From Giesbergeria sp. (GTDB lineage Bacteria; Pseudomonadota; Gammaproteobacteria; Burkholderiales; Burkholderiaceae_C), in NCBI RefSeq assembly GCF_028686475.1, contig NZ_JAQUCA010000005.1:160564-224563 (forward strand): a stretch of DNA of 64,000 nt. The letters run 5' to 3'. Shown here piece after piece: positions 1-64,000 of the stretch (positions are counted from its first letter, which is position 1; every line of letters starts with the position of its first letter). Both the position numbers and the translations under genes were made by a program. The notes beneath the pieces are model-generated. The model made no database searches. It was not told the DNA's origin and saw only the letters and a program-made list of their open reading frames with translations.

Positions 1-952
1 AAAAATGCACCACGGCTTGCTGAATCGGGAATCCATACAAATACACACCATACGACAGGTCGGGCCATCCCTCTGGTTCAGGCCACACTGGGCTAAATGC
101 CATCACCGCACTGATCAAGAACCACGCCAAGGTGGCCACACGCAACAAATCCAACCAAGGCCAAAATAAACTGCTCGGCGGCGTGTACCACAAGGCAACG
201 CTGGCCACCAGCACCAGCACGGCGGGCAACATCCATCCCAGTGGCAACCAGACCCGCCCTTGGTAGAGCAACATGCCACAGATAAAAGCCGCGTAATAGC
301 GCGGCAGGGCCTCAGACAAAATGCTTGCACCAAACAAATTAAGCGCGCTGCCCCAGAGCGTAGCGGCCAGCAAAGCAGCGATACCTAGCAGAATGCTCCA
401 TCGAGGGGATTTCAACACCCCTAAGCTCCCGAGTAGCAACACGCCCAAATAGCAGGTCAGTTCAATCGGCAAAGTCCAAAAGGTTCCGGTCACGCCCGCC
501 ATCAGCGGATTGCCTTGGAACACCCCCGGCAAATCCAGCACATTACGCAGCAACAAATTGCCGACCACATAGTTGGCCGTTTGTGGATGCGACCAATAAG
601 CAGCTGTTGGCAAAACAGAGACCATCCACCCCAGCAACAAGGCAAACACCATGCAGCCCCACATGCCCGGCATGATGCGTAAACAACGGTGCCAAACAAA
701 AACGGCCACACTGCGGTGGCGGTGCCAACTTTGGGTAATCAGATAGCCACTGATGATGAAAAACACCATCACCCCCAAACCAGCAATGCCACCCAAGGCC
801 GGAAACACTCGCAACAAATCATGCGGCGGCTTGTTGCTCAGTGCAAAGGAATGAACCAACAGCACACAAAACGCCGCAAAGTGCCTCAGTAACCAATAGT
901 TCTGCTTCGGGCCAGCCAGACCCAACTCCACATCATTGAAATTTTTTTGCAT
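1..952 (-). CDS. acyltransferase 3 family membrane protein (C-terminus beyond window)
   Basis: The minus strand is open from an ATG at 952 to the left edge, about 317 codons. The start of the protein has the acyltransferase-3 (OafA/YrhL-like) pattern: YWLLRHFAAFCVLLVHSFAL, with the histidine after the first hydrophobic helix, then FFIISGYLI and a basic RHR segment. Many hydrophobic segments follow, and LSYGVYLYGFPIQ near the edge is the typical late helix of the family. Such proteins transfer acyl groups to surface sugars in the inner membrane. The substrate cannot be read here. The next gene, at 1081, diverges from it. Confidence 0.8.
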   Translation of the reverse strand, partial: MQKNFNDVELGLAGPKQNYWLLRHFAAFCVLLVHSFALSNKPPHDLLRVFPALGGIAGLGVMVFFIISGYLITQSWHRHRSVAVFVWHRCLRIMPGMWGCMVFALLLGWMVSVLPTAAYWSHPQTANYVVGNLLLRNVLDLPGVFQGNPLMAGVTGTFWTLPIELTCYLGVLLLGSLGVLKSPRWSILLGIAALLAATLWGSALNLFGASILSEALPRYYAAFICGMLLYQGRVWLPLGWMLPAVLVLVASVALWYTPPSSLFWPWLDLLRVATLAWFLISAVMAFSPVWPEPEGWPDLSYGVYLYGFPIQQAVVHF

Positions 953-1080
953 GTAAGGGATGAAATTCGGTAGTTTTGCCGTGCTTTTCCGGCTTTTGCT
1001 GGGGATGATTGTGCTGTAACAGCCGTGTCATTCAACTGCGCTAAGCTGTATGGTATTGGCAACACGCAGGACACCAGCAC

Positions 1081-1929
1081 ATGGCTTCTATCGCACCCAT
1101 AGCTTGTGAACAAGTGCTCACCTTTCTGTCACCGGCCTTGCGCCACGGCCAAGGGCTGCTGGCCAAGTTGGTACGCTCTGGACGGCTGCATTGTGTCTTT
1201 CAACCCTTGGTCGATTTACGCTCCGGCAACATCCATGCCCACGAGGCTCTGATTCGCGGCCCCGAAGGCAGCGCTTGCTACGCCCCCGATGTGCTGTTGG
1301 ACTTGGCCCGGCGCGAGCAGCTGCTGCAAGAGTTTGAATTGTTTTGCGCTTATACCGCCTTGCAGACTTGGGGCCAGCTGGGGACAGGTGGGCGTTTGTT
1401 CGTCAACATCAGTGCCAATGCCTTGGTACAAGCGCTTAGCTTGTCTAGCACCCCCAGATTGGCCAGCGTAGTGCGTAGCTGGGGGGTTAAAGCGCGCATG
1501 GTGGTGCTAGAAATTACCGAGCATGAGCGCGTCGCCGATATGGCACGCCTGTGCCATGCAGTGCAAAGCGTGCGTGCCGCCGGAATGCAGTTGGCTTTAG
1601 ATGATTTTGGCGATGGCCGCTCCAGCTTGCGCGTGTGGTCTGAAATCAAGCCCGATTTTGTCAAAATCGACAAATACTTTGTGCGCGACATCAGCGCCCA
1701 ATCCCAAAACTGGCAAATGGTGCAAGCCATCAAAGGGATTGCCCAAGTGTTTGGCACCACCTTGATTGCCGAAGGGATAGAAACCACCGCTGATTTGCAG
1801 GCCATGCGTGAACTGGAGATTCCCTATGGCCAAGGCTGGCTGCTAGGACGGCCAGCGCGCCATACCCAGCGGGCTACATCGTGCAACGACGGCCAAGCCG
1901 CCCTCCAGCTAGAAGCACTGGCGGCCTGA
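1081..1929 (+). CDS. EAL-domain cyclic di-GMP phosphodiesterase
   Basis: 282 residues made almost entirely of one EAL domain, with no transmembrane or sensor domain. The signature HEALIRG has its Glu at residue 55. Later motifs are also present: INISAN, EITE, LDDFGDG, KIDKYF, AEGIE and the closing GQGWLLGRP. All the metal-binding and catalytic positions I can place are therefore kept, so it probably hydrolyses c-di-GMP in the cytoplasm. Its N-terminus is short and its input signal is unknown. It stands alone between the divergent acyltransferase and tyrB. Confidence 0.88.
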   Translation: MASIAPIACEQVLTFLSPALRHGQGLLAKLVRSGRLHCVFQPLVDLRSGNIHAHEALIRGPEGSACYAPDVLLDLARREQLLQEFELFCAYTALQTWGQLGTGGRLFVNISANALVQALSLSSTPRLASVVRSWGVKARMVVLEITEHERVADMARLCHAVQSVRAAGMQLALDDFGDGRSSLRVWSEIKPDFVKIDKYFVRDISAQSQNWQMVQAIKGIAQVFGTTLIAEGIETTADLQAMRELEIPYGQGWLLGRPARHTQRATSCNDGQAALQLEALAA

Positions 1930-1972
1930 AGCTTACACACTCTACATCGCTTGGCAAACCATCGGGCATGGC

Positions 1973-2033
1973 TTGGGCAAATCTGTGTTGCATCGCTAAA
2001 ATCGGGGGTTGGTACTTTTCTGTTTTTACCCCC
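1973..2033 (+). promoter_or_regulatory. putative tyrB promoter with 5-prime leader hairpin
   Basis: A -35-like TTGGGC (1973-1978) and a -10-like TAAAAT (1997-2002) are 18 bp apart. Immediately after, GGGGGT (2004-2009) can pair with ACCCCC (2028-2033), which would place a hairpin at the very 5-prime end of the transcript and just before the Shine-Dalgarno of tyrB. The promoter match is partial and the assignment is inference. Confidence 0.4.
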
Positions 2034-2048
2034 CTTCCAAGGACTCAC

Positions 2049-3251
2049 ATGTCTCTGTTCACCGCCGTCGAAATGGCCCCCCGTGACCCTATTTTGGGCC
2101 TGAATGAGCAATTCAACGCCGACACCAACCCCAACAAGGTCAACTTGGGCGTGGGCGTGTATTTCGACGACAACGGCAAACTGCCGCTGCTGCAATGCGT
2201 GCAACAAGCCGAAGCCGCGCTGATGGCCAAACCCACCGCCCGTGGCTACCTGCCCATTGACGGCTTGGCCGCTTACGACAATGGTGTCAAGGCGCTGGTG
2301 TTTGGTGCCGACTCTGAACCCGTCAAAAATGGCCGTGTAGCCACGGTGCAAGCCATTGGCGGCACCGGCGGCCTGAAAATCGGTGCCGACTTCCTGAAAA
2401 AAATCAGCCCCGATGCCAAAGTATTGATTTCTGACCCGAGCTGGGAAAACCACCGCGCCCTGTTCACCAACGCCGGTTTTGTGGTGGACACCTATGCCTA
2501 CTACGATGCCGACAAACGCGGCGTGAACTTTGACGGCATGTTGGCCAGCTTGAACGCTGCCGCCCCCGGCACCATCATTGTGCTACACGCCTGCTGCCAC
2601 AACCCCACCGGCTACGACATCACCCCCGCGCAGTGGGACCAAGTGGTGGCCGTGGTCAAGGCCAAAGGCTTGACGGCTTTCTTGGACATGGCCTACCAAG
2701 GCTTTGGCCACGGCATTGCCGAAGACGGTGCCGTAATTCAAAAGTTTGTCGCTGCCGGTTTGAGCTTCTTTGTCTCGACCAGCTTCTCCAAGAGCTTCAG
2801 CCTGTATGGCGAGCGCGTGGGTGGCCTGAGCGTGTTGTGCGAAAGCAAAGAAGAAGCCGACCGCGTGTTGTCGCAGCTGAAAATCGTGATTCGCACCAAC
2901 TACTCCAACCCCCCCACCCACGGTGGCGCGGTCGTGGCAGCCGTGCTGGGCAATGCCGAACTGCGCGCCCTGTGGGAAAAGGAACTGGGCGAAATGCGCG
3001 TGCGTATCAAGGCGATGCGCCAAACGCTGGTCGATGGCCTCAAGGCTGCTGGCGTGCAGCAAGATATGTCGTTCATGACGCAGCAAATCGGCATGTTCAG
3101 CTACTCGGGCCTGAACAAAGACCAAATGGTGCGCCTGCGTAGCGAGTTTGGTGTCTATGGCACCGACACCGGCCGCATTTGCGTGGCCGCGCTCAACAGC
3201 AAGAACATTGATTATGTCTGCCAAGCCATCGCCAAGGTGATTGCCGCCTAA
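2049..3251 (+). CDS. tyrB: aromatic amino acid aminotransferase
   Basis: 400 residues, the usual length of class I aspartate/aromatic aminotransferases. The start is the ATG at 2049, preceded by AAGGA. The open frame extends upstream to 1881, but that part looks non-coding. The N-terminus MSLFTAVEMAPRDPILGLNE and the PLP lysine in SFSKSFSLYGERVGG (near residue 248) fit the TyrB/AspC group. The substrate-binding arginine context RICVAALN lies near the C-terminus. It would transaminate phenylalanine, tyrosine and aspartate with 2-oxoglutarate. Whether aromatic or aspartate activity dominates cannot be settled from sequence. It is monocistronic and convergent with carB. Confidence 0.9.
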   Translation: MSLFTAVEMAPRDPILGLNEQFNADTNPNKVNLGVGVYFDDNGKLPLLQCVQQAEAALMAKPTARGYLPIDGLAAYDNGVKALVFGADSEPVKNGRVATVQAIGGTGGLKIGADFLKKISPDAKVLISDPSWENHRALFTNAGFVVDTYAYYDADKRGVNFDGMLASLNAAAPGTIIVLHACCHNPTGYDITPAQWDQVVAVVKAKGLTAFLDMAYQGFGHGIAEDGAVIQKFVAAGLSFFVSTSFSKSFSLYGERVGGLSVLCESKEEADRVLSQLKIVIRTNYSNPPTHGGAVVAAVLGNAELRALWEKELGEMRVRIKAMRQTLVDGLKAAGVQQDMSFMTQQIGMFSYSGLNKDQMVRLRSEFGVYGTDTGRICVAALNSKNIDYVCQAIAKVIAA

Positions 3252-3274
3252 ACCTGCTGTGCGGTTTTAGCCCA

Positions 3275-3310
3275 TAAAAAACCCCGCCAAATGCTTGGCG
3301 GGGTTTTTTT
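3275..3310. terminator. bidirectional intrinsic terminator between tyrB and carB
   Basis: CCCCGCCAA (3282-3290), a four-base loop and TTGGCGGGG (3295-3303) form a perfect 9-bp stem. It is flanked by an A-run on the left and a T-run on the right, so it can end both the tyrB transcript and the convergent car transcript. Confidence 0.92.
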
Positions 3311-3327
3311 ATCGCGTTAGCAGCAAC

Positions 3328-6300
3328 TTAGGCGGCTTGCGCTTGCAATTGAGCGTGCATCTCTTGCACCGAAATCACATCCAGCTGGTCGATGTATTTC
3401 ATGCCTTCTACCGCTGCTTCGGCACCGAAGATGGTGGTAAAGGTAGTCACACGCGCCAACAGCGAGCTGGTACGGATAGCGCGCGAGTCGGCAATCGCGT
3501 TGCGGCGCTCTTCGACCGTGTTAATCACCATCACAATGTCATTGTTTTTGATCATATCGACAATGTGCGGGCGGCCTTCGGCCACTTTGTTCACCGTTTG
3601 CACCGGCACACCGGCTTCGGCAATCGCGGCAGCCGTGCCTTTGGTAGCGCACAGGGTAAAGCCCATTGCCACCAGTTCGCGCGCAATCGCAATCGCACGC
3701 GGTTTGTCGCTGTTACGCACCGTGAGGAACACCTTGCCTGCGGTAGGCAGCTTGGTGCCTGCACCCAGTTGGCTTTTCACGAAGGCTTCGCCAAAGGTTT
3801 TGCCCACGCCCATGACTTCGCCGGTCGATTTCATCTCGGGGCCGAGGATGGTGTCCACACCGGGGAATTTGACGAACGGGAACACCGCTTCTTTCACGCT
3901 GAAATAGGGCGGGGTCACTTCCTTGGTGATACCTTGGCTGGCCAGCGTCTGACCGGCCATGCAGCGTGCTGCTACCTTGGCCAACTGGATGCCCGTAGCC
4001 TTGGAAACAAACGGCACGGTGCGCGAAGCACGCGGGTTCACTTCCAACACATAGATGATGTCTTGGCCGTCGGCTTCTTGAATCGCAAACTGCACATTCA
4101 TCAGGCCGACCACGCTCAAGCCTTGGGCCATCGCAGCGGTTTGGCGCTTGATTTCAGCCACGGTTTCGGCCTTGAGGTAGTACGGCGGCAAGGAACAAGC
4201 CGAATCGCCCGAATGCACGCCCGCTTGCTCGATATGCTCCATCACACCACCGATGAACACCTGGCCGGTGTTGTCGCGCACACAGTCCACATCGCACTCG
4301 ATGGCGTTGCTCAAGAAGCGGTCCAGCAGCACCGGGCTGTCGTTACTCACCTTCACGGCTTCGCGCATGTAACGCTCCAAATCGCGTTGCTCATGCACGA
4401 TTTCCATCGCGCGGCCACCCAGCACGTAGCTGGGGCGCACCACCAGCGGGTAGCCCAGCGCGGCGGCTTTTTCCAGCGCATCGGCTTCGGTGCGGGCCGT
4501 GGCGTTGGGCGGCTGCTTGAGGTTGAGTTCATGCAGCAGCTTTTGGAAGCGTTCGCGGTCTTCGGCGGCATCAATCATGTCGGGGCTGGTGCCGATAATC
4601 GGCACGCCTTCGGCCTCTAAGCCCAGCGCCAGCTTGAGCGGCGTTTGGCCACCGTACTGCACAATCACGCCCACCGGCTTTTCTTTGTCGACGATTTCCA
4701 GCACGTCTTCCAACGTCACCGGCTCAAAATACAGGCGGTCGGAGGTATCGTAGTCGGTCGAGACGGTTTCGGGGTTACAGTTGACCATAATGGTTTCGTA
4801 ACCATCTTCGCGCATCGCCAAAGCGGCGTGCACGCAGCAGTAGTCAAACTCAATCCCTTGGCCGATACGGTTCGGGCCACCGCCCAGTACCATGATTTTT
4901 TTCTTATCGGTAGGCTCGGCCTCGCACTCTTCTTCGTAGGTCGAATACAGATAAGCGGTGTTGGTAGCAAATTCAGCGGCGCAGGTATCGACACGCTTAT
5001 AGACCGGGCGCACCTTCAGGGCGCGGCGCTGGTCGCGCACGGCCTTTTCGGTGGTTTTGAGCAGCTTGGCCAAGCGGCGGTCTGAAAAGCCTTTCTTTTT
5101 CAGCGCCAGCAAGGTAGCCGCATCCAATTGGGCCAAAGCGGCATCCGCATGGCTGGCGGTGAGTTGGTCTAGTTCCAGCTCAATCTTGACGATTTCTTCA
5201 ATCTGCACCAAGAACCACTTGTCGATTTTGGTCAGGTCGTGGACTTCATCCACCGACAAGCCCATCGCAAAAGCATCGCCCACGTACCAGATACGCTCGG
5301 GGCCGGGTTCGCCCAGTTCTTTTTCCAAGATTTCGCGATCTTGGGTTTTTTCGTTCATGCCGTCCACGCCCACTTCCAAACCGCGCAGGGCTTTTTGGAA
5401 GGATTCTTGGAAGGTGCGACCCATCGCCATCACTTCGCCCACCGACTTCATTTGCGTGGTCAGGCGGTTGTCGGCAGCCGGGAATTTCTCGAAGGCAAAA
5501 CGCGGAATCTTGGTGACCACGTAGTCAATCGACGGCTCAAACGAGGCCGGGGTGGCACCGCCAGTGATTTCGTTCTTCAGCTCATCGAGCGTGTAGCCCA
5601 CCGCCAGCTTGGCCGCCACCTTGGCAATCGGGAAGCCCGTGGCTTTGGAAGCCAACGCCGAGGAGCGCGAGACACGCGGGTTCATCTCAATCACCACCAT
5701 GCGGCCATCTTTGGGATTGATGGAGAACTGCACGTTGGAGCCGCCGGTATCGACGCCAATCTCGCGCAGCACCGCCAAACTGGCGTTACGCAGGATTTGG
5801 TACTCTTTATCCGTCAGGGTTTGGGCCGGGGCCACGGTGATGGAATCACCGGTATGCACGCCCATCGGGTCCAAGTTTTCAATCGAGCAGATGATGATGC
5901 AGTTGTCCGCCTTGTCGCGCACCACTTCCATCTCGTACTCTTTCCAACCCAGCAGCGATTCTTCAATCAGCAGCTCATTGGTGGGCGAGGCTTCTAAACC
6001 GCGCTTGCAGATGGTTTCAAACTCTTCCGGGTTGTAGGCAATGCCGCCGCCGGTGCCACCCAGCGTAAAGCTGGGGCGAATCACGGTCGGGAAACCGACG
6101 CTCTTTTGCACCGCCCAAGCCTCTTCCATGCTGTGGGCAATGCCAGAACGGGCCGAGCCTAGACCAATTTTGGTCATGGCATCTTTGAACTTGAGGCGGT
6201 CTTCGGCCTTGTCGATAGCCTCGGGGGTGGCACCAATCAACTCGACCTTGTATTTTTCTAGCACGCCGTGGTGCCACAAATCCAGCGCGCAATTGAGCGC

Positions 6301-6582
6301 CGTTTGGCCACCCATCGTCGGCAAAATGGCATCGGGGCGCTCTTTGGCAATGATTTTTTCTACCGTTTGCCAGGTAATCGGCTCAATATAGGTGACATCC
6401 GCCGTGGCCGGGTCGGTCATGATGGTGGCAGGGTTGCTGTTGATCAGAATGACCTTGTAACCCTCTTCGCGCAGCGCCTTGCAGGCTTGCACGCCGGAAT
6501 AATCGAACTCGCAAGCCTGGCCGATGATGATCGGGCCAGCGCCGATGATGAGAATGCTTTTTATGTCTGTACGTTTTGGCAT
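3328..6582 (-). CDS. carB: carbamoyl-phosphate synthase large subunit
   Basis: 1084 residues, the expected length. The start [29 protein letters not shown] is diagnostic. Two homologous ATP-grasp halves are visible, the second beginning around [23 protein letters not shown]. The C-terminal part (from about residue 940) is the MGS-like allosteric domain. The enzyme makes carbamoyl phosphate from bicarbonate, ammonia from CarA glutamine hydrolysis, and two ATP, feeding arginine and pyrimidine synthesis. It is last in a carA-small gene-carB operon and ends at the shared terminator. Confidence 0.97.
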
Positions 6583-6592
6583 GGTGCGTCGA

Positions 6593-7000
6593 TCAGTCGA
6601 TCGTGGTTTCGGCGGCCAGGGGGCTGGAGGGAGGCTGGGCGGCCTCGCGCCGCAGCTTCAACTTGTCTATCAAGGCCTGCGCCCGTTCAGGCGGGAGGTT
6701 CTTTTGCATCAACTGCAATAGGCCATCGCCTTGGATCAGGGGGCGCAGAACTTCGGCTTCGGCCTCATAAAACGCTACCTCCCAATCTTGCATCGCTTCG
6801 GCAAAGGTCGCATCATCCCAAGTTTTACCTTTGGCCACCAAAGTCACCAAAGGCAGGGCCTTGTTGTCGATGAAAGCCTTTTTGTAAGGCTTTTGCTGCC
6901 AACGCTCTACAAACCATTCTTTGTGCGGCGAAGGCAAGGTAGCAATGCGCTTGAAGATGGCTTTCTCCAGCGATGCAGTGGGGAAGCTAAACAGTTTCAT
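6593..7000 (-). CDS. uncharacterised protein between carA and carB
   Basis: 135 residues, ATG start, 10 bp upstream of carB and 30 bp downstream of carA, so almost certainly co-transcribed with them. It is charged and mostly helical in appearance, with no signal peptide or membrane segment. A segment [19 protein letters not shown] near the C-terminus is probably amphipathic. I do not recognise a family. The position suggests nothing firm about function. Confidence 0.7.
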
Positions 7001-7030
7001 GGGGCAGCTCTGGGTGCAATGGCGTGCGCC

Positions 7031-8206
7031 TTAGGACGTGGCTTGAGCAGCCTGCATGAGCGCGGTGAAGCGGTCAAACAGGTAAGCGATGTCGTTCGGG
7101 CCGGGCGAAGCCTCGGGGTGGCCTTGGAAGCAGAAGGCGGGTTTGTCGGTGCGCTCCAAGCCTTGCAGCGTGCCATCAAACAAGCTGATGTGCGTGGCGC
7201 GCAAGTTCGCAGGCAACGATTCCAGCTCGACGGCGAAACCGTGGTTTTGGCTGGTGATGCTGACACGGCCATTGTCCAAGTCTTTGACCGGATGGTTGGC
7301 ACCGTGGTGGCTGTTGTCCATCTTGAAGGTTTTAGCCCCCGAGGCCAGCGCCATGATTTGGTGGCCCAAGCAAATGCCAAAGGTGGGCACGCCGGATTCG
7401 ATGATGGTTTGGGCAGCGGCAATGGCGTAATCGCACGGCTGTGGGTCGCCAGGGCCGTTGGACAGGAACACGCCATCGGGGTTCATTGCCAGCACTTCGG
7501 CAGCGGGTGTCTTGGCGGGCACGACGGTGAGTTTGCAGCCACGCTCGGCCAGCATCCGCAGGATGTTTTTCTTCACGCCAAAATCATAGGCCACCACATG
7601 GAAGCGGGGCGCGGTTTGCTGGCCGTAACCTTGGCCCAGTTTCCACTCGGTTTGTTCCCACGGGTAGGCGGCGCTTGTCGTTACGACTTGGGCCAAATCC
7701 AAGCCCTTCATGGGCGGGGCAGCTTTGGCAGCGGCAATGGCTTCGTCAATACGCGCTTGCGTAACCGCTTCACCCACAGCCAAACCAACGATAGCACCGT
7801 TTTGTGCGCCTTGGCTACGCAACAAGCGCGTGAGCTTGCGCGTATCAATATTGGCGATGGCCACGGTGTTCTCGCGCACCAAATACTGTGACAGCGTTTC
7901 GGTGGCGCGGAAGTTGCTGGCCAGCAAGGGCAGGTCTTTGATGATGAGGCCTGCGGCATGGACTTTGTCGGCTTCGACATCCTCGGCATTGACACCATAG
8001 TTGCCAATGTGCGGATACGTGAGGGTCACGATCTGCTGGCAATAGCTGGGGTCTGTCAGGATTTCTTGGTAGCCGGTGATAGAGGTGTTGAACACCACTT
8101 CACCAACGGTAGTGCCGGTGGCACCAATCGAATTGCCGATAAAGACCGTGCCGTCTGCGAGCGCCAGAATGGCGGGCGGGAAGGTTCCCTGTAGAGACAA
8201 TAGCAC
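7031..8206 (-). CDS. carA: carbamoyl-phosphate synthase small (glutaminase) subunit
   Basis: 391 residues, usual length, with a GTG start at 8206 preceded by GGAG at a good distance. The N-terminal domain has the [14 protein letters not shown] and [12 protein letters not shown] patterns. The class I glutamine amidotransferase domain has the nucleophile in [13 protein letters not shown], and the late His-Glu pair in [10 protein letters not shown]. It releases ammonia from glutamine for CarB. First gene of the car operon, with a leader of about 120 nt from the predicted promoter. Confidence 0.97.
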
Positions 8207-8333
8207 TGGGTTCTCCGGTTTGGTTACGGGTACGCCCAGCGGAGCAGGAGACAGGATGGAGTCTCATGCAAAAGCTCTTGTGGGGGTCGGCTATGAAGCT
8301 GCGCTAGGCGTAGAGGATGCGTAAAAGCCGCCC

Positions 8334-8361
8334 ATTATAGCCAATGGCCGTGGTTTCTGAA
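8334..8361 (-). promoter_or_regulatory. predicted carA promoter
   Basis: Read on the minus strand, TTCAGA (8361-8356) and a perfect TATAAT (8339-8334) are separated by 16 bp. It lies in the gap between the RNA methyltransferase stop and carA. The predicted transcript would have a leader of about 120 nt, which contains a GAGAC/GTCTC inverted repeat near 8252-8270. Confidence 0.6.
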
Positions 8362-8388
8362 TGGCACTTTCAGGGAAAACCCGTGGCC

Positions 8389-9180
8389 TCAAGTGGCTGA
8401 AGCAGCGGCAACCGCAGCCACCGCGCTGGCGTGCAAGCAAATGGCGGCAGCAGCAGCCACATTGAGCGATTCTTCGCCGCCCGGTTGGCCAATGCGTACC
8501 GACAAAGCCGCATGGGCCGCCACGGCCTCGCCCACGCCTTGGCCTTCGTGGCCCAAGGCCCAAGCACAGGGCCAAGGCAGGGTTTGCTGCTGAATCAAAG
8601 CGCCTTGGTGCGAGCTGGTGACAATCAAAGGCAACTGCAAAGCCTCTAAAGCCTCGGGTTGCAGCCCTTCAATCAGGCGCAAACCAAAATGCGCGCCCAT
8701 ACCGGCGCGCAGCACCTTGGGTGCCCACAATGCCGCTGTCCCCTTGAGCGCCAGCACTTGGATAAAACCAAAGGCCGCAGCGCTACGTAAAATAGAGCCT
8801 ACATTGCCTGCATCTTGTACCCGGTCTAGCACCACGGTGGGGGCATCGGGCAGCACGGCGGGGGTGCTGGGCGAATCCATGATGTAACCCATCTGCGCGG
8901 GCGACTCTAGCCCGCTAATGTCGGCAAACAGCGCTCGTGGAATCACGACCACGCGGCCTGCCCCTTGTACCCAGGCGGCGGGCACGTTGGGCCAGAGGGC
9001 TTCGGAAAACACCGCTATCGCCGGTTGCAGGCCGCGCGCCAAAGCGGCGCGGCACAGATGGTCGCCCTCTAGCCAAACCCGGCCCTGCTTGCGGTAGGCG
9101 GTGCTGTCTTGGGCCAGACGGCGCAAGTCTTTCAGCAGGGGGTTATCGCGCGATTGGATGGGGGTGGGAATAATTTTCAT
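8389..9180 (-). CDS. TrmH/SpoU-family RNA 2-prime-O-methyltransferase
   Basis: 263 residues. An N-terminal substrate-binding domain (SRDNPLLKDLRRLAQDS, then GDHLCRAAL) is followed by the SPOUT methyltransferase domain. Its motifs are DRVQDAGNVGSILRSAAAFG (motif 1), ALGHEGQGV (motif 2) and GGEESLNVAAAAAICLH (motif 3). It should methylate a ribose in tRNA or rRNA using SAM. The exact target is not assignable. In related genomes such a gene commonly lies next to rnhB; here they are separated by 2.4 kb of accessory genes. Confidence 0.88.
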   Translation of the reverse strand: MKIIPTPIQSRDNPLLKDLRRLAQDSTAYRKQGRVWLEGDHLCRAALARGLQPAIAVFSEALWPNVPAAWVQGAGRVVVIPRALFADISGLESPAQMGYIMDSPSTPAVLPDAPTVVLDRVQDAGNVGSILRSAAAFGFIQVLALKGTAALWAPKVLRAGMGAHFGLRLIEGLQPEALEALQLPLIVTSSHQGALIQQQTLPWPCAWALGHEGQGVGEAVAAHAALSVRIGQPGGEESLNVAAAAAICLHASAVAAVAAASAT

Positions 9181-9256
9181 TCGAATCTAGGTGAGCCTAT
9201 CCCAGTCTTTGCGGAAGCTCTTGGCGTAGTCTGCGGCGCGCGGAAAAGCGGCGCGC

Positions 9257-9535
9257 TTACTCGCTGCGCTTCTTTTCAAGGTCATCGAACAAGGCGTTGG
9301 CAGTGGCAAAACGGGCGCGGTGTGGGCTGGCAATGGCATCGGCCTCAGTCATCGCGGCGCGCGTTTCGGCATTGGGAACTTGGAGCGCAAAGGGCAATTG
9401 CTTCTCGGCCACCACGCGGGTTAAAAACACGCGCACCGCATCAGAAACCGACAAACCCATAGCGGCCAAGGTTTCGGTGGCCTGTGCTTTGATTTGCTCG
9501 TTGATGCGAACATGAACCATTGAAGTGGCAGCCAT
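9257..9535 (-). CDS. RelB/DinJ-type antitoxin without adjacent toxin
   Basis: 92 residues. The N-terminus MVHVRINEQIKAQATETLAAMGLSVSDAVRVFL has the ribbon-helix-helix pattern of the RelB/DinJ family, and the charged tail LFDDLEKKRSE is typical of the toxin-wrapping part. The gene that should follow, a RelE/YafQ-like toxin, is missing: downstream only about 75 bp precede the methyltransferase gene. It lies 33 bp after the XRE gene on the same strand and may be co-transcribed with it. An ATCTC/GAGAT inverted repeat lies just upstream of its start. Confidence 0.82.
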   Translation of the reverse strand: MAATSMVHVRINEQIKAQATETLAAMGLSVSDAVRVFLTRVVAEKQLPFALQVPNAETRAAMTEADAIASPHRARFATANALFDDLEKKRSE

Positions 9536-9568
9536 GATGATCTCTAAACTTGAGTGAGATACATTGTA

Positions 9569-9814
9569 TTACGGCTGCTGTTGCACCTGTACGCGCCGTT
9601 CTACGTCGTCCAGCACCTTGGCGGCGCGCACATCCAGCGCCATGCACAGCCGCATCAGCATACGCACGCTGGGGCTGTTGCGCCCCAACTCAATCAGTGA
9701 CAGGTAGTTGCGATCCATCTCGACGCGCAGCGCCAACTCGGACTGGCTCCAGCCCCGTTCGGTACGCAATTTACGTAGCGCCTGCCCCAATGCCTGATCC
9801 ACCACATCGCCCAT
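9569..9814 (-). CDS. small XRE-family DNA-binding protein
   Basis: 81 residues from the ATG at 9814; a TTG at 9832 would add six residues. A helix-turn-helix covers most of the protein: ALRKLRTERGWSQSELALRVEMDRNYLSLIELGRNSPS is a standard lambda-Cro/C1 fold pattern. The C-terminal tail is short. It is probably a transcriptional repressor or the regulator of a lost mobile unit. It is followed on the same strand by the lone antitoxin gene. Confidence 0.82.
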   Translation of the reverse strand: MGDVVDQALGQALRKLRTERGWSQSELALRVEMDRNYLSLIELGRNSPSVRMLMRLCMALDVRAAKVLDDVERRVQVQQQP

Positions 9815-9852
9815 GCCGCAAGGTTGCGACAAGGTGCGTCGAGCTTACCGCA

Positions 9853-9961
9853 TATAAGTTGGGTGCTGTAAGTTTTTTTCATTTCAAGCGGCTGTTCGTA
9901 TCTAGGAACAGGCATCAGCTTGGGTTCAAACAGTGCAAAAACTTCTGATAGCTAACTTATA
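9853..9961. repeat. 109-bp terminal-inverted-repeat element, copy A
   Basis: This stretch is closely similar, base by base, to 34637-34745 and has the same length. It begins TATAAGTTGGG and ends GCTAACTTATA, so its ends are imperfect inverted repeats; the match continues inward as AAGTTTTT on both arms. It carries no gene. The architecture is that of a MITE or a small palindromic repeat. It lies in the 240-bp gap between the XRE gene and the WYL regulator. Confidence 0.75.
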
Positions 9962-10077
9962 CGGCAGAATGGAGGACTTATGCTTTTTCACCTTGTTTTT
10001 TACGATTGCAGGCAGCACCGACACCACCTGTCGCAGCTGCCGTGTAAAGTGGCTCATCGCCCTACGCCACCACACCC

Positions 10078-10800
10078 ATGAACCAGCCTGCCCACCGCCC
10101 AGCCAGCGCCAAAGGAGAAAAACTGGCCCAGCGCCTGTCGCACATCTTGGCGCTGCTGCACCAAGGTGGCAGCTTGGACAAGCACCAGTTGGCGCAACAG
10201 TTTGGCGTGGATGTGCGTACCATTGAGCGCGATTTGGGCGAGCGCCTGCGCGACATTGCCGAGCGCAACCCAGAAGGACAGTGGCAATTGGCCCGCCACC
10301 GGCGCAGCACCATTCCAGCCCAGTACCTGCACCAGTACGCGCAGTTGGCAGGCACTGAGCATCTGTTTCCCGATTCCAGCTTGCCGTATTTGCTGGGGCA
10401 ACTGGAAACCCCCACGCCACAACGCGCCACCCAGGTGCAAGCGACCCCGCACGAAGATTTAGAGCCCCAAAGCACCACCTTTGCCCTGTTGCAACGTGCG
10501 ATTGAGCAGCACCACGAATGCCGCTTTAGCTACAAAGACAAGCCACGCTTGGCCCAGCCTTACCGACTCATCCACAAAAACGGCATTTGGTATCTGGCGG
10601 CTGAAGAAAGCGCACTGCTGAAAAACTTTAGCGTGGCGCTGGTCCAAGGGCTGCAAGTGGACAAGGCCAGCCGCTTTAGCCCCAAGCCTGAGCATCAGGA
10701 TTACATCAACAGTAAGGATGATGTGTGGTTTACCTCATCCCATTACACACAAGTCGGTGGGACTTTTCTGGGATGTGAAAAAAGTACGTTATTTGCTTAA
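10078..10800 (+). CDS. HTH-WYL transcriptional regulator, probably shortened at the C-terminus
   Basis: 240 residues. A DeoR-like helix-turn-helix at residues 15-60 contains LDKHQLAQQFGVDVRTIERDL. A WYL domain (about 135-205) contains CRFSYKDK, PYRLIHKNGIWYLAAEE and the following beta strands. Relatives are usually about 300 residues with a C-terminal WCX domain; here the frame leaves the family pattern after DDVWFTSS and ends in an unrelated tail of about 18 residues. WYL regulators often control mobile-element or defence genes and sense nucleotides or nucleic acids. No obvious target operon is adjacent. Confidence 0.8.
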   Translation: MNQPAHRPASAKGEKLAQRLSHILALLHQGGSLDKHQLAQQFGVDVRTIERDLGERLRDIAERNPEGQWQLARHRRSTIPAQYLHQYAQLAGTEHLFPDSSLPYLLGQLETPTPQRATQVQATPHEDLEPQSTTFALLQRAIEQHHECRFSYKDKPRLAQPYRLIHKNGIWYLAAEESALLKNFSVALVQGLQVDKASRFSPKPEHQDYINSKDDVWFTSSHYTQVGGTFLGCEKSTLFA

Positions 10801-10960
10801 ATTTTGTGCAAATTTGGTACTTTGGAGGGTAGTTGGCTGGCTGCAAAAGACCGGCTTTTCATCTAATTTTGGAAAATTTTCCACATAACCTATTGTTTTT
10901 AAAAGAAAAATACTTGTGTGTAATGGGATGCACCAGAGACATCACCGCAGTTTTCTCATT

Positions 10961-10980
10961 TTGTAGCTTATAGACTACAA
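10961..10980. promoter_or_regulatory. inverted-repeat operator upstream of the HigBA-type module
   Basis: TTGTAG (10961-10966) and CTACAA (10975-10980) are perfect inverted repeats separated by 8 bp, ending 7 bp before the toxin ATG. Autoregulated toxin-antitoxin operons typically carry such a site at this position. The role is inference. Confidence 0.6.
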
Positions 10981-10987
10981 TGAACCC

Positions 10988-11314
10988 ATGTACGAGTTGC
11001 GTCATTACTTCACACCGGATGGACAAGATCTTTTTGGTCGATGGCTGGACGGGTTGAAAGACCGTCAGGCGCAAGCGCGGGTGGCGGCACGGTTAATTCG
11101 TTTGAACAATGGTAATTTTGGCGACTGCAAGCCCGTGGGCGATGGCGTATGGGAGCTACGCATTGACTGGGGGCCAGGTTATCGGGTGTATTACGCTGTC
11201 GAAGGTGATCGCGTCATTTTGCTGTGCGAGGGCGGCGATAAACGCACACAAGCAGCTGATATCAAACGCGCCATTGCACGCTGGGATGAATGGCAGCACA
11301 GGAGCAACCCATGA
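10988..11314 (+). CDS. RelE/ParE superfamily toxin, HigB/Gp49-like addiction-module killer
   Basis: 108 residues, ATG start. The pattern YFTPDGQDLFGRWLDGLKDRQAQARVAARLIRLNNGNFGDCKPVGDGVWELRI, then GPGYRVYYA and LLCEGGDKRTQAADIKRA, matches the family of addiction-module killer proteins related to HigB and phage Gp49. These usually act as ribosome-dependent mRNA interferases. The stop overlaps the antitoxin start (ATGA), so the toxin comes first, as in hig-type operons. An inverted repeat lies just upstream. Confidence 0.88.
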   Translation: MYELRHYFTPDGQDLFGRWLDGLKDRQAQARVAARLIRLNNGNFGDCKPVGDGVWELRIDWGPGYRVYYAVEGDRVILLCEGGDKRTQAADIKRAIARWDEWQHRSNP

Positions 11315-11601
11315 TCGAAACCATGAAGCATGATGACTGGCTGTTTCAGCAGCTTCAGGATGCCGAGTTTGCGGCAGAGTACCTGAATGCGGCCAGTGAA
11401 GATGAGGATCCAACAACCTATCTCACCGCTTTGCGCAAAGTGGTTGAGGCGCGTGGCGGTGTAGCGGCAGTGGCCCAAAAGGCGCAGCTGTCACGCGAGA
11501 GCCTGTACCGCACGCTCTCAAGCCGGGGCAACCCGACCATCCGAACACTCAGCGCGGTGCTTAAGGCTACAGGTCTGAAACTAGGGGTGTACGCGCACTG
11601 A
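11311..11601 (+). CDS. HigA-like HTH antitoxin
   Basis: 96 residues from the ATG at 11311, which overlaps the toxin stop by four bases; I prefer it to an upstream alternative at 11293. The C-terminal half is an XRE-type helix-turn-helix, [38 protein letters not shown], the pattern of addiction-module antidote proteins partnered with Gp49/HigB toxins. It should neutralise the toxin and repress the operon. Its last 35 bp overlap the convergent rnhB 3-prime end. Confidence 0.88.
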
Positions 11602-12223
11602 CCAGCGCCCGCCGGGCCTTGGCCACCGGCGCAAAAGATTGGCGGTGCAGCGGACACGGCCCATGCTGTTGCAAGGCGGCCAAATGGGCGACGGTGCCAT
11701 AGCCTTTGTGCAGCGCAAAACCATAATCGGGGTACTGGACATCGGCTTGCACGCACCAGCGGTCGCGGTACACCTTGGCCAAAATCGAGGCGGCAGAAAT
11801 GGCGGGCACCAAGGCATCGCCTTTGACTATCGCTTCGGCGGGCATGTCCAGCCGGGGCAGGCGGTTGCCATCCACCAGCGCCATCGCCGGTTTCAGGCGC
11901 AAGCCCAGCACCGCGCGGCGCATGGCCAGCAGGGTGGCTTGCAAGATATTCAGGCGGTCAATTTCTTCGACGCTGGCTTGGGCAATGCTGCAACACAGGG
12001 CTTTGGCGCGGATTTCATCAAACAGGGCCTCGCGCCGGGTCGCAGTGAGTTTTTTGGAGTCGGCCAGACCGTCAATCGGATACAGCTCATCCAAAATCAC
12101 GGCAGCGGCTACCACGGGGCCGGCCAAGGGGCCGCGCCCGGCCTCATCCACACCCGCCACCAAACCAGCGGGGTACCAAGGCAGGCAATGCTGTTCAGGC
12201 GGCAAGAATTTGTCGGAGGGCAT
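11567..12223 (-). CDS. rnhB: ribonuclease HII
   Basis: 218 residues. The active site pattern [19 protein letters not shown] supplies the first Asp and Glu, [12 protein letters not shown] follows, and [10 protein letters not shown] gives the next Asp. It cuts RNA in RNA-DNA hybrids, including single misincorporated ribonucleotides. Its start overlaps the 3-prime end of lpxB by 29 bp. Its last codons overlap the convergent antitoxin gene, so the extreme C-terminus may not be ancestral. Confidence 0.95.
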
Positions 12224-13355
12224 CGGCGGCTAAAACAGAGGTGTTGCGGCGCAGGCTGTGGTGCAAATCGGTAAAACGCTGCTGCAAGGCACTCATGCGC
12301 TCGGGGGCGTGCTGGCGTGCGTCCAACCATTGCAGCACGGCACTGGCCAAGGCTTGGGGCGTGGCTGCATCTTGAATTAGCTCAGGCACCACAAAATCGC
12401 CACACAAAATATTGGGCAGGCCCACCCAAGGCTGCAACTGTTTGCGCCGCATCAAGCGCCAGCTCAGGGCTTGCATCCGGTAGGCAATCACCATCGGGCG
12501 TTTGAACAAGGCGGCCTCTAGGGTGGCGGTGCCGCTGGCAATCAGGGTGCAATCGCAAGCAGCCAGCGCGGCATGGGATTGTCCGGCCAGCAGCTGCACC
12601 ATGCCTTGCAAACCGGCTTCTTGCACCATGCGCTCAATCGTGGTGCGCTGTGCTGGCACGGCGGGCAGCAGTAGCTTGATGTGGGGCTGCACCTGTCGCA
12701 CCAGAGCAGCAGCTTGCAAAAAGGCGGGGGTAATGTAGTTGATTTCAGCAGCGCGGCTGCCGGGCAAAATCGCCAACACCGTATCCTCGGGCTGCAAACC
12801 CAAGGCTTGGCGCGCTGCGGCGCGGTCGGGTTCTAAGGGAATCACGCTGGCCAACGGGTGGCCAACATAACTGGCGGCAATACCGTGGCGCGCCAACAAT
12901 GCAGGCTCAAACGGAAACACGCACAGCACATGGTCAGCTGCTTGGCGGATTTTTTCTACCCGTTCGGCCCGCCAAGCCCAAATCGACGGGCAAATAAAAT
13001 GCACGGTTTTGACCCCAGCGGCGCGCAAATCGGTTTCTAGCCCCAAATTGAAATCGGGCGCATCCACGCCGATAAAGATGTCGGGCTTGTTTTGCAGCAA
13101 GCGCTCACGCAAGCGCCGCCGAATTTGAATGATTTCTGCCAAGCGGCGCAACACCTCCCAGCTGTAACCGTGTACCGCCAGTTTATCGCTGGGCCACCAA
13201 GCCTCAAAACCGCGCCGGGCCATTTGGGGGCCACCAATACCGTGCGTGGGCAAGCCGGGCCAATGGTGCTGCACGCCATCGAGCAGCAAGCCAGCCAGCA
13301 AATCCCCCGAGGCTTCGCCAGCCACCAAGGCGATGCGTGGAATATGCTTGCTCAT
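12195..13355 (-). CDS. lpxB: lipid A disaccharide synthase
   Basis: 386 residues, ATG start, usual length. Family motifs are [14 protein letters not shown] at the start, [45 protein letters not shown] and LPGSRAAEI, with [12 protein letters not shown] near the C-terminus. A peripheral GT19 glycosyltransferase, it joins UDP-diacylglucosamine and lipid X to form the lipid A disaccharide. It is part of a compact lpx operon, directly behind lpxA with a 8-bp gap. Confidence 0.97.
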
Positions 13356-13363
13356 GGGGCTGC

Positions 13364-14155
13364 CTAACGCGCAATACCGCGTGTTGAAGCCGCTAAAAAG
13401 TCCAGCAGCAAGGCAATATCATCGGCGGCATCAGGATGGCTGGTGAGCAACTCGGCAATTGCTTGGCGCGCCGCTTCTAGTGTTAAACCTTGGCGGTACA
13501 ACAGGCGGTGCATTTGTTTAATGGCGGCAATGCGCGCCGCTGAAAAGCCGCGCCGACGCAAGCCCTCCACATTCAAACCACGCACCGCCAGCGGATTGCC
13601 ATCCACCATCATGAAAGGGGGGACATCTTGCGAGATATGGCTGGCAAATCCGGCCATGACGTGCGCGCCCACCTTGGTAAACTGGTGCAAGCCCGTTAGG
13701 CCCCCGATAATGGCGTAATCCCCCACCTGCACATGCCCAGCCAGCGTGGCATTGTTGGCTAAAACGGTTTGGTTGCCCACCATGCAGTCGTGGGCAATAT
13801 GCACATAGGCCATGATCCAGTTATCGTGGCCTATGCGCGTGATGCCTTGGTCTTGCACCGTGCCGGTGTTGAAGGTGCAAAACTCCCGAATAGTGTTGCG
13901 GTCGCCAATCAGCAAGCGGGTAGGCTCGCCCGCATATTTTTTGTCTTGGGGCGCTGCCCCCAACGAGGCAAACTGAAAAATCCGGTTGTCCTGCCCAATC
14001 GTGGTGTACCCTTCAATCACGCAATGGGCACCCACTGTGGTTCCAGCTCCAATGCAGACTTGCGGGCCAATCACTGTGTAAGGCCCAATGCACACGCTGC
14101 TATCAATCTGCGCGGCGGCATCGACCAACGCCGTAGGATGAATGTTGCTGCTCAC
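13364..14155 (-). CDS. lpxA: UDP-N-acetylglucosamine acyltransferase
   Basis: 263 residues from the GTG at 14155, giving [17 protein letters not shown], which lines up with the usual N-terminus; a GTG at 14167 adds four residues. A left-handed beta-helix of hexapeptide repeats fills the first two thirds, with the catalytic His in [13 protein letters not shown]. The C-terminal helical domain follows. It performs the first acylation of lipid A synthesis with 3-hydroxyacyl-ACP. It lies between fabZ and lpxB. Confidence 0.95.
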
Positions 14156-14176
14156 AGCCCAACCCACCGCTACAGT

Positions 14177-14617
14177 TTAGGCCACATTACGCATGGTACA
14201 CATCAGTTCGGCTTCGCAGGCCACCTCTTCACCCACGCGGCCTACGCCCTTGAACTTCCAAATGCCACCGCGCACCCGGTCAATGGTGATGTCTAAGATA
14301 AGCTGGTCGCCCGGCTCTACTGGGCGCTTAAAACGTGCGCTGTCAATGCCGACAAAATAATAGATGTTGTTCTCATCGGGCACTTGGCCCATCGCATCGA
14401 AGGCCAACAAACCCGCCGCTTGGGCCAGTGCCTCCAAAATCAGCACACCGGGCATGACCGGGCGGCCCGGAAAATGGCCGGTAAAGTAAGGCTCGTTGAA
14501 GGTGACGTTTTTGATGGCCCGGATGCGCTGGTTGCGCTCGAGTTCTAGCACCCGATCCACCAGCAAAAAAGGGTAGCGGTGGGGCAGTTGCTTGAGAATT
14601 GCGTGGATGTCCATCAT
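14177..14617 (-). CDS. fabZ: 3-hydroxyacyl-ACP dehydratase FabZ
   Basis: 146 residues. The hotdog-fold signature [22 protein letters not shown] has the catalytic His, and the Glu is in [21 protein letters not shown] at the N-terminus is diagnostic. It dehydrates 3-hydroxyacyl-ACP in fatty acid synthesis and competes with LpxA and LpxD for that substrate, which explains the shared operon. Two in-frame ATGs (14617 and 14614) are equally possible starts. Confidence 0.97.
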
Positions 14618-14633
14618 GATGTGTGTGTTCCGT

Positions 14634-15611
14634 TCAGGCTGCGTCGATACTGCGCTCTAGCGCCTTGATACGCTCACGCAGCCGGTGTAGTTGTTTCAGG
14701 GTGGCAGCGTTCTTTTCCCATTGTGCATTGTCATCAATAGGAAACATGCCGGTGTAATGTCCGGGGCGGCGAATAGAGTGGGTAACCACGGTAGCAGCTG
14801 AGATATGCACCCCATCGGCTAAGTTCAAATGCCCTAGCACGATAGCGCCGCCACCAATCGTGCAATGTGCCCCAATGGTAGCGCTACCAGCCACGCCGAC
14901 ACAACCAGCCATCGCCGTATGTTGGCCAACGCGCACGTTGTGGCCAATTTGCACCAAGTTGTCTAGTTTGACACCGTCTTCAATCACGGTATCTTGCAAG
15001 GCACCGCGATCAATGCAGGTATTGGCTCCAATTTCAACATCGTCGCCAATACAGACGGCCCCCAATTGCTCGATTTTGAGCCACTGGCCGTTGTGCGGCG
15101 CAAAGCCAAAGCCATCGGCACCAATCACCACACCCGGATGCAAAATGCAGCGCGCACCAATACGGCAGCCCTCGGCCACCGTGACGCGCGATTTCAGCAC
15201 CGTACCGGCCCCAATCACCGCGCCACGCTCCAGCACGCACAGCGGGCCAATATGGGCCGTAGGATGCACTTGGGCGCTTGCATCGACGATGGCACTGGGA
15301 TGGATACCGGCGCGCAGCGGCGCGCTGTGGCGTTGCTTCCACAGTTGCGTGGTGCGGGCAAAGTAGACATAAGGGTCTTCAGTGACGATACAAGGCCCGC
15401 GCTCCAGCGCCAGCGCCCGCAGGGCTGGGGCCACAATAACGCAGGCCGCCCCAGAGGCGGCCAGTTGCTGCCGGTAGCGCGGGTTACTCAAGAAACTCAG
15501 TTCTTGTGGCCCGGCCACCTCCAGCGGGGCCAAGCGCTCGATGGGGGTTTGGGGGTCTCCCTCTAGTAGGCCACCCAACGCCGCAACAATATCACCCAGC
15601 AACAAGCTCAC
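14634..15611 (-). CDS. lpxD: UDP-3-O-(3-hydroxyacyl)glucosamine N-acyltransferase
   Basis: 325 residues with a GTG start at 15611. An N-terminal uridine-binding domain ([29 protein letters not shown]) is followed by long hexapeptide beta-helix repeats, with [24 protein letters not shown] carrying the catalytic His. The C-terminus is helical. It adds the N-linked acyl chain, the third step of lipid A synthesis. It lies between skp and fabZ. Confidence 0.95.
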
Positions 15612-15638
15612 ACGCGCCCCAGCAGCCCAAACTGCACC

Positions 15639-16157
15639 TTATTTGGCAGGGGCAGCATTCAGCGCCTTGATCACTTTGTCGGTGATGTCGTGCTTGGGGT
15701 TGATATACACCGCCTGATCGAGAATGATGTCGTACTTTTCAGTTTCGGCCACCTGCTTGACCACCTTGTTGGCGCGCTCTAGCACGGCAGCCAGTTCTTC
15801 GTTTTTGCGCGCGTTCAGGTCTTCTTGGAATTCGCGGCGCTTGCGCTGCAATTCGCGGTCTTGATCGACCAGTTGGCGTTGGCGCGCAATGCGCTGGCTC
15901 TCGGCCATCGTGGGCGCTTCGCGCTCAAACTTTTCGGTGGCCGTTTTCAAGGCGGTGCCTTGGTCCATGATTTCTTTGTCGCGGCGCGAGAACTCTTGCT
16001 CTAGCCGCGTTTGGGCAGCTTTAGCCGTGCCCGCTTCGCGGAAAATGCGGTCGGTGTTGACAAAGCCAGCCTTGAAATCTTGCGCCTGCACGGGGGCAGC
16101 TACGGCCAAAGAACCAAGCACCAGTGCCAGAGACAAAGAGCGAGAAAGTGTTTTCAT
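15639..16157 (-). CDS. skp: periplasmic chaperone Skp/OmpH
   Basis: 172 residues. A signal peptide (MKTLSRSLSLALVLGSLAVAAPVQAQD) ends at an AxA site. The rest has the Skp pattern: FKAGFVNTDRIFREAGTAKAAQ, then long charged helices rich in Arg, Lys and Glu. In the trimer these form the arms that hold unfolded outer-membrane proteins. Its ATG overlaps the bamA stop by one base (TGATG), so the two are translationally linked. It delivers clients to BamA. Confidence 0.93.
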   Translation of the reverse strand: MKTLSRSLSLALVLGSLAVAAPVQAQDFKAGFVNTDRIFREAGTAKAAQTRLEQEFSRRDKEIMDQGTALKTATEKFEREAPTMAESQRIARQRQLVDQDRELQRKRREFQEDLNARKNEELAAVLERANKVVKQVAETEKYDIILDQAVYINPKHDITDKVIKALNAAPAK

Positions 16158-18454
16158 CAGAAAGATGTTCCAATTTGGAATTGCAGTTTTTGGATTCTAT
16201 CGCCAGCAAACTTACGCACCGGCTGGGCAAAGGCCAAACGCAGCGGCCCTAAGGGGGAAATCCAGCTCAAGCCCAAACCGACGGAGGCCCGCATATCATT
16301 CCAGCGTACATCTTGTTTGTCACCAAAAACATTGCCCGCATCGACAAAGGTAAACATACGCAAAGTGCGGTCATTGCCTGCACCGGGGAAGGGGGTAATC
16401 AACTCCAAGTTGAGCGTGACTTTTTTCGGGCCACCCAAAGAAGAGCCAGTGACATCGCGTGGCCCCAAAGTGCCTTGATCAAAGCCACGCACCGAGCCTA
16501 AACCACCCGAGTAGAAATTTTTGAACACCGGGAAAGGCCGCCCACCGATACCCTTGCCCCAACCCAACTCGCCGTTGAAGGCCAAGGTGAATTTTTTATT
16601 GAGCGGCACATACTCTTGGTATTGGTAATTGGCGCGCACATAGCGTGCATCACCAGCTACCGACCACTCCGAATTGAGGCGTTGGTAGCGGCCCGAATTG
16701 GGGGCCAGCGCACTGTCGCGGCCATCACGCGCCCAACCAATGGTCAGGGGGATGGAGGTGCTGGTATCGCCAAATTCGTCGGCATAGGCCATGTAGGCCG
16801 CTGGGATGTTGGTACCGGCCTTGATGTGGTTGCGCTCAGCACCGCCACCAAAAAACACGGTGTCGGTTTCGCTGAACGGTACTCCAAAGCGCATACTGGC
16901 CCCGGTGCTAATCAACTCGTAGTTGCCGCCTTGGTCTTGGTAGGGTTTGTTGGTGCGGTAGTACAAATCCAGCGTGCGCGAGATACCGTCGGCGGTAAAG
17001 TAAGGGTCGGTGGTACTAAACACCAAATTGCGGTTGTACTTGCTGGTGTTCACGTCAATGCCCAGGTAGTTGCCCGAGCCAAAGACGTTCTCTTGCTTGA
17101 TAGAGAACGAGAACGATACCTTTTCGGCACTAGAAAAACCGGCCCCCAGTTGCAAAGAACCGGTAGGCTTTTCGGCCACGGTAATCACCAAATCAACTTG
17201 GTCGGGTGCGCCGGGCACTTCTTGGGTTTCAATGTCCACGCTGGTAAAGTAGCCCAAGCGGTCCACCCGGTCGCGCGAGAGGCGGATTTTTTCGCCGTCG
17301 TACCAAGAGGCTTCAAACTGGCGAAATTCACGCCGGATGACTTCATCGCGCGTGCGGTCATTGCCTGCCAGTTGGATGCGGCGCACATAGGCGCGGCGCG
17401 AAGGCTCGGCCTGCAAGGCCAGCGCCACGCGGTGGTTTTCGCGGTCGGTCTCGGGGGCCGCCTCGACCCGGGCAAAGGCAAAACCAAAATTGCCAAAATG
17501 CTCCGAAAAGGCTTTGGTGGTTTCGGCCACTTGGTCGGCGTTGTAGGGCTGGCCGGGGCGAATCGTGACCAAGGATTTGAACTCGTCCTCGCGCTCTAGG
17601 TAGTTGCCCTCTAACTTTACGCCCGAGACCACATACGATGGGCCTTCGGTGATGTTGACGGTGATGGAAATGTCTTGCTTGTCGGGCGAGATAGCCACTT
17701 GGGTGGAATCAATCCGAAACTCCAAATAACCGCGTTGCAGGTAATAAGAGCGCAAAGCCTCCAAATCGGCGTTGAGCTTAGAGCGCGCGTAGCGGTCGGA
17801 TTTGGTGTACCAGCTCAACCAGCCGCCAGTGTCTTGGTTGAACAGGTCTTTGAGGGTGGCATCGCTGAAGGCTTGGTTGCCGACAATACGAATATCTTTG
17901 ATGCGCGCGCTTTCGCCCTCGGTCACGGTAAAGCTCAAATTAACGCGGTTGCGTTCTACCGGGGTCACGGTGGTGACCACTTCAGCCGCATAAAAACCCT
18001 TGTTGATGTATTGGCGCTTGAGTTCTTGCTCAGCCCGGTCCGACAGGGCTTTGTCGTAGGGGCGGCCATCGGCCAAACCCACATCGCGCATACTCTTTTT
18101 GAGGGCCTCTTTGTCAAACTCGCGCGTGCCGGCAAAGTCCACTTCGGCGATGGTGGGGCGTTCTTCTACCACCACCACCAGCACATTGCCATTGGCCTCT
18201 AGGCGCACATCTTTGAACACGCCCAGCGCAAACAGGGCACGGATGGCCGCTGCGCCTTTGTCGTCGTTGTATTGTTCGCCCACGCGCAAGGGCATGGAGG
18301 CAAACACCGTGCCCGGCTCAATGCGCTGCAAGCCCTCGATGCGGATGTCTTGCACCTGAAAGGGCTCTAAGGCCCACGCTGCCTGGGCAGCAAAAATCAT
18401 GGCAGTAACAGCCGCTGCTGTACCCATGCCAAAGCGCTGGAAATGTGTTTTCAT
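16157..18454 (-). CDS. bamA: outer-membrane protein assembly factor BamA
   Basis: 765 residues. A signal peptide (to about residue 28, AAQAAWA) precedes five POTRA repeats (about 30-425), starting FQVQDIRIEGLQRIEPGTVF. The 16-strand barrel follows, with conserved loop 6 element VRGFDQGTLGPRD and a C-terminal Phe (QIGTSF). It is the core of the BAM complex that inserts beta-barrel proteins. It lies between rseP and skp in the conserved order, and its stop overlaps the skp start. Confidence 0.97.
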   Translation of the reverse strand: MKTHFQRFGMGTAAAVTAMIFAAQAAWALEPFQVQDIRIEGLQRIEPGTVFASMPLRVGEQYNDDKGAAAIRALFALGVFKDVRLEANGNVLVVVVEERPTIAEVDFAGTREFDKEALKKSMRDVGLADGRPYDKALSDRAEQELKRQYINKGFYAAEVVTTVTPVERNRVNLSFTVTEGESARIKDIRIVGNQAFSDATLKDLFNQDTGGWLSWYTKSDRYARSKLNADLEALRSYYLQRGYLEFRIDSTQVAISPDKQDISITVNITEGPSYVVSGVKLEGNYLEREDEFKSLVTIRPGQPYNADQVAETTKAFSEHFGNFGFAFARVEAAPETDRENHRVALALQAEPSRRAYVRRIQLAGNDRTRDEVIRREFRQFEASWYDGEKIRLSRDRVDRLGYFTSVDIETQEVPGAPDQVDLVITVAEKPTGSLQLGAGFSSAEKVSFSFSIKQENVFGSGNYLGIDVNTSKYNRNLVFSTTDPYFTADGISRTLDLYYRTNKPYQDQGGNYELISTGASMRFGVPFSETDTVFFGGGAERNHIKAGTNIPAAYMAYADEFGDTSTSIPLTIGWARDGRDSALAPNSGRYQRLNSEWSVAGDARYVRANYQYQEYVPLNKKFTLAFNGELGWGKGIGGRPFPVFKNFYSGGLGSVRGFDQGTLGPRDVTGSSLGGPKKVTLNLELITPFPGAGNDRTLRMFTFVDAGNVFGDKQDVRWNDMRASVGLGLSWISPLGPLRLAFAQPVRKFAGDRIQKLQFQIGTSF

Positions 18455-18507
18455 GAATCAGGCCGCTGCCAGCAGGGTGCGCCAGCGGTGTACGTAAGAG
18501 GAGCCAA

Positions 18508-19869
18508 TTAGCCAAAAATCCGGGTGAAATCGTTGAACAAGGCGATAGACATCATGAGCAGCAGCAAGGCAACACCACCGCGCTGCAAGCGCTCCATCCA
18601 GACATCCGACACGCCTTTGCCGGTTACGCCTTCCCAGAGATAATACATCAGGTGCCCGCCATCCAACACCGGCAAGGGTAGCAGATTGAGCACGCCCAAA
18701 CTGACGCTAATCAGCGCCAAAAACAGCAGGTATTGGGTCAGGCCCATGCTGGCGGAGCGGCCAGCGTAGTCGGCAATGGTGATGGGGCCGCTCAGGTTTT
18801 TCAGTGAGGCTTCGCCTATCACCATGCGCCCCATCATCCGCAGGCTGAGTACCGAGACCTCCCAGGTACGCACGGCACCATGCCAAAGGCTTTCGCCCAA
18901 ACCGTACTCTACGGTGATGAATTCGGGCGGCGCACCCACATAGGCACCAATGCGCGCCACGGCACCGCTGGGTTCTGGCACCAAATCGGGCGTAAGCTCT
19001 AGGCTGATGCTTTGACCTGCCCGCTCTAGCTGCCAGGTTTGCGTGATTGGCTGGCCAGCACGCACCGATTGGCGAATCAACTCGCGCAGTTGTTGTCCAT
19101 CGACCACTGGCACGGCACCCACGCGCAACACCACATCGCCCTCGCGCAGGCCAGCGCGTTGACCTGCGCCGTCGGGGCTTACGCCACCAATCACTGGGCG
19201 CGTCCAAGGGGCAACAATGCCGACTTTGCGCAACAATTGGGCATCGGCTTCGCGCACATCTAATTGTTCTAAAGGCAAAAGCACCGAGCGCAAACGCGCT
19301 CCTTCGTCGGTCTGCACTTCTAAGCGGACGGGGGTGGCATCCAAAGCGGCTTGCGTGAGCAGCCAGCGCAAATCTTCAAATGAGCGCACTGGGCGTGGCT
19401 CCTCGCTGCCGATGGCGGCCTCGCGCACCCATTCGCCGCCTTGCAAACCGGCTTGGGCGGCCACGGAGCCGGGCACCGGGCTGGCGAGTCGGGCGACAGG
19501 TTCTTGGATGCCCGTCCAATTGACCAGCGCATACAGCAAAATAGCCAGCAACAAATTGGCCAGCGGCCCGGCGGCCACAATCGCGGCACGGGCGCGCAAG
19601 GGCTGGGTGTTGAAGGCCAAATGGCGCTGTTCAGGCGGTACGGGGGCTTCGCGTTCATCCAACATTCGCACGTAGCCACCCAGCGGAAAAGCCGCCAGCA
19701 CAAACTCGGTACCTGATTGGGGCGATTGCCAGCGCAGCAACGGTTTGCCAAAGCCCACCGAAAAACGCAACACCTTGACCCCACAGGCCACGGCTACCCG
19801 ATAGTGCCCGTATTCATGCACGGCAATCAGGATACCCAGCGCCACCACAAAAGCAACAATTGTCAGCAT
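18508..19869 (-). CDS. rseP: RIP site-2 metalloprotease RseP
   Basis: 453 residues from the ATG at 19869, which I prefer to an in-frame TTG at 19887. The zinc site HEYGH is in the first membrane helix at residues 18-22. Two PDZ-like regions lie in the middle (GSVAAQAGLQGGE, GGVSPDGAGQRAGLREGDVVL). The second active-site motif LLPLPVLDGGHLMYY is near the C-terminus. It cleaves RseA within the membrane to release sigma E under envelope stress. It lies between dxr and bamA. Confidence 0.95.
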   Translation of the reverse strand: MLTIVAFVVALGILIAVHEYGHYRVAVACGVKVLRFSVGFGKPLLRWQSPQSGTEFVLAAFPLGGYVRMLDEREAPVPPEQRHLAFNTQPLRARAAIVAAGPLANLLLAILLYALVNWTGIQEPVARLASPVPGSVAAQAGLQGGEWVREAAIGSEEPRPVRSFEDLRWLLTQAALDATPVRLEVQTDEGARLRSVLLPLEQLDVREADAQLLRKVGIVAPWTRPVIGGVSPDGAGQRAGLREGDVVLRVGAVPVVDGQQLRELIRQSVRAGQPITQTWQLERAGQSISLELTPDLVPEPSGAVARIGAYVGAPPEFITVEYGLGESLWHGAVRTWEVSVLSLRMMGRMVIGEASLKNLSGPITIADYAGRSASMGLTQYLLFLALISVSLGVLNLLPLPVLDGGHLMYYLWEGVTGKGVSDVWMERLQRGGVALLLLMMSIALFNDFTRIFG

Positions 19870-19900
19870 GGTTGCTGTGACTCCCAAAATGTGGATAGGT

Positions 19901-21091
19901 TCACGGAGCCATGCGCGCTGCCAGCTGTTGGGCGGCAGCGCGCGCTTGTGCGTCTAAGGCTAACAAATCTAGCAGGCTATCGGGTTGAGCGGGCACGATG
20001 GCCTCTAGGGTGGCGTGGTTGACGGCATGGATTTGGTCAAAGCGAATACGGCGCTCTAAAAAAGCCGCCACGGCTACTTCGTTGGCCGCATTGAGGATGG
20101 CCGTGGTGCCGGTGGGCGCTTCTAAGGCGTGCCATGCCAAGCGCAGGCCGGGAAAGCGCTCGGGGTGGCCGTGGTCGTCAATCGCCTCGAAGGTCATGGC
20201 CGACAGGGCATGAAAATCCAAAGCCGTGGCCCCAGAGGTGATACGTTCAGGCCACGACAGGCCATAGGCAATCGGCACGCGCATATCGGGCGTGCCCAAC
20301 TGCGCCACCACCGAGGTATCACGGTATTGCACCATCGAGTGGATAATGCTTTGCGGATGAATCACCACCTCCAACTGTGCCGGAGCCAGCCCGAACAGGT
20401 AGCGCGCTTCAATCACCTCCAGCGCCTTGTTCATCATGGTGGCCGAATCAACCGAGATTTTGCGCCCCATCACCCAATTGGGATGCGCGCAGGCTTGCTC
20501 GGGCGTGACATCGCGCAGGGTTGCAGCGGCGCGGCTGCGAAACGGGCCACCGGAAGCGGTGAGAATGATTTTTTCTACCCGTTGCGCCCAAGTGGTCGGG
20601 TCTTGGGGCAAGGATTGGAAAATGGCCGAATGTTCGCTGTCAATCGGCAGCAGGGTAGCGCCACCTTGGCGCACCGCACGCATAAACACCTCGCCCCCCA
20701 CCACCAGCGCTTCTTTATTCGCCAGCAGCAGGCGCTTACCGGCGCGTGCAGCAGCCAAGCAAGGCGCTAAACCCGCCGCGCCGACAATCGCGGCCATCAC
20801 GGCATCGACCTCGGGATGCGCGGCAATGGTCTCTAGTGCATCGGGGGCGGTCAATACTTGGGTGTTTAAGCCTTGGGCTTGGAGTTTGTCCGCCAGTGCT
20901 TGGGCATGGGGCGCGCTGGCCATGACGGCATAACGGGGCCGAAACTGCGCGCATTGCGCCAGCAGCATATCCACTTGGGTAGCAGCACTCAGGGCAAAAA
21001 CTTCAAAGCGCTCCGGGTGGCGCGCCAGCACATCCAAGGTGTTGCCACCGATAGAGCCGGTAGAACCCAGCACCGTAATCCGTTGTTTCAT
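19901..21091 (-). CDS. dxr: 1-deoxy-D-xylulose 5-phosphate reductoisomerase
   Basis: 396 residues from the ATG at 21091 ([22 protein letters not shown]); an upstream in-frame start at 21124 would overlap cdsA. The NADPH motif [20 protein letters not shown] and the metal-binding [13 protein letters not shown] are all intact. It converts DXP to MEP, the committed step of the non-mevalonate isoprenoid pathway, which supplies the precursor used by the nearby uppS. Confidence 0.96.
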
Positions 21092-21114
21092 GGGTTTTGT
21101 TTGGTTTTGGCTGC

Positions 21115-21963
21115 TTAGAGCCAAGAGGAAAAGAGCATCGCCAAAGGCAGCGTAGGCAATAGGGCATCGACGCGGTCTAACACGCCACCGTGGCCGGGCA
21201 AGAGGCGGCTGCTGTCTTTGGCCCCGGCAGCACGTTTGATGAGCGACTCGACCAAATCACCGGCCACACTCATCGCCACCATAAACAATACCGCAGGCAA
21301 GAGCCACCACCAGCCCGGTTGGGCCAAACGGCTGAACAAGCTCACTACCGGGGTTTGCCAAGCAGCATCTGCGGCCACCCAGCCGCACGCCAGCAGCAAC
21401 ACGCCCAGCACCGCACCGGCCACGCCTTCCCAGGTTTTACCGGGACTGATAGACGGGGCCAACTTTTGGCGCGTAAAACGCAAACCAAAAGTACGCCCTG
21501 CTGCATAAGCGGCAATATCGGCCACCCAAACCAAGGCCAGCGCCGACAGCAAAAAGTTAATTCCGACCATGCGCGCTTGCACTGCCGCCAGCCACGCCAA
21601 CCACAGGGCCAGCACGCCCGCCAGCAAACGCACTGCTGCCGGAATACGCGGCCAGCCAGCCACCCCTGCGCGTAGCATCAGCACTACACCCAGCAGCCAA
21701 AACAGCCCAGCCCCCAGCCATAGCGGTTGCAAACGCTGTTGCAACCAACCCAGCCACCAAGTAAGCAGGCACAGCAGTACACAACTTGCGCCCAAACCCA
21801 AGGAGGGCCACATGGCACAGCCATTGAGCCGCCCCCACTCCCAAGCGGCAGCAGCCATCAGCAGCAATACCACCAAAGCAAAAGGCACAAACGAGGGGTA
21901 GAGCAGGGCGGGCAACAAAACGGCCAGCAGGGCCAAAGCAGTAAGAACGCGCTGTTGCAGCAT
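21115..21963 (-). CDS. cdsA: phosphatidate cytidylyltransferase
   Basis: 282 residues of mostly hydrophobic segments. The C-terminal family signature runs [19 protein letters not shown], followed by [15 protein letters not shown]. It makes CDP-diacylglycerol in the inner membrane, the precursor of phospholipids. The gene lies tightly between uppS (9-bp gap) and dxr. Confidence 0.94.
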
Positions 21964-21972
21964 GGTGCCCTT

Positions 21973-22710
21973 TCAGGCGGGCAAAGAGGGGCTAGGCGCA
22001 GCCAACACTTGCTCGGAGGTTTTGCCAAAGCGCCGCTCGCGTGTGCGGTAATCGGCAATCGCGGCATCTAGCGCCGCTTCATCAAAATCGGGCCAGAGTT
22101 TATCGCTGAACAGCAGTTCAGAGTAAGCCGACTGCCAGAGCAAAAAATTGCTCAGGCGCATCTCGCCGCCGGTGCGAATCAGCAAATCGGGGTCAGGCAC
22201 AGCCGACAAGGCCATTGCCGCATTGAGAGTGACTTCGGTAATCGGCTCGCCACGTGCGGCCAAACTGGCAGCGGCTTGGGCAATATCCCAACGGCCACCG
22301 TAGTTGAAGCAGATATTGAGTACCAAGCGCTGGTTGTGCGCGGTGGATTGTTCGGCCTGCTCTAGCCCGTGGCGCACTTTGGCCGACAAGCTGGCGCGGT
22401 TGCCAATAAAGCGCACACACACGCCGTCTTTGCACAGCTGGGGCACTTCACGTGCAATCGCCATTGCCAATAAATCGAGCAAGCCGCTGACCTCTTCCGC
22501 TGGACGGCCCCAGTTTTCGGAAGAAAAAGCAAACACCGTCAGTACCGCGACCCCGCGCTGGGCGCAGGCTTGCACGCAGCGGCGCAAGGCGGTGACACCT
22601 TGTTTGTGACCGGCCAAGCGGGGCAAAAAGCGGCGCTGCGCCCAACGGCCATTGCCATCCATCACGATGGCAATATGCCGAGGCACCGGCGCAGAAAAAG
22701 ACGTGGACAC
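21973..22710 (-). CDS. uppS: undecaprenyl diphosphate synthase (cis-prenyltransferase)
   Basis: 245 residues with a GTG start at 22710. The catalytic Asp lies in HIAIVMDGNGRWAQRR, FAFSSENWGRP is the second conserved block, and DLLIRTGGEMRLSNFLLWQSAYSEL the third. It condenses eight IPP units onto FPP to make the lipid carrier for peptidoglycan and O-antigen. It lies 21 bp downstream of frr. Confidence 0.96.
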   Translation of the reverse strand: MSTSFSAPVPRHIAIVMDGNGRWAQRRFLPRLAGHKQGVTALRRCVQACAQRGVAVLTVFAFSSENWGRPAEEVSGLLDLLAMAIAREVPQLCKDGVCVRFIGNRASLSAKVRHGLEQAEQSTAHNQRLVLNICFNYGGRWDIAQAAASLAARGEPITEVTLNAAMALSAVPDPDLLIRTGGEMRLSNFLLWQSAYSELLFSDKLWPDFDEAALDAAIADYRTRERRFGKTSEQVLAAPSPSLPA

Positions 22711-22731
22711 AGAAAAACGCGGCGACGGGCC

Positions 22732-23292
22732 TTAAACCGCCATGATTTCTTGTTCTTTGGCCGCGACCAGCGCGTCAATTTCGGCAATGTGCCGGTCAGT
22801 GAGTTTCTGGATTTCGGTTTCAGAGCGTTTTTGCTCGTCTTCGGAGGCCAGCTTGTCTTTGACCAGCTTTTTGACCGATTCGTTGGCATCGCGGCGCAGG
22901 TTGCGAATGGCCACTTTGGCCGATTCGCCCTCGTTGCGCGCCAGCTTGGTCATTTCTTTGCGGCGCTCTTCGCTCATGGGTGGCATGGGCACGCGGATTA
23001 AATCGCCCATCGAGGCCGGGTTCAGGCCCAAATCGCTCTCGCGGATGGCTTTTTCAATCTTGGCGCTCAGGTTCTTTTCCCAAGGCTGCACGCTGATGGT
23101 GCGCGAATCGAGCAACGACACGTTGGCCACTTGGCTTAAAGGAACCATCGAGCCATAGTATTCGACATGAATCACATCCAGCAAGGCCGGATTGGCCCGC
23201 CCGGTGCGAATTTTTTGCAGGTTGTTCTTGAAAGCCACAATGGACTGATCCATTTTGGTTTCCATGGTTTTCTTGGTATCGGCAATCGTCAT
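22732..23292 (-). CDS. frr: ribosome recycling factor
   Basis: 186 residues, the standard length, ATG preceded by GGAGAG. The pattern [25 protein letters not shown] and the C-terminal coiled-coil helices match RRF. With EF-G it splits post-termination ribosomes. It follows pyrH by about 33 bp in the usual tsf-pyrH-frr-uppS order. Confidence 0.97.
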
Positions 23293-23325
23293 GTTCTCTC
23301 CTGGGATGCAATGCTGGTTGGTGCT

Positions 23326-24048
23326 TTACGCATGAACCAGCGTGCCTTCATCCTCACCCAGCACCACGCGCTTGAGGGCACCGGGTTTGATGATGGAAAA
23401 CACCTTTACGGGCAGTTTTTGGTCACGGCACAGGGCAAAGGCAGTGGCATCCATGATGCCCAAATTACGCACCATTGCCTCGTCAAAGCTCAATTGGGTG
23501 TAGCGCGTGGCGCTAGGGTCTTTGTGCGGGTCGGCAGAATATACGCCATCGACCTTGGTGGCCTTGAGTACCAGTTCAGCACCAATTTCGGCCCCGCGCA
23601 ACGCTGCGGCGGTGTCGGTAGTAAAGAAGGGGTTGCCGGTACCGGCGGCAAACACCACCACCTTGCCTTCTTCGAGGTATTGCAGCGCCTTGGGGCGCAC
23701 ATAAGGTTCGACCACCTGCTCAATCGAGATGGCCGACATCACACGCGCCGTCAAGCCTTGGCGGCCCATCGCATCGGCCAAGGCCAAGGCGTTCATCACC
23801 GTGGCCAACATGCCCATGTAATCGGCGGTAGCGCGGTCCATACCGGCCGAACCACCTGCGACACCACGGAAAATGTTGCCGCCACCAATCACCACCGCCA
23901 CTTCTACCCCCATCGCCGTGACTTCGGCCACTTCGGCCACCATGCGCTCAATGGTGGCCCGGTTGATGCCAAAGGCATCATCGCCCATCAGGGCCTCGCC
24001 CGACAACTTGAGCAAGATGCGCTTGTAGGCCGGTGTGGCGAGGGTCAT
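23326..24048 (-). CDS. pyrH: UMP kinase
   Basis: 240 residues, ATG with GGAGAA upstream. [19 protein letters not shown] is the N-terminal phosphate-binding pattern of the amino-acid-kinase fold; [22 protein letters not shown] is the UMP/ATP region. It phosphorylates UMP to UDP. It lies 63 bp downstream of tsf. Confidence 0.97.
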
Positions 24049-24111
24049 GGGAAATTCTCCGTAAAGATGAGGGGATGAAAAAAAACAGGGGTGGCGGTAG
24101 GTGCTAAGCGA

Positions 24112-25008
24112 TTAGGCTGCGGCTTTGGCAGCAGCCACTTGGGCAGCTACTTCGGCGGCAAAGTCGTCCACCTTTTTCTCGATGCCTTCGCCCACCACGT
24201 ACAGGGTAAAGCCCTTGACGGTGGTGTTGGCCGCCTTGAGCATTTGGCCCACGGTTTGCTTGCCATCGGCAGCCTTGACGAACACTTGGTCGGCCAGCGA
24301 GACTTCTTTGAGGTACTTGGTGATGGAGCCTTCGACCATCTTGGCCACGATGTCGGCGGGCTTGCCCGATTCAGCGGCCTTGGCGGTGGCGACACTGCGC
24401 TCTTTTTCAATCAGCTCGGCGGGTACTTCGGCGCTGGTCAGGGCCACGGGTTTCATGGCGGCGACGTGCATGGCCACATCCTTGGCGGCAGTGGCGCTGC
24501 CTTCGTACTCGACCACCACGCCAATGCGCGTACCATGCAGGTAAGAGGCCAAATGGCTACCCGAGAACTGCTTGAAGCGGCGGAACGACATGTTCTCGCC
24601 GATTTTACCAATCAGGCCCTTGCGTACATCTTCCAAAGTGGGGCCAAAGCTGTCTTGCTCGTAGGGCAGCGCGCCCAAAGCAGCGACATCGGCGGGGTTA
24701 TGCAGGGCCACCAGCTTGGCAGCGGCATTGGCCATAGCGATGAAGCTGTCGTTCTTGCTGACGAAATCGGTTTCGCTGTTGACTTCAATCAGGCCACCCA
24801 CATCGCCATCAATGTGCATGGTCACCACGCCTTCGGCGGTGATGCGCGAAGCGGCCTTGCCAGCCTTGGTGCCCAGCTTGACGCGCAACAGCTCTTCGGC
24901 TTTGGCCATATCGCCTTCGGCTTCGGTCAGGGCTTTTTTGCACTCCATCATGGGGGCATCGGTTTTAGCGCGCAGTTCAGCGACCATGCTTGCGGTAATT
25001 GCAGCCAT
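24112..25008 (-). CDS. tsf: translation elongation factor Ts
   Basis: 298 residues, ATG with GGAGAA. The N-terminal UBA-like domain ([26 protein letters not shown]) carries the conserved [35 protein letters not shown] is the core-domain signature. It is the nucleotide exchange factor for EF-Tu. It follows rpsB across a hairpin that may act as an attenuator. Confidence 0.97.
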
Positions 25009-25052
25009 TTGTGTTCTCCGTATTCCGTTTTATCGGTTCAATTGTTTCAAGA

Positions 25053-25085
25053 TAAAAAAAGGGGGCCACATAAGCCCCGCTTTTT
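25053..25085 (-). terminator. attenuator or terminator hairpin between rpsB and tsf
   Basis: On the minus strand GGGGC, a 7-base loop and GCCCC form a short stem followed by seven Ts. It lies in the 103-bp gap between rpsB and tsf. Since tsf seems to have no other clear promoter, it probably lets part of the transcription through. The stem is only 5 bp, so strength is uncertain. Confidence 0.65.
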
Positions 25086-25126
25086 ACCGCGATACATCGC
25101 GCAGCAACGCAGCGAGGCTGGCGCTC

Positions 25127-25882
25127 TTAGGCAGCAGCTTCCTGCACTTCAACGAATTCGTCAGTGCCTTCGGGGGCGGCCACGGCTTGCACCACTTCTT
25201 CTACCGCGTTGGCACGGCCTTCGATGATGGCATCGGCAATCACGCGGGCGTACAGTTCTACGGCCTTGGCCGAGTCATCGTTACCGGGGATGATGTGGCT
25301 GATGCCGTCGGGCGAGTGGTTGGTATCGACCACGCCAATTAGCGGAATGCCCAGCTTCTTGGCTTCGGCGATGGCGATTTTGTGGAAACCGACATCAATG
25401 ACGAAGATGGCATCGGGCAGGGCCGTCATGTCTTGGATGCCGCCGATGTCTTTTTCCAGCTTTTCAATCTCGCGGGCAAACATGAGCTGTTCTTTTTTGC
25501 TCATGGCTTCGAGACCGGTTTCTTGCTGGGCCTTCATGTCTTTGAGGCGCTTGATGGAGGTCTTGACCGTCTTGAAATTGGTCAGCATACCGCCCAACCA
25601 ACGTTGGTTGACGAAGGGCACGCCAGCGCGGGCGGCTTCTACTGCCACAATGTCACGGGCTTGGCGTTTGGTACCGACCATCAGGATGGTGCCGCCGTTG
25701 GCCGACAATTGTTTGGCAAACTTGGCTGCGTCTTGCAACAGGGGCAAAGACTTTTCCAAGTTGATAATGTGAATCTTGTTGCGGTGGCCGAAGATGAACG
25801 GGGCCATCTTGGGGTTCCAGAAGCGGGTTTGGTGACCAAAGTGGACACCGGCTTCCAGCATTTCGCGCATGGTAACGGACAT
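25127..25882 (-). CDS. rpsB: 30S ribosomal protein S2
   Basis: 251 residues from the ATG at 25882 ([26 protein letters not shown]); the frame is open upstream, but the family starts here. [14 protein letters not shown] and [18 protein letters not shown] are conserved blocks. It is assembled late on the 30S subunit. The leader upstream of the start carries a TGGGT/ACCCA hairpin, as might be expected of autoregulated ribosomal protein genes. It diverges from the amidase gene. Confidence 0.97.
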
Positions 25883-26053
25883 GGTATTTTTTCCAAAGGT
25901 TGGGTCTAAAACCCAGCCCGACATTTGCACCCTTTATGGGCTACAACACCTTGAATGGGCTGGTTTGGGATTGGTCTTGCCACTAGACTGTAGTACCCAA
26001 GGATACGGCCTCTGACAGTCGGCAAAACCCTAAGATTCTAGCATATCCACCAC

Positions 26054-27409
26054 ATGATGAATGACCTTGACACCACACGGCAACTGGTGCAGCGCGGCCT
26101 CAGCAGCGCCAGCATGGAGCTAGAGCGCTGCATTGACAGCGCCCAATCTACCGCCTGCGCCCATGCCTTTACCCGCACTTGGTTTGAGCCAGCGCGCCAA
26201 CAGGCAGCACGGCCCGAGGTTACGCGGCTGCCACTGGCAGGGTTGGCAGTATCCATCAAAGATTTATTTGATATAGAGGGCCAGCCTACTTTGGCTGGTT
26301 CGGTGGCTCTGGCCGATGCGCCTGCGGCAGTGGAAGATGCCCCGGTGGTGTCGCGGCTACGCAGCGCGGGTGCCACACTGATTGGGCGCAGCACTATGGC
26401 GGAGTTTGCTTTCTCTGGGGTGGGCACCAATCCACACTATGGCACGCCCGCCGCTTACGATGGCCGTTTTGGCGCTTTGCCCGGCCCAGCACGGGTGCCG
26501 GGTGGCTCCTCGTCGGGGGCGGCGGTGTCGGTGGCTGCTGGGGCGGCATTTGTCGGCTTAGGCTCAGATACCGGTGGCTCGTTGCGGATTCCTGCGGCCC
26601 TGAATGGCATTGTCGGCTTTAAGAGTACTGCCCGGCTGGTGCCCACGGCGGGCGCGGTGCCGCTCTCGCCCACACTCGATACGGTGGGTGCCATCACACG
26701 CTCAGTGCGCGATGCGGTACTGGTGCATGAAGTTTTGGCCGCGCGGCGCGTGCGGCACAACCCGATGCCGCTGTCGGGCTGGCGTTTGGCCGTGCCCGAA
26801 ACCCTTTTTTTGCAAGACTTGGACCGCCATGTGGCCGCAGTGTTTGAGCGCACCCTGCATACCCTGCGCCGCGCCGGAGCCAAAATTGACGAGCTTCGCC
26901 TGCCAGAAACAGCCGCTGTGGTACAGCTGCAAGCCGGTGGCGGCCTGCCAGCGGCAGAAAGCTATGCTTGGCATCGCCAACTGTTACAGCAGCGTGGAGC
27001 GCAATACGACCCGCGCATACGCAGTCGCATTGAACGCGGTGCCCACATGTTGGCCGCCGATTATTTGGATATTTTGCAGGCACGCCAGCGCTGGATTGTG
27101 CAAATGCAAAGCCAATTGGCGGGTGTGGATGCGCTACTCTCGCCCACAGTGCCGATTGTGGCCCCCACGTTGGACTCCCTCGCTGCCACCGATGCAGCAG
27201 GCGATGCCGAGTTTTTCCGCGTGAATGCCCTGCTGTTACGCAATACCAGCGTGGTGAATTTGCTCGATGGCTGTGCGCTGTCCTTGCCCTGCCACCAGCA
27301 AGGCGAGTGGCCCGTGGGCCTGATGCTGTGGCACGCTGGCCAGCACGATGATGCCGTGCTGCACGTAGGCCTGCGCGTGGAAGAAGCACTGGCAGCAGCT
27401 AAATCATAG
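26054..27409 (+). CDS. amidase signature family hydrolase
   Basis: 451 residues. The Ser-cisSer-Lys triad is visible: Lys69 in SIKDLFDI, the GGSSSGAA loop near 151-156, and the nucleophile near Ser176 in GSDTGGSLRIPA. The AS domain covers most of the protein. It hydrolyses an amide bond. It resembles GatA but has no gatB or gatC neighbours, so a stand-alone amidase is more likely than the tRNA amidotransferase subunit. It diverges from rpsB with 170 bp between them. Confidence 0.88.
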   Translation: MMNDLDTTRQLVQRGLSSASMELERCIDSAQSTACAHAFTRTWFEPARQQAARPEVTRLPLAGLAVSIKDLFDIEGQPTLAGSVALADAPAAVEDAPVVSRLRSAGATLIGRSTMAEFAFSGVGTNPHYGTPAAYDGRFGALPGPARVPGGSSSGAAVSVAAGAAFVGLGSDTGGSLRIPAALNGIVGFKSTARLVPTAGAVPLSPTLDTVGAITRSVRDAVLVHEVLAARRVRHNPMPLSGWRLAVPETLFLQDLDRHVAAVFERTLHTLRRAGAKIDELRLPETAAVVQLQAGGGLPAAESYAWHRQLLQQRGAQYDPRIRSRIERGAHMLAADYLDILQARQRWIVQMQSQLAGVDALLSPTVPIVAPTLDSLAATDAAGDAEFFRVNALLLRNTSVVNLLDGCALSLPCHQQGEWPVGLMLWHAGQHDDAVLHVGLRVEEALAAAKS

Positions 27410-27538
27410 TGCCAGCAGCTCATTTGCGCGCACAGACACGCAGAATCGCTACAGTGTCTGCCATGCCGCCTTGGTGGTATTTTTAACGCGCCTGCCCCAC
27501 ACGGGAAGGCATTTTGCTGGCCCTTCGAGTGAGAAAAT

Positions 27539-30235
27539 ATGGACAACCACTACCTTACCCCGCTCTTTTCCCCACAATCCATTGTTGTTTTTGCGGGCCA
27601 AACAGATGCCCCAGAAACCCAGACTCCGCAGGCACGAATGCTGTGCGAAGGCCTGAAAGCCCAGCGTTACAGCGGCTCGTTGCAGTTTTTATCCACTGAA
27701 TCGACCGGCACGCTGGCCGAACTGGCCCAAACCAAAGCCGATTTGACCATCATCGCCTTGCCGCCTGAAGAAATTAGCAATGCCCTGGAAATGGCCGGGC
27801 GCATGAATTGCCGTTCGGCCTTGGTGGTCTCTAGCAGCATCAGTGCAGACGAGGCCGCCAAGCTCAAGCAAGTGGCCGAACGAGAAGGCATCTACCTGCT
27901 CGGCCCCAATTGTCTGGGGCTGCAACGTCCATCCTTGCACCTCAATGCCAGCGCTGCGGGCAAACTGGCCCATACCGGCTCGCTGGCGTTGGTGTGTCAG
28001 TCGGGGGCGCTGACCTCGTCTATTTTGGACTGGGCGCACAACAATGGCGTAGGTTTTTCGTCGGTGGTATCGCTCGGGCCAAACACCAGCATTGACATTG
28101 CCCAAGTGTTGGATTTTTTAGCCAACGACCGCCTCACGCAAAGCATCGTCGTCTATATGGAGGGCATCAGCAACGCGCGCAGTTTCATGAGCGCCCTGCG
28201 CTCGGCGGCCAATACCAAGCCAGTGGTGGTACTCAAGGGTGGGCGCAAAGCCAGTGGCAATACAGCCGCACAAACCCACAGCGGCACCATTGTGGGCAGT
28301 GATGAGGTGTTTGATGCCGCCCTGCGCCGCGCTGGTGCGGTGCGCGTGCGCTCGTTTGTCGAGTTGTTCTCGGCCACCAAATGCCTGGCCTCGCGTTATC
28401 GCCCGGTAGGTAAACGCTTGGCGATTGTGGCCAATGGTGGTGGCCCCGGTGTCTTGGCCGCCGATTGGGTAAATGAAATTGGCTTAGAGTTGGGCAAGCT
28501 CTCGCCCGAGTCCATCGCTGAGTTACAACCGCACTTGCCCCAGCGGGCCTCCCTGACCGATTTGATTGATTTGTCAGAATGCGCCCGCCCTGAGCATTAT
28601 TTGGCCGCGATTGAGGCCGCGAATAAAGAGCGTCAAATTGACGGTGTGCTGGCCATTTTCTCGCCGCGCCCCGGTGCCGATGCCGAAGCCATTGCCAAGG
28701 CACTGGCCAGCGCAAAGTCCCACATGGCCAAGCCTTTGGTAGCCTGCTGGATGGGCGATGCCTCGGTCGGCCCCGGACGCGGTGTCTTGAAAGAGGCCGT
28801 CATCCCCAGCTTTCGCACCCCAGAAGCCGCTGTGGGCGCATTTGGCAATATTGCCTCGTTCTACCAAAACCAGCAATTGCTGCAACAAACGCCTTCGCCG
28901 CTGTCCACCTTGGCCAAGCCCGATATTGAAGGCGCGCGGCTGGTGATTGAAAGCGCCTTGGCCGAGCGGCGCAAAATTTTGACCGAGATGGAATCCAAAA
29001 CCCTCTTGGCCGCCTTCCATATTCCAGTCACTAAAACTATTTTGGCGCGCAGTGCCCACGAGGCAATGATGATTGCCACGCAGTTGGGCTTTCCGGTGGC
29101 CCTCAAAATTGATTCGCCCGACATCACGCACAAATCGGACGTGGGCGGCGTAGCGCTCAATATCATGAACGGCACCAGCGCGCGCGATACGTTTACCGAC
29201 ATGGTGCAGCGCGTGGCCCAAGTGCAACCGCAGGCGCGTATCAATGGCGTGACGGTACAAAAAATGGCCAAAGCGCAACGGGGGCGCGAAATTTGCATTG
29301 GCTTGGTATGCGATGACCCGTTTGGCCCAGTGATTTCGTTTGGTGCTGGTGGCACCATGATTGAGCTTATCAACGACAAGGCAATGGAGTTGCCCCCACT
29401 GAACCAGTTTTTATCGCACCGGCTGATTGAGCGCTCGCGCGTGGCCGAAACCCTGGGCGCTTGGCGTGGCACCGGCCCAGCCAACATCGAGGCGCTAGAG
29501 CAAATTTTGCTGCGCGTGTCCGAGATGGCTTGCGAGTTGCCCCAATTGCGCGAGATGGACATCAACCCCATTATTGTCGATGAGCATGGGGCCGTGGCAG
29601 TGGATGCACGCATCGCGATTGACCACGCCCCCCAATCCAATTCCAATAGCAGCGGCAACCTGCATTACAGCCATTTGGCCATCTTGCCCTACCCGGCACG
29701 GCACGAGCAAGTTTGGCCGTTGCCCGGTGGCGGCGAATACACCATTCGCCCGATTCACCCCGGTGATGCACAGATGCTGCAAACCTTGGTGCAAAGCCTA
29801 TCGCCGCAAAGCCGCTATTACCGTTTTGTCTCGTCGATGGCTGAGTTGCCGCCCTCGATGCTGGCGCGCTTTACCTTGATTGATTACGACCGCGAAATGG
29901 CGCTGGTGGCCATTCACAAGGAGCGCACCGCCACCGAAGACGGCGAAATCCACGAGACCGAGCGCATGGTGGGGGTGTCGCGCTACGTCACCAACCCCGA
30001 CCGCACTACCTGCGAGTTTGCTTTGGTGGTGTCCGATAGCTTCAATGGCAAGGGCTTGGGTTCACGCCTGATGCACAGCATCATGGATGTGGCGCGCGAA
30101 AAGGGCTTGAGCGAAATCGAAGGCTTGGTGCTGGCCAACAACGCCCCCATGCTCAAGCTGATGCGTAGCTTAGGTTATGCCATCAAATCTTACGAGGAAG
30201 ACCCAGACTTTAAGCTGGTCACGCACAAACTCTAA
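27539..30235 (+). CDS. PatZ-like protein lysine acetyltransferase (NDP-forming acyl-CoA synthetase fused to GNAT)
   Basis: 898 residues. Order: CoA-binding domain (1-125), succinyl-CoA-ligase-like domain with AAQTHSGTIVGSDEVFDAALRRAG near 240-265, an ATP-grasp domain (about 480-700) with FPVALKIDSPDITHKSDVGGV, then a C-terminal GNAT domain (about 735-895) with FALVVSDSFNGKGLGSRLMHS. Such Pat/YfiQ proteins acetylate and switch off acetyl-CoA synthetase and other enzymes; the ligase half is often inactive and regulatory. Whether this one keeps ligase activity cannot be decided here. The next gene, nnr, follows 11 bp later. Confidence 0.9.
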   Translation: MDNHYLTPLFSPQSIVVFAGQTDAPETQTPQARMLCEGLKAQRYSGSLQFLSTESTGTLAELAQTKADLTIIALPPEEISNALEMAGRMNCRSALVVSSSISADEAAKLKQVAEREGIYLLGPNCLGLQRPSLHLNASAAGKLAHTGSLALVCQSGALTSSILDWAHNNGVGFSSVVSLGPNTSIDIAQVLDFLANDRLTQSIVVYMEGISNARSFMSALRSAANTKPVVVLKGGRKASGNTAAQTHSGTIVGSDEVFDAALRRAGAVRVRSFVELFSATKCLASRYRPVGKRLAIVANGGGPGVLAADWVNEIGLELGKLSPESIAELQPHLPQRASLTDLIDLSECARPEHYLAAIEAANKERQIDGVLAIFSPRPGADAEAIAKALASAKSHMAKPLVACWMGDASVGPGRGVLKEAVIPSFRTPEAAVGAFGNIASFYQNQQLLQQTPSPLSTLAKPDIEGARLVIESALAERRKILTEMESKTLLAAFHIPVTKTILARSAHEAMMIATQLGFPVALKIDSPDITHKSDVGGVALNIMNGTSARDTFTDMVQRVAQVQPQARINGVTVQKMAKAQRGREICIGLVCDDPFGPVISFGAGGTMIELINDKAMELPPLNQFLSHRLIERSRVAETLGAWRGTGPANIEALEQILLRVSEMACELPQLREMDINPIIVDEHGAVAVDARIAIDHAPQSNSNSSGNLHYSHLAILPYPARHEQVWPLPGGGEYTIRPIHPGDAQMLQTLVQSLSPQSRYYRFVSSMAELPPSMLARFTLIDYDREMALVAIHKERTATEDGEIHETERMVGVSRYVTNPDRTTCEFALVVSDSFNGKGLGSRLMHSIMDVAREKGLSEIEGLVLANNAPMLKLMRSLGYAIKSYEEDPDFKLVTHKL

Positions 30236-30246
30236 AGTAAGCTGCC

Positions 30247-31752
30247 ATGTACTGCATCACACCGGGCGCGGCCCATGCTTTGCACGACAGCGCCAGCACC
30301 CGGCGCTTAGAGGTGGCAGCAGCAGCCCTGCTGCCCGCACACACGCTGATGCAGCGCGCTGGGCTGGCCGTAGCCCGGCTGGCCCGAGCGCTGGCCCCCC
30401 ATGCGCGCCACATTTGGATAGCCTGTGGCCCCGGCAACAATGGCGGCGATGGCTTAGAAGCGGCCATGCACCTGCACCAGCAAGGTCTGCCGGTGGTGGT
30501 CACTTGCTTGGGCCAGCCCGAGGGCCTCCCAGACGACGCGCGCCGCTCTTGGCAGCGCGCGCGCAATGCTGGCGTGGGCTTTAGTGAGCAACCCCCGGCA
30601 GAGTTAGGGCCACAAGACCTGTGCATTGATGCCCTGCTGGGGCTGGGCCTATCGGCCAGCGGACGACATGCTTTGCCAGCATCGCACCCCCTACGGGCCA
30701 CCTTGGCCCAAGTGCAAACTTGTGCCGCCCCAGTGCTGGCCGTAGATGTGCCCAGTGGCCTGCTGGCCGACAGCGGCCAGTTTGCACCGGGCTTGGCCCC
30801 AGCCTCTGGCAGCACCAGCCCACGCTATACCCTGAGCCTGCTCACCCTCAAGACCGGCCTATTTACGGCGCTGGGGCGGGATGTGGCAGGCAGCGTTTGG
30901 TTCGATGATTTGGGCTGTTCGGCCTCTGCTGAACCCGCTACTGCGTGGCTCCATCCACGCCCTGCATCCAGGGTGCGCCCCCATGCCAGCCACAAAGGCA
31001 GTTATGGCGATGTGGCCGTGGTGGGCGGCGAAGGCTTGCACCAACGCGGCATGGGCATGGGCGGTGCTGCTTTGTTAGCTGCCCGTGCTGCCCTGCACAG
31101 TGGTGCCGGGCGGGTGTTACTGTGTTTGCGTGACCATGCCAGCCCCGGCATAGACATGCTGCAACCCGAACTGATGCTGCGCCATTTTCAGGCCCTGCAA
31201 CTAAAAAATTTAACCGTGGTCTGTGGTTGTGGTGGTGGCGAAGCCATCCGGGCGGTATTACCCCAAGTGCTGGCGCAAGCGGCCCAATTGGTGCTGGATG
31301 CCGATGCCCTGAACGCCATTGCCGCCGATGCCACATTGCAACAAGCACTGCAAGCGCGCCACCCCCGGCCTACGGTGCTGACACCCCACCCCTTAGAAGC
31401 GGCACGCCTACTGGGCACCACGGCGCAACAGGTGCAAGCGCAACGGCTGTTGGCCGCCGAGCAACTGGCGCAACGTTTTGCTTGTGTGGTAGTCCTCAAA
31501 GGCTCGGGTAGCGTGATAGCGGCACCAGGGCAATTACCCCACATCAACCCCACCGGCAATGCACGCTTGGCCAGCGCGGGCACCGGTGATGTCTTGGCGG
31601 GGATGGTGGGGGCAGCTTTGGCCAGCGGCCTAGATGCCCACACTGCCGCCTGCCAGGCCGTTTTTACCCACGGCGAGGTGGCCGACCGCTGGCCAGCACA
31701 GCAATCCTTCACCGCCAATGCTTTGGCTTGTCAATTGCTGCCGCTGGCGTGA
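30247..31752 (+). CDS. nnr: bifunctional NAD(P)H-hydrate epimerase / ADP-dependent NAD(P)H-hydrate dehydratase
   Basis: 501 residues in two domains. The N-terminal YjeF epimerase domain (1-225) has WIACGPGNNGGDGLEAAMHL and AVDVPSGLLAD. The C-terminal dehydratase domain (about 235-500) starts HKGSYGDVAVVGG and has VLTPHPLEAARLLG and NARLASAGTGDVLAGMVGA. Together they repair hydrated NADH and NADPH. It lies 11 bp after the PatZ-like gene and is probably co-transcribed with it. Its end is convergent with rnr, 18 bp away. Confidence 0.94.
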   Translation: MYCITPGAAHALHDSASTRRLEVAAAALLPAHTLMQRAGLAVARLARALAPHARHIWIACGPGNNGGDGLEAAMHLHQQGLPVVVTCLGQPEGLPDDARRSWQRARNAGVGFSEQPPAELGPQDLCIDALLGLGLSASGRHALPASHPLRATLAQVQTCAAPVLAVDVPSGLLADSGQFAPGLAPASGSTSPRYTLSLLTLKTGLFTALGRDVAGSVWFDDLGCSASAEPATAWLHPRPASRVRPHASHKGSYGDVAVVGGEGLHQRGMGMGGAALLAARAALHSGAGRVLLCLRDHASPGIDMLQPELMLRHFQALQLKNLTVVCGCGGGEAIRAVLPQVLAQAAQLVLDADALNAIAADATLQQALQARHPRPTVLTPHPLEAARLLGTTAQQVQAQRLLAAEQLAQRFACVVVLKGSGSVIAAPGQLPHINPTGNARLASAGTGDVLAGMVGAALASGLDAHTAACQAVFTHGEVADRWPAQQSFTANALACQLLPLA

Positions 31753-31770
31753 GTTTTTGGCTTTTTGGCT

Positions 31771-34029
31771 TTAGGTACGCTTGCCGCTACTTTTACCGCG
31801 CCGCGCTCTGGCTTGGCCTTTTTTAGCTCTGGCACCGCTGGGCGCGTCGGCATCGGCACGTCCGGCGGGGCGGCTCGGGTTGCGCGGCGGGGTGGTGGCC
31901 TTGGGCTTGTCCTTACCCCACTCTTTAGCCGAACGTGCGGGCAGGCCATCGTCTTCGTCTAGCAGCAGGAAGTCTATGCGCCGTGCGTCCAAATCAACCC
32001 GGCTGACCTGCACTTGCACGCGCGTGCCAATGGCGTAGCGAATACCGCTGCGCTCGCCGCGCAGTTCTTGCCGCGCTTCGTCAAACTTAAAGTATTCGCC
32101 GCCCAGTTCGGTGATATGGACTAAGCCCTCCACATACATCGCATCGAGGGTAATAAAAATGCCAAAGCTGGTCACGGCACTAACGATGCCGCTGTATTCT
32201 TCGCCCAAATGCTCGCGCATGTACTTGCATTTGAGCCAAGATTCCACATCACGGCTGGCCTCATCGGCGCGGCGCTCGTTGGCGCTGCAATGCAGGCCAG
32301 CGGCCTCCCAAGATTGGGTTTCGGCCAAAGCAGCGCCGGTCTCTTTTTTGCGCGGTTTTTCGCCGGGGGCCAAGGGTGGCGCGACGCGCTTGGCCAGCCG
32401 TTTGCTCAGTTTGGCATGGGCATCGCCGGGGGTGGGCAGGGCGGGCAATTGGTATTTGGTGTGGCCCAAAATGGCCTTAATCACCCGGTGTACCAGCAAA
32501 TCAGGGTAGCGCCGAATCGGGCTGGTGAAGTGGGTATAAGCCTCAAAAGCCAAGCCAAAGTGCCCGCTGTTGATGGGGGTGTAAATGGCCTGCTGCATCG
32601 AGCGTAGCAGCATGGTGTGGATTTGCTGCGCGTCTGGGCGGTCTTTGGTGGCCTCAGCAATCGCTTGGAACTCAGACGGCTGCGGGTTCTCGCTGATGGT
32701 CATGCCCACCGCCATCGCTTTGAGGTAGCTGCGTAGCAGGTCTTGCTTTTCCGGGGTGGGGCCTTCGTGTACGCGGTACAGACCGTGCTGCTTGCCTTGG
32801 GCGATAAAGTCAGCGCTGCACACGTTGGCCGCCAGCATGGCCTCTTCAATCAGCTTGTGGGCCTCGTTGCGCGTGCGCGGCACGATTTTTTCGATGCGGC
32901 CATTGTCATCGCAGACAATTTGCGTCTCCACGGTTTCAAAATCGACCGCACCACGTGCCTTGCGCGATTGCAGCAGCGCCTGATAGACATCGTGCAGGTT
33001 GAGCAAATCGCGCACCCGTTCGCTGCGCTTGGCGGCCTCGGGGCCACGGGTGTTGGCCAAAATAGCAGCCACTTCGGTATAGGTGAAGCGTGCATGGCTA
33101 AACATGACGGCCGGATAAAACTGGTAAGCATGGACTTCGCCCTTGGTAGTAACCAGCATGTCGCAGACCATGCACAGGCGCTCAACATCCGGGTTGAGCG
33201 AGCATAGACCGTTGGAGAGTTTTTCCGGCAGCATCGGAATCACCTTGCGCGGAAAATACACGCTGGTGGCCCGGTCGTAGGCATCTATATCAATCGCGCT
33301 GCCGGTTTGCACATAGTGGCTCACATCGGCAATGGCGACCAGCAAGCGCCAGCCTTTGCTGCGCCCGACTTTGGCCGGTTCGCAATACACGGCATCGTCA
33401 AAATCGCGCGCGTCTTCGCCATCAATGGTTACTAAGGGGATGTCGGTCAGGTCAATGCGCTGGCGTTTGTCGGTGGCGCGTACCTTGTCGGGCAGGGCAG
33501 CGGCTTGGGCCAAGCAAGCCTCGGAAAAAATATGCGGCACGCCATATTTGCGCACCGCAATCTCGATTTCCATGCCGGGGTCATCCACCTCACCCAAGAC
33601 TTCGGTAATACGGCCCACCGGCTGGCCAAACAGCGCGGGCGGCTCGGTCAGCTCTACAACCACCACTTGGCCGGGTTGGGCTTGACCCAAAGCGTTGGCG
33701 GGGATGAGCACATCTTGGCCATAGCGTTTGTCTTCGGGGGCGACTAGCCAGACCCCACTTTCTTGCAACAGGCGGCCAATCAGCGGGCGTGCGGGGCGCT
33801 CGATGATTTCGACCACCCGGCCTTCAGGGCGGCCCCGGCGGTCTTGGCGCACCACGCGCACGCGCACCCGGTCTTGGTGCAGCACGGCGCGCATCTCGTT
33901 GGGGGGCAGGAAAATATCGGGCTGCTGACCATCGTCGCGCAGCAAAAAACCGTGTCCGTCGCGGTGGCCTTGGATGCTGCCTTCAATTTCGTCGGCGGGG
34001 GGTAGTGCTGCTTGGTTGTTAAATTTCAT
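31771..34029 (-). CDS. rnr: ribonuclease R
   Basis: 752 residues from the ATG at 34029; the frame is open further upstream but would cross the tRNA-Leu gene. N-terminal cold-shock-like domains lead to the RNB catalytic domain with TIDGEDARDFDDAVYCE (the Asp cluster) and a C-terminal S1 domain (EEYSGIVSAVTSFGIFITLD). The tail is very basic (RARRGKSSGKRT), as in RNase R. A 3-to-5-prime exoribonuclease that degrades structured RNA and acts in tRNA/rRNA quality control. Its 5-prime end overlaps the divergent tRNA-Leu promoter. Confidence 0.95.
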   Translation of the reverse strand: MKFNNQAALPPADEIEGSIQGHRDGHGFLLRDDGQQPDIFLPPNEMRAVLHQDRVRVRVVRQDRRGRPEGRVVEIIERPARPLIGRLLQESGVWLVAPEDKRYGQDVLIPANALGQAQPGQVVVVELTEPPALFGQPVGRITEVLGEVDDPGMEIEIAVRKYGVPHIFSEACLAQAAALPDKVRATDKRQRIDLTDIPLVTIDGEDARDFDDAVYCEPAKVGRSKGWRLLVAIADVSHYVQTGSAIDIDAYDRATSVYFPRKVIPMLPEKLSNGLCSLNPDVERLCMVCDMLVTTKGEVHAYQFYPAVMFSHARFTYTEVAAILANTRGPEAAKRSERVRDLLNLHDVYQALLQSRKARGAVDFETVETQIVCDDNGRIEKIVPRTRNEAHKLIEEAMLAANVCSADFIAQGKQHGLYRVHEGPTPEKQDLLRSYLKAMAVGMTISENPQPSEFQAIAEATKDRPDAQQIHTMLLRSMQQAIYTPINSGHFGLAFEAYTHFTSPIRRYPDLLVHRVIKAILGHTKYQLPALPTPGDAHAKLSKRLAKRVAPPLAPGEKPRKKETGAALAETQSWEAAGLHCSANERRADEASRDVESWLKCKYMREHLGEEYSGIVSAVTSFGIFITLDAMYVEGLVHITELGGEYFKFDEARQELRGERSGIRYAIGTRVQVQVSRVDLDARRIDFLLLDEDDGLPARSAKEWGKDKPKATTPPRNPSRPAGRADADAPSGARAKKGQARARRGKSSGKRT

Positions 34030-34045
34030 TTTTTTGATATACAAT
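34016..34045 (+). promoter_or_regulatory. predicted tRNA-Leu promoter overlapping the rnr start
   Basis: TTGTTA (34016-34021), an 18-bp spacer and TACAAT (34040-34045) lie in front of the first tRNA-Leu, giving a predicted start about 12 bp before the mature tRNA. The -35 lies within the first codons of the divergent rnr. Confidence 0.6.
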
Positions 34046-34063
34046 CTGGGTCTTTCCTGAAAT

Positions 34064-34148
<85 letters not shown>

Positions 34149-34219
34149 AGTTTAACGACAAGCTGCATTCTATGCCTTGTTGCTTGTTTGGAAGTTTTAA
34201 GAAAGTTCAAACCCTGAAA

Positions 34220-34304
<85 letters not shown>

Positions 34305-34636
34305 TCAGACAGTTTCAGGCTCTACCAAGCCGCACCAAAAGCCCCTTGCCTCCCTAGGCGCAGGGGCTTTTTTGTTGTCTTACGTCGTTTCATAAGTCAT
34401 CATGACATCCCGCCTTTTTGTTGGTTCTTTTGTTGGTTACAAAAACCACAGCACCAACATGCACCAACAGGGGATGCACCGTGGCACTGACCAAAATTTT
34501 TATCAAGAATGCAAAGCACAGCGGCAAAGCCGTAGGCGATAAACACAGCGATGGCGGGGGGCTGTACCTGCATATCAAGGCCCAAGGCAAGTATTGGCGC
34601 ATGGCCTACCGTCTCCACGGCCAACAGAAAAAGCTG
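34305..34636 (+). repeat. long direct repeat behind tRNA-Leu, partner of 42008-42336
   Basis: From just after the CCA of tRNA-Leu, this stretch can be aligned with the region behind tRNA-Arg for about 330 bp. The aligned part contains the same terminator, the same GTTGGTTCTTTTGTTGGTT motif, the same ACCAACAGGGGATGCACC block and the start of the same integrase gene. Similarity is high but broken by small indels. Confidence 0.85.
34337..34373 (+). terminator. intrinsic terminator after the tRNA-Leu pair
   Basis: AGCCCCT (34340-34346) and AGGGGCT (34362-34368) form a stem followed by a T-run. The same hairpin follows tRNA-Arg at 42041-42077. Confidence 0.8.
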
Positions 34637-34640
34637 TATA
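34481..34640 (+). pseudogene. N-terminal remnant of a P4-type tyrosine integrase
   Basis: From a GTG at 34481 the frame reads VALTKIFIKNAKHSGKAVGD, then SDGGGLYLHIKAQGKYWRMAYR and LHGQQKKLY. This is the Arm-DNA-binding N-terminus (DUF4102) of tRNA-targeting P4-like integrases. It is cut at about residue 53 by the 109-bp repeat. After the repeat a short piece, TYQSLSYASQRA at about 34743-34778, still resembles the next integrase block (TYP-VSLA-AR). The catalytic domain is absent. It sits directly behind a tRNA gene, the usual target. Confidence 0.82.
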
Positions 34641-34745
34641 AGTTGGCTACTGTAAGTTTGTTCCACTTCAAGCTGCTGTTTGTCTCTAGGAGCAGACATC
34701 AGCTTTGGTTCAAACAGTGAAAAAACTTCTGATAGCCAACTTACT
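34637..34745. repeat. 109-bp terminal-inverted-repeat element, copy B, inside the integrase remnant
   Basis: Same length as copy A (9853-9961) with scattered substitutions and no gaps that I can see. Ends TATAAGTTGGCTA and GATAGCCAACTTA are inverted repeats. The uninterrupted integrase remnant at 42182 shows where this copy entered: after the codons for LY (CTGTAT). This suggests a mobile non-coding element, possibly with a TA target as for IS630-type MITEs. Confidence 0.78.
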
Positions 34746-34777
34746 TACCAGAGTCTTTCCTATGCTAGCCAAAGAGC

Positions 34778-34915
34778 ATGGAAAATCATGAACGTTCGGT
34801 CATTACCAAGCACATCCGCAACGTTTTTGCGGAGGGTGAGCTGGAGCGAGAGGAAGTATGTGCAAAATTTGCACATACTGCGCCTGACGACAAAACCCAC
34901 CAAATCGCACCTTAA
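34778..34915 (+). pseudogene. fragment of a RhuM-family virulence protein gene
   Basis: The frame MENHERSVITKHIRNVFAEG, ELEREEVCAKFAHTAPDDKTHQIAP, then stop, matches the conserved N-terminal block of RhuM (…SVITKHIRNVF…GEL…VCAKFA-TA-DGKTYQ…). A stop codon follows where the family continues YYNLD. The preceding residues seem to continue in another frame (MLAKEHGK), so there is a frameshift as well. It is a relic of cargo of the degraded island. Confidence 0.75.
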
Positions 34916-34955
34916 TCTTACCCATTGGCTCAAAAAACCTGCCCATCATATTCCG

Positions 34956-36143
34956 ATGCTCATTGACTTCTTCTACACCCTGCGCGCTGCCAAACTCCCG
35001 GTATCGGTCAAAGAACTGCTGGCCTTGCTAGAAGCCCTGCAAGCGGGCATCGTCGGCCCAAATTCGGAAGACGCTTGGAGCCTTGACGACTTCTACCATC
35101 TGGCCCGCCTGACGCTGGTCAAAGACGAAAAGCATTTCGACAAGTTTGACCGCGCCTTTGCCGCCTACTTCAAGGGGGTAGAGCTGCTGGCCGACTTCAG
35201 CCAAGCCATCCCCGCCGACTGGCTACGCAAGGTGCTAGAGCGCGAACTCACGCCCGAGCAAAAAGCCGCCATCGCCAAAATGGATTGGGATGAGCTGATG
35301 GAAACCCTGAAAAAGCGCTTAGAAGAACAAAAAGAGCGCCACGAGGGCGGCAGCAAATGGATAGGCACCGGCGGCACCAGCCCGTTTGGCCACGGTGGCA
35401 CCAACCCGCAGGGTATCCGCATTGGGGGTGCGGGTAAAAACAAAAGTGCCGTCAAAGTCTGGGAGCAGCGCGCTTACCGCGACTACGACGACACGCAAGA
35501 GCTGGGCACGCGCAATATCAAAGTAGCCCTGCGCCGCCTGCGTAAATTTGCCCGCCAAGGCCACGAGCTAGAGCTGGACTTGCCCGACACCATTCGCAGC
35601 ACCGCCGCCAATGCAGGCTATTTGGACATCAAAATGATTCCGGAGCGCCACAACAATGTCAAAGTGCTGCTGCTGATGGATGTGGGCGGTACGATGGACG
35701 AGCATGTGCAGCGGGTGGAAGAATTATTCTCTGCCGTGAAAACCGAGTTCAAGCATCTGGAGTTTTACTACTTCCACAACTGTGTCTATGATTTTGTTTG
35801 GAAAAACAACCGCCGCCGCTTTGCCGAAAAGTTTCCCACCTGGGACATCATCCGCAAATACAACAAAGATTACAAACTGATTTTTGTTGGCGATGCCACC
35901 ATGAGCCCATATGAAATTTTGCAAGCCGGTGGCAGTGTCGAATACACCAACGAAGAGCCGGGGGCCGAATGGCTGCAACGCTTGACGCACGCCTTCCCGC
36001 ATTTTGCGTGGATTAACCCCGAGCCGCAGGGCGTGTGGCAATACCGCCAGAGTATCGCCATCATCCAGCAATTGATGAGCAACCGCATGTATCCGCTCTC
36101 CTTGCAGGGACTAGAGCAGGCGATACGTTTGCTGTCCAAATAA
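34956..36143 (+). CDS. CoxE-like VWA domain protein
   Basis: 395 residues from the ATG at 34956 (MLIDFFYTLRAAKLPVSVKE); the frame is open upstream through the scar, but the family starts here. The N-terminal half is helical with ELLALLEAL and LARLTLVKDEKHFDKFDRAF. A Gly-rich linker GTGGTSPFGHGGTNPQGIRIGG follows. The VWA domain is in the C-terminal half; its MIDAS is altered, reading LMDVGGTMDE instead of D-S-G-S-M. Relatives are usually paired with a MoxR AAA ATPase, which is not present here. Function is inferred as metal- or complex-maturation related. Confidence 0.85.
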   Translation: MLIDFFYTLRAAKLPVSVKELLALLEALQAGIVGPNSEDAWSLDDFYHLARLTLVKDEKHFDKFDRAFAAYFKGVELLADFSQAIPADWLRKVLERELTPEQKAAIAKMDWDELMETLKKRLEEQKERHEGGSKWIGTGGTSPFGHGGTNPQGIRIGGAGKNKSAVKVWEQRAYRDYDDTQELGTRNIKVALRRLRKFARQGHELELDLPDTIRSTAANAGYLDIKMIPERHNNVKVLLLMDVGGTMDEHVQRVEELFSAVKTEFKHLEFYYFHNCVYDFVWKNNRRRFAEKFPTWDIIRKYNKDYKLIFVGDATMSPYEILQAGGSVEYTNEEPGAEWLQRLTHAFPHFAWINPEPQGVWQYRQSIAIIQQLMSNRMYPLSLQGLEQAIRLLSK

Positions 36144-36163
36144 CAGGCGGCCCAAGGATATCC

Positions 36164-38080
36164 ATGCAAGGCCGTTGGAGTCGCATTTTTAAACCAGGGC
36201 GGCTGGGGCGCTGGGGCAGTTTGACGTTGCTGCTGCTGGGCTTAGGGTGGAGCCACGGGCAGGCCCAAGAAATGCCCGCTACCACCGATGCACCTGCCAG
36301 CGTTGCACCCACCACCACGGACACCCCAGCCGTGGCCTTTGTGTTGCAAGTGCGTAGCCCCAGCAAACACATCAACAGTTATTTAGAAAAACACCTTGAG
36401 CTGCAACGTTTTCGGCAATTGCCCGAATTGCAAGAGCGCGAATTGCAGCGCCTACTGGCCAGCACCCCCGATGATGCACGCGAGCTGCTGGCCACGCTGG
36501 GGTATTTTGCACCCCAAATAACCCTAGAGCGCGTGCCCGCGCCCGCCAGCGGCACGCCAACCCACATCGTACTGACCCTAGAGCCAGGGCCAGTGACACA
36601 GGTGGAGCAGGTGACCATTGAGGTCCGTGGCGACGAGGCCACCATCGCCCCTTCTGCTGCTTCTATCGTCCCTACACCAGCACTAGCGCAGCAAATTCGC
36701 CACACTTGGGAGTTGGCAGTGGGGCAGCCGTTTAGCCAATCGGGCTGGGAGAGTGCCAAAGCGCAAGGCTTGCGCCAGTTGCAAGCACACCACTACGCCG
36801 CAGCGCGCATCGCCGACAGCCAAGCCCTGATAGATGCCGACCAGCACCGGGCCGAGTTGTCAGTGCGCTACGACGCTGGCCCAGCCTACCGCTTTGGGCC
36901 GCTGCAACTCGATGGCCAGCAGCGTTACAGCTTGGAAGCTGCCCAACGCATTGCCCGGTTGCCCGTTGGGGCTGCCTACGACCAAGCCCAATTGTTAGAA
37001 GCCCAGCAGCGCTTGGCCAGCAGCGGTTATTACGATACGGTGTTTTTGCGCCTCGATACCGACAGCCCCACCCCCGAGGCCGCCCCGGTGCTGGCCCAAG
37101 TGCGCGAGGCTCCGCTGCAAAAATGGGTGTTTGGCTTGGGGGTTTCCACCGACAGCGGCGTGCGCCTACGCATAGACCACACCCACAACCGCCTGCCCAT
37201 GCTGGGCTGGCGCGCCGTGAGCAAACTGTCCTTAGACCCCAAAAACCAATTGCTGGCCAGCCAATGGACCGATTTGCCCAACCAACGCGGCTGGCGCTGG
37301 TTCACCGGCGGGCAATTGCAACGCGAAGAAACTGGCAGTTACCAAGTCCGTAGCGCACGCCTGCAAGCCGGTCAGCGCCGTGACACCGAACGCATCGACC
37401 GTAGCAATTACCTGCAATACGACTATGCCAACGCCCAAGGCAGTGGCGCGCCACCGTCTAGCACCGCCCTGAGCCTCAACCACAGTTGGACGGGCCGTTA
37501 CTTTGACAGCATCAACGCCCCCAACGCGGGCTATGGGCTGGCCTATGAGCTGGGAGCTGGTACCACCTTGCTGCCACAACGCACCCCCTTTGTGCGCGCA
37601 CAGGGGCGTAGTTTGGTCTTTTTGCCTGCTGGGCGCATCACCTTGCCCAATGGACGCAGCCGCCCAAGCCGTTGGGCCTTGCGTGCCGAAGCTGGGGCGG
37701 TGCTGGCGCGCGCAGGTGCCCAATTGCCCGTGACGCAGTTATTCCTGACCGGCGGCGATACCACGGTGCGCGGTTATGGCTACCGGCAAATTGCCGCCCG
37801 CACCGTAGCGCAACAACTGTATGGCGGGCGCTATATGGCGGTGGCCAGTGTCGAATGGCAGCGCCCGCTGGTACGCAAGGGGCAGTTTAGCGATTGGGAA
37901 GCCGCCCTGTTTGCCGATGCTGGGGCCGTAGGCGATAGCGCGCGCGCGATGCGTTGGCGTACTGGCATTGGCGCCGGGGTGCGCTGGCGCAGTCCGGTCG
38001 GGCCATTGCAGGCCGATGTGGCCTATGGGCTACAAGAGCAAAGCGTGCGTCTGCATTTGCGCTTGGGTTTTAGCTTTTGA
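36164..38080 (+). CDS. tamA: TamA-like BamA/Omp85 family outer-membrane protein
   Basis: 638 residues from the ATG at 36164, preceded by AAGGA; a longer frame overlapping the previous gene is unlikely. The N-terminus has a signal peptide with a long hydrophobic core (LTLLLLGLGWSHGQAQE). POTRA-like domains are followed by an Omp85 barrel with the loop motif LFLTGGDTTVRGYGYRQ and terminal LRLGFSF. Together with TamB it moves autotransporters or phospholipids across the envelope. Its stop lies 8 bp before the tamB ATG. Confidence 0.92.
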   Translation: MQGRWSRIFKPGRLGRWGSLTLLLLGLGWSHGQAQEMPATTDAPASVAPTTTDTPAVAFVLQVRSPSKHINSYLEKHLELQRFRQLPELQERELQRLLASTPDDARELLATLGYFAPQITLERVPAPASGTPTHIVLTLEPGPVTQVEQVTIEVRGDEATIAPSAASIVPTPALAQQIRHTWELAVGQPFSQSGWESAKAQGLRQLQAHHYAAARIADSQALIDADQHRAELSVRYDAGPAYRFGPLQLDGQQRYSLEAAQRIARLPVGAAYDQAQLLEAQQRLASSGYYDTVFLRLDTDSPTPEAAPVLAQVREAPLQKWVFGLGVSTDSGVRLRIDHTHNRLPMLGWRAVSKLSLDPKNQLLASQWTDLPNQRGWRWFTGGQLQREETGSYQVRSARLQAGQRRDTERIDRSNYLQYDYANAQGSGAPPSSTALSLNHSWTGRYFDSINAPNAGYGLAYELGAGTTLLPQRTPFVRAQGRSLVFLPAGRITLPNGRSRPSRWALRAEAGAVLARAGAQLPVTQLFLTGGDTTVRGYGYRQIAARTVAQQLYGGRYMAVASVEWQRPLVRKGQFSDWEAALFADAGAVGDSARAMRWRTGIGAGVRWRSPVGPLQADVAYGLQEQSVRLHLRLGFSF

Positions 38081-38088
38081 GCAAACGA

Positions 38089-41000
38089 ATGACAAATTCT
38101 GCCCCTACTGCCGCTGCTGCCAACACATCTCCGCCACCCGCGCCCAAGCCGCGCACAGGCTGGCGGCGTGCCGTGCGCTGGCTATGTGCTGGGCTGTTGC
38201 TACTGCTGCTGGCTTTGCTGTTGGCCGGAGCAGCAACCTGGGTTTGGATGGGCCGCGATAACTCCTTGCCCACCGTGCTGGATTTGGCCAAACGCTGGCT
38301 ACCGCCGGGCCACAGCCTAGAGGTGCGCCAAGCCCAAGGCTCTTTGCGCCAAGGGGGCCACATCGCTTGGCTACGCTGGCAAAGCCCCCGCTTGGCCGTA
38401 GAGGTGCAAGACATGCAGTTGCGTTGGCAATGGGCACCGTTGTGGCAGCGCCAGCTGCACATCGAGCAATGGGACATAGCCCGCTTGCACATCACCGCCA
38501 CCCCAGAGCCTGACCCACCCCCACCCCAGCCCCTAGAGCAGCTGCTGCTACCGTTAGCTTCTATCCAGCTGCCGTTTCAGGTGCAGCAGTTGGTATGGAG
38601 CAAAGGCAGCACTAGCGTAGAGGCCACGGCGCTGGCCGGTCACTATGGCTACGATGGGCAACTGCACCAAGTGCAGCTAGACCATTTCAAATTCGCCCAA
38701 GGACGTTACAGCGCCCAAGCGCGACTGCAAGCCCACGCGCCCATGCAGCTCCAAGCCCAAGTCAATGGGCAGGTGCAAACCAGCGTACCCCAAGTGGCCG
38801 CGCCTTTGTTGGTAGCCGCCCAAGCCAAACTCGACGGCACCTTGGCCGGTGCAGCCGCCCGCCTAGCACTACAAGCGCAATTAAGACCGGCAGAAACCAC
38901 CGCCGCACCACTGGCCGCCATGCGCGCGGATGTCCGCGCCCAAATTGCCCCGTGGGCCAGCCAGCCCTTAGAGCAAGCCCAAGCCCAGCTGCAAGGCTTA
39001 GACTTGGCAGCCTTGTGGCCGCAAGCGCCGCGCACGGCTTTGGCCGGACAAATCCACCTGACACCCCAACCGCCAGCGGGTTGGGCGCTCCAAGCCGACC
39101 TTCACAACACCCTGGCCGGGCCGTGGGACAAACAACGCCTACCCCTGCAAAAGTTACAAGCCCAAGCCCACTATGACGGCCAACAATGGCAGTTGCCGCA
39201 AGCACAAGTACAAGTGGGCAGCGGCCATATCGACTTGCAAGGCAGCTACACCCCCGCCACACGCACATTGCAAGGCAGCGCCAAATTACAAAATCTACCC
39301 CCAGCGGCCTTGCATAGCCGTCTGGATGCCGCCCCGCTGAATGGCCACTTACAGGCACACAGCCCTGATGGGGTGGCGGTCAATTTCACCGTCGATGTGC
39401 GCGCCGTGGCCAGCCCAAAACGCCATACTTTGCCCATTGAGCAGATACAAGCCCAAGGCCAGTGGCAAGCGCCGCTGCTGCACCTGCCACGCTTGCAAGC
39501 CCAAGCGCTGCAAGCCCAATTGCAAACCAAGGGCCTGAAACTGCGCTTTACCGAGGGCTTACCGCGGGTAGATGGCAGCATCACCTTGGACGTGCCCGGT
39601 GCCCAATTGCGCGCCAACGGCCACTGGAAAACAGCACAAGAAAGCCAAGGGCAGCTACAAGTGAACATCCGTGCCGCTGAGCAGGTGCAAACTTGGCTGC
39701 AATCCTTGCCCGGCGGTGCGGCAGCTGCCCTGTCGGGCCAAACCCTGCAAGGGCAAGCCCAACTGACGCTAGACTGGTCTGCGCGGCAAGCACGCTTGCG
39801 CCTAGAGAGCCAAGCACGCATCAACGGGCACGAGGCCCACTTGCACACCCAACTGCAAGCGACACCACAAGGCACCAATGCTTGGCAGGCCCAACTGGCC
39901 ACCTTCAAACTACAACTACAAACCCCCGCCCACCGCACCCCCTGGACGCTGGAACTCGGCCCATTGCAAGGGCGCTGGCAAGCTGCTGCCGCTGGTGCAA
40001 CCGCCAGCAGTGTAGAACTCTCGGCAGGCAGCGCCCGCCTCACCAGCCCCTTGCCCGGTGCCGTAGCGCTGCAATGGCAACCAGCACAACTGCGCTGGGG
40101 TGGCGCGCAGGGGCCAGAGTGGCAAAGCCGAGGCCATTTGCAAGGGCTGCCGCTGGCGTGGGTCGATGCTTTGGCCCCGGCACAAAGCCCCCTATTGGCC
40201 AAAGCCGGTTTATCGAGCCAACTGCTACTGCAAGGGGATTGGGACATCCAAACCCATCCCCAGCTGCGCGCCCAGTTGCAGCTGCAACGCGCCCAAGGCG
40301 ACTTGCAATTGCTGCACGACGAGCAACAAGCCGCCACCGCCGCCGGTTTACGCCAATTGCTGCTACAACTACAGGTAGAGCAAGAACAGTTGCGCGCCCA
40401 ATTTGTCTGGGATAGCGCCCAAGCTGGCCAAATCCAAGCCCAAGCGCAAAGCCGCTTGCAACGCCAAGGCACTGGCTGGACGTGGCCCGAAAACGCCCCC
40501 CTGGCCGCCCAAATCAAAGCCCAATTGCCCGACATGGGGGTTTGGTCAGTGCTCGCACCGCCGGGCTGGCGTATTCGTGGCACCTTAGACGCAGATACCA
40601 CCCTGTCGGGCAGCCGCCAAGCACCGCAATGGCAAGGGCGCATTGATGCCAAGCAATTGGCACTGCGCTCCTTGGTCGATGGCATTGATTTACACGATGG
40701 CCAACTGCGTACCGTGTTGCACAGCAACCGGCTAGAAATCAAAGAATGGTCTTGGCGCGGTGGTCAAGGCAGCCAGGCACGCATTGCCGGTTACAGCGGC
40801 AACCTAACCCCCGCGCCACGCGATGGCGGCTACCTGCAAGGCAGCGGAAACATCCACTGGAACCAAGGTGGCGCAGATTCTGGTATCCGCTTGCAGCTAG
40901 AGGCCCAAGCCCACGCCTTGCAAGTGCTGGTACGCGCCGATCGGCAAGCCAGCCTATCGGGCAAACTGCAAGCCCAACTCGAACAAGGCCAACTCACACT

Positions 41001-41892
41001 GCGCGGCCAATTGCAGGTCCATCGGGCCGCCATCTTGCTGCCCGATGCTTCGGCCCCACGCTTGGGCGAGGATGTGGTGGTGGTGCGCGCGGCCAGCCGC
41101 CTGGCCGCCGCCAAGGCCAAAGCATCCAGCGCCAGCACACCGGCGGCTCCCTCTGGCCCGGCGGTGCAAACGCGCAAACCGGTTGATTTGGCTATCGAGT
41201 TGGACTTGGGGCGCGATTTTGCCCTGCAAGGCCACGGCATTACAACCCGTCTGCGCGGACAGTTGGCCGTGCGTAGCGCCCCGGTGGCAGGTGCGCCCCT
41301 GCGCGTGACCGGAGAAATCCGCACCGAACAGGGCCGCTACCGTGCTTGGGGCCAATTGCTAGACATCGAAACCGGCCTGCTGCGCTTTAACGGCACGCAC
41401 GACAACCCGGCACTCGATATGCTGGCCATCCGCCCCAACATCAGCGTGCGCGCCGGGGTGCAGGTCAGTGGTACAGCACAACAACCGCTGGTGCGCCTGT
41501 ATGCCGACCCCGATTTGCCCGATGCTGAAAAATTGGCCTGGGTGGTCACCGGGCGCAGCAGTGCCGCTGGCGGTGCCGAAGCAGCGCTACTACAACAAGC
41601 CGCCTTGGCCTTGCTGGGGCAAAAAGGCGGCGATAGCGCCAGCGTAGCGCAAAAGCTGGGACTCGATGAAATCGGCTTCAAAGCCCCAGAGGGCAGCAAT
41701 GGTGCCAGCACGGCCGCCATCACCTTGGGCAAACGCCTGTCCAGCAAACTTTATCTGACCTATGAGCATGGTTTATCTGGAGCGGTGGGCGTGATTTCTA
41801 TTTTTTACGATTTATCACGCCGCCTGAGCTTGCGCGGCCAAACCGGCAGCCAAAGCGCTTTAGACCTCATCTACACCGTGCGCCACGATTGA
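38089..41892 (+). CDS. tamB: TamB-like translocation and assembly module protein
   Basis: 1267 residues from the ATG at 38089; a TTG at 38077 is also possible. One membrane anchor lies near residues 30-52 (LCAGLLLLLLALLLAG), then a very long Gln/Ala/Leu-rich beta-helical region. The C-terminal DUF490 domain is at about 930-1267, with RYRAWGQLLDIETGLLRFNG, DPDLPDAEKLAWVVTGRSS and LYLTYEHGL. It spans the periplasm and couples to TamA. The heavy Gln content (AQLQLQ repeats) is more marked than in typical relatives. Confidence 0.92.
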   Translation: MTNSAPTAAAANTSPPPAPKPRTGWRRAVRWLCAGLLLLLLALLLAGAATWVWMGRDNSLPTVLDLAKRWLPPGHSLEVRQAQGSLRQGGHIAWLRWQSPRLAVEVQDMQLRWQWAPLWQRQLHIEQWDIARLHITATPEPDPPPPQPLEQLLLPLASIQLPFQVQQLVWSKGSTSVEATALAGHYGYDGQLHQVQLDHFKFAQGRYSAQARLQAHAPMQLQAQVNGQVQTSVPQVAAPLLVAAQAKLDGTLAGAAARLALQAQLRPAETTAAPLAAMRADVRAQIAPWASQPLEQAQAQLQGLDLAALWPQAPRTALAGQIHLTPQPPAGWALQADLHNTLAGPWDKQRLPLQKLQAQAHYDGQQWQLPQAQVQVGSGHIDLQGSYTPATRTLQGSAKLQNLPPAALHSRLDAAPLNGHLQAHSPDGVAVNFTVDVRAVASPKRHTLPIEQIQAQGQWQAPLLHLPRLQAQALQAQLQTKGLKLRFTEGLPRVDGSITLDVPGAQLRANGHWKTAQESQGQLQVNIRAAEQVQTWLQSLPGGAAAALSGQTLQGQAQLTLDWSARQARLRLESQARINGHEAHLHTQLQATPQGTNAWQAQLATFKLQLQTPAHRTPWTLELGPLQGRWQAAAAGATASSVELSAGSARLTSPLPGAVALQWQPAQLRWGGAQGPEWQSRGHLQGLPLAWVDALAPAQSPLLAKAGLSSQLLLQGDWDIQTHPQLRAQLQLQRAQGDLQLLHDEQQAATAAGLRQLLLQLQVEQEQLRAQFVWDSAQAGQIQAQAQSRLQRQGTGWTWPENAPLAAQIKAQLPDMGVWSVLAPPGWRIRGTLDADTTLSGSRQAPQWQGRIDAKQLALRSLVDGIDLHDGQLRTVLHSNRLEIKEWSWRGGQGSQARIAGYSGNLTPAPRDGGYLQGSGNIHWNQGGADSGIRLQLEAQAHALQVLVRADRQASLSGKLQAQLEQGQLTLRGQLQVHRAAILLPDASAPRLGEDVVVVRAASRLAAAKAKASSASTPAAPSGPAVQTRKPVDLAIELDLGRDFALQGHGITTRLRGQLAVRSAPVAGAPLRVTGEIRTEQGRYRAWGQLLDIETGLLRFNGTHDNPALDMLAIRPNISVRAGVQVSGTAQQPLVRLYADPDLPDAEKLAWVVTGRSSAAGGAEAALLQQAALALLGQKGGDSASVAQKLGLDEIGFKAPEGSNGASTAAITLGKRLSSKLYLTYEHGLSGAVGVISIFYDLSRRLSLRGQTGSQSALDLIYTVRHD

Positions 41893-41918
41893 AATGGGTG
41901 CGTGAGCCTGCTTACAAT
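41889..41918 (+). promoter_or_regulatory. predicted tRNA-Arg promoter overlapping the tamB stop
   Basis: TTGAAA (41889-41894) overlaps the tamB TGA, and TACAAT (41913-41918) follows after 18 bp. Each hexamer has 5 of 6 consensus bases. The predicted start is about 8 bp before the tRNA. Confidence 0.65.
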
Positions 41919-41932
41919 AGCGGGCTTCGCGT

Positions 41933-42007
41933 CTCGCCGTAGTTCAATGGATAGAACGAGTGCCTCCTAAGCGCTAAATACAGGTTCGATTCCTGTCGGC
42001 GGGACCA
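41933..42007 (+). tRNA. tRNA-Arg (anticodon CCT)
   Basis: 75 nt including CCA. Acceptor CTCGCCG pairs with CGGCGGG (one G-U). D-stem GTTC/GAAC, anticodon stem AGTGC/GCGCT with loop CTCCTAA, T-stem ACAGG/CCTGT. Reads AGG. The region behind it carries an integrase remnant, as behind tRNA-Leu. Confidence 0.95.
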
Positions 42008-42336
42008 TAGGACAATTTCAGGATAATTCAAGCCGTATCAAAAGCCCCTTGCCTCCTTAGGTACAGGGGCTTTTTGTTGTCTTATATCGTGTCATAAGCC
42101 ATCATGGCAGCTTACTTTTTTGTTGGTTCTTTTGTTGGTTCCCAAACCAAAGCACCAACAGGCACCAACAGGGGATGCACCGTGGCACTGACCGATACCT
42201 CTATCAAGGATGCAAAGCCGTAGGCGACAAAAAAAGCGATGGCGGGGGCTGTATCTGCATATCAAGGCAAAAAGCAAACTCTGGCGCATGGCCTACCGTA
42301 TCCACGGCCAACAGAAAACGCTGTATATCGGCGCTT
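42008..42336 (+). repeat. long direct repeat behind tRNA-Arg, partner of 34305-34636
   Basis: Aligns with the stretch behind the second tRNA-Leu, including terminator, spacer motifs and integrase 5-prime end. Two deletions relative to that copy, 13 bp and 1 bp, fall inside the integrase part. Confidence 0.85.
42041..42077 (+). terminator. intrinsic terminator after tRNA-Arg
   Basis: Stem of the AGCCCCT/AGGGGCT type followed by TTTTTGTTG, the same element as at 34337-34373. Confidence 0.78.
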
Positions 42337-42384
42337 ACCCCGCTGTATCGCTGGTGCAAGCCCGCGCCGCCCGTCAAAATTCTG
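42182..42384 (+). pseudogene. frameshifted N-terminal remnant of a P4-type tyrosine integrase
   Basis: From a GTG at 42182: VALTDTSIKDAKP, then a stop caused by a 13-bp deletion relative to the copy at 34481. With a further 1-bp shift it continues with the integrase block WRMAYRIHGQQKTLYIGAYP and AVSLVQARAARQ. Similarity ends near 42384. Only about the first 70 residues of an integrase of about 400 are left. DUF1841 follows on the other strand. Confidence 0.82.
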
Positions 42385-42426
42385 ACCACTACCGAGACAG
42401 GTAAAACGCACACCGCGCAGCAGGTC

Positions 42427-42861
42427 TTAATCGCGCGTAGCGCGCCGTTGCACGGCGGCCACATAGGCATCGCCATCTGGGGGGCTGCCCGAGCGCTGGC
42501 TGTCCCAAAGCATTTGGCCTAAACATTCCATCGCGGCGTGGTGGGCATCGTGCAAAGAATCCAAACGTTTCGCCAACAACTCCACTGCTTGGCGAATACC
42601 GCGCGGCTGGTCAATGCTGCACTGCTCACTGATGGACAGGTGCATGGACAGGTGCAAAAACGGATTGGTTTGCTCTGGGGTTTGGTCGTAATTGCGCGCA
42701 ATGGCGGCATCCACATCGGCCAAATCGGCCAGGTATTCGGGATGCTCGGCAATCCACAAGCTGGCCAAGGTTTCTATGGCTTGCATGGGTGCGCCGCTTT
42801 GGGCTTTGGCGTGGGCGGCGCAAAAAAAGCGCCGCACATCGGCTTGAGAGGGATTGAACAT
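42427..42861 (-). CDS. DUF1841 family protein
   Basis: 144 residues from the ATG at 42861. MFNPSQADVRRFFCAAHAKA, HPEYLADL, TNPFLHLSMHLSISEQCSIDQPRGI and HDAHHAAMECLGQMLWDSQRSG form a conserved His-rich pattern known from betaproteobacterial DUF1841 proteins. The conserved HLSMHL and HDAHH motifs could bind a metal. Function is unknown. It ends next to the integrase scar. Confidence 0.88.
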   Translation of the reverse strand: MFNPSQADVRRFFCAAHAKAQSGAPMQAIETLASLWIAEHPEYLADLADVDAAIARNYDQTPEQTNPFLHLSMHLSISEQCSIDQPRGIRQAVELLAKRLDSLHDAHHAAMECLGQMLWDSQRSGSPPDGDAYVAAVQRRATRD

Positions 42862-42921
42862 GGCAGCAAGCGTAGCATGGGCCACGCCTGCACGCATTCA
42901 TGCCCTCATGCCCTCATGCCC

Positions 42922-43560
42922 TCACACGCGCCAGATGGGCAACTGCCAATTGCGCCACAGCGCCAGCCCGCGCAGCCCAGCGGTAACCACGACACAGGCC
43001 ACCACCGTCAGCCACGCTGGGCTATCCAATTGACGCAGGCCAATATCGGCCCACCCCCCCACAAAGGCACACAGGGCATAGGGACGATGGTCTTGAAAGG
43101 CTTGCGGGATTTCATTGCACAGCACATCGCGCAGCACACCGCCAAACACGCCGGTAATCACCCCCATCATCACCGCCACCAAGGCGGGCAATTGCGCGGC
43201 AGTGGCCATATCGACACCCACCGCAGCAAATAAGCCCAAACCGATGGCATCGGGCAAGAGCATGGCGCGCTCGGTCGGTTGAAAATGGCGCTGGCGCATA
43301 AACAGCATGGCCGTTACCGAGAGCGCCAGAATGCCCCAAATAAAATTAACGTTCCGCACCCAAAAAAAGGGCCGTTGGTCGAGCAGTAAATCGCGCAGCG
43401 TGCCGCCACCAAAGGCAGCTACAAAAGCCACCACGCACACGCCGACAATATCCAGCCGCTTGCGCGCCGCCATGATGACACCGGACAAGGCAAAGGCAAT
43501 CGTGGCCGCCACCTCAATCAGGTAGAGCAGCGCTTCAAAGGGGGTAGCAAACCAGTTCAT
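42922..43560 (-). CDS. TRIC-type cation channel family membrane protein (UPF0126)
   Basis: 212 residues, about seven hydrophobic segments in an inverted repeat. Each half carries a Gly-rich signature: VAFVAAFGGGTLRDLLLDQRPF and GVITGVFGGVLRDVLCNEIP. Prokaryotic relatives form trimeric potassium-permeable channels. The ATG overlaps the trmL stop (ATGA), so translation is coupled. A physiological role is not known. Confidence 0.88.
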   Translation of the reverse strand: MNWFATPFEALLYLIEVAATIAFALSGVIMAARKRLDIVGVCVVAFVAAFGGGTLRDLLLDQRPFFWVRNVNFIWGILALSVTAMLFMRQRHFQPTERAMLLPDAIGLGLFAAVGVDMATAAQLPALVAVMMGVITGVFGGVLRDVLCNEIPQAFQDHRPYALCAFVGGWADIGLRQLDSPAWLTVVACVVVTAGLRGLALWRNWQLPIWRV

Positions 43561-44042
43561 GGGGTATTTTCGGGAGGGGAATAGGCAAAATTATGCTGTC
43601 GCCACGCCTCAAACACCGTCACTGCCACGGCATTGGATAAATTCAGGCTACGCTGGCCGGGCACCATCGGCAGGCGCAAGCGTTGCGCTGGGGCAAAGGT
43701 CTCGCGCAACTCGGGGGCCAAGCCCCGGGTTTCCGAGCCAAACACCAGCCAATCGCCCGCTGCAAAGCTCACCTCATGCACCTGCCGCGTGCCCCGCGTG
43801 GTCAGGGCAAACATGCGGCGGGTATCGGGTTGGGTTTGCTGTAAAAAAGCGGCCCAGTTGGCATAGCGCAACACTTGGGCATATTCGTGGTAATCCAGCC
43901 CGGCGCGGCGCATCAGGCGGTCTTCCATCGAAAAGCCCAGCGGCTCGACCAAATGCAGCGTGCAGCCGGTATTGGCCGCCAAGCGGATGATATTGCCCGT
44001 GTTGGGCGGGATTTCGGGTTCAACCAAAACAATATGAAACAT
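43557..44042 (-). CDS. trmL: tRNA (cytidine/uridine-34 2-prime-O)-methyltransferase
   Basis: 161 residues, a minimal SPOUT domain with no extra RNA-binding part, as in TrmL. VEPEIPPNTGNIIRLAANTG is motif 1, LVFGSETRGLAPEL motif 2, and LPMVPGQRSLNLSNAVAVTVFEA motif 3. It methylates the wobble base of tRNA-Leu isoacceptors. It precedes the TRIC-like gene with a 4-bp overlap. Confidence 0.94.
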   Translation of the reverse strand: MFHIVLVEPEIPPNTGNIIRLAANTGCTLHLVEPLGFSMEDRLMRRAGLDYHEYAQVLRYANWAAFLQQTQPDTRRMFALTTRGTRQVHEVSFAAGDWLVFGSETRGLAPELRETFAPAQRLRLPMVPGQRSLNLSNAVAVTVFEAWRQHNFAYSPPENTP

Positions 44043-44087
44043 GGCGCGTATTGTCCGCCAGTGTGGCCCTCAGATTGGCGGGTGGGG

Positions 44088-44804
44088 CTATGGCGTGCGC
44101 GCAACCACCAGCGCGGTGATATGGGCTGCTCCCGCTTGGCGCAACACCTGTGCAGCAGTGTGCAAGGTGGTGCCGGTGGTCATGACATCGTCCAACAACA
44201 CGATGCGCTGGCCTTGCACCTCGGGCAGGCGTTGTGGGACGATGGCAAAAGCGCCTTGCAAATTCTCTAACCGTTGGGCGCGGTTGAGGCTGCTTTGCGC
44301 CGGGGTATCGCGCACGCGCAGCAGCACATGGGCATCTGCTTTATCGGGGGCCAAAGCACGCGCCAGCAATAACGTTTGGTGAAAACCACGCTGGCGCAGC
44401 CGTTGCGGCGATAAAGGCAAGGGCAAGACCGCATCAGCAGCGTCCAAGGCCGGTTCAGCCCACGGAGTACTGCGTAACAACAACGCCAGCGTGCGCGCCC
44501 AACCGGGGTCCCCGTGGAATTTATAGGCACTGAGGATGCGTTCCCACGGAAAACCATAATCCACGGCGGCCACACAGGCATCCAACGGCGGCGGTTGGCG
44601 CACACACTGTTGGCAGTGGGATACGCCCAGCGGCACCGGTAACGCACAGCTGCGACAGCGCAAACGCGGTTGGGCAAAGCGGGCCACGCAGTCTTCACAC
44701 AGGCGCTGTGCTGGCCAAGCGTGGCAAACTTCACACTGGCTAGGCAGGCGCGCCAGCCAACGTTGCCACAGCGGAGAAACCTTAGCTAAGAAAGGATGGG
44801 GCAT
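44088..44804 (-). CDS. ComF family phosphoribosyltransferase-like protein
   Basis: 238 residues from the ATG at 44804; a start at 44849 would overlap the divergent gene. Four Cys pairs near the N-terminus (CEVCHAW, CEDC, CRSC, CQQC) suggest zinc binding. The C-terminal PRT fold has the PRPP motif IVLLDDVMTTGTTLHTAA. Relatives are needed for DNA uptake in competent bacteria, but the gene is common in species not known to be competent. Confidence 0.88.
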   Translation of the reverse strand: MPHPFLAKVSPLWQRWLARLPSQCEVCHAWPAQRLCEDCVARFAQPRLRCRSCALPVPLGVSHCQQCVRQPPPLDACVAAVDYGFPWERILSAYKFHGDPGWARTLALLLRSTPWAEPALDAADAVLPLPLSPQRLRQRGFHQTLLLARALAPDKADAHVLLRVRDTPAQSSLNRAQRLENLQGAFAIVPQRLPEVQGQRIVLLDDVMTTGTTLHTAAQVLRQAGAAHITALVVARTP

Positions 44805-44847
44805 GATGGTGTCCAATATACGCGCTGCCGCTTCCTTGCTGTGACCC

Positions 44848-45783
44848 ATGCCATCGTCTGCTACTTCTACTGCCCAACAAACACCCCCCACCATCGACCC
44901 GGTGGCCGCGCACCGCTGGCACCACGCCGCCAACCCGCCCGCCACAGCGCTGGCATCACCTTGGCTGCATGAGGAAGTGGCCCGGCGCATGGAAGACCGC
45001 CTTAGCTGGATACGCCAAGCCCCGGCCAGTTGGTGCCATTGGGACCCCGTGCGCGGCGGCCTGCAAGCCCATGCCTTGCTACGCCAACGCTATCCGCAAG
45101 CCCAGTGCTACATCACCGAGACTGCCCCCCAGCGCCAAGCCACGGCCCCACAAGCCCTAACCCCCCCTTGGTGGAGCGCTGCCCGCTGGACGGGGGCCGC
45201 ACAGCAGTTTGGCCCGCCTGCCGATGGGGCGGTGCAAATGCTCTGGGCCAATATGGCACTGCACATGCACCCACAGCCGCAAGCGTTACTCGCCCAATGG
45301 CAGCGCGCCTTGGCGGTCAATGGCTACTTAATGTTCTCTTGCCTTGGGCCAGACACCCTGCGCGAACTGCGCCCCCTGTACGCTGCCTTGGGCTGGCCAC
45401 CCCTGAGCCACGATTACACCGACATGCACGACTGGGGCGATATGCTGGTGCATACTGGCTTTGCCGAGCCAGTGATGGACATGGAACGCATCACCCTGAC
45501 CTTTGCCAGCCCAGAGCGCCTGCTGCAAGAATTGCGCGAACTCGGGCGCAACCTGCACCCACAGCGTTTTGCGGGTTTGCGTGGCCGCCGCTGGCACAGC
45601 CAACTGTTGGCCCAACTGCAAACGCTGGCCCAGCCCGCAGACAATGGGGCCTTAGCACTCACCTTTGAAATCATCTACGGCCACGCCTTCAAGCCTGCGC
45701 CGCGCCTGCGCGTGGCTGCCGAAAGCGCGGTCTCTTTGCAAGACATGCGCGCCATGCTGCGCGGTGGCCCTCCAGCACGATAA
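44848..45783 (+). CDS. BioC-like methyltransferase with degenerate SAM loop
   Basis: 311 residues. The overall pattern resembles the malonyl-ACP methyltransferase BioC: MLWANMALHMHPQPQALLAQW, LMFSCLGPDTLRELRPLY, HDWGDMLVHTGFAEPVMDME, and TFEIIYGHAFKP. But the glycine-rich SAM loop, usually D-x-G-C-G-x-G after the WI segment, reads HWDPVRGG. Either SAM binding is weak or the protein has another role. No other bio genes are near. It diverges from comF. Confidence 0.75.
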   Translation: MPSSATSTAQQTPPTIDPVAAHRWHHAANPPATALASPWLHEEVARRMEDRLSWIRQAPASWCHWDPVRGGLQAHALLRQRYPQAQCYITETAPQRQATAPQALTPPWWSAARWTGAAQQFGPPADGAVQMLWANMALHMHPQPQALLAQWQRALAVNGYLMFSCLGPDTLRELRPLYAALGWPPLSHDYTDMHDWGDMLVHTGFAEPVMDMERITLTFASPERLLQELRELGRNLHPQRFAGLRGRRWHSQLLAQLQTLAQPADNGALALTFEIIYGHAFKPAPRLRVAAESAVSLQDMRAMLRGGPPAR

Positions 45784-45796
45784 GCAGAGAAGTACC

Positions 45797-46420
45797 ATGC
45801 AAAAAAGATTTTTTTTACAACTGTTCGGCACCAGCGCTATTGCTTTGGCCAGTGGGGGCCTGCTTGGGGGCTGCTCCCAAGATGCCCCCCAGTTTCGGGG
45901 CGTGAATATCACTGGGGCCGATTACGCGCGCGACTTTGCCCTGACCGACCACCACGGCCAGCCGCGCCGCTTGCAAGACTTTCGCGGCAAAGTGGTGATT
46001 GTGTTTTTTGGCTACACCCAATGCCCCGATGTCTGCCCCACCTCCTTGCAAGAACTGGCCCAAGCCAAAGAGCTGCTTGGCCCCGAGGGCGACAAGCTGC
46101 AAGGTATTTTTATCAGCGTGGACCCCGAGCGCGACCAGCCCGAGATGCTCAAAGCCTACATGGCCAATTTTGACCCCAGCTTTATCGCCCTGCGCCCCAC
46201 GCCCGAACAACTGCCAGCCCTGACCAAAGACTTCAAAATCTATTACAAAAAGGTAGATGGCCCCACGCCCACCAGCTACACCCTAGACCACTCCGCTGGC
46301 AGCTACCTGTACGACCCCGCCGGTCAACTGCGCGTCTATGCCCGTTACGGCAGCGGTGCCCAAGCGCTGGCTGATGATGTACGGATACTGTTGCAACAAA
46401 AGGTATCTTCTAAGCCTTAA
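45797..46420 (+). CDS. SCO1/SenC copper chaperone lipoprotein
   Basis: 207 residues from the ATG at 45797. The N-terminus has a hydrophobic segment and a lipobox (GGLLGGC), so it is probably lipid-anchored outside the inner membrane. A thioredoxin fold contains the copper site Cys76 and Cys80 in TQCPDVCPTS and His165 in TLDHSAGSY. It would deliver copper to cytochrome c oxidase CuA. No oxidase genes are in the window. Confidence 0.93.
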   Translation: MQKRFFLQLFGTSAIALASGGLLGGCSQDAPQFRGVNITGADYARDFALTDHHGQPRRLQDFRGKVVIVFFGYTQCPDVCPTSLQELAQAKELLGPEGDKLQGIFISVDPERDQPEMLKAYMANFDPSFIALRPTPEQLPALTKDFKIYYKKVDGPTPTSYTLDHSAGSYLYDPAGQLRVYARYGSGAQALADDVRILLQQKVSSKP

Positions 46421-46630
46421 ATAGACCCCGCACGGCAGAGAAAATCATCAACTACACCACATTTACCTGCGCTTGTGGGCCAAAAAGTGGCCGAGCTACG
46501 GGATTTCCCTATAGTTTAGGCGCGCAACTTGCTTAGAGTGGGAAGAGTCTTTCCACCCCCCCGCCCGGCCAGTGGGCTGATGGCAACCGTGCTGCATGAG
46601 CGCGGTTGTGGCAGAACAGGAGCCGTACCG

Positions 46631-48463
46631 ATGCACATTTTTGACCTTCCAACGCTGCGCGACAGCAGCAGCCAAACCACGGCCTCGCCTCGGCGTTGCC
46701 CTTTTCACCATACGGGCGCACAGCCGGTTTATGCAGAAAACCTGCGCGAAGTCCCCGGTGGCTGGCTAGAACAAGTCGCCATGCAAGCGGCTCCCGATGG
46801 CATTTTGTTGGTTGACCGCGAAGGCACCATCATCATGGCCAATCCGGCCATGCAAATTATTTCTGGCTACTCTGCCGAGGAGTTGATTGGGCAATCGGTC
46901 AGTATGCTGCTGGCACCCCATTTAGGCCCCAAGCATGGCCAACAAATGCGGAGCTACTTCCAAAATCCCAATCGCCGCCCGATGGGAATGGGCCACGATT
47001 TATGGCTGCACCGCAAAGACAGCAACCTCATTCCGGTCGATGTGGCTTTGGGGCACTCCGATGCCTATGGTGGCGCTGCTGTGGCTTTTGTACGCGACAT
47101 CTCCGAAGTCAAGCGCCTGCAAGCGCAAACCTCGTACCAAGCCGCCCACGACAACCTGACCGGGCTGGTCAACCGCTGGCAGTTTAGCCAGCGGCTAGAG
47201 CAAGCCATTCAGCGCGGCGACAACGAAGGCCAAGCTTTTGCCCTGTTGCTGTTAGATTTAGACGACTTCAAAGCCATCAACGATGGCTACGGCCACGCGG
47301 CAGGCGATCAGGTGTTGGTAGAAGTGGCGCGTCGGCTCAAAAGCGTGCTACGCGCTGGCGATGTGGTAGGCCGCTTAGGCGGTGATGAATTTACCGTGCT
47401 GCTGCCAGTGCTGAGCCACGCACAAGAAGCGCAAAGCATTGCCGCCCAACTGTTGCAGCTGCTGCAACAGCCTTATCGGGTGCAGGGCTTTGAGCTGCAA
47501 TGCGGTGCCAGCGCAGGGGTTGCCATGTTTCCGCACGATGCCCGCGATGCCGAAACCTTGCTGCGTTACGCCGACATGGCCATGTACCATTCTAAGGACA
47601 GGGGCCGGGGCCACTATGCGCTGTATGCACCACCAATGGGCGAAAAAATGGCCGAAAAGGTGCTGCTGCACGACCGGCTCAAGCTGGCGCTGGCCTATGG
47701 TGGCTTGTCTTTGCATTACCAGCCGCAGGTGGATGTGTTCAGTGGTGAAGTGATTGGGGCCGAAGCCCTGTTGCGCTGGACAGACCCCAACTTGGGCGAA
47801 GTGCCGCCGTCGCGCTTTATTCCGGTGGCCGAGGCGACTGGACTCATTTTGCCGCTGGGCCAATGGGTGTTAAACGCCGTATGCCGCCAAATTTTGGCTT
47901 GGCAACAAGCTGGTACGCCACTGCGTGTGGCAGTGAATGTATCGGTACAACAATTGCAACAGGCCGACTGGCCCGAACAACTGCAAGAAACGCTGCAACG
48001 CCACGGCGTACCGGCTGATTTGTTAGAGCTGGAGCTGACCGAATCCGAAGCCATGTCCGACCCGGTGCTGGCGCGCCAATCGCTGGCACGCATCCAAGCA
48101 CTGGGCATTAGCGTCACGTTAGATGATTTTGGCACTGGGCATTCTTCACTGGCCTATGTGCAACAGCTGCCTATTTCGCGCATCAAAATTGCGCGCGACT
48201 TTATCGAACCGATGCTGCAAGGCGAAAGCCAAGCCGCCTTGGTGCGCGCTGTGATTGACCTCTCGCACACCTTGGGCCTGACCGTGGTGGCCGAGGGGGT
48301 AGAGTCCACCGAGCAATTGCGCCGCCTGCACCGCTATGGCTGCGACATTGTGCAAGGCTGGTTGTATGCCAAAGCCGTACCCGCACAAGAAATGCAGCGC
48401 TGGATGGGCCGCCCGATTTCGTTTGCAGCCTTGTGCGCTGCCGCCAGCTGCCCCACGCCCTAA
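46631..48463 (+). CDS. PAS-GGDEF-EAL cyclic di-GMP turnover protein
   Basis: 610 residues from the ATG at 46631, preceded by AGGAG. A PAS domain (about 50-175) with GILLVDREGTIIMANPAMQ is followed by GGDEF at residues 250-254 with an upstream I-site RAGD, and by an EAL domain with Glu378 in GAEALLRW, LDDFGTGHSSL and VAEGVES. Both catalytic motifs are intact, so it may make and break c-di-GMP; the product-inhibition site is kept. No membrane segments. Sensor ligand unknown. Confidence 0.92.
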   Translation: MHIFDLPTLRDSSSQTTASPRRCPFHHTGAQPVYAENLREVPGGWLEQVAMQAAPDGILLVDREGTIIMANPAMQIISGYSAEELIGQSVSMLLAPHLGPKHGQQMRSYFQNPNRRPMGMGHDLWLHRKDSNLIPVDVALGHSDAYGGAAVAFVRDISEVKRLQAQTSYQAAHDNLTGLVNRWQFSQRLEQAIQRGDNEGQAFALLLLDLDDFKAINDGYGHAAGDQVLVEVARRLKSVLRAGDVVGRLGGDEFTVLLPVLSHAQEAQSIAAQLLQLLQQPYRVQGFELQCGASAGVAMFPHDARDAETLLRYADMAMYHSKDRGRGHYALYAPPMGEKMAEKVLLHDRLKLALAYGGLSLHYQPQVDVFSGEVIGAEALLRWTDPNLGEVPPSRFIPVAEATGLILPLGQWVLNAVCRQILAWQQAGTPLRVAVNVSVQQLQQADWPEQLQETLQRHGVPADLLELELTESEAMSDPVLARQSLARIQALGISVTLDDFGTGHSSLAYVQQLPISRIKIARDFIEPMLQGESQAALVRAVIDLSHTLGLTVVAEGVESTEQLRRLHRYGCDIVQGWLYAKAVPAQEMQRWMGRPISFAALCAAASCPTP

Positions 48464-48514
48464 TAACGAACCACGCAGCGCGGCTCAAGAAGCGGCGTAA
48501 AGGCGGCTTAGGGC

Positions 48515-49444
48515 TTAGGCGTAAGCGCTGAGGGCCTTACGCATTTTTTTCATGGCAGCGGCTTCAATTTGGCGGATGCGCTCGGCACTGACCCCATACA
48601 CCGCTGCCAACTCGTGCAGCGTCATGCCACCCGAGCCATCATCATTGACCTTGAGCCAGCGCTCTTCTACGATGCGACGACCCCGCTCGTCCAACGAAGC
48701 CAAGGCAGCCGCGATGCCATCGCTGGCCAATAAATCGCGCTGGTGCGACTCGAGCAGGGCGGTAGGCTCGTGGGTGGCATCGGCCAGGTAGGTGAGGGGG
48801 CCAAAGGCTTGTTCGCCATCATGGGATGGGGCCGGGTCTAGCAGCACATCGCCGCCGGACATGCGCGTTTCCATCTCAATCACTTCTTCGCGCTTGACGC
48901 GCAACTGACTGGCGACGTGGTCAATCTCTTGGTCGGACAGGCTGTTGCGGTGCGTGTCTTGGGCATCGGTTTTGAAACCTTGCTTCATGGAGCGCAGATT
49001 GAAAAACAATTTGCGCTGTGCTTTGGTGGTCGCCACCTTGACCATGCGCCAGTTTTTCAAAATATATTCGTGGATTTCGGCCTTAATCCAGTGCATGGCA
49101 TAGCTGACCAAGCGCACGCCTTGCTCCGGGTCAAAGCGCTTGACGGCTTTCATCAGGCCGATGTTGCCTTCTTGGATTAAATCGCCATGCGGCAGGCCAT
49201 AACCCAAGTATTGGCGCGAAATAGAAATCACCAACCGCAGATGCGACATCACCAAGCGCCCCGCTGCCTCGACATCGTTATCCTCACGCAGGCGGCGCGC
49301 ATAGCTTTGCTCTTCTTCGGGCGTGAGCATGGGCAGGCGGTTGGCCGCCGAGATGTAGGCATCCAGATTGCCCAGCGATGGCACCACGGCCCAAGGATTG
49401 GCAGATGCCAAAGCCGCCGATGCAGATCCAGAGGTAAATGTCAT
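48515..49444 (-). CDS. rpoH: RNA polymerase sigma-32 (heat shock) factor
   Basis: 309 residues, ATG at 49444. Region 1.2 starts NLDAYISAANRLPMLTPEEE; region 2 has HLRLVISISRQYLGYGLPHGDLIQEGN and the RpoH box FNLRSMKQGFKT follows. The C-terminal HTH is LHELAAVYGVSAERIRQIEAAAMKKMR. It directs heat-shock gene transcription. A CIRCE-type operator overlies its promoter, so HrcA repression is likely in addition to the usual RNA and stability control. Confidence 0.97.
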   Translation of the reverse strand: MTFTSGSASAALASANPWAVVPSLGNLDAYISAANRLPMLTPEEEQSYARRLREDNDVEAAGRLVMSHLRLVISISRQYLGYGLPHGDLIQEGNIGLMKAVKRFDPEQGVRLVSYAMHWIKAEIHEYILKNWRMVKVATTKAQRKLFFNLRSMKQGFKTDAQDTHRNSLSDQEIDHVASQLRVKREEVIEMETRMSGGDVLLDPAPSHDGEQAFGPLTYLADATHEPTALLESHQRDLLASDGIAAALASLDERGRRIVEERWLKVNDDGSGGMTLHELAAVYGVSAERIRQIEAAAMKKMRKALSAYA

Positions 49445-49472
49445 GGTGCAAAAATCCTTCTTCCAAGTCTTG

Positions 49473-49502
49473 ATATTAGCACTCTGTTGGAGAGAGTGCC
49501 AA
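49473..49502 (-). promoter_or_regulatory. CIRCE-type HrcA operator overlapping the rpoH promoter
   Basis: TTAGCACTC (49476-49484), nine bases, GAGTGCCAA (49494-49502): one mismatch from the CIRCE consensus TTAGCACTC-N9-GAGTGCTAA. It overlaps a sigma-70-like promoter on the minus strand, TTGGCA and TAATAT with an 18-bp spacer. It lies 31 bp upstream of the rpoH ATG. Confidence 0.88.
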
Positions 49503-49531
49503 ACTTGAAAGTTCCTGCCCCTACAAGAAAA

Positions 49532-50674
49532 TTAGGATAGCAAGGCTTGGGCAAATTCGCGCGCGTTGAAGGTTTGCAGGTCTTCGAGTTTTTCACCGAC
49601 ACCAATGAAATACACCGGCACCGGGCGCTCTTGGGCGATGGCCGCCAGCACGCCGCCTTTGGCCGTGCCGTCCAACTTGGTAACGACAAGGCCGGTCAAT
49701 TGCAAGGCATCGTCAAAGGAACGCACTTGGGCCAAAGCGTTTTGGCCGGTGTTGCCATCAATCACCAGCAGCACCTCGTGCGGGGCGCTGCCGTCGGCTT
49801 TGGTGACCACGCGCTTGATTTTTTTCAGCTCTTCCATCAGGTGCAATTGTGTGGGCAGGCGGCCTGCGGTGTCCACCAAGACCACGTCTTTGCCGCGCGC
49901 TTTGCCTGCCGTCACCGCATCGAAACTAACGGCTGCCGGGTCGCCGCCTTCTTGGCTGACAATTTCTACCACATTGCGGTCGGCCCAGACCCCCAATTGC
50001 TCACGCGCGGCGGCGCGGAAGGTGTCGGCCGCTGCCAGCAGCACCGAGGCACCTTCTAGGGCCAAATGCTTGGTCAATTTGCCGATAGAGGTGGTTTTGC
50101 CCGCGCCATTCACACCCGCCACCATGATGACGGTGGGCGTATGCTCGCCAATCACCAGCGGTTTTTCTAGCGGCGTAAGCAAGTCGGTCAGGGCATCGGC
50201 CAACAAGGCTTTCACGGCCGCCGGGTCAGTGGTTTTGGTTTCTTTGACGCGGCGCTTGAGGTCGTCTAACAGCCATTGGGTGGCTTTGACACCGGTGTCG
50301 GCCAGCAGCAAGGCTTCTTCTAATTCTTCATACAGGGCATCGTCGATTTTGGTGCCGGTAAACACGGTGGCAATGCTGCTGCCGGTTTTACGCAAGCCCG
50401 CCTTGAGCTTGTCCATCCAGCCTTGGCGCTCGGGCTTGGCACTGGGTTCGGGGGCAGATGTGGCGGCGGCCACTGGCACTGCGCTGGCCTCTGGGTTGGG
50501 CGCAATGGCTAGGGCAGCGCTGGCTTTGTTGGCAAACGGGTTACGCAACCAACTGCGTTTGGCTTCTGTGGCCTCGGCAGCAGGGGCAGTTGGGGCAGCG
50601 GTAGGCGCGGCAGCGGCCTCAGAGGGGGGCACTACAACGGGTGCTGGGGGCTTTTTTTTGAAAAAACTGAACAT
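49532..50674 (-). CDS. ftsY: signal recognition particle receptor FtsY
   Basis: 380 residues. The N-terminal Ala/Pro-rich segment is of low complexity. The NG domain (about 95-380) has the P-loop GVNGAGKTTSIGKLTKHL, DTAGRLPTQLHLMEEL, TKLDGTAKGG and the C-terminal GVGEKLEDLQTF. The GTPase docks SRP-ribosome complexes at the membrane. It diverges from nothing nearby but is head-to-tail with rpoH, separated by the CIRCE region. Confidence 0.96.
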   Translation of the reverse strand: MFSFFKKKPPAPVVVPPSEAAAAPTAAPTAPAAEATEAKRSWLRNPFANKASAALAIAPNPEASAVPVAAATSAPEPSAKPERQGWMDKLKAGLRKTGSSIATVFTGTKIDDALYEELEEALLLADTGVKATQWLLDDLKRRVKETKTTDPAAVKALLADALTDLLTPLEKPLVIGEHTPTVIMVAGVNGAGKTTSIGKLTKHLALEGASVLLAAADTFRAAAREQLGVWADRNVVEIVSQEGGDPAAVSFDAVTAGKARGKDVVLVDTAGRLPTQLHLMEELKKIKRVVTKADGSAPHEVLLVIDGNTGQNALAQVRSFDDALQLTGLVVTKLDGTAKGGVLAAIAQERPVPVYFIGVGEKLEDLQTFNAREFAQALLS

Positions 50675-50776
50675 GCTTGATGGTGAGGGCCTATGTGGTC
50701 AGGGCGATGATGCCACCGATTAGTTCGCTGGCGCTGACGGAAAGAAGGGCAGCAGCGGGCACAGTGGTGGGCAGGC

Positions 50777-51289
50777 TTATTTTGGAAAAGACGAGAGGGC
50801 TTGCACAGTGGCCAAGGGCAAAAACAGGGTCAGATTCGCATGGGGTAATCGAATAAACCCGTGGTGCTGGTAAAAATGGGCTGCGGTCGTATCTTTGGCA
50901 TCCACCAGCAAGGCGTAAGAGGCAATTTCTGCACGCGCGGCCCGCTCTAAGGCATCGGCCAGCAGCGCACTGCCCAAACCTTGGCCCTCAAAAGCGCAGT
51001 CAATCGCCAAACGCCCCATTCGTACCGCAGGTACCGTGGGATAGCGGGGCAACTTTTTGCCCATAGCAGGGGGCAAATCCGACAGCAACACGCTGGCAGC
51101 AGCCAAAGTGTAATAACCTGCAATGCACTGCTCTTGCGACAAAGCCACAAAACAAGCGGCAACCCGGCGGCGTATGTCTTGGCTCACTTGCTCGCGCAAA
51201 TAACGGTTCAAAGGCTCAGAACGGCTGTGGAATGATGTGCGATCATGTGCCGCCTGCAGTGCCAACAATTGAAATGGGGCAACGCTCAT
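50777..51289 (-). CDS. GNAT-family toxin, TacT/AtaT-like
   Basis: 170 residues. The acetyltransferase core has VRMGRLAIDCAFEGQGLGSALLADAL, the acetyl-CoA loop, and the pattern SRSEPLNRYLREQVSQDIRRRVAACFV typical of toxins that acetylate aminoacyl-tRNA. Tyr in YTLAAASV is conserved. Its ATG overlaps the stop of the DUF1778 antitoxin gene (ATGA), the standard order antitoxin then toxin. Target tRNA unknown. Confidence 0.9.
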   Translation of the reverse strand: MSVAPFQLLALQAAHDRTSFHSRSEPLNRYLREQVSQDIRRRVAACFVALSQEQCIAGYYTLAAASVLLSDLPPAMGKKLPRYPTVPAVRMGRLAIDCAFEGQGLGSALLADALERAARAEIASYALLVDAKDTTAAHFYQHHGFIRLPHANLTLFLPLATVQALSSFPK

Positions 51290-51567
51290 GGCGTGCCCAA
51301 AAGTTTTTTCCGCCGAACAAAAGCCCGCTGCAGCGCAGGCGTCGGCTCAGGAGGGGACAACAGCGCCTGTGCAAAGCACTCTTGGTCTTCCAAAGAAAAC
51401 CGCATCACTTCGGCTTGCTCAATAGCACGCTGGGCGGCTTCTTGCACGGCACTGATGACAAAATCGGTCATGGTACGGCCCTGCAATTCTGATGCCCGTT
51501 TGAGCATGGTGTGTAGCTGGGTGCTGATTCTGGCTTCAAGACGGGCAGTTGCTGCGGTAGCGGGCAT
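51286..51567 (-). CDS. DUF1778 family antitoxin (TacA/AtaR-like)
   Basis: 93 residues. ATARLEARISTQLHTMLKRASELQGRTMTDFVISAVQEAAQRAI is the ribbon-helix-helix N-terminus of DUF1778 antitoxins. The C-terminal tail (FAQALLSPPEPTPALQRAF) wraps the toxin. It probably autorepresses from the palindrome at 51595-51615. Confidence 0.92.
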   Translation of the reverse strand: MPATAATARLEARISTQLHTMLKRASELQGRTMTDFVISAVQEAAQRAIEQAEVMRFSLEDQECFAQALLSPPEPTPALQRAFVRRKKLLGTP

Positions 51568-51594
51568 GGTACTTTCTCCTTACTCATTGCCAAT

Positions 51595-51615
51595 AATACG
51601 GCAATTTGCCGTATT
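51595..51615. promoter_or_regulatory. palindromic operator upstream of the GNAT toxin-antitoxin pair
   Basis: AATACGGCAA, one base, TTGCCGTATT: a perfect 10-bp inverted repeat, 27 bp upstream of the antitoxin ATG and 43 bp before the divergent peptidase gene. Operators of this kind bind the antitoxin RHH dimer. It might also affect the peptidase promoter. Confidence 0.75.
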
Positions 51616-51658
51616 TACACATCAGCAGCATTGAACGTTCGGTGTTTTTTAGAATCCC

Positions 51659-53119
51659 ATGTTTATCATGAAACACGCTATACCCCTTTTGGGCCTTTTG
51701 GCCTGTTTTGCTGCCGGGGCGCAAACTCCGGCCCCCAGCTTGCCCAGTGCTGCCAGCGTTGCTATGGCAGCGGCCTTGCCTGCCAACGGCACAGCCCACA
51801 CAGCCCAGCAATTCACCCTGCGTAACGGCATGACGCTGATTGTGCAAACCGACCGCCGCGCGCCCACCGCCTTGCACATGGTGTGGTTGCGTGCTGGGGC
51901 AATGGATGAAGTCGATGGCCTCTCGGGCGTGGCCCATGTGCTGGAACACATGATGTTTAAGGGCAGTGCCAAGTTGCCGCCGGGCGAGTTCTCGCGTCGC
52001 GTGGCGGCCTTGGGGGGGCAAGAAAACGCCTTCACCAGCCGCGATTACACCGGCTACTACCAGCAAATTCCATCCGACAAACTGGCCGCCGTGATGCAAT
52101 TAGAGGCCGAGCGCTTTGCCCACAACCAATGGCCGGATGCAGAATTTGCCAAAGAAGTCGAAGTGGTGAAAGAAGAGCGCCGCCTACGCACCGAAGACAA
52201 GCCGCGCGCCCTGCTGATGGAGCAACTCTATGCCAGCGCCTTTAACGCCTCGCCCTACCGGCGGCCGATTATTGGTTGGATGGGCGATTTAGAGTCCCTC
52301 ACCGCCAACGATGTGCGCCAATTTCATCGCCAATGGTATGTACCAGCCAATGCCGCCGTGGTGGTGGTGGGCGATGTCGATGTGCAACAGGTGCGCCAAC
52401 TGGCCGAAAAAACCTATGGTCGCATCCCAACCCGTGCCGTACCCACGCGCAAACCGCGCCCCGAGCCGCTGCAACAAGGCTTGCGCCGGGTAGAAATCAA
52501 AGCACCGGCAGAACAAGCCTATGTGGCGCTGGCCTTCAAAGCGCCCGCGTTGCGCCAACTAGAAAATCTCCAAGACAGTGACCGCGACGCTTTGGCGCTC
52601 ATCGTGCTGTCGGCGCTGCTCAGTGGCTACGACGGTGCGCGGCTAGAGCGCGCCCTGACCCAAGGCCCCCAACGTGTGGCCGATGCCACTTACAGCGGCG
52701 TGGACAACTTGGGGCGCGGCCCCGGTTTGTTTATCCTGTTGGGCATTCCGGTGCAAGGTAAAACCGCCACCGAGGTGGAAACCGCCTTACGGGCCGAAAT
52801 CAACCGCGTGGCCCAAGAAGGGGTCAACCGCGCCGAGTTAGAGCGCGTCAAAACCCAATGGATGGCCAGCACGATTTACGAACGCGACTCGCTGCACAGC
52901 CGGGCGCAAGATTTGGGTAGCTCGTGGGTGCAGGGCCTGCCGCTGGATGCCGAAGACCGGCTGCTGGCGCTGCTGCGTACCGTCACGCCGGAGCAAGTGC
53001 AAGCCGTGGCGCAACGCTACTTTGGCAATGAGCAACTCACCGTCGCCACGCTGATTCCACAGCCACTGGACCCGCAGCGCAAACGCAGCCCCAGCCCCGC
53101 CTTGGGTTCCCGCCACTAA
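51659..53119 (+). CDS. M16 family zinc metallopeptidase (active subunit)
   Basis: 486 residues; ATG at 51659 or 51668. A signal peptide (to about residue 22, LLACFAAGAQ) directs it to the periplasm. The inverted zinc motif HVLEHM has His93, Glu96 and His97; the distal Glu lies in EVVKEERRLR. It is followed 25 bp later by a second M16 gene lacking the zinc motif. Such pairs form a heterodimer with one active site. Confidence 0.93.
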   Translation: MFIMKHAIPLLGLLACFAAGAQTPAPSLPSAASVAMAAALPANGTAHTAQQFTLRNGMTLIVQTDRRAPTALHMVWLRAGAMDEVDGLSGVAHVLEHMMFKGSAKLPPGEFSRRVAALGGQENAFTSRDYTGYYQQIPSDKLAAVMQLEAERFAHNQWPDAEFAKEVEVVKEERRLRTEDKPRALLMEQLYASAFNASPYRRPIIGWMGDLESLTANDVRQFHRQWYVPANAAVVVVGDVDVQQVRQLAEKTYGRIPTRAVPTRKPRPEPLQQGLRRVEIKAPAEQAYVALAFKAPALRQLENLQDSDRDALALIVLSALLSGYDGARLERALTQGPQRVADATYSGVDNLGRGPGLFILLGIPVQGKTATEVETALRAEINRVAQEGVNRAELERVKTQWMASTIYERDSLHSRAQDLGSSWVQGLPLDAEDRLLALLRTVTPEQVQAVAQRYFGNEQLTVATLIPQPLDPQRKRSPSPALGSRH

Positions 53120-53144
53120 CACCGCAGCCAAAAAAGCAGCCTCT

Positions 53145-54488
53145 ATGTTGATTGTTAAAAAAATAATCGCCCGCACCTGTGTGCTGGGCGCTGGTTTACT
53201 CTTGTCGGTGCAGTCTGCTTGGGCCTTGATTCCCATACAACACTGGACTGAGACCAACGGTGCCCAAGTCTGGTTGGTTGAAAGCCCGGCCATTCCGATG
53301 GTGGATGTGCAAATTCGCTTTGATGCCGGTAGCCGCCGTGACCCAGCAGAACAAGCCGGATTGGCCCAAGCCGTGGCGAACATGGCCAGCAAAGGCGTGC
53401 GTGCCGTAGGCGATGCCCCCGCCTTAGACGAAAACACCTTGGGCGAAGCCTGGGCCGATTTGGGGGCCAGCCTCAGCATCGGTGCCAGCGAAGATGCCTT
53501 CGATGTGGCCTTGCGCTCGCTCACCAACGCCGACTTGCTAGACCAAGCCGCCCAACTGGCCGCGCGCCAACTGGCCGAACCCGCGTGGCCGCAAGACATC
53601 TGGCAGCGCGAACGCCAACGCTGGAGTGCCGCCCTGCGCGAAGCGCGCACCCGCCCAGCCACCATCGCCCAAGAGGCGTTTGAACAAGCCGTCTATGGCA
53701 GCCACCCTTACGGTTACCGCGTCACGGATGAAACGTTAGCACGCATCCAAGTGGCCGATATGGCGCGGTTCCACGCCCACTACCTGCAAACCTGCCGCGC
53801 GCGGGTGCATATTGTGGGCGCTGTCAACAAAGCGCAGGCGCAAACCTTGGTCAACACCTTGTTGGCGCGCCTACCTGCCAACCAAGATTGCGCCCCCTTG
53901 CCCGCTGTGCCCGAAGTGGCCGCTTTGACGCAAGCACAAGAGCAAAAAATTGCTTTGGCTTCGGCGCAAACCCATATCTTGCTCGGTCAACCCAGTATGC
54001 CGCGCAGCGACCCCGACTTTTTACCGCTGCTGGTAGGCAACCATATTTTGGGCGGCGGGGGATTTGTCTCGCGCCTGATGCAAGAAGTGCGCGAAAAGCG
54101 CGGCCTCAGTTACAGCGTGTATAGCAGTTTTGCCCCCGGCCTGCACGCGGGTGCTTTTGTGGTGGGTTTGCAAACCCGCCCCGACCAAGCCGAGCAAGCG
54201 CTGCAAGTAGCGCGCGAGGTCGTGGCCCGTTTTGTGGCCGAAGGCCCAACCGAAGCCGAACTGCGCGCTGCCAAAGACAACCTGATTGGCGGCTTTGCCC
54301 TGCGAATTGATAGCAACCAAAAACTGCTGGGCAATGTGGTCAATATCGCCAGCCACGGCCTGCCGCTGGATTATTTAGAACATTGGCGCAGCAAGGTGCA
54401 AGCCATCAGCCGCGCCGACATCAAAGCTGCCATGCAGCGCAAATTGCAACCGACACGCATGGCGACCACCATTGTGGGGGGGCAATAA
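53145..54488 (+). CDS. M16 family peptidase-like protein (zinc motif missing)
   Basis: 447 residues. Signal peptide MLIVKKIIARTCVLGAGLLL up to SAWA. Where the partner has HxxEH, this one reads QAVANMASKG, so no zinc binding. The C-terminal Arg-Tyr element of inactive partners is present (LMQEVREKRGLSYSVYSSF). It is probably the noncatalytic subunit of the protein encoded by the preceding gene. Confidence 0.92.
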   Translation: MLIVKKIIARTCVLGAGLLLSVQSAWALIPIQHWTETNGAQVWLVESPAIPMVDVQIRFDAGSRRDPAEQAGLAQAVANMASKGVRAVGDAPALDENTLGEAWADLGASLSIGASEDAFDVALRSLTNADLLDQAAQLAARQLAEPAWPQDIWQRERQRWSAALREARTRPATIAQEAFEQAVYGSHPYGYRVTDETLARIQVADMARFHAHYLQTCRARVHIVGAVNKAQAQTLVNTLLARLPANQDCAPLPAVPEVAALTQAQEQKIALASAQTHILLGQPSMPRSDPDFLPLLVGNHILGGGGFVSRLMQEVREKRGLSYSVYSSFAPGLHAGAFVVGLQTRPDQAEQALQVAREVVARFVAEGPTEAELRAAKDNLIGGFALRIDSNQKLLGNVVNIASHGLPLDYLEHWRSKVQAISRADIKAAMQRKLQPTRMATTIVGGQ

Positions 54489-54538
54489 CCACCAGGTTCA
54501 GCCCCTCCACTTTCATGAAGACAAGCCGCGTGCTGTGC

Positions 54539-54622
54539 AACACTATGCAGTGTTATCAACCGGTGGCAAAAATGGACGTGACAGGTACGCCACCACGGCA
54601 AGAAGCACGGTGCGCTTCTTGC
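54539..54622 (+). promoter_or_regulatory. two hairpins in the gap upstream of the TRAP binding protein gene
   Basis: AACACT/AGTGTT with a 4-base loop (54539-54554) and GCAAGAAGC/GCTTCTTGC with a 7-base loop (54598-54622) are perfect inverted repeats in the 176-bp gap. No T-run follows, so they are more like operators or leader structures than terminators. Role unknown. Confidence 0.45.
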
Positions 54623-54664
54623 TGACCTGCCCGGCTAGATAGCTGCGGTTTCACGCGCAACCTG

Positions 54665-55705
54665 ATGAAACTACGTACCTTTTTGCTCAGCACTGTGGCC
54701 GCTGCCGCCACTTTGGCTTTTACCGCCCCAGCAGCGCTGGCCCAGCAGGCCGCTTACAAGAGCGAATACCGCCTGTCGCTGGTGTTGAGTACCGCGTTTC
54801 CGTGGGGCAAGGGTGGCGAGTTGTGGGCCAACAAGGTGCGCGAGCGCACCCAAGGCCGTATCAATATCAAACTCTACCCTGGTGTCTCGTTGATTCAGGG
54901 TGACCAAACGCGCGAATTTTCTGCCCTGCGCCAAGGCGTGATTGACATGGCGATTGGTTCTACCATCAACTGGTCGCCCCAAGTCAAGCAGCTCAATTTG
55001 TTCTCGTTGCCCTTCTTGATGCCCGACTACGCTGCCACCGATGCCCTGACCCAAGGCGCGGTCGGTAAGAGCCTGTTCCAAACCCTGGAAAAGGCCGGCG
55101 TGGTGCCCTTGGCTTGGGGCGAGAACGGTTACCGCGAAATCACCAACTCCAAAAAGCCCATCAAGTCGCCAGCAGACCTCAAGGGCATGAAAATCCGCGT
55201 GGTCGGTTCGCCGCTGTTCTTGGACACTTTTACCGCTTTGGGTGCCAACCCCACGCAAATGAGCTGGGCCGATGCCCAACCCGCGATGGCCAGCGGTGCC
55301 GTGGATGGGCAAGAGAACCCGTTGTCGGTGTACCAAGCGGCCAAGTTGCACACCGTGGCGCAAAAATACATCACCTTATGGGGCTACATGAATGACCCGC
55401 TGGTGTTTGTGGTGAACAAAGACGTCTGGAACACTTGGACTCCAGCGGATCGCGAAATTGTCAAACAAGCGGCCATTGATGCAGGTAAAGAGCAAATTGC
55501 CATTGCCCGTAAAGGCTTGGTCGAGGCCGATAAGCCTTTGGTCAAGCAGCTGACCGCCAATGGCGTTACGGTGACGGAACTGAGCGCGGCCGAGCGCGAT
55601 GCCTTTGTCCAAGCCACACGCCCAGTGGTAGAAAAATGGAAGGGCCAGATTGGGGCCGATTTGGTGGCCCAGGCCGAAAAAGACATCGCGGCGCGCAAAA
55701 AATAA
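54665..55705 (+). CDS. TRAP transporter DctP-type solute-binding protein
   Basis: 346 residues, signal peptide to about residue 26 (PAALAQQ). WGENGYREITNSKKPIKSPADLKGMKIRV and the following segment with MSWADAQPAMASGAVDGQENP are the standard DctP patterns with the carboxylate-binding Arg in KIRV. It captures organic acids in the periplasm. The membrane subunits DctQ and DctM are not next to it, so it is an orphan binding protein here. Ligand unknown. Confidence 0.92.
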   Translation: MKLRTFLLSTVAAAATLAFTAPAALAQQAAYKSEYRLSLVLSTAFPWGKGGELWANKVRERTQGRINIKLYPGVSLIQGDQTREFSALRQGVIDMAIGSTINWSPQVKQLNLFSLPFLMPDYAATDALTQGAVGKSLFQTLEKAGVVPLAWGENGYREITNSKKPIKSPADLKGMKIRVVGSPLFLDTFTALGANPTQMSWADAQPAMASGAVDGQENPLSVYQAAKLHTVAQKYITLWGYMNDPLVFVVNKDVWNTWTPADREIVKQAAIDAGKEQIAIARKGLVEADKPLVKQLTANGVTVTELSAAERDAFVQATRPVVEKWKGQIGADLVAQAEKDIAARKK

Positions 55706-55724
55706 ACCGCCCCTGCCCAGTGCC

Positions 55725-56420
55725 TTACATCCCCAGCGACTTGAGCAGCTCGTCGGTTTCGCTCAAGGTTGCTGGTGCAATGGGCGCGCTGGCAGCGGTT
55801 TGGCTGGCCTCGCGCGTCTGGGCCATCAAGGCATCGGGGTCGGGCGCGGCTTGGGGTTCAAAATCGTAGAGTTTGATGAACTCGGTGCGGTCAATCGCCA
55901 TCTCTAGGTAAAAAATGTTGTTCGATGCGGTGTAAAAAGTGACGCGCCGCGCTTCGGGCTGGTCTAAGTTGGCATCGACGTTTAACACCACTTCTTTGTT
56001 CAGCACCAACATTTTGGGCTGGTTTTGGGTGATATGCGTTTGCAACTCGCGCCGCACCTTGCCGGTAAAGTCGCCCACCACTTGGTTCATCAGCTCGCCC
56101 ATGACGTTGCTGACTTCATCCGAGGTAAAGGAATTGGCCAGCTCTTTTTTCGACATGCCCATGCTCAGCATGTAGCTTTCGTAAATTTCCATCGCCGCCG
56201 CGCCCGAGAAATTGATAATCACCAGCCCCGAAAAGCCGCCGTCAAACAACACAAAGCAGCCAATATCGGGCTTGAGGCAGGTTTTGCTGATGCGTTGCAC
56301 CATGCCTGAGTAGCTGATTTGCGTTTGCGTGGCCACGTTCAGCACGCGCGTGACGGAGTTGCACAGACTGACCAGCACGTCTTCAGTGCCATAAATCACG
56401 GTATCTTTGAGGGCGCTCAT
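55725..56420 (-). CDS. CheX-like protein resembling DUF3334
   Basis: 231 residues. The middle has the CheC/CheX-type helix SDEVSNVMGELMNQVVGDFTGKV with the E-x2-N phosphatase-like pattern, preceded by a beta region. The C-terminal tail is Ala/Ser/Pro-rich and ends LSETDELLKSLGM. I think it belongs to the DUF3334 group. It might dephosphorylate a response regulator. No chemotaxis genes lie nearby. Confidence 0.7.
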   Translation of the reverse strand: MSALKDTVIYGTEDVLVSLCNSVTRVLNVATQTQISYSGMVQRISKTCLKPDIGCFVLFDGGFSGLVIINFSGAAAMEIYESYMLSMGMSKKELANSFTSDEVSNVMGELMNQVVGDFTGKVRRELQTHITQNQPKMLVLNKEVVLNVDANLDQPEARRVTFYTASNNIFYLEMAIDRTEFIKLYDFEPQAAPDPDALMAQTREASQTAASAPIAPATLSETDELLKSLGM

Positions 56421-56481
56421 GGTTTTTCTTTACAAAATTAGACGGGGAAATGCGGTGGTATAGCACAGGCGTGGCAAGGTT

Positions 56482-58305
56482 TTAGGCAGCCTCGCCGCTT
56501 TGTTGCAAGGCCCACATGGTGGCATAACGGCCATTGGCGGCCAGCAGTTGGGCATGGGTGCCGCGCTCGATGATTTGGCCAGCTTCCATCACCAAAATTT
56601 CGTGGGCATCGACCACCGTGGACAGGCGGTGCGCTATCACCAGTGCGGTCTTGTTTTGCGCTACGCTGCTCAATTCGGCTTGAATAGCGCGCTCGTTGGC
56701 CGAGTCCAGTGCGCTGGTGGCTTCGTCAAAAATCAAAATCGGCGGATTTTTCAGCAAAGTGCGGGCAATGGCCACGCGCTGCTTTTCGCCGCCCGAGAGC
56801 TTGAGGCCGCGCTCGCCCACCATCGTGGCATAGCCCTTGGGCGTACCAGCGATAAAGTCGTGGATACGCGCCGCGCGTGCGGCTTCTTCGACCTCGGTAT
56901 GGCTGGCTCCGGGGCGGCCATAGGCGATGTTGTATTCCACCGTGTCGTTAAACAGTACGGTATCTTGCGGCACGATGCCGATGGCTTGGCGCACGCTGGC
57001 TTGGGTGATGTGGCGCAACTCTTGCCCGGCAATGCAAATGCTGCCTTGTTGGATGTCGTAAAAGCGGAACAACAAGCGGGCCAAGGTCGATTTGCCCGAG
57101 CCAGACGGCCCCACCACGGCCACGGTTTTACCGGCGGGCACCTCAAAGCTGATGCCCTTGAGGATAGGGCGGGCCGAGTCATAGGCAAAGTGGACGTTGT
57201 CAAAGCGCACGGCGGCCCCTGCGGGCGGCACCATCAAGGCTTGTGCGCTGGGGGCATCGGCCACTTCGCGCTCGCGGTCCATCAGGGTGAACATTTTGTC
57301 CAAGTCGGTCAGGCTTTGTTTGATTTCGCGGTACATCACGCCCAAAAAGTTGAGCGGAATGTAGAGCTGAATCATGAAGGCATTCACCATCACCAAGTCG
57401 CCCAGTGTCATACGGCCAGCGGCCACGCCCTCGGTAGCGCGCCAGAGCATGGCGACCAAGCCCACAGCAATGATGATTTGTTGCCCGGCATTGAGCATCG
57501 ACAGCGTGGTTTGCGCCTTCAGGCGCGCTTCGCGCAGGCGTTGCAGGCTTTCGTCGTAGCGTTGGGCTTCAAAACCTTCGTTGTTGAAGTATTTCACGGT
57601 TTCATAGTTCAGCAGCGAATCAATCGCTTTGCTGTGTGCGGCAGAATCAAACTCGTTGGCTTGGCGGCGAAACTGGGTGCGCCACTCGGTCACCCACACC
57701 GTAAAAGCGATATAGCACACCAGCGCGGCCAAGGTAATGCCCGCAAACCACAGGTCAAACTTCACCCCCAACACCGACAACACCAGCAGCACTTCAATCA
57801 GGGTTGCGCCAATGTTGAACAACGAGAACGACACCAGAGACTCGATGCCGCGCACGCCGCGCTCGATGTCGCGCGTCATGCCGCCGGTTTGGCGCTCTAA
57901 ATGAAAGCGCAAGCTCAAGGCGTGCAGATGCTCAAAGGTTTGCAGTGCAATCGCGCGTGCGGCACCTTGGGTGGCTTTAGAAAATACCAGTTCGCGCAGT
58001 TCGGTAAAAAACGAAGTGGACAAGCGCAAGCCCCCATAGGCCAGCAGCAAGCCCACCGGCACCACCAACAGGGCAGCAGGCTGGCCCGGCTGAATCGACA
58101 TGGCATCGACCAAATTTTTCAGCAATAGCGGCACGCCGACATTGGCCAGCTTGGCCGCCAGCATAAACACAATCGCGGCCAACACGCGCCATTTGTATTG
58201 CCACAGATAGGGCAGCAGGCGCGCAAGCGTAGCCCAATCGGAGCGGGGTGGGGTGCCAGTGGTGTCGGGAGGCGCTGGAGGGGTGCTGTGGCCGTGGTGG
58301 CGCAT
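56482..58305 (-). CDS. Atm1/HMT1-type ABC exporter
   Basis: 607 residues from the ATG at 58305; a TTG at 58314 is less likely. Six membrane segments (about 40-330) include NYETVKYFNNEGFEAQRYD, characteristic of Atm1-type exporters. The nucleotide-binding domain (about 370-600) has Walker A GPSGSGKST, signature LSGGEKQR and Walker B ILIFDEATSALD. A homodimer would export glutathione-linked sulfur or metal compounds. Substrate inferred from the family. Confidence 0.92.
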   Translation of the reverse strand: MRHHGHSTPPAPPDTTGTPPRSDWATLARLLPYLWQYKWRVLAAIVFMLAAKLANVGVPLLLKNLVDAMSIQPGQPAALLVVPVGLLLAYGGLRLSTSFFTELRELVFSKATQGAARAIALQTFEHLHALSLRFHLERQTGGMTRDIERGVRGIESLVSFSLFNIGATLIEVLLVLSVLGVKFDLWFAGITLAALVCYIAFTVWVTEWRTQFRRQANEFDSAAHSKAIDSLLNYETVKYFNNEGFEAQRYDESLQRLREARLKAQTTLSMLNAGQQIIIAVGLVAMLWRATEGVAAGRMTLGDLVMVNAFMIQLYIPLNFLGVMYREIKQSLTDLDKMFTLMDREREVADAPSAQALMVPPAGAAVRFDNVHFAYDSARPILKGISFEVPAGKTVAVVGPSGSGKSTLARLLFRFYDIQQGSICIAGQELRHITQASVRQAIGIVPQDTVLFNDTVEYNIAYGRPGASHTEVEEAARAARIHDFIAGTPKGYATMVGERGLKLSGGEKQRVAIARTLLKNPPILIFDEATSALDSANERAIQAELSSVAQNKTALVIAHRLSTVVDAHEILVMEAGQIIERGTHAQLLAANGRYATMWALQQSGEAA

Positions 58306-58349
58306 AGTAGACAATGCTTTAAGTTATTTTGTTCATCGAGATTGTGCCT

Positions 58350-58784
58350 ATGTCTTCTACCTGTACCGTCGCCCCCGCCCGTTTACCCAAGGTGCAACTG
58401 CCCACCGATATGGAATTGGTGCTGAAAGTCGTGCCCATGCCTGCCGATTGCAATGTCAATGGCGATATTTTTGGCGGTTGGGTGATGGCCCAAGTGGATG
58501 TGGCCGGTTCTATTTTGCCCAACCGTTATGCACGCGGGCGCATGGCCACGGTGGCGGTGAATGAGTTTATTTTCAAACAGCCGGTGCGCGTGGGCGATTT
58601 GTTGTCGTTTTACTCCAAAGTGGTGCGTATCGGTAAAACCTCCATCACGGTGCTGGTAGAGGTGTTTGCCGAGTGTTGCACCGACCAAGGCCGCTATGTG
58701 AAAGTGACCGAGGCCAAACTGACCTATGTGGCTATCGACCACGAAGGCCGCCCACGGCCCCTGCCCCAAGCGTTACCCGAGTAA
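58350..58784 (+). CDS. YciA-like acyl-CoA thioesterase
   Basis: 144 residues from the ATG at 58350. A single hotdog domain: MELVLKVVPMPADCNVNGDIFGGWVMAQVDVAG with the conserved Asn-Gly-Asp-x-Phe-Gly-Gly-W block, then MATVAVNEFIFKQPVRVGD. It hydrolyses acyl-CoA. The neighbouring 58813-59304 gene is another, unrelated hotdog type, convergent with it. Confidence 0.92.
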   Translation: MSSTCTVAPARLPKVQLPTDMELVLKVVPMPADCNVNGDIFGGWVMAQVDVAGSILPNRYARGRMATVAVNEFIFKQPVRVGDLLSFYSKVVRIGKTSITVLVEVFAECCTDQGRYVKVTEAKLTYVAIDHEGRPRPLPQALPE

Positions 58785-58812
58785 GCACCTGCTGTCTGAG
58801 CGCCGTGGTGCT

Positions 58813-59304
58813 TTAAGAGACGATGTAAGCCGCCGCGCCAGCAGACATCAATTGGCCCTCTGGCCCAAAAAACTCCATGCGCGTACTGGCCACGCGCGAG
58901 CCTAAGCGCAACACTTGGGCGTGCAGCTCAAAATGCGTGCCGATGCCGGGGCGCAGGTAGTCCACGCGCAAGTCTATCGTGCCCAATTTATGAAAGCGCT
59001 CTAAGCGCCGCGCCGGAGGCTCGTCCAGGTGCTTGGCACCGATAGCGGCCATCACCGCCAGTGCGCCGGTGGCATCTAGCCCAGCACTAATCACGCCACC
59101 ATGCACCCGGTTGTAGGCAAAGTGGCCGACCAAATCCGGCTTCATGGCGATACGGGCCACCACGCGCTCGGGCAGCAGGGTGACAATTTTTAAGCCCAGT
59201 ATCTGGTTAAAGACGATGCGCTGCTCAAAAATCTCTTTCAAACCAGCGATAAATTCAGGCTCAAATTGGATAGGTGCGGGAGGATGTTTGCTCATGCTTG
59301 CCAT
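58813..59304 (-). CDS. PaaI-type thioesterase superfamily protein
   Basis: 163 residues; ATG at 59304 or 59295. Hotdog motif NRVHGGVISAGLDATGALAV, with HGG and the catalytic Asp, then DLRVDYLRPG. It probably hydrolyses a CoA or related thioester. It follows the histidine kinase gene by only 6 bp and may share its transcript. Confidence 0.9.
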   Translation of the reverse strand: MASMSKHPPAPIQFEPEFIAGLKEIFEQRIVFNQILGLKIVTLLPERVVARIAMKPDLVGHFAYNRVHGGVISAGLDATGALAVMAAIGAKHLDEPPARRLERFHKLGTIDLRVDYLRPGIGTHFELHAQVLRLGSRVASTRMEFFGPEGQLMSAGAAAYIVS

Positions 59305-59310
59305 TGTGCG

Positions 59311-60072
59311 TTAGCCCGGCCACATCACCGTGATGGTGCAACCTTGCCCCAATTGTGCGCTGGCTTGCACTTGGCCCCCGTGGCGCTGGGCAATGGCGCG
59401 CACAGCGGCCAAACCAGCGCCTACGCCGTCAAACTCGCCCTCGCGGTGCAGGCGTTGAAACAAGCCGAACAAGCCAGTAGCCCGCGACTGGTTAAAACCG
59501 ACCCCGTTGTCTTGCACGCGCAGATGCACTTGCTTATCGACGCTTTGCCAACAGGCCACTGTAATCTCGGCTTGAGCGCAGGGCTGGGTAAATTTCAGGG
59601 CGTTGTCCAGTAACTGCCACAGCAATTGGCGCAGCAGAGCGGCATCGGCTTGCACCTGGGCAGGTTGCACTTGCAGTTGCCACACCACCACCCGTTGCCC
59701 TGCACGCCCGGCCAATTCGGCTTGCACTTGGGCCAGCAACTCGGCCAGCGGCACGGCTTGCAGGTGTAGCGGGGCGCGCACAATGCGCGACAGCGCCAGC
59801 AGGCCATCGAGCATTTTGCCCATGCGTTGCGCCGATTGCTGCATGGTGGCCAAAAACTCATTGGCTTCTGCTTGTGCCTGTCCTTGCAAACCCGCTTCTT
59901 GCAATACTTCCTGCAATAAGCTGCCATAGGAGGTGATATGGCGCAATGGGGCGCGCAAGTCGTGCGATATGGCGCGCAAAAAATCCTCGTAGGCTGGGGC
60001 CAACTCGGCCAGTTGGCGCTCGCGTTCAGCCAACTGGGCGCGCAGTTGTGCTACTTCGTCAAGGGGGAGCAT
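59311..60072 (-). CDS. cytoplasmic sensor histidine kinase
   Basis: 253 residues with no membrane or PAS domain. A short coiled coil (VAQLRAQLAERERQLAEL) precedes the HisKA domain with His37 in FLRAISHDLRAPL. The ATPase domain has the N-box LLDNALKFT, G1 DNGVGF and F-box GLFQRLH. It would autophosphorylate, but no response regulator is adjacent. Its ATG is directly next to the glmU stop, so it is probably in an operon with glmU. Confidence 0.88.
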   Translation of the reverse strand: MLPLDEVAQLRAQLAERERQLAELAPAYEDFLRAISHDLRAPLRHITSYGSLLQEVLQEAGLQGQAQAEANEFLATMQQSAQRMGKMLDGLLALSRIVRAPLHLQAVPLAELLAQVQAELAGRAGQRVVVWQLQVQPAQVQADAALLRQLLWQLLDNALKFTQPCAQAEITVACWQSVDKQVHLRVQDNGVGFNQSRATGLFGLFQRLHREGEFDGVGAGLAAVRAIAQRHGGQVQASAQLGQGCTITVMWPG

Positions 60073-61518
60073 TTAGCTTTTTTTGACTTGCTTGGCTGGG
60101 CGTTGCCATTTTGCAATGCTGATGGCCTTGCCACGCGCCACACTCAAGGCCCCGGGTGGGGCATCTTTGCTCAGGGTGCTGCCTGCGCCCACGGTGCCAC
60201 CGGCACCAATGGTGATAGGGGCTACCAAAACGCAATTGCTGCCCACATGCACATCGGCCTCAATGATGGTGCGGTGTTTGTTGGCTCCGTCGTAATTGGC
60301 CGTGATGCTGCCTGCGCCGTAATTGACACGCTCGCCCACCGTGGCATCGCCCAAATAGGCCAAGTGGTTGGCTTTGGCACCAGCGGCCAGCGTGCTGTTT
60401 TTCACTTCGACAAAATTGCCAATATGCACTTCGCGCCCCAATTCAGCACCGGGGCGCAAACGGGCAAACGGGCCAATCAAAGCGCCCTCGCCCACACTGG
60501 CTCCGAGTTGCTCGCCATCTATATGCGTATAGGGGTGGATGACGGCCCCAGCGGCAATGCGCGCATTGGCAATGCAGCAATGCGCGCCAATTTGCACGCC
60601 TTCACCCAGTTCTACCCGTCCGGTAAAGATGCAGCCAACATCAATTTCTACATCTTGGCCGCATAGCAGCGCGGCTTTGGTGCCAGAACGCACATCGTCG
60701 CGCAGGTCAAAGCGTGCCGGGTCGGCCAAGCGCACGCCTTGCTCCATCAGGCTACGGGCTTGGCGTAATTGGTGGGCGCGTTCTAATTCAGCCAGTTGCA
60801 AGGGACTGTTGACCCCCGCCACCTGCAAAGCATCTGCAATGCAGTGGCCTACCACCGGCACGCCATCTTGCACTGCCATCGCCACAATATCGGTCAGGTA
60901 ATACTCGCCTTGGGCGTTAGCGTTGGTAAGGCGTGCCAGCCACCCCGCCAACCGTTGGGCTGGCACAGCCATGATGCCACTGTAAATCTCGGTAATACTG
61001 CGTTGGGCAGTGCTGGCATCTTTGTGTTCCACAATGCCCTGCACCGTACCATCGGCGGCGCGCACGATGCGCCCATAGCCAGTGGGGTCGGGCAAGGTGA
61101 CACTGAGCAACGCCAGCGCACCACCCGCTACGCTTTGTGCGGCGGCAATCAAGTCACGCAGGGTTTCAAATTGGGTCAGGGGCACATCACCCGATAGCAC
61201 CAACACGGTGCCATCACCGGCCAGCAAGGGCACGGCTTGCTGCACCGCATGGCCGGTGCCCAATTGGGGCTCTTGGCGGGCAAACTTCAGGGCAAAGCTG
61301 GCATCAGCATGGTGCGCGCTGCTGATAGCTGCTTCTACCTGCTCGGCCTCGTGGCCGGTAATCACGATGGCGCTGCGCGGCCGCAAGGGGGCAGCGGTAT
61401 CCAGCACATGCTGCAACAAAGCGCGCCCTGCCAGACGGTGCAACACTTTGGGGCGGCGGCTTTTCATGCGCGTCCCTTTACCTGCCGCCATGATGAGGAT
61501 GTCCAGTGCTGTTGTCAT
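60073..61518 (-). CDS. glmU: bifunctional N-acetylglucosamine-1-phosphate uridyltransferase / glucosamine-1-phosphate acetyltransferase
   Basis: 481 residues. The N-terminal pyrophosphorylase domain has LIMAAGKGTRMKSRRPKVLH and LVLSGDVPL. The C-terminal left-handed beta-helix acetyltransferase has hexapeptide repeats and YGAGSITANYDGANKHRTII. It makes UDP-GlcNAc for peptidoglycan and LPS. Followed by the histidine kinase gene without a gap. Confidence 0.97.
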   Translation of the reverse strand: MTTALDILIMAAGKGTRMKSRRPKVLHRLAGRALLQHVLDTAAPLRPRSAIVITGHEAEQVEAAISSAHHADASFALKFARQEPQLGTGHAVQQAVPLLAGDGTVLVLSGDVPLTQFETLRDLIAAAQSVAGGALALLSVTLPDPTGYGRIVRAADGTVQGIVEHKDASTAQRSITEIYSGIMAVPAQRLAGWLARLTNANAQGEYYLTDIVAMAVQDGVPVVGHCIADALQVAGVNSPLQLAELERAHQLRQARSLMEQGVRLADPARFDLRDDVRSGTKAALLCGQDVEIDVGCIFTGRVELGEGVQIGAHCCIANARIAAGAVIHPYTHIDGEQLGASVGEGALIGPFARLRPGAELGREVHIGNFVEVKNSTLAAGAKANHLAYLGDATVGERVNYGAGSITANYDGANKHRTIIEADVHVGSNCVLVAPITIGAGGTVGAGSTLSKDAPPGALSVARGKAISIAKWQRPAKQVKKS

Positions 61519-61569
61519 AAGGTTGTCGTGGTTAGAACGATAGGATGAAAAAAACTTTGCGCGCCTGCT

Positions 61570-61629
61570 GGCTGTAGCGTATTTTTAACCACCTGAGCGG
61601 CCTACAGCCCCAAGATGGACGCTCTTGGG
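61570..61629. promoter_or_regulatory. two adjacent inverted repeats between glmU and the hemerythrin gene
   Basis: GGCTGTAG (61570-61577) and CTACAGCC (61602-61609) are perfect arms 24 bp apart. Sharing one base, CCCAAGA (61609-61615) and TCTTGGG (61623-61629) form a 7-bp hairpin. No T-run on the plus side. They may be leader structures or operators of the divergent glmU. Function unknown. Confidence 0.4.
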
Positions 61630-61651
61630 TATGCGTAAAAAATAGATTTTT

Positions 61652-61665
61652 TTGATGTAAATCAA
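61652..61665. promoter_or_regulatory. perfect FNR/ANR-type box upstream of the bacteriohemerythrin gene
   Basis: TTGAT-GTAA-ATCAA matches the FNR consensus TTGAT-N4-ATCAA at every fixed position. It is 98 bp upstream of the hemerythrin ATG, which leaves room for a promoter activated from -41.5. I do not see a good -10 at the expected place. Confidence 0.78.
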
Positions 61666-61762
61666 ACAAAAATCCAAAAGCCTTGAAACATCAGGGTTTT
61701 TACACCCACGCGGGCAAGGTTTTTGCTGAATGCTTTTGCCAAACACCTACAGGAGAACACCG

Positions 61763-62176
61763 ATGAGCTTCATGCCGTGGACCCCCGAGCTGGAATTGGG
61801 TTTTGAAGAAATCGATGGCCAGCACCGTTGGCTGGTACACCTGACCAACCAGCTGCACAACGAGTTGTCTCAGCCGCAACCCCGGCGCGAAGCCGTGGGC
61901 GAGGTGCTAGAGGGACTGGTGGACTACACCCACAACCACTTTATTGTGGAAGAGGTGATGTTCCAGCACCATGCCTACCCCGAAACCCCGGCGCACAAGG
62001 CCGAACACGACGGCTTTACCGGCAAAGCCATGAACTTACTACTGCGCTTTGAAGACGGCGAAGAAGTCACTTTTGAGACTTTGGGCTTTCTCAAAGAGTG
62101 GCTTATTCACCATATCTGCAAGGTGGATCGCTCTTATTTGCCGTTTTTTCGCGCCCAGCAAAACTTGGCCGCCTAA
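61763..62176 (+). CDS. bacteriohemerythrin
   Basis: 137 residues from the ATG at 61763, preceded by AGGAGA. The diiron motif is complete: His21 in DGQHRWLVH, HNHFIVEEVMFQHHAYP with His and Glu ligands, HKAEHDGF, and WLIHHICKVDRSY. Single-domain, cytoplasmic; it reversibly binds oxygen. An FNR-type box lies upstream, which fits a role under low oxygen. It is convergent with tyrS. Confidence 0.94.
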   Translation: MSFMPWTPELELGFEEIDGQHRWLVHLTNQLHNELSQPQPRREAVGEVLEGLVDYTHNHFIVEEVMFQHHAYPETPAHKAEHDGFTGKAMNLLLRFEDGEEVTFETLGFLKEWLIHHICKVDRSYLPFFRAQQNLAA

Positions 62177-62185
62177 GCCAACGCT

Positions 62186-63409
62186 TTAAGCCAGTGCCAC
62201 GCGGGCAAACTTGCGCTTACCCACCTGCACTACATAGGTGCCAGCCGCTAACTTCAAACCTCGGTCACTGACCACGCTACCATCGACACGCACGCCACCG
62301 CCATCAATCAGGCGGTTGGCTTCGCTGGTGGAGGGGGCCAAGTTGGCCTGCTTGAGCAGCGCGCCAATACCCAAAGGTGCGCCAGTCAAGCTGACTTCTG
62401 GGATGTCCTCGGGCACGCCGCCCTTGCTACGGTTGATAAAGTCTTGTTCAGCCGCATCGGCAGCGGCCACGCTGTGAAAACGGGCGGTGATTTCTTTGGC
62501 CAGCAGCACCTTGGCTTCTTTGGGGTTGCGCCCAGCGGCCACTTCGGTCTTGAGCGCGGCAATTTCGGCCAAGCTCTTGAACGACAACAGGGTGTACCAA
62601 TCCCACATCAGCGTGTCCGAGATGGACAGCACCTTGGCAAACATGCTATTGGCCTCTTCGGTAATGCCGATGTAGTTGTTTTTGGACTTGGACATTTTGT
62701 CCACACCATCCAAGCCCACCAGCAGCGGCATGGTGAGTACGCATTGTGGTTCTTGGCCGTATTCTTCCTGCAAGTGGCGGCCCATTAGCAGGTTAAATTT
62801 TTGGTCCGTGCCGCCCAATTCCAAGTCTGACTTGAGCGCTACCGAGTCGTAGCCCTGCATCAGTGGGTACAAAAACTCATGCACACTGATGGATTGGCCG
62901 CTGTGGAAGCGTTTGTGAAAATCATCACGCTCCATCATGCGCGCCACGGTGTATTTGGCCGCCAACTGAATCATGCCACTGGCCCCGAGTGGCTCGCACC
63001 ATTCGCTGTTGTAGCGGATTTCGGTGCGCGCAGGGTCTAGCACCAAGCTGGCTTGTTGGTAGTAGGTTTCGGCATTGGCCTTGATTTGCTCCGGCGTGAG
63101 TGGGGGCCGGGTGCTGTTGCGCCCAGAAGGGTCGCCAATCAAACTGGTGAAATCCCCAATCAAAAAGATGACTTGGTGGCCCAAATCCTGCAATTGACGT
63201 AGCTTGTTCAGCACCACGGTATGGCCGATGTGGATGTCGGGGGCGGTGGGGTCTAGGCCCAATTTGATACGCAGGGGCTGGCCGCTGGCCTCGGAGCGCT
63301 GCAATTTCTTCAGCCATTCTTCTTGCGGCAATAGCTCTTGCGCGCCGCGCAGAGAAATTTCCAGAGCTTGGCTTACTTGGTCTGATACAAGAGTTGAGAT
63401 TGTTTTCAT
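62186..63409 (-). CDS. tyrS: tyrosyl-tRNA synthetase
   Basis: 407 residues. Class I motifs [10 protein letters not shown] and [10 protein letters not shown] are intact. The C-terminal S4-like domain ends [18 protein letters not shown]. It is the TyrS2-like long type. A perfect TATAAT lies at 63417-63412, directly before the ATG, but no good -35 is visible, so a leaderless or very short leader transcript is possible. The upstream neighbour is the cut VWA gene, 30 bp away. Confidence 0.96.
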
Positions 63410-63439
63410 ATATTATAAAGTTTATGTTAATGGTAAAAA

Positions 63440-63889
63440 TTATAGCACTACCACTTCATCGCTAAAGCTGTCTGTTATCCGATGGCCCGCACACAACACT
63501 GAATAAATAGAAGCATCAAGCTGCTGCTTTTTTAGCTTCAGTTCTGCGTTAAACTGTGCTGAAAGCTGGCAATCGCCATCTGAAATCATTAGCACATCGG
63601 CTTTGTGGTAGTTTGGCTGTTGCTGAATTATATTGAGCGCGTGGCGCAGTGGAGTTTCAAAATCAGTGCCACCACCAAAACCTTGTTGCAAAAATTTTAA
63701 TAAACCCACGGCATTATTTTGCTTATCCATCGTAAACTCACAGAGTTGGCCACTGGAGCCAAACAGCAGCACCTGCAAAGAGCGGTTTTCTTGTTTTAAG
63801 ATATTAGAAATGGCCAGCAGCAGGGCCTTGGCTTTGAGCAAAGGGGCACCTTGCATACTACCCGAAGTATCCAAATGAACGTAGCCGTG
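63440..63889 (-). pseudogene. VWA-domain protein gene truncated at its 5-prime side by an insertion element
   Basis: About 145 codons of a VWA domain remain: LDTSGSMQGAPLLKAKALLLAI (MIDAS D-T-S-G-S), QQGFGGGTDFETPLRHAL and LMISDGDCQLS. This looks like the C-terminal domain of ViaA-type VWA proteins that work with MoxR/RavA ATPases. The frame runs into a stop 15 bp beyond the domain start, inside the TnpB-type element. The N-terminal part is not in the window. AT-rich compared with its neighbours, suggesting recent transfer. Confidence 0.78.
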
Positions 63890-64000
63890 CTAAACCAATC
63901 ATAATCCACAGCATGGATTGCACCAAAACCCTGCGCCTACGCATCAAAGACAAGCACGCCAAAGTGCTGCGTCAGATGGCGCGCGAGGTCAATCAGGTTT
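63876..64000 (+). mobile_element. left end of an IS200/IS605-group element carrying TnpB
   Basis: Homology to the VWA gene ends near 63875. A small hairpin, TAGC-CGT-GCTA (63882-63892), lies just inside, and a TnpB-type gene starts at 63913. Subterminal hairpins are typical for the family. The right end is beyond the window. The left boundary is approximate. Confidence 0.7.
63913..64000 (+). CDS. TnpB / OrfB RNA-guided nuclease of an IS605-type element (N-terminus only)
   Basis: The frame from the ATG at 63913 reads MDCTKTLRLRIKDKHAKVLR, then QMAREVNQV to the window edge. The KTLRLRIKDKHAKVLRQMAREVNQVW pattern is the typical start of IS605 OrfB/TnpB proteins. Only 29 residues are visible, so the nuclease domain cannot be judged. 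Confidence 0.75.
   Translation, partial: MDCTKTLRLRIKDKHAKVLRQMAREVNQV

Follow-up and report, generated by a model that had tools for sequence, protein, structure and literature searches.

Introduction

Control of rpoH, the gene for σ32, is best known from E. coli, where control by σE forms part of it. In the Giesbergeria genome studied here, a CIRCE, the predicted operator of HrcA, stands in front of rpoH, and the question is which promoter this operator covers and whether HrcA acts there on σ32 synthesis. The question was addressed in a window of 64,000 nucleotides (the whole stretch of DNA analysed), in the complete genome, and in related genomes.

A CIRCE operator in front of rpoH

The window was scanned for the CIRCE consensus TTAGCACTC-N9-GAGTGCTAA. 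A single match at three or fewer mismatches was found in the 64 kb, in front of rpoH (Table 1). It departs from the consensus at one base, as a preliminary description of this DNA had said of the 9-9-9 inverted repeat seen there, and none of 100 shuffled sequences contained a match. On the rpoH strand, the 27-bp element reads TTGGCACTC-TCTCCAACA-GAGTGCTAA, and its last base lies 31 nt before the rpoH ATG (49444). A chance occurrence was dismissed on the strength of the shuffles and of the conservation of the element in the order. In the whole genome (3.39 Mb in 65 contigs), CIRCE occurs at two places at three or fewer mismatches, before groES (no mismatch) and before rpoH (one mismatch). Since the reversed pattern also gives two places at this threshold, the number of places in the genome does not by itself exceed chance; the case for CIRCE at rpoH is carried by the closeness of the match, its placement, and its conservation.

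Table 1. Features of the rpoH region (window coordinates).
Feature	Coordinates	Strand	Basis or remark
rpoH (σ32), 309 aa	48515..49444	-	TIGR02392, 390 bits, cut-off 323
Likely ribosome-binding sequence, AAGAAGGA	49455..49462	-	Read from sequence
Predicted σ70 −10, TAATAT preceded by TG	49473..49478	-	Scan; TGNTANNAT conserved
CIRCE, predicted HrcA operator	49476..49502	-	One mismatch to consensus; 106/118 order genomes
Predicted σE −10, TCCAA, within the CIRCE spacer	49487..49491	-	17 nt from −35
Predicted σ70 −35, TTGGCA, the left CIRCE end	49497..49502	-	TTGGCA-N18-TAATAT, 9 of 12
Predicted σE −35, GGAACTT, 6 nt before CIRCE	49509..49515	-	Motif; conserved in the order
ftsY, 3' end 87 nt before rpoH, same strand	49532..50674	-	TIGR00064, 326 bits, cut-off 261

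Two predicted promoters share bases with the operator

The preliminary description placed the operator on the −35 and −10 elements of a predicted rpoH promoter, and the scan bears this out. TTGGCA-N18-TAATAT combines a σ70-type −35 element with an extended −10 element at a workable, though long, spacing, and is one of two promoter-like sites in the interval 49300–49700, compared with 0.2 in shuffled sequences. The right CIRCE arm supplies the first bases of the TAATAT hexamer and the three bases after it supply the rest, and the range 49473–49502 given earlier for the operator exceeds CIRCE in that it also takes in this hexamer. In relatives, TTGGCA...TAATAT is conserved as TGCTAANAT, and TGNTANNAT, which runs across the right arm and the next three bases, was found at 144 of 167 rpoH sites versus none of 16 groES sites.

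σE promoters carry a GGAACTT −35 element and a TCNNA −10 element 16–17 nt apart. The sequence GGAACTT-N17-TCCAA, on the rpoH strand, agrees with this motif; its spacing of 17 nt compares with 16 nt in most of the family. The genome encodes an E. coli-type RpoE (TIGR02939, 249 bits, cut-off 236), which matches the solved σE structures 1or7 and 2h27; GGAACTT was not seen in the 500 nt before the rpoE gene, and no second σE target came to light in this genome. Across 102 rpoH sites of the order, a GAAC core or AAACTT lies 3–10 nt before CIRCE in 77, versus 2, 8, and 6 sites in windows of equal width farther out. A complete σE −35/−10 pair is present at 124 of 168 sites (a set that counts two genomes twice, L002 = L042 and L005 = L072), compared with a mean of 4.7 and a maximum of 10 when the upstream DNA was shuffled 50 times; the two elements are 16 nt apart in 99 pairs, 17 nt apart in 24, and 15 nt apart in one. 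Rarity of the motif in the genome was dropped as evidence: GGAACTT-N15-18-TCNAA occurs at three places versus six for the backward pattern, and is not rarer than chance allows.

Among the CIRCE-bearing genomes of the order, the σE element was found in 78 of 100 with rpoE versus one of six in which rpoE was not found (p = 0.004, uncorrected for kinship); the figure of 78 leaves out L114, where a chance match lies 33 nt from the start of CIRCE (79 otherwise), and G072 was entered as rpoE-bearing although its match is partial and does not reach the curated cut-off. The σE input to rpoH is not universal, since 47 of 167 non-redundant rpoH sites (the 168 sites with the duplicates dropped, five later sites added, and near-copies removed) have no σE −35 element within 12 nt of CIRCE. 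CIRCE together with TGCTAA-N-AT, and with no σE-type promoter nearby, is found in seven members of the named set: Rubrivivax, Rhizobacter, Janthinobacterium, Rugamonas, Polynucleobacter, an Alcaligenaceae, and a Bordetella MAG.

The predicted σE promoter slides along the operator

The distance from the σE −35 element to CIRCE differs by lineage, and is 5–6, 7, or 9–10 nt. With CIRCE positions counted from 0, all 19 sites with a −35 element at 5–6 nt have TC at position 11 (versus four of 148 others), all 11 with one at 7 nt have it at position 9 (versus 54 of 156 others), and 77 of the 88 with one at 9–10 nt have TCNNA at position 7 (versus 13 of 79 others). In the 9–10 nt register, the −10 element consists of the TC that closes the left CIRCE arm and of spacer bases. 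Because the −10 element follows the −35 element in each register, the spacing between them is held at 16–17 nt while the promoter slides along CIRCE. At offsets below 9, 31 of 32 promoters are complete, compared with a mean of 5.5 and a maximum of 14 when −35 elements and operators were re-paired at random in 10,000 trials. In a few lineages (Trinickia, L167, and Pandoraea, L166), the σE promoter lies farther out, and its −10 element is directly before CIRCE; in this respect these loci differ from the window, where the element is inside the operator.

This coupling of registers is the strongest evidence for the predicted σE promoter; kinship inflates the figures, and the three registers agree. 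The possibility that the spacer pattern is part of HrcA recognition was dismissed, as the pattern is absent from the 16 groES CIRCE sites and its position moves with the −35 element. The arrangement is also a plain example of a promoter and an operator that have bases in common but shift relative to one another.

CIRCE at rpoH is kept and lost together with hrcA

The genome encodes HrcA (334 aa; PF01628, 225 bits, E = 1.6e-66 in a profile search), so that the absence of hrcA, which the preliminary description had named as fatal to its reading, does not apply. No CIRCE at three or fewer mismatches was found at hrcA itself. CIRCE is present in 58 of 60 genomes, this one included, and at exactly two places in 41. 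In a sample of 120 genomes of the order, RpoH was found in 118, and CIRCE (four or fewer mismatches) precedes rpoH in 106 of these 118. HrcA was found in 109 of the 120 in a separate census, which includes G119, where it is a 154-aa remnant with a stop. When this remnant is counted as absent, hrcA and the rpoH CIRCE agree in all 118 genomes, 106 having both and 12 neither (Fisher's p = 1.2e-16, ignoring kinship).

The 12 genomes without intact hrcA span seven families, and in three of these families other genomes have both hrcA and the rpoH CIRCE. CIRCE at three or fewer mismatches was found nowhere in these 12, so the groES CIRCE has been lost there as well; six hrcA-bearing kin have two CIRCE each. 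In one genome without hrcA (G069), the rpoH CIRCE has decayed to five mismatches while GGAACTT-N16-TCATA is intact. CIRCE at rpoH has gone from each of the 12 genomes that lack an intact hrcA, and all 106 that have one retain it, which indicates that the element is under selection through HrcA. The proposal that σ32 is under HrcA repression is in this way well supported, with binding of HrcA as a prediction. The locus is not the isolated clear instance that it was first taken for: CIRCE at rpoH is the rule in the order, and is frequent in the class.

Another hrcA-less locus, L133 (G148), has TGAACTT-N16-TCTTA and, where its kin have CIRCE, a shortened repeat, GGCACT...AGTGCC, which is likely a decayed CIRCE.

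The same operator is combined with a different promoter at groES

From this genome and its relatives, 32 CIRCE loci were kept, 16 before groES and 16 before rpoH. The groESL operator of this genome (L034) is a perfect CIRCE 93 nt before groES, and is expected to be served by the same HrcA as the one at rpoH. Its surroundings differ. The groES CIRCE follows a σ32-like promoter, CTTGAA...TTATCA (CTTGAAA...CCCTTATCA before the operator, CAACA after it), and lacks both a σE −35 element and TAANAT. A σ32-like promoter (CTTGAAA and a CCCCAT-like −10 before CIRCE) was seen at groES sites and not at rpoH sites, and a σE-type −35 element (GAAC or AAACTT) at none of the 16 groES sites. Since the flanking elements differ between the two places, one operator is combined with different promoters at groES and rpoH.

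A model for HrcA control of rpoH and its alternatives

We consider it probable that HrcA gates a shared σE/σ70 promoter of rpoH, in which CIRCE has bases in common with both GGAACTT-N17-TCCAA and TTGGCA-N18-TAATAT. The elements, their overlap, the presence of hrcA and rpoE, the co-occurrence with hrcA, and the coupled sliding of the −35 and −10 elements are all read directly from the sequences. Because CIRCE shares bases with both promoters, bound HrcA would likely exclude σE as well as σ70 polymerase, and would keep σ32 synthesis low. The HrcA of Bacillus needs chaperone help from GroEL, and its activity follows free GroEL. If HrcA behaves here as in Bacillus, misfolded proteins that occupy GroEL would leave HrcA unassisted, and it would leave CIRCE. 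The freed rpoH would then be transcribed at a basal level by σ70, with a further rise whenever envelope stress had released σE; σ32 would raise groESL, whose own CIRCE would open simultaneously; and GroEL, once recovered, would reactivate HrcA, so that rpoH and groESL would both be shut again. HrcA would in effect be a GroEL-sensing brake on these two operons. Transcripts from either predicted promoter would start within the right arm or beyond it, so CIRCE at rpoH should act as DNA rather than as an RNA hairpin. The earlier statement that one heat-shock circuit controls the other is well supported for the HrcA link by the co-occurrence, but it omits the σE-type promoter, whose −10 element lies inside the operator.

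HrcA might instead, in the simpler model of the preliminary description, repress a σ70 promoter of rpoH, with GGAACTT and TCNAA being incidental or part of HrcA recognition. The high conservation of TGNTANNAT, which is present at 144 of all 167 sites and at 38 of the 47 without a σE −35 element, favours such an arrangement, as does the fact that CIRCE without a σE −35 element is common in several lineages. We nevertheless judge it unlikely at this locus, since the GGAACTT/TCNAA pattern is missing from the groES operators, since the −10 element changes its CIRCE position together with the −35 element, and since GAACTT-N15-17-TC precedes rpoH at 23 of 29 loci that have no CIRCE (40 shuffles: mean 0.5, maximum 2).

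Two further explanations appear very improbable to us. The σE promoter may be real and CIRCE unused for repression here, or rpoH may rise after heat only via translation and stability of σ32, as in E. coli, where post-transcriptional control of σ32 is well known and provides a precedent; the loss of CIRCE in 12 of 12 genomes without intact hrcA and its retention in 106 of 106 with it speak against an idle operator. The rpoH transcript might also come from ftsY or from farther upstream, with CIRCE acting as a roadblock or being inert. Read-through from ftsY into rpoH is possible, as ftsY ends a short distance upstream on the same strand and a scan of the intergenic DNA found no terminator-like site between the two genes; against this as the main source of transcript stand two promoter-like elements across the operator that are conserved over the order.

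If HrcA does gate the shared promoter, the load on GroEL, sensed by HrcA, envelope stress, relayed by σE, and basal σ70 transcription would converge on 43 bp before rpoH, and would do so in many beta- and gammaproteobacteria. This would explain why HrcA is retained in bacteria that already have σ32; the HrcA regulon would comprise essentially two operons, groESL and rpoH; and the evolution of the E. coli rpoH circuit would become testable.

Relation to known systems

The E. coli σE promoter of rpoH, which we take to be P3, is similar: in strain LR-33 it reads TTGAACTT-N16-TCTGA (GAACTT-N16-TCTGA), and belongs to the same spacing class. Unlike the locus studied here, the LR-33 upstream sequence examined has no CIRCE, and the search for HrcA gave no match in the control genome of E. 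coli.

A CIRCE before rpoH was predicted in 2004 for Geobacter sulfurreducens, where groESL is the other constant target (PMC545781); that species belongs to another class, and the accessible part of the report mentions no σE element across CIRCE. Closer to the window, in the same order, the rpoH promoter of a Burkholderia is regulated by RpoE and heat-inducible (Vanaporn 2008, as stated in the review PMC5994319), so that σE drives rpoH there too; HrcA is not mentioned for this promoter in the accessible part of the review, and in the related Trinickia locus L167 the σE −10 element precedes CIRCE. In a Variovorax, rpoH, hrcA, and groESL go up together according to PMC5911999, which is compatible with HrcA gating rpoH. 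No publication was found on a CIRCE superimposed on a σE promoter of rpoH, in a search that reached few subscription papers, and HrcA at such a promoter goes unmentioned in the accessible portions of PMC545781, PMC5994319, PMC3135505, PMC3989490, PMC5911999, PMC12617022, and PMC6085468. CIRCE at rpoH and σE control of rpoH have thus been published separately, and their overlap may be new.

Distribution and possible origin

CIRCE (four or fewer mismatches) is present at 51 of 80 named RpoH loci. An RpoH tree (81 rows, the window among them) requires five changes to account for its distribution, and loci whose register puts the −10 element at the arm end fall on either side of the midpoint split; the named rows nearest the window are Acidovorax, Diaphorobacter, and Variovorax. 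A composite pattern for the class (GGAACTT, 9 nt, and CIRCE with T-N-A in the spacer, three or fewer mismatches) matched 103 of 276 class genomes, every one of them from a family outside the order sample, and the backward pattern matched none. Of the first 40 of 106 matches, which were placed, 37 lie before rpoH and three before neither rpoH nor groES. Among 150 family genomes, 58 contain the composite in the family's own register, and none contains the backward pattern; the Giesbergeria genome is outside the 58 because its −35 element is one base farther off. Twenty of the first 24 family matches were placed, all 20 before rpoH (G028, G126, and G084, whose rpoH loci were already in the set, and G035 were omitted).

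These data allow a tentative scenario, which we regard as quite possible, in which an HrcA-gated σE promoter is ancestral for rpoH of the Gammaproteobacteria, the betas among them, and the E. coli σE promoter is what remained after loss of hrcA and the operator. Transcription of the σ32 gene would then have begun as GroEL-sensing, with σE as a second input.

Other observations at rpoH loci

One genome (G082) has two rpoH genes (L232 and L233), both preceded by CIRCE and a σE-type −35 element. At L114 (G099) and L234 (G141) of family f18, the CIRCE spacer starts with GGGAACC and no σE-type −35 element lies upstream; these loci may represent an additional register whose −35 element lies inside the operator. 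In several genomes of the window's own genus (L017, L018, L020, L022, L024, L027, L028, and L029), the left CIRCE arm, and only this arm, carries TTAGCAGTC at rpoH. A different, recurrent change, GCAGTC...GACTGC, is found in one or both arms of some gammaproteobacterial CIRCE sites at rpoH (L206, L214, G534, and G455; Xanthomonas pisi L206 and G534 are examples), and may mark a shifted HrcA specificity. Next to ftsY, on the minus strand of the window (50777–51567), a gene for a GNAT acetyltransferase (170 aa) overlaps one for a TacA-like antitoxin (93 aa; PF08681, E = 1.6e-27), and the two make up a predicted TacAT-type toxin-antitoxin pair.
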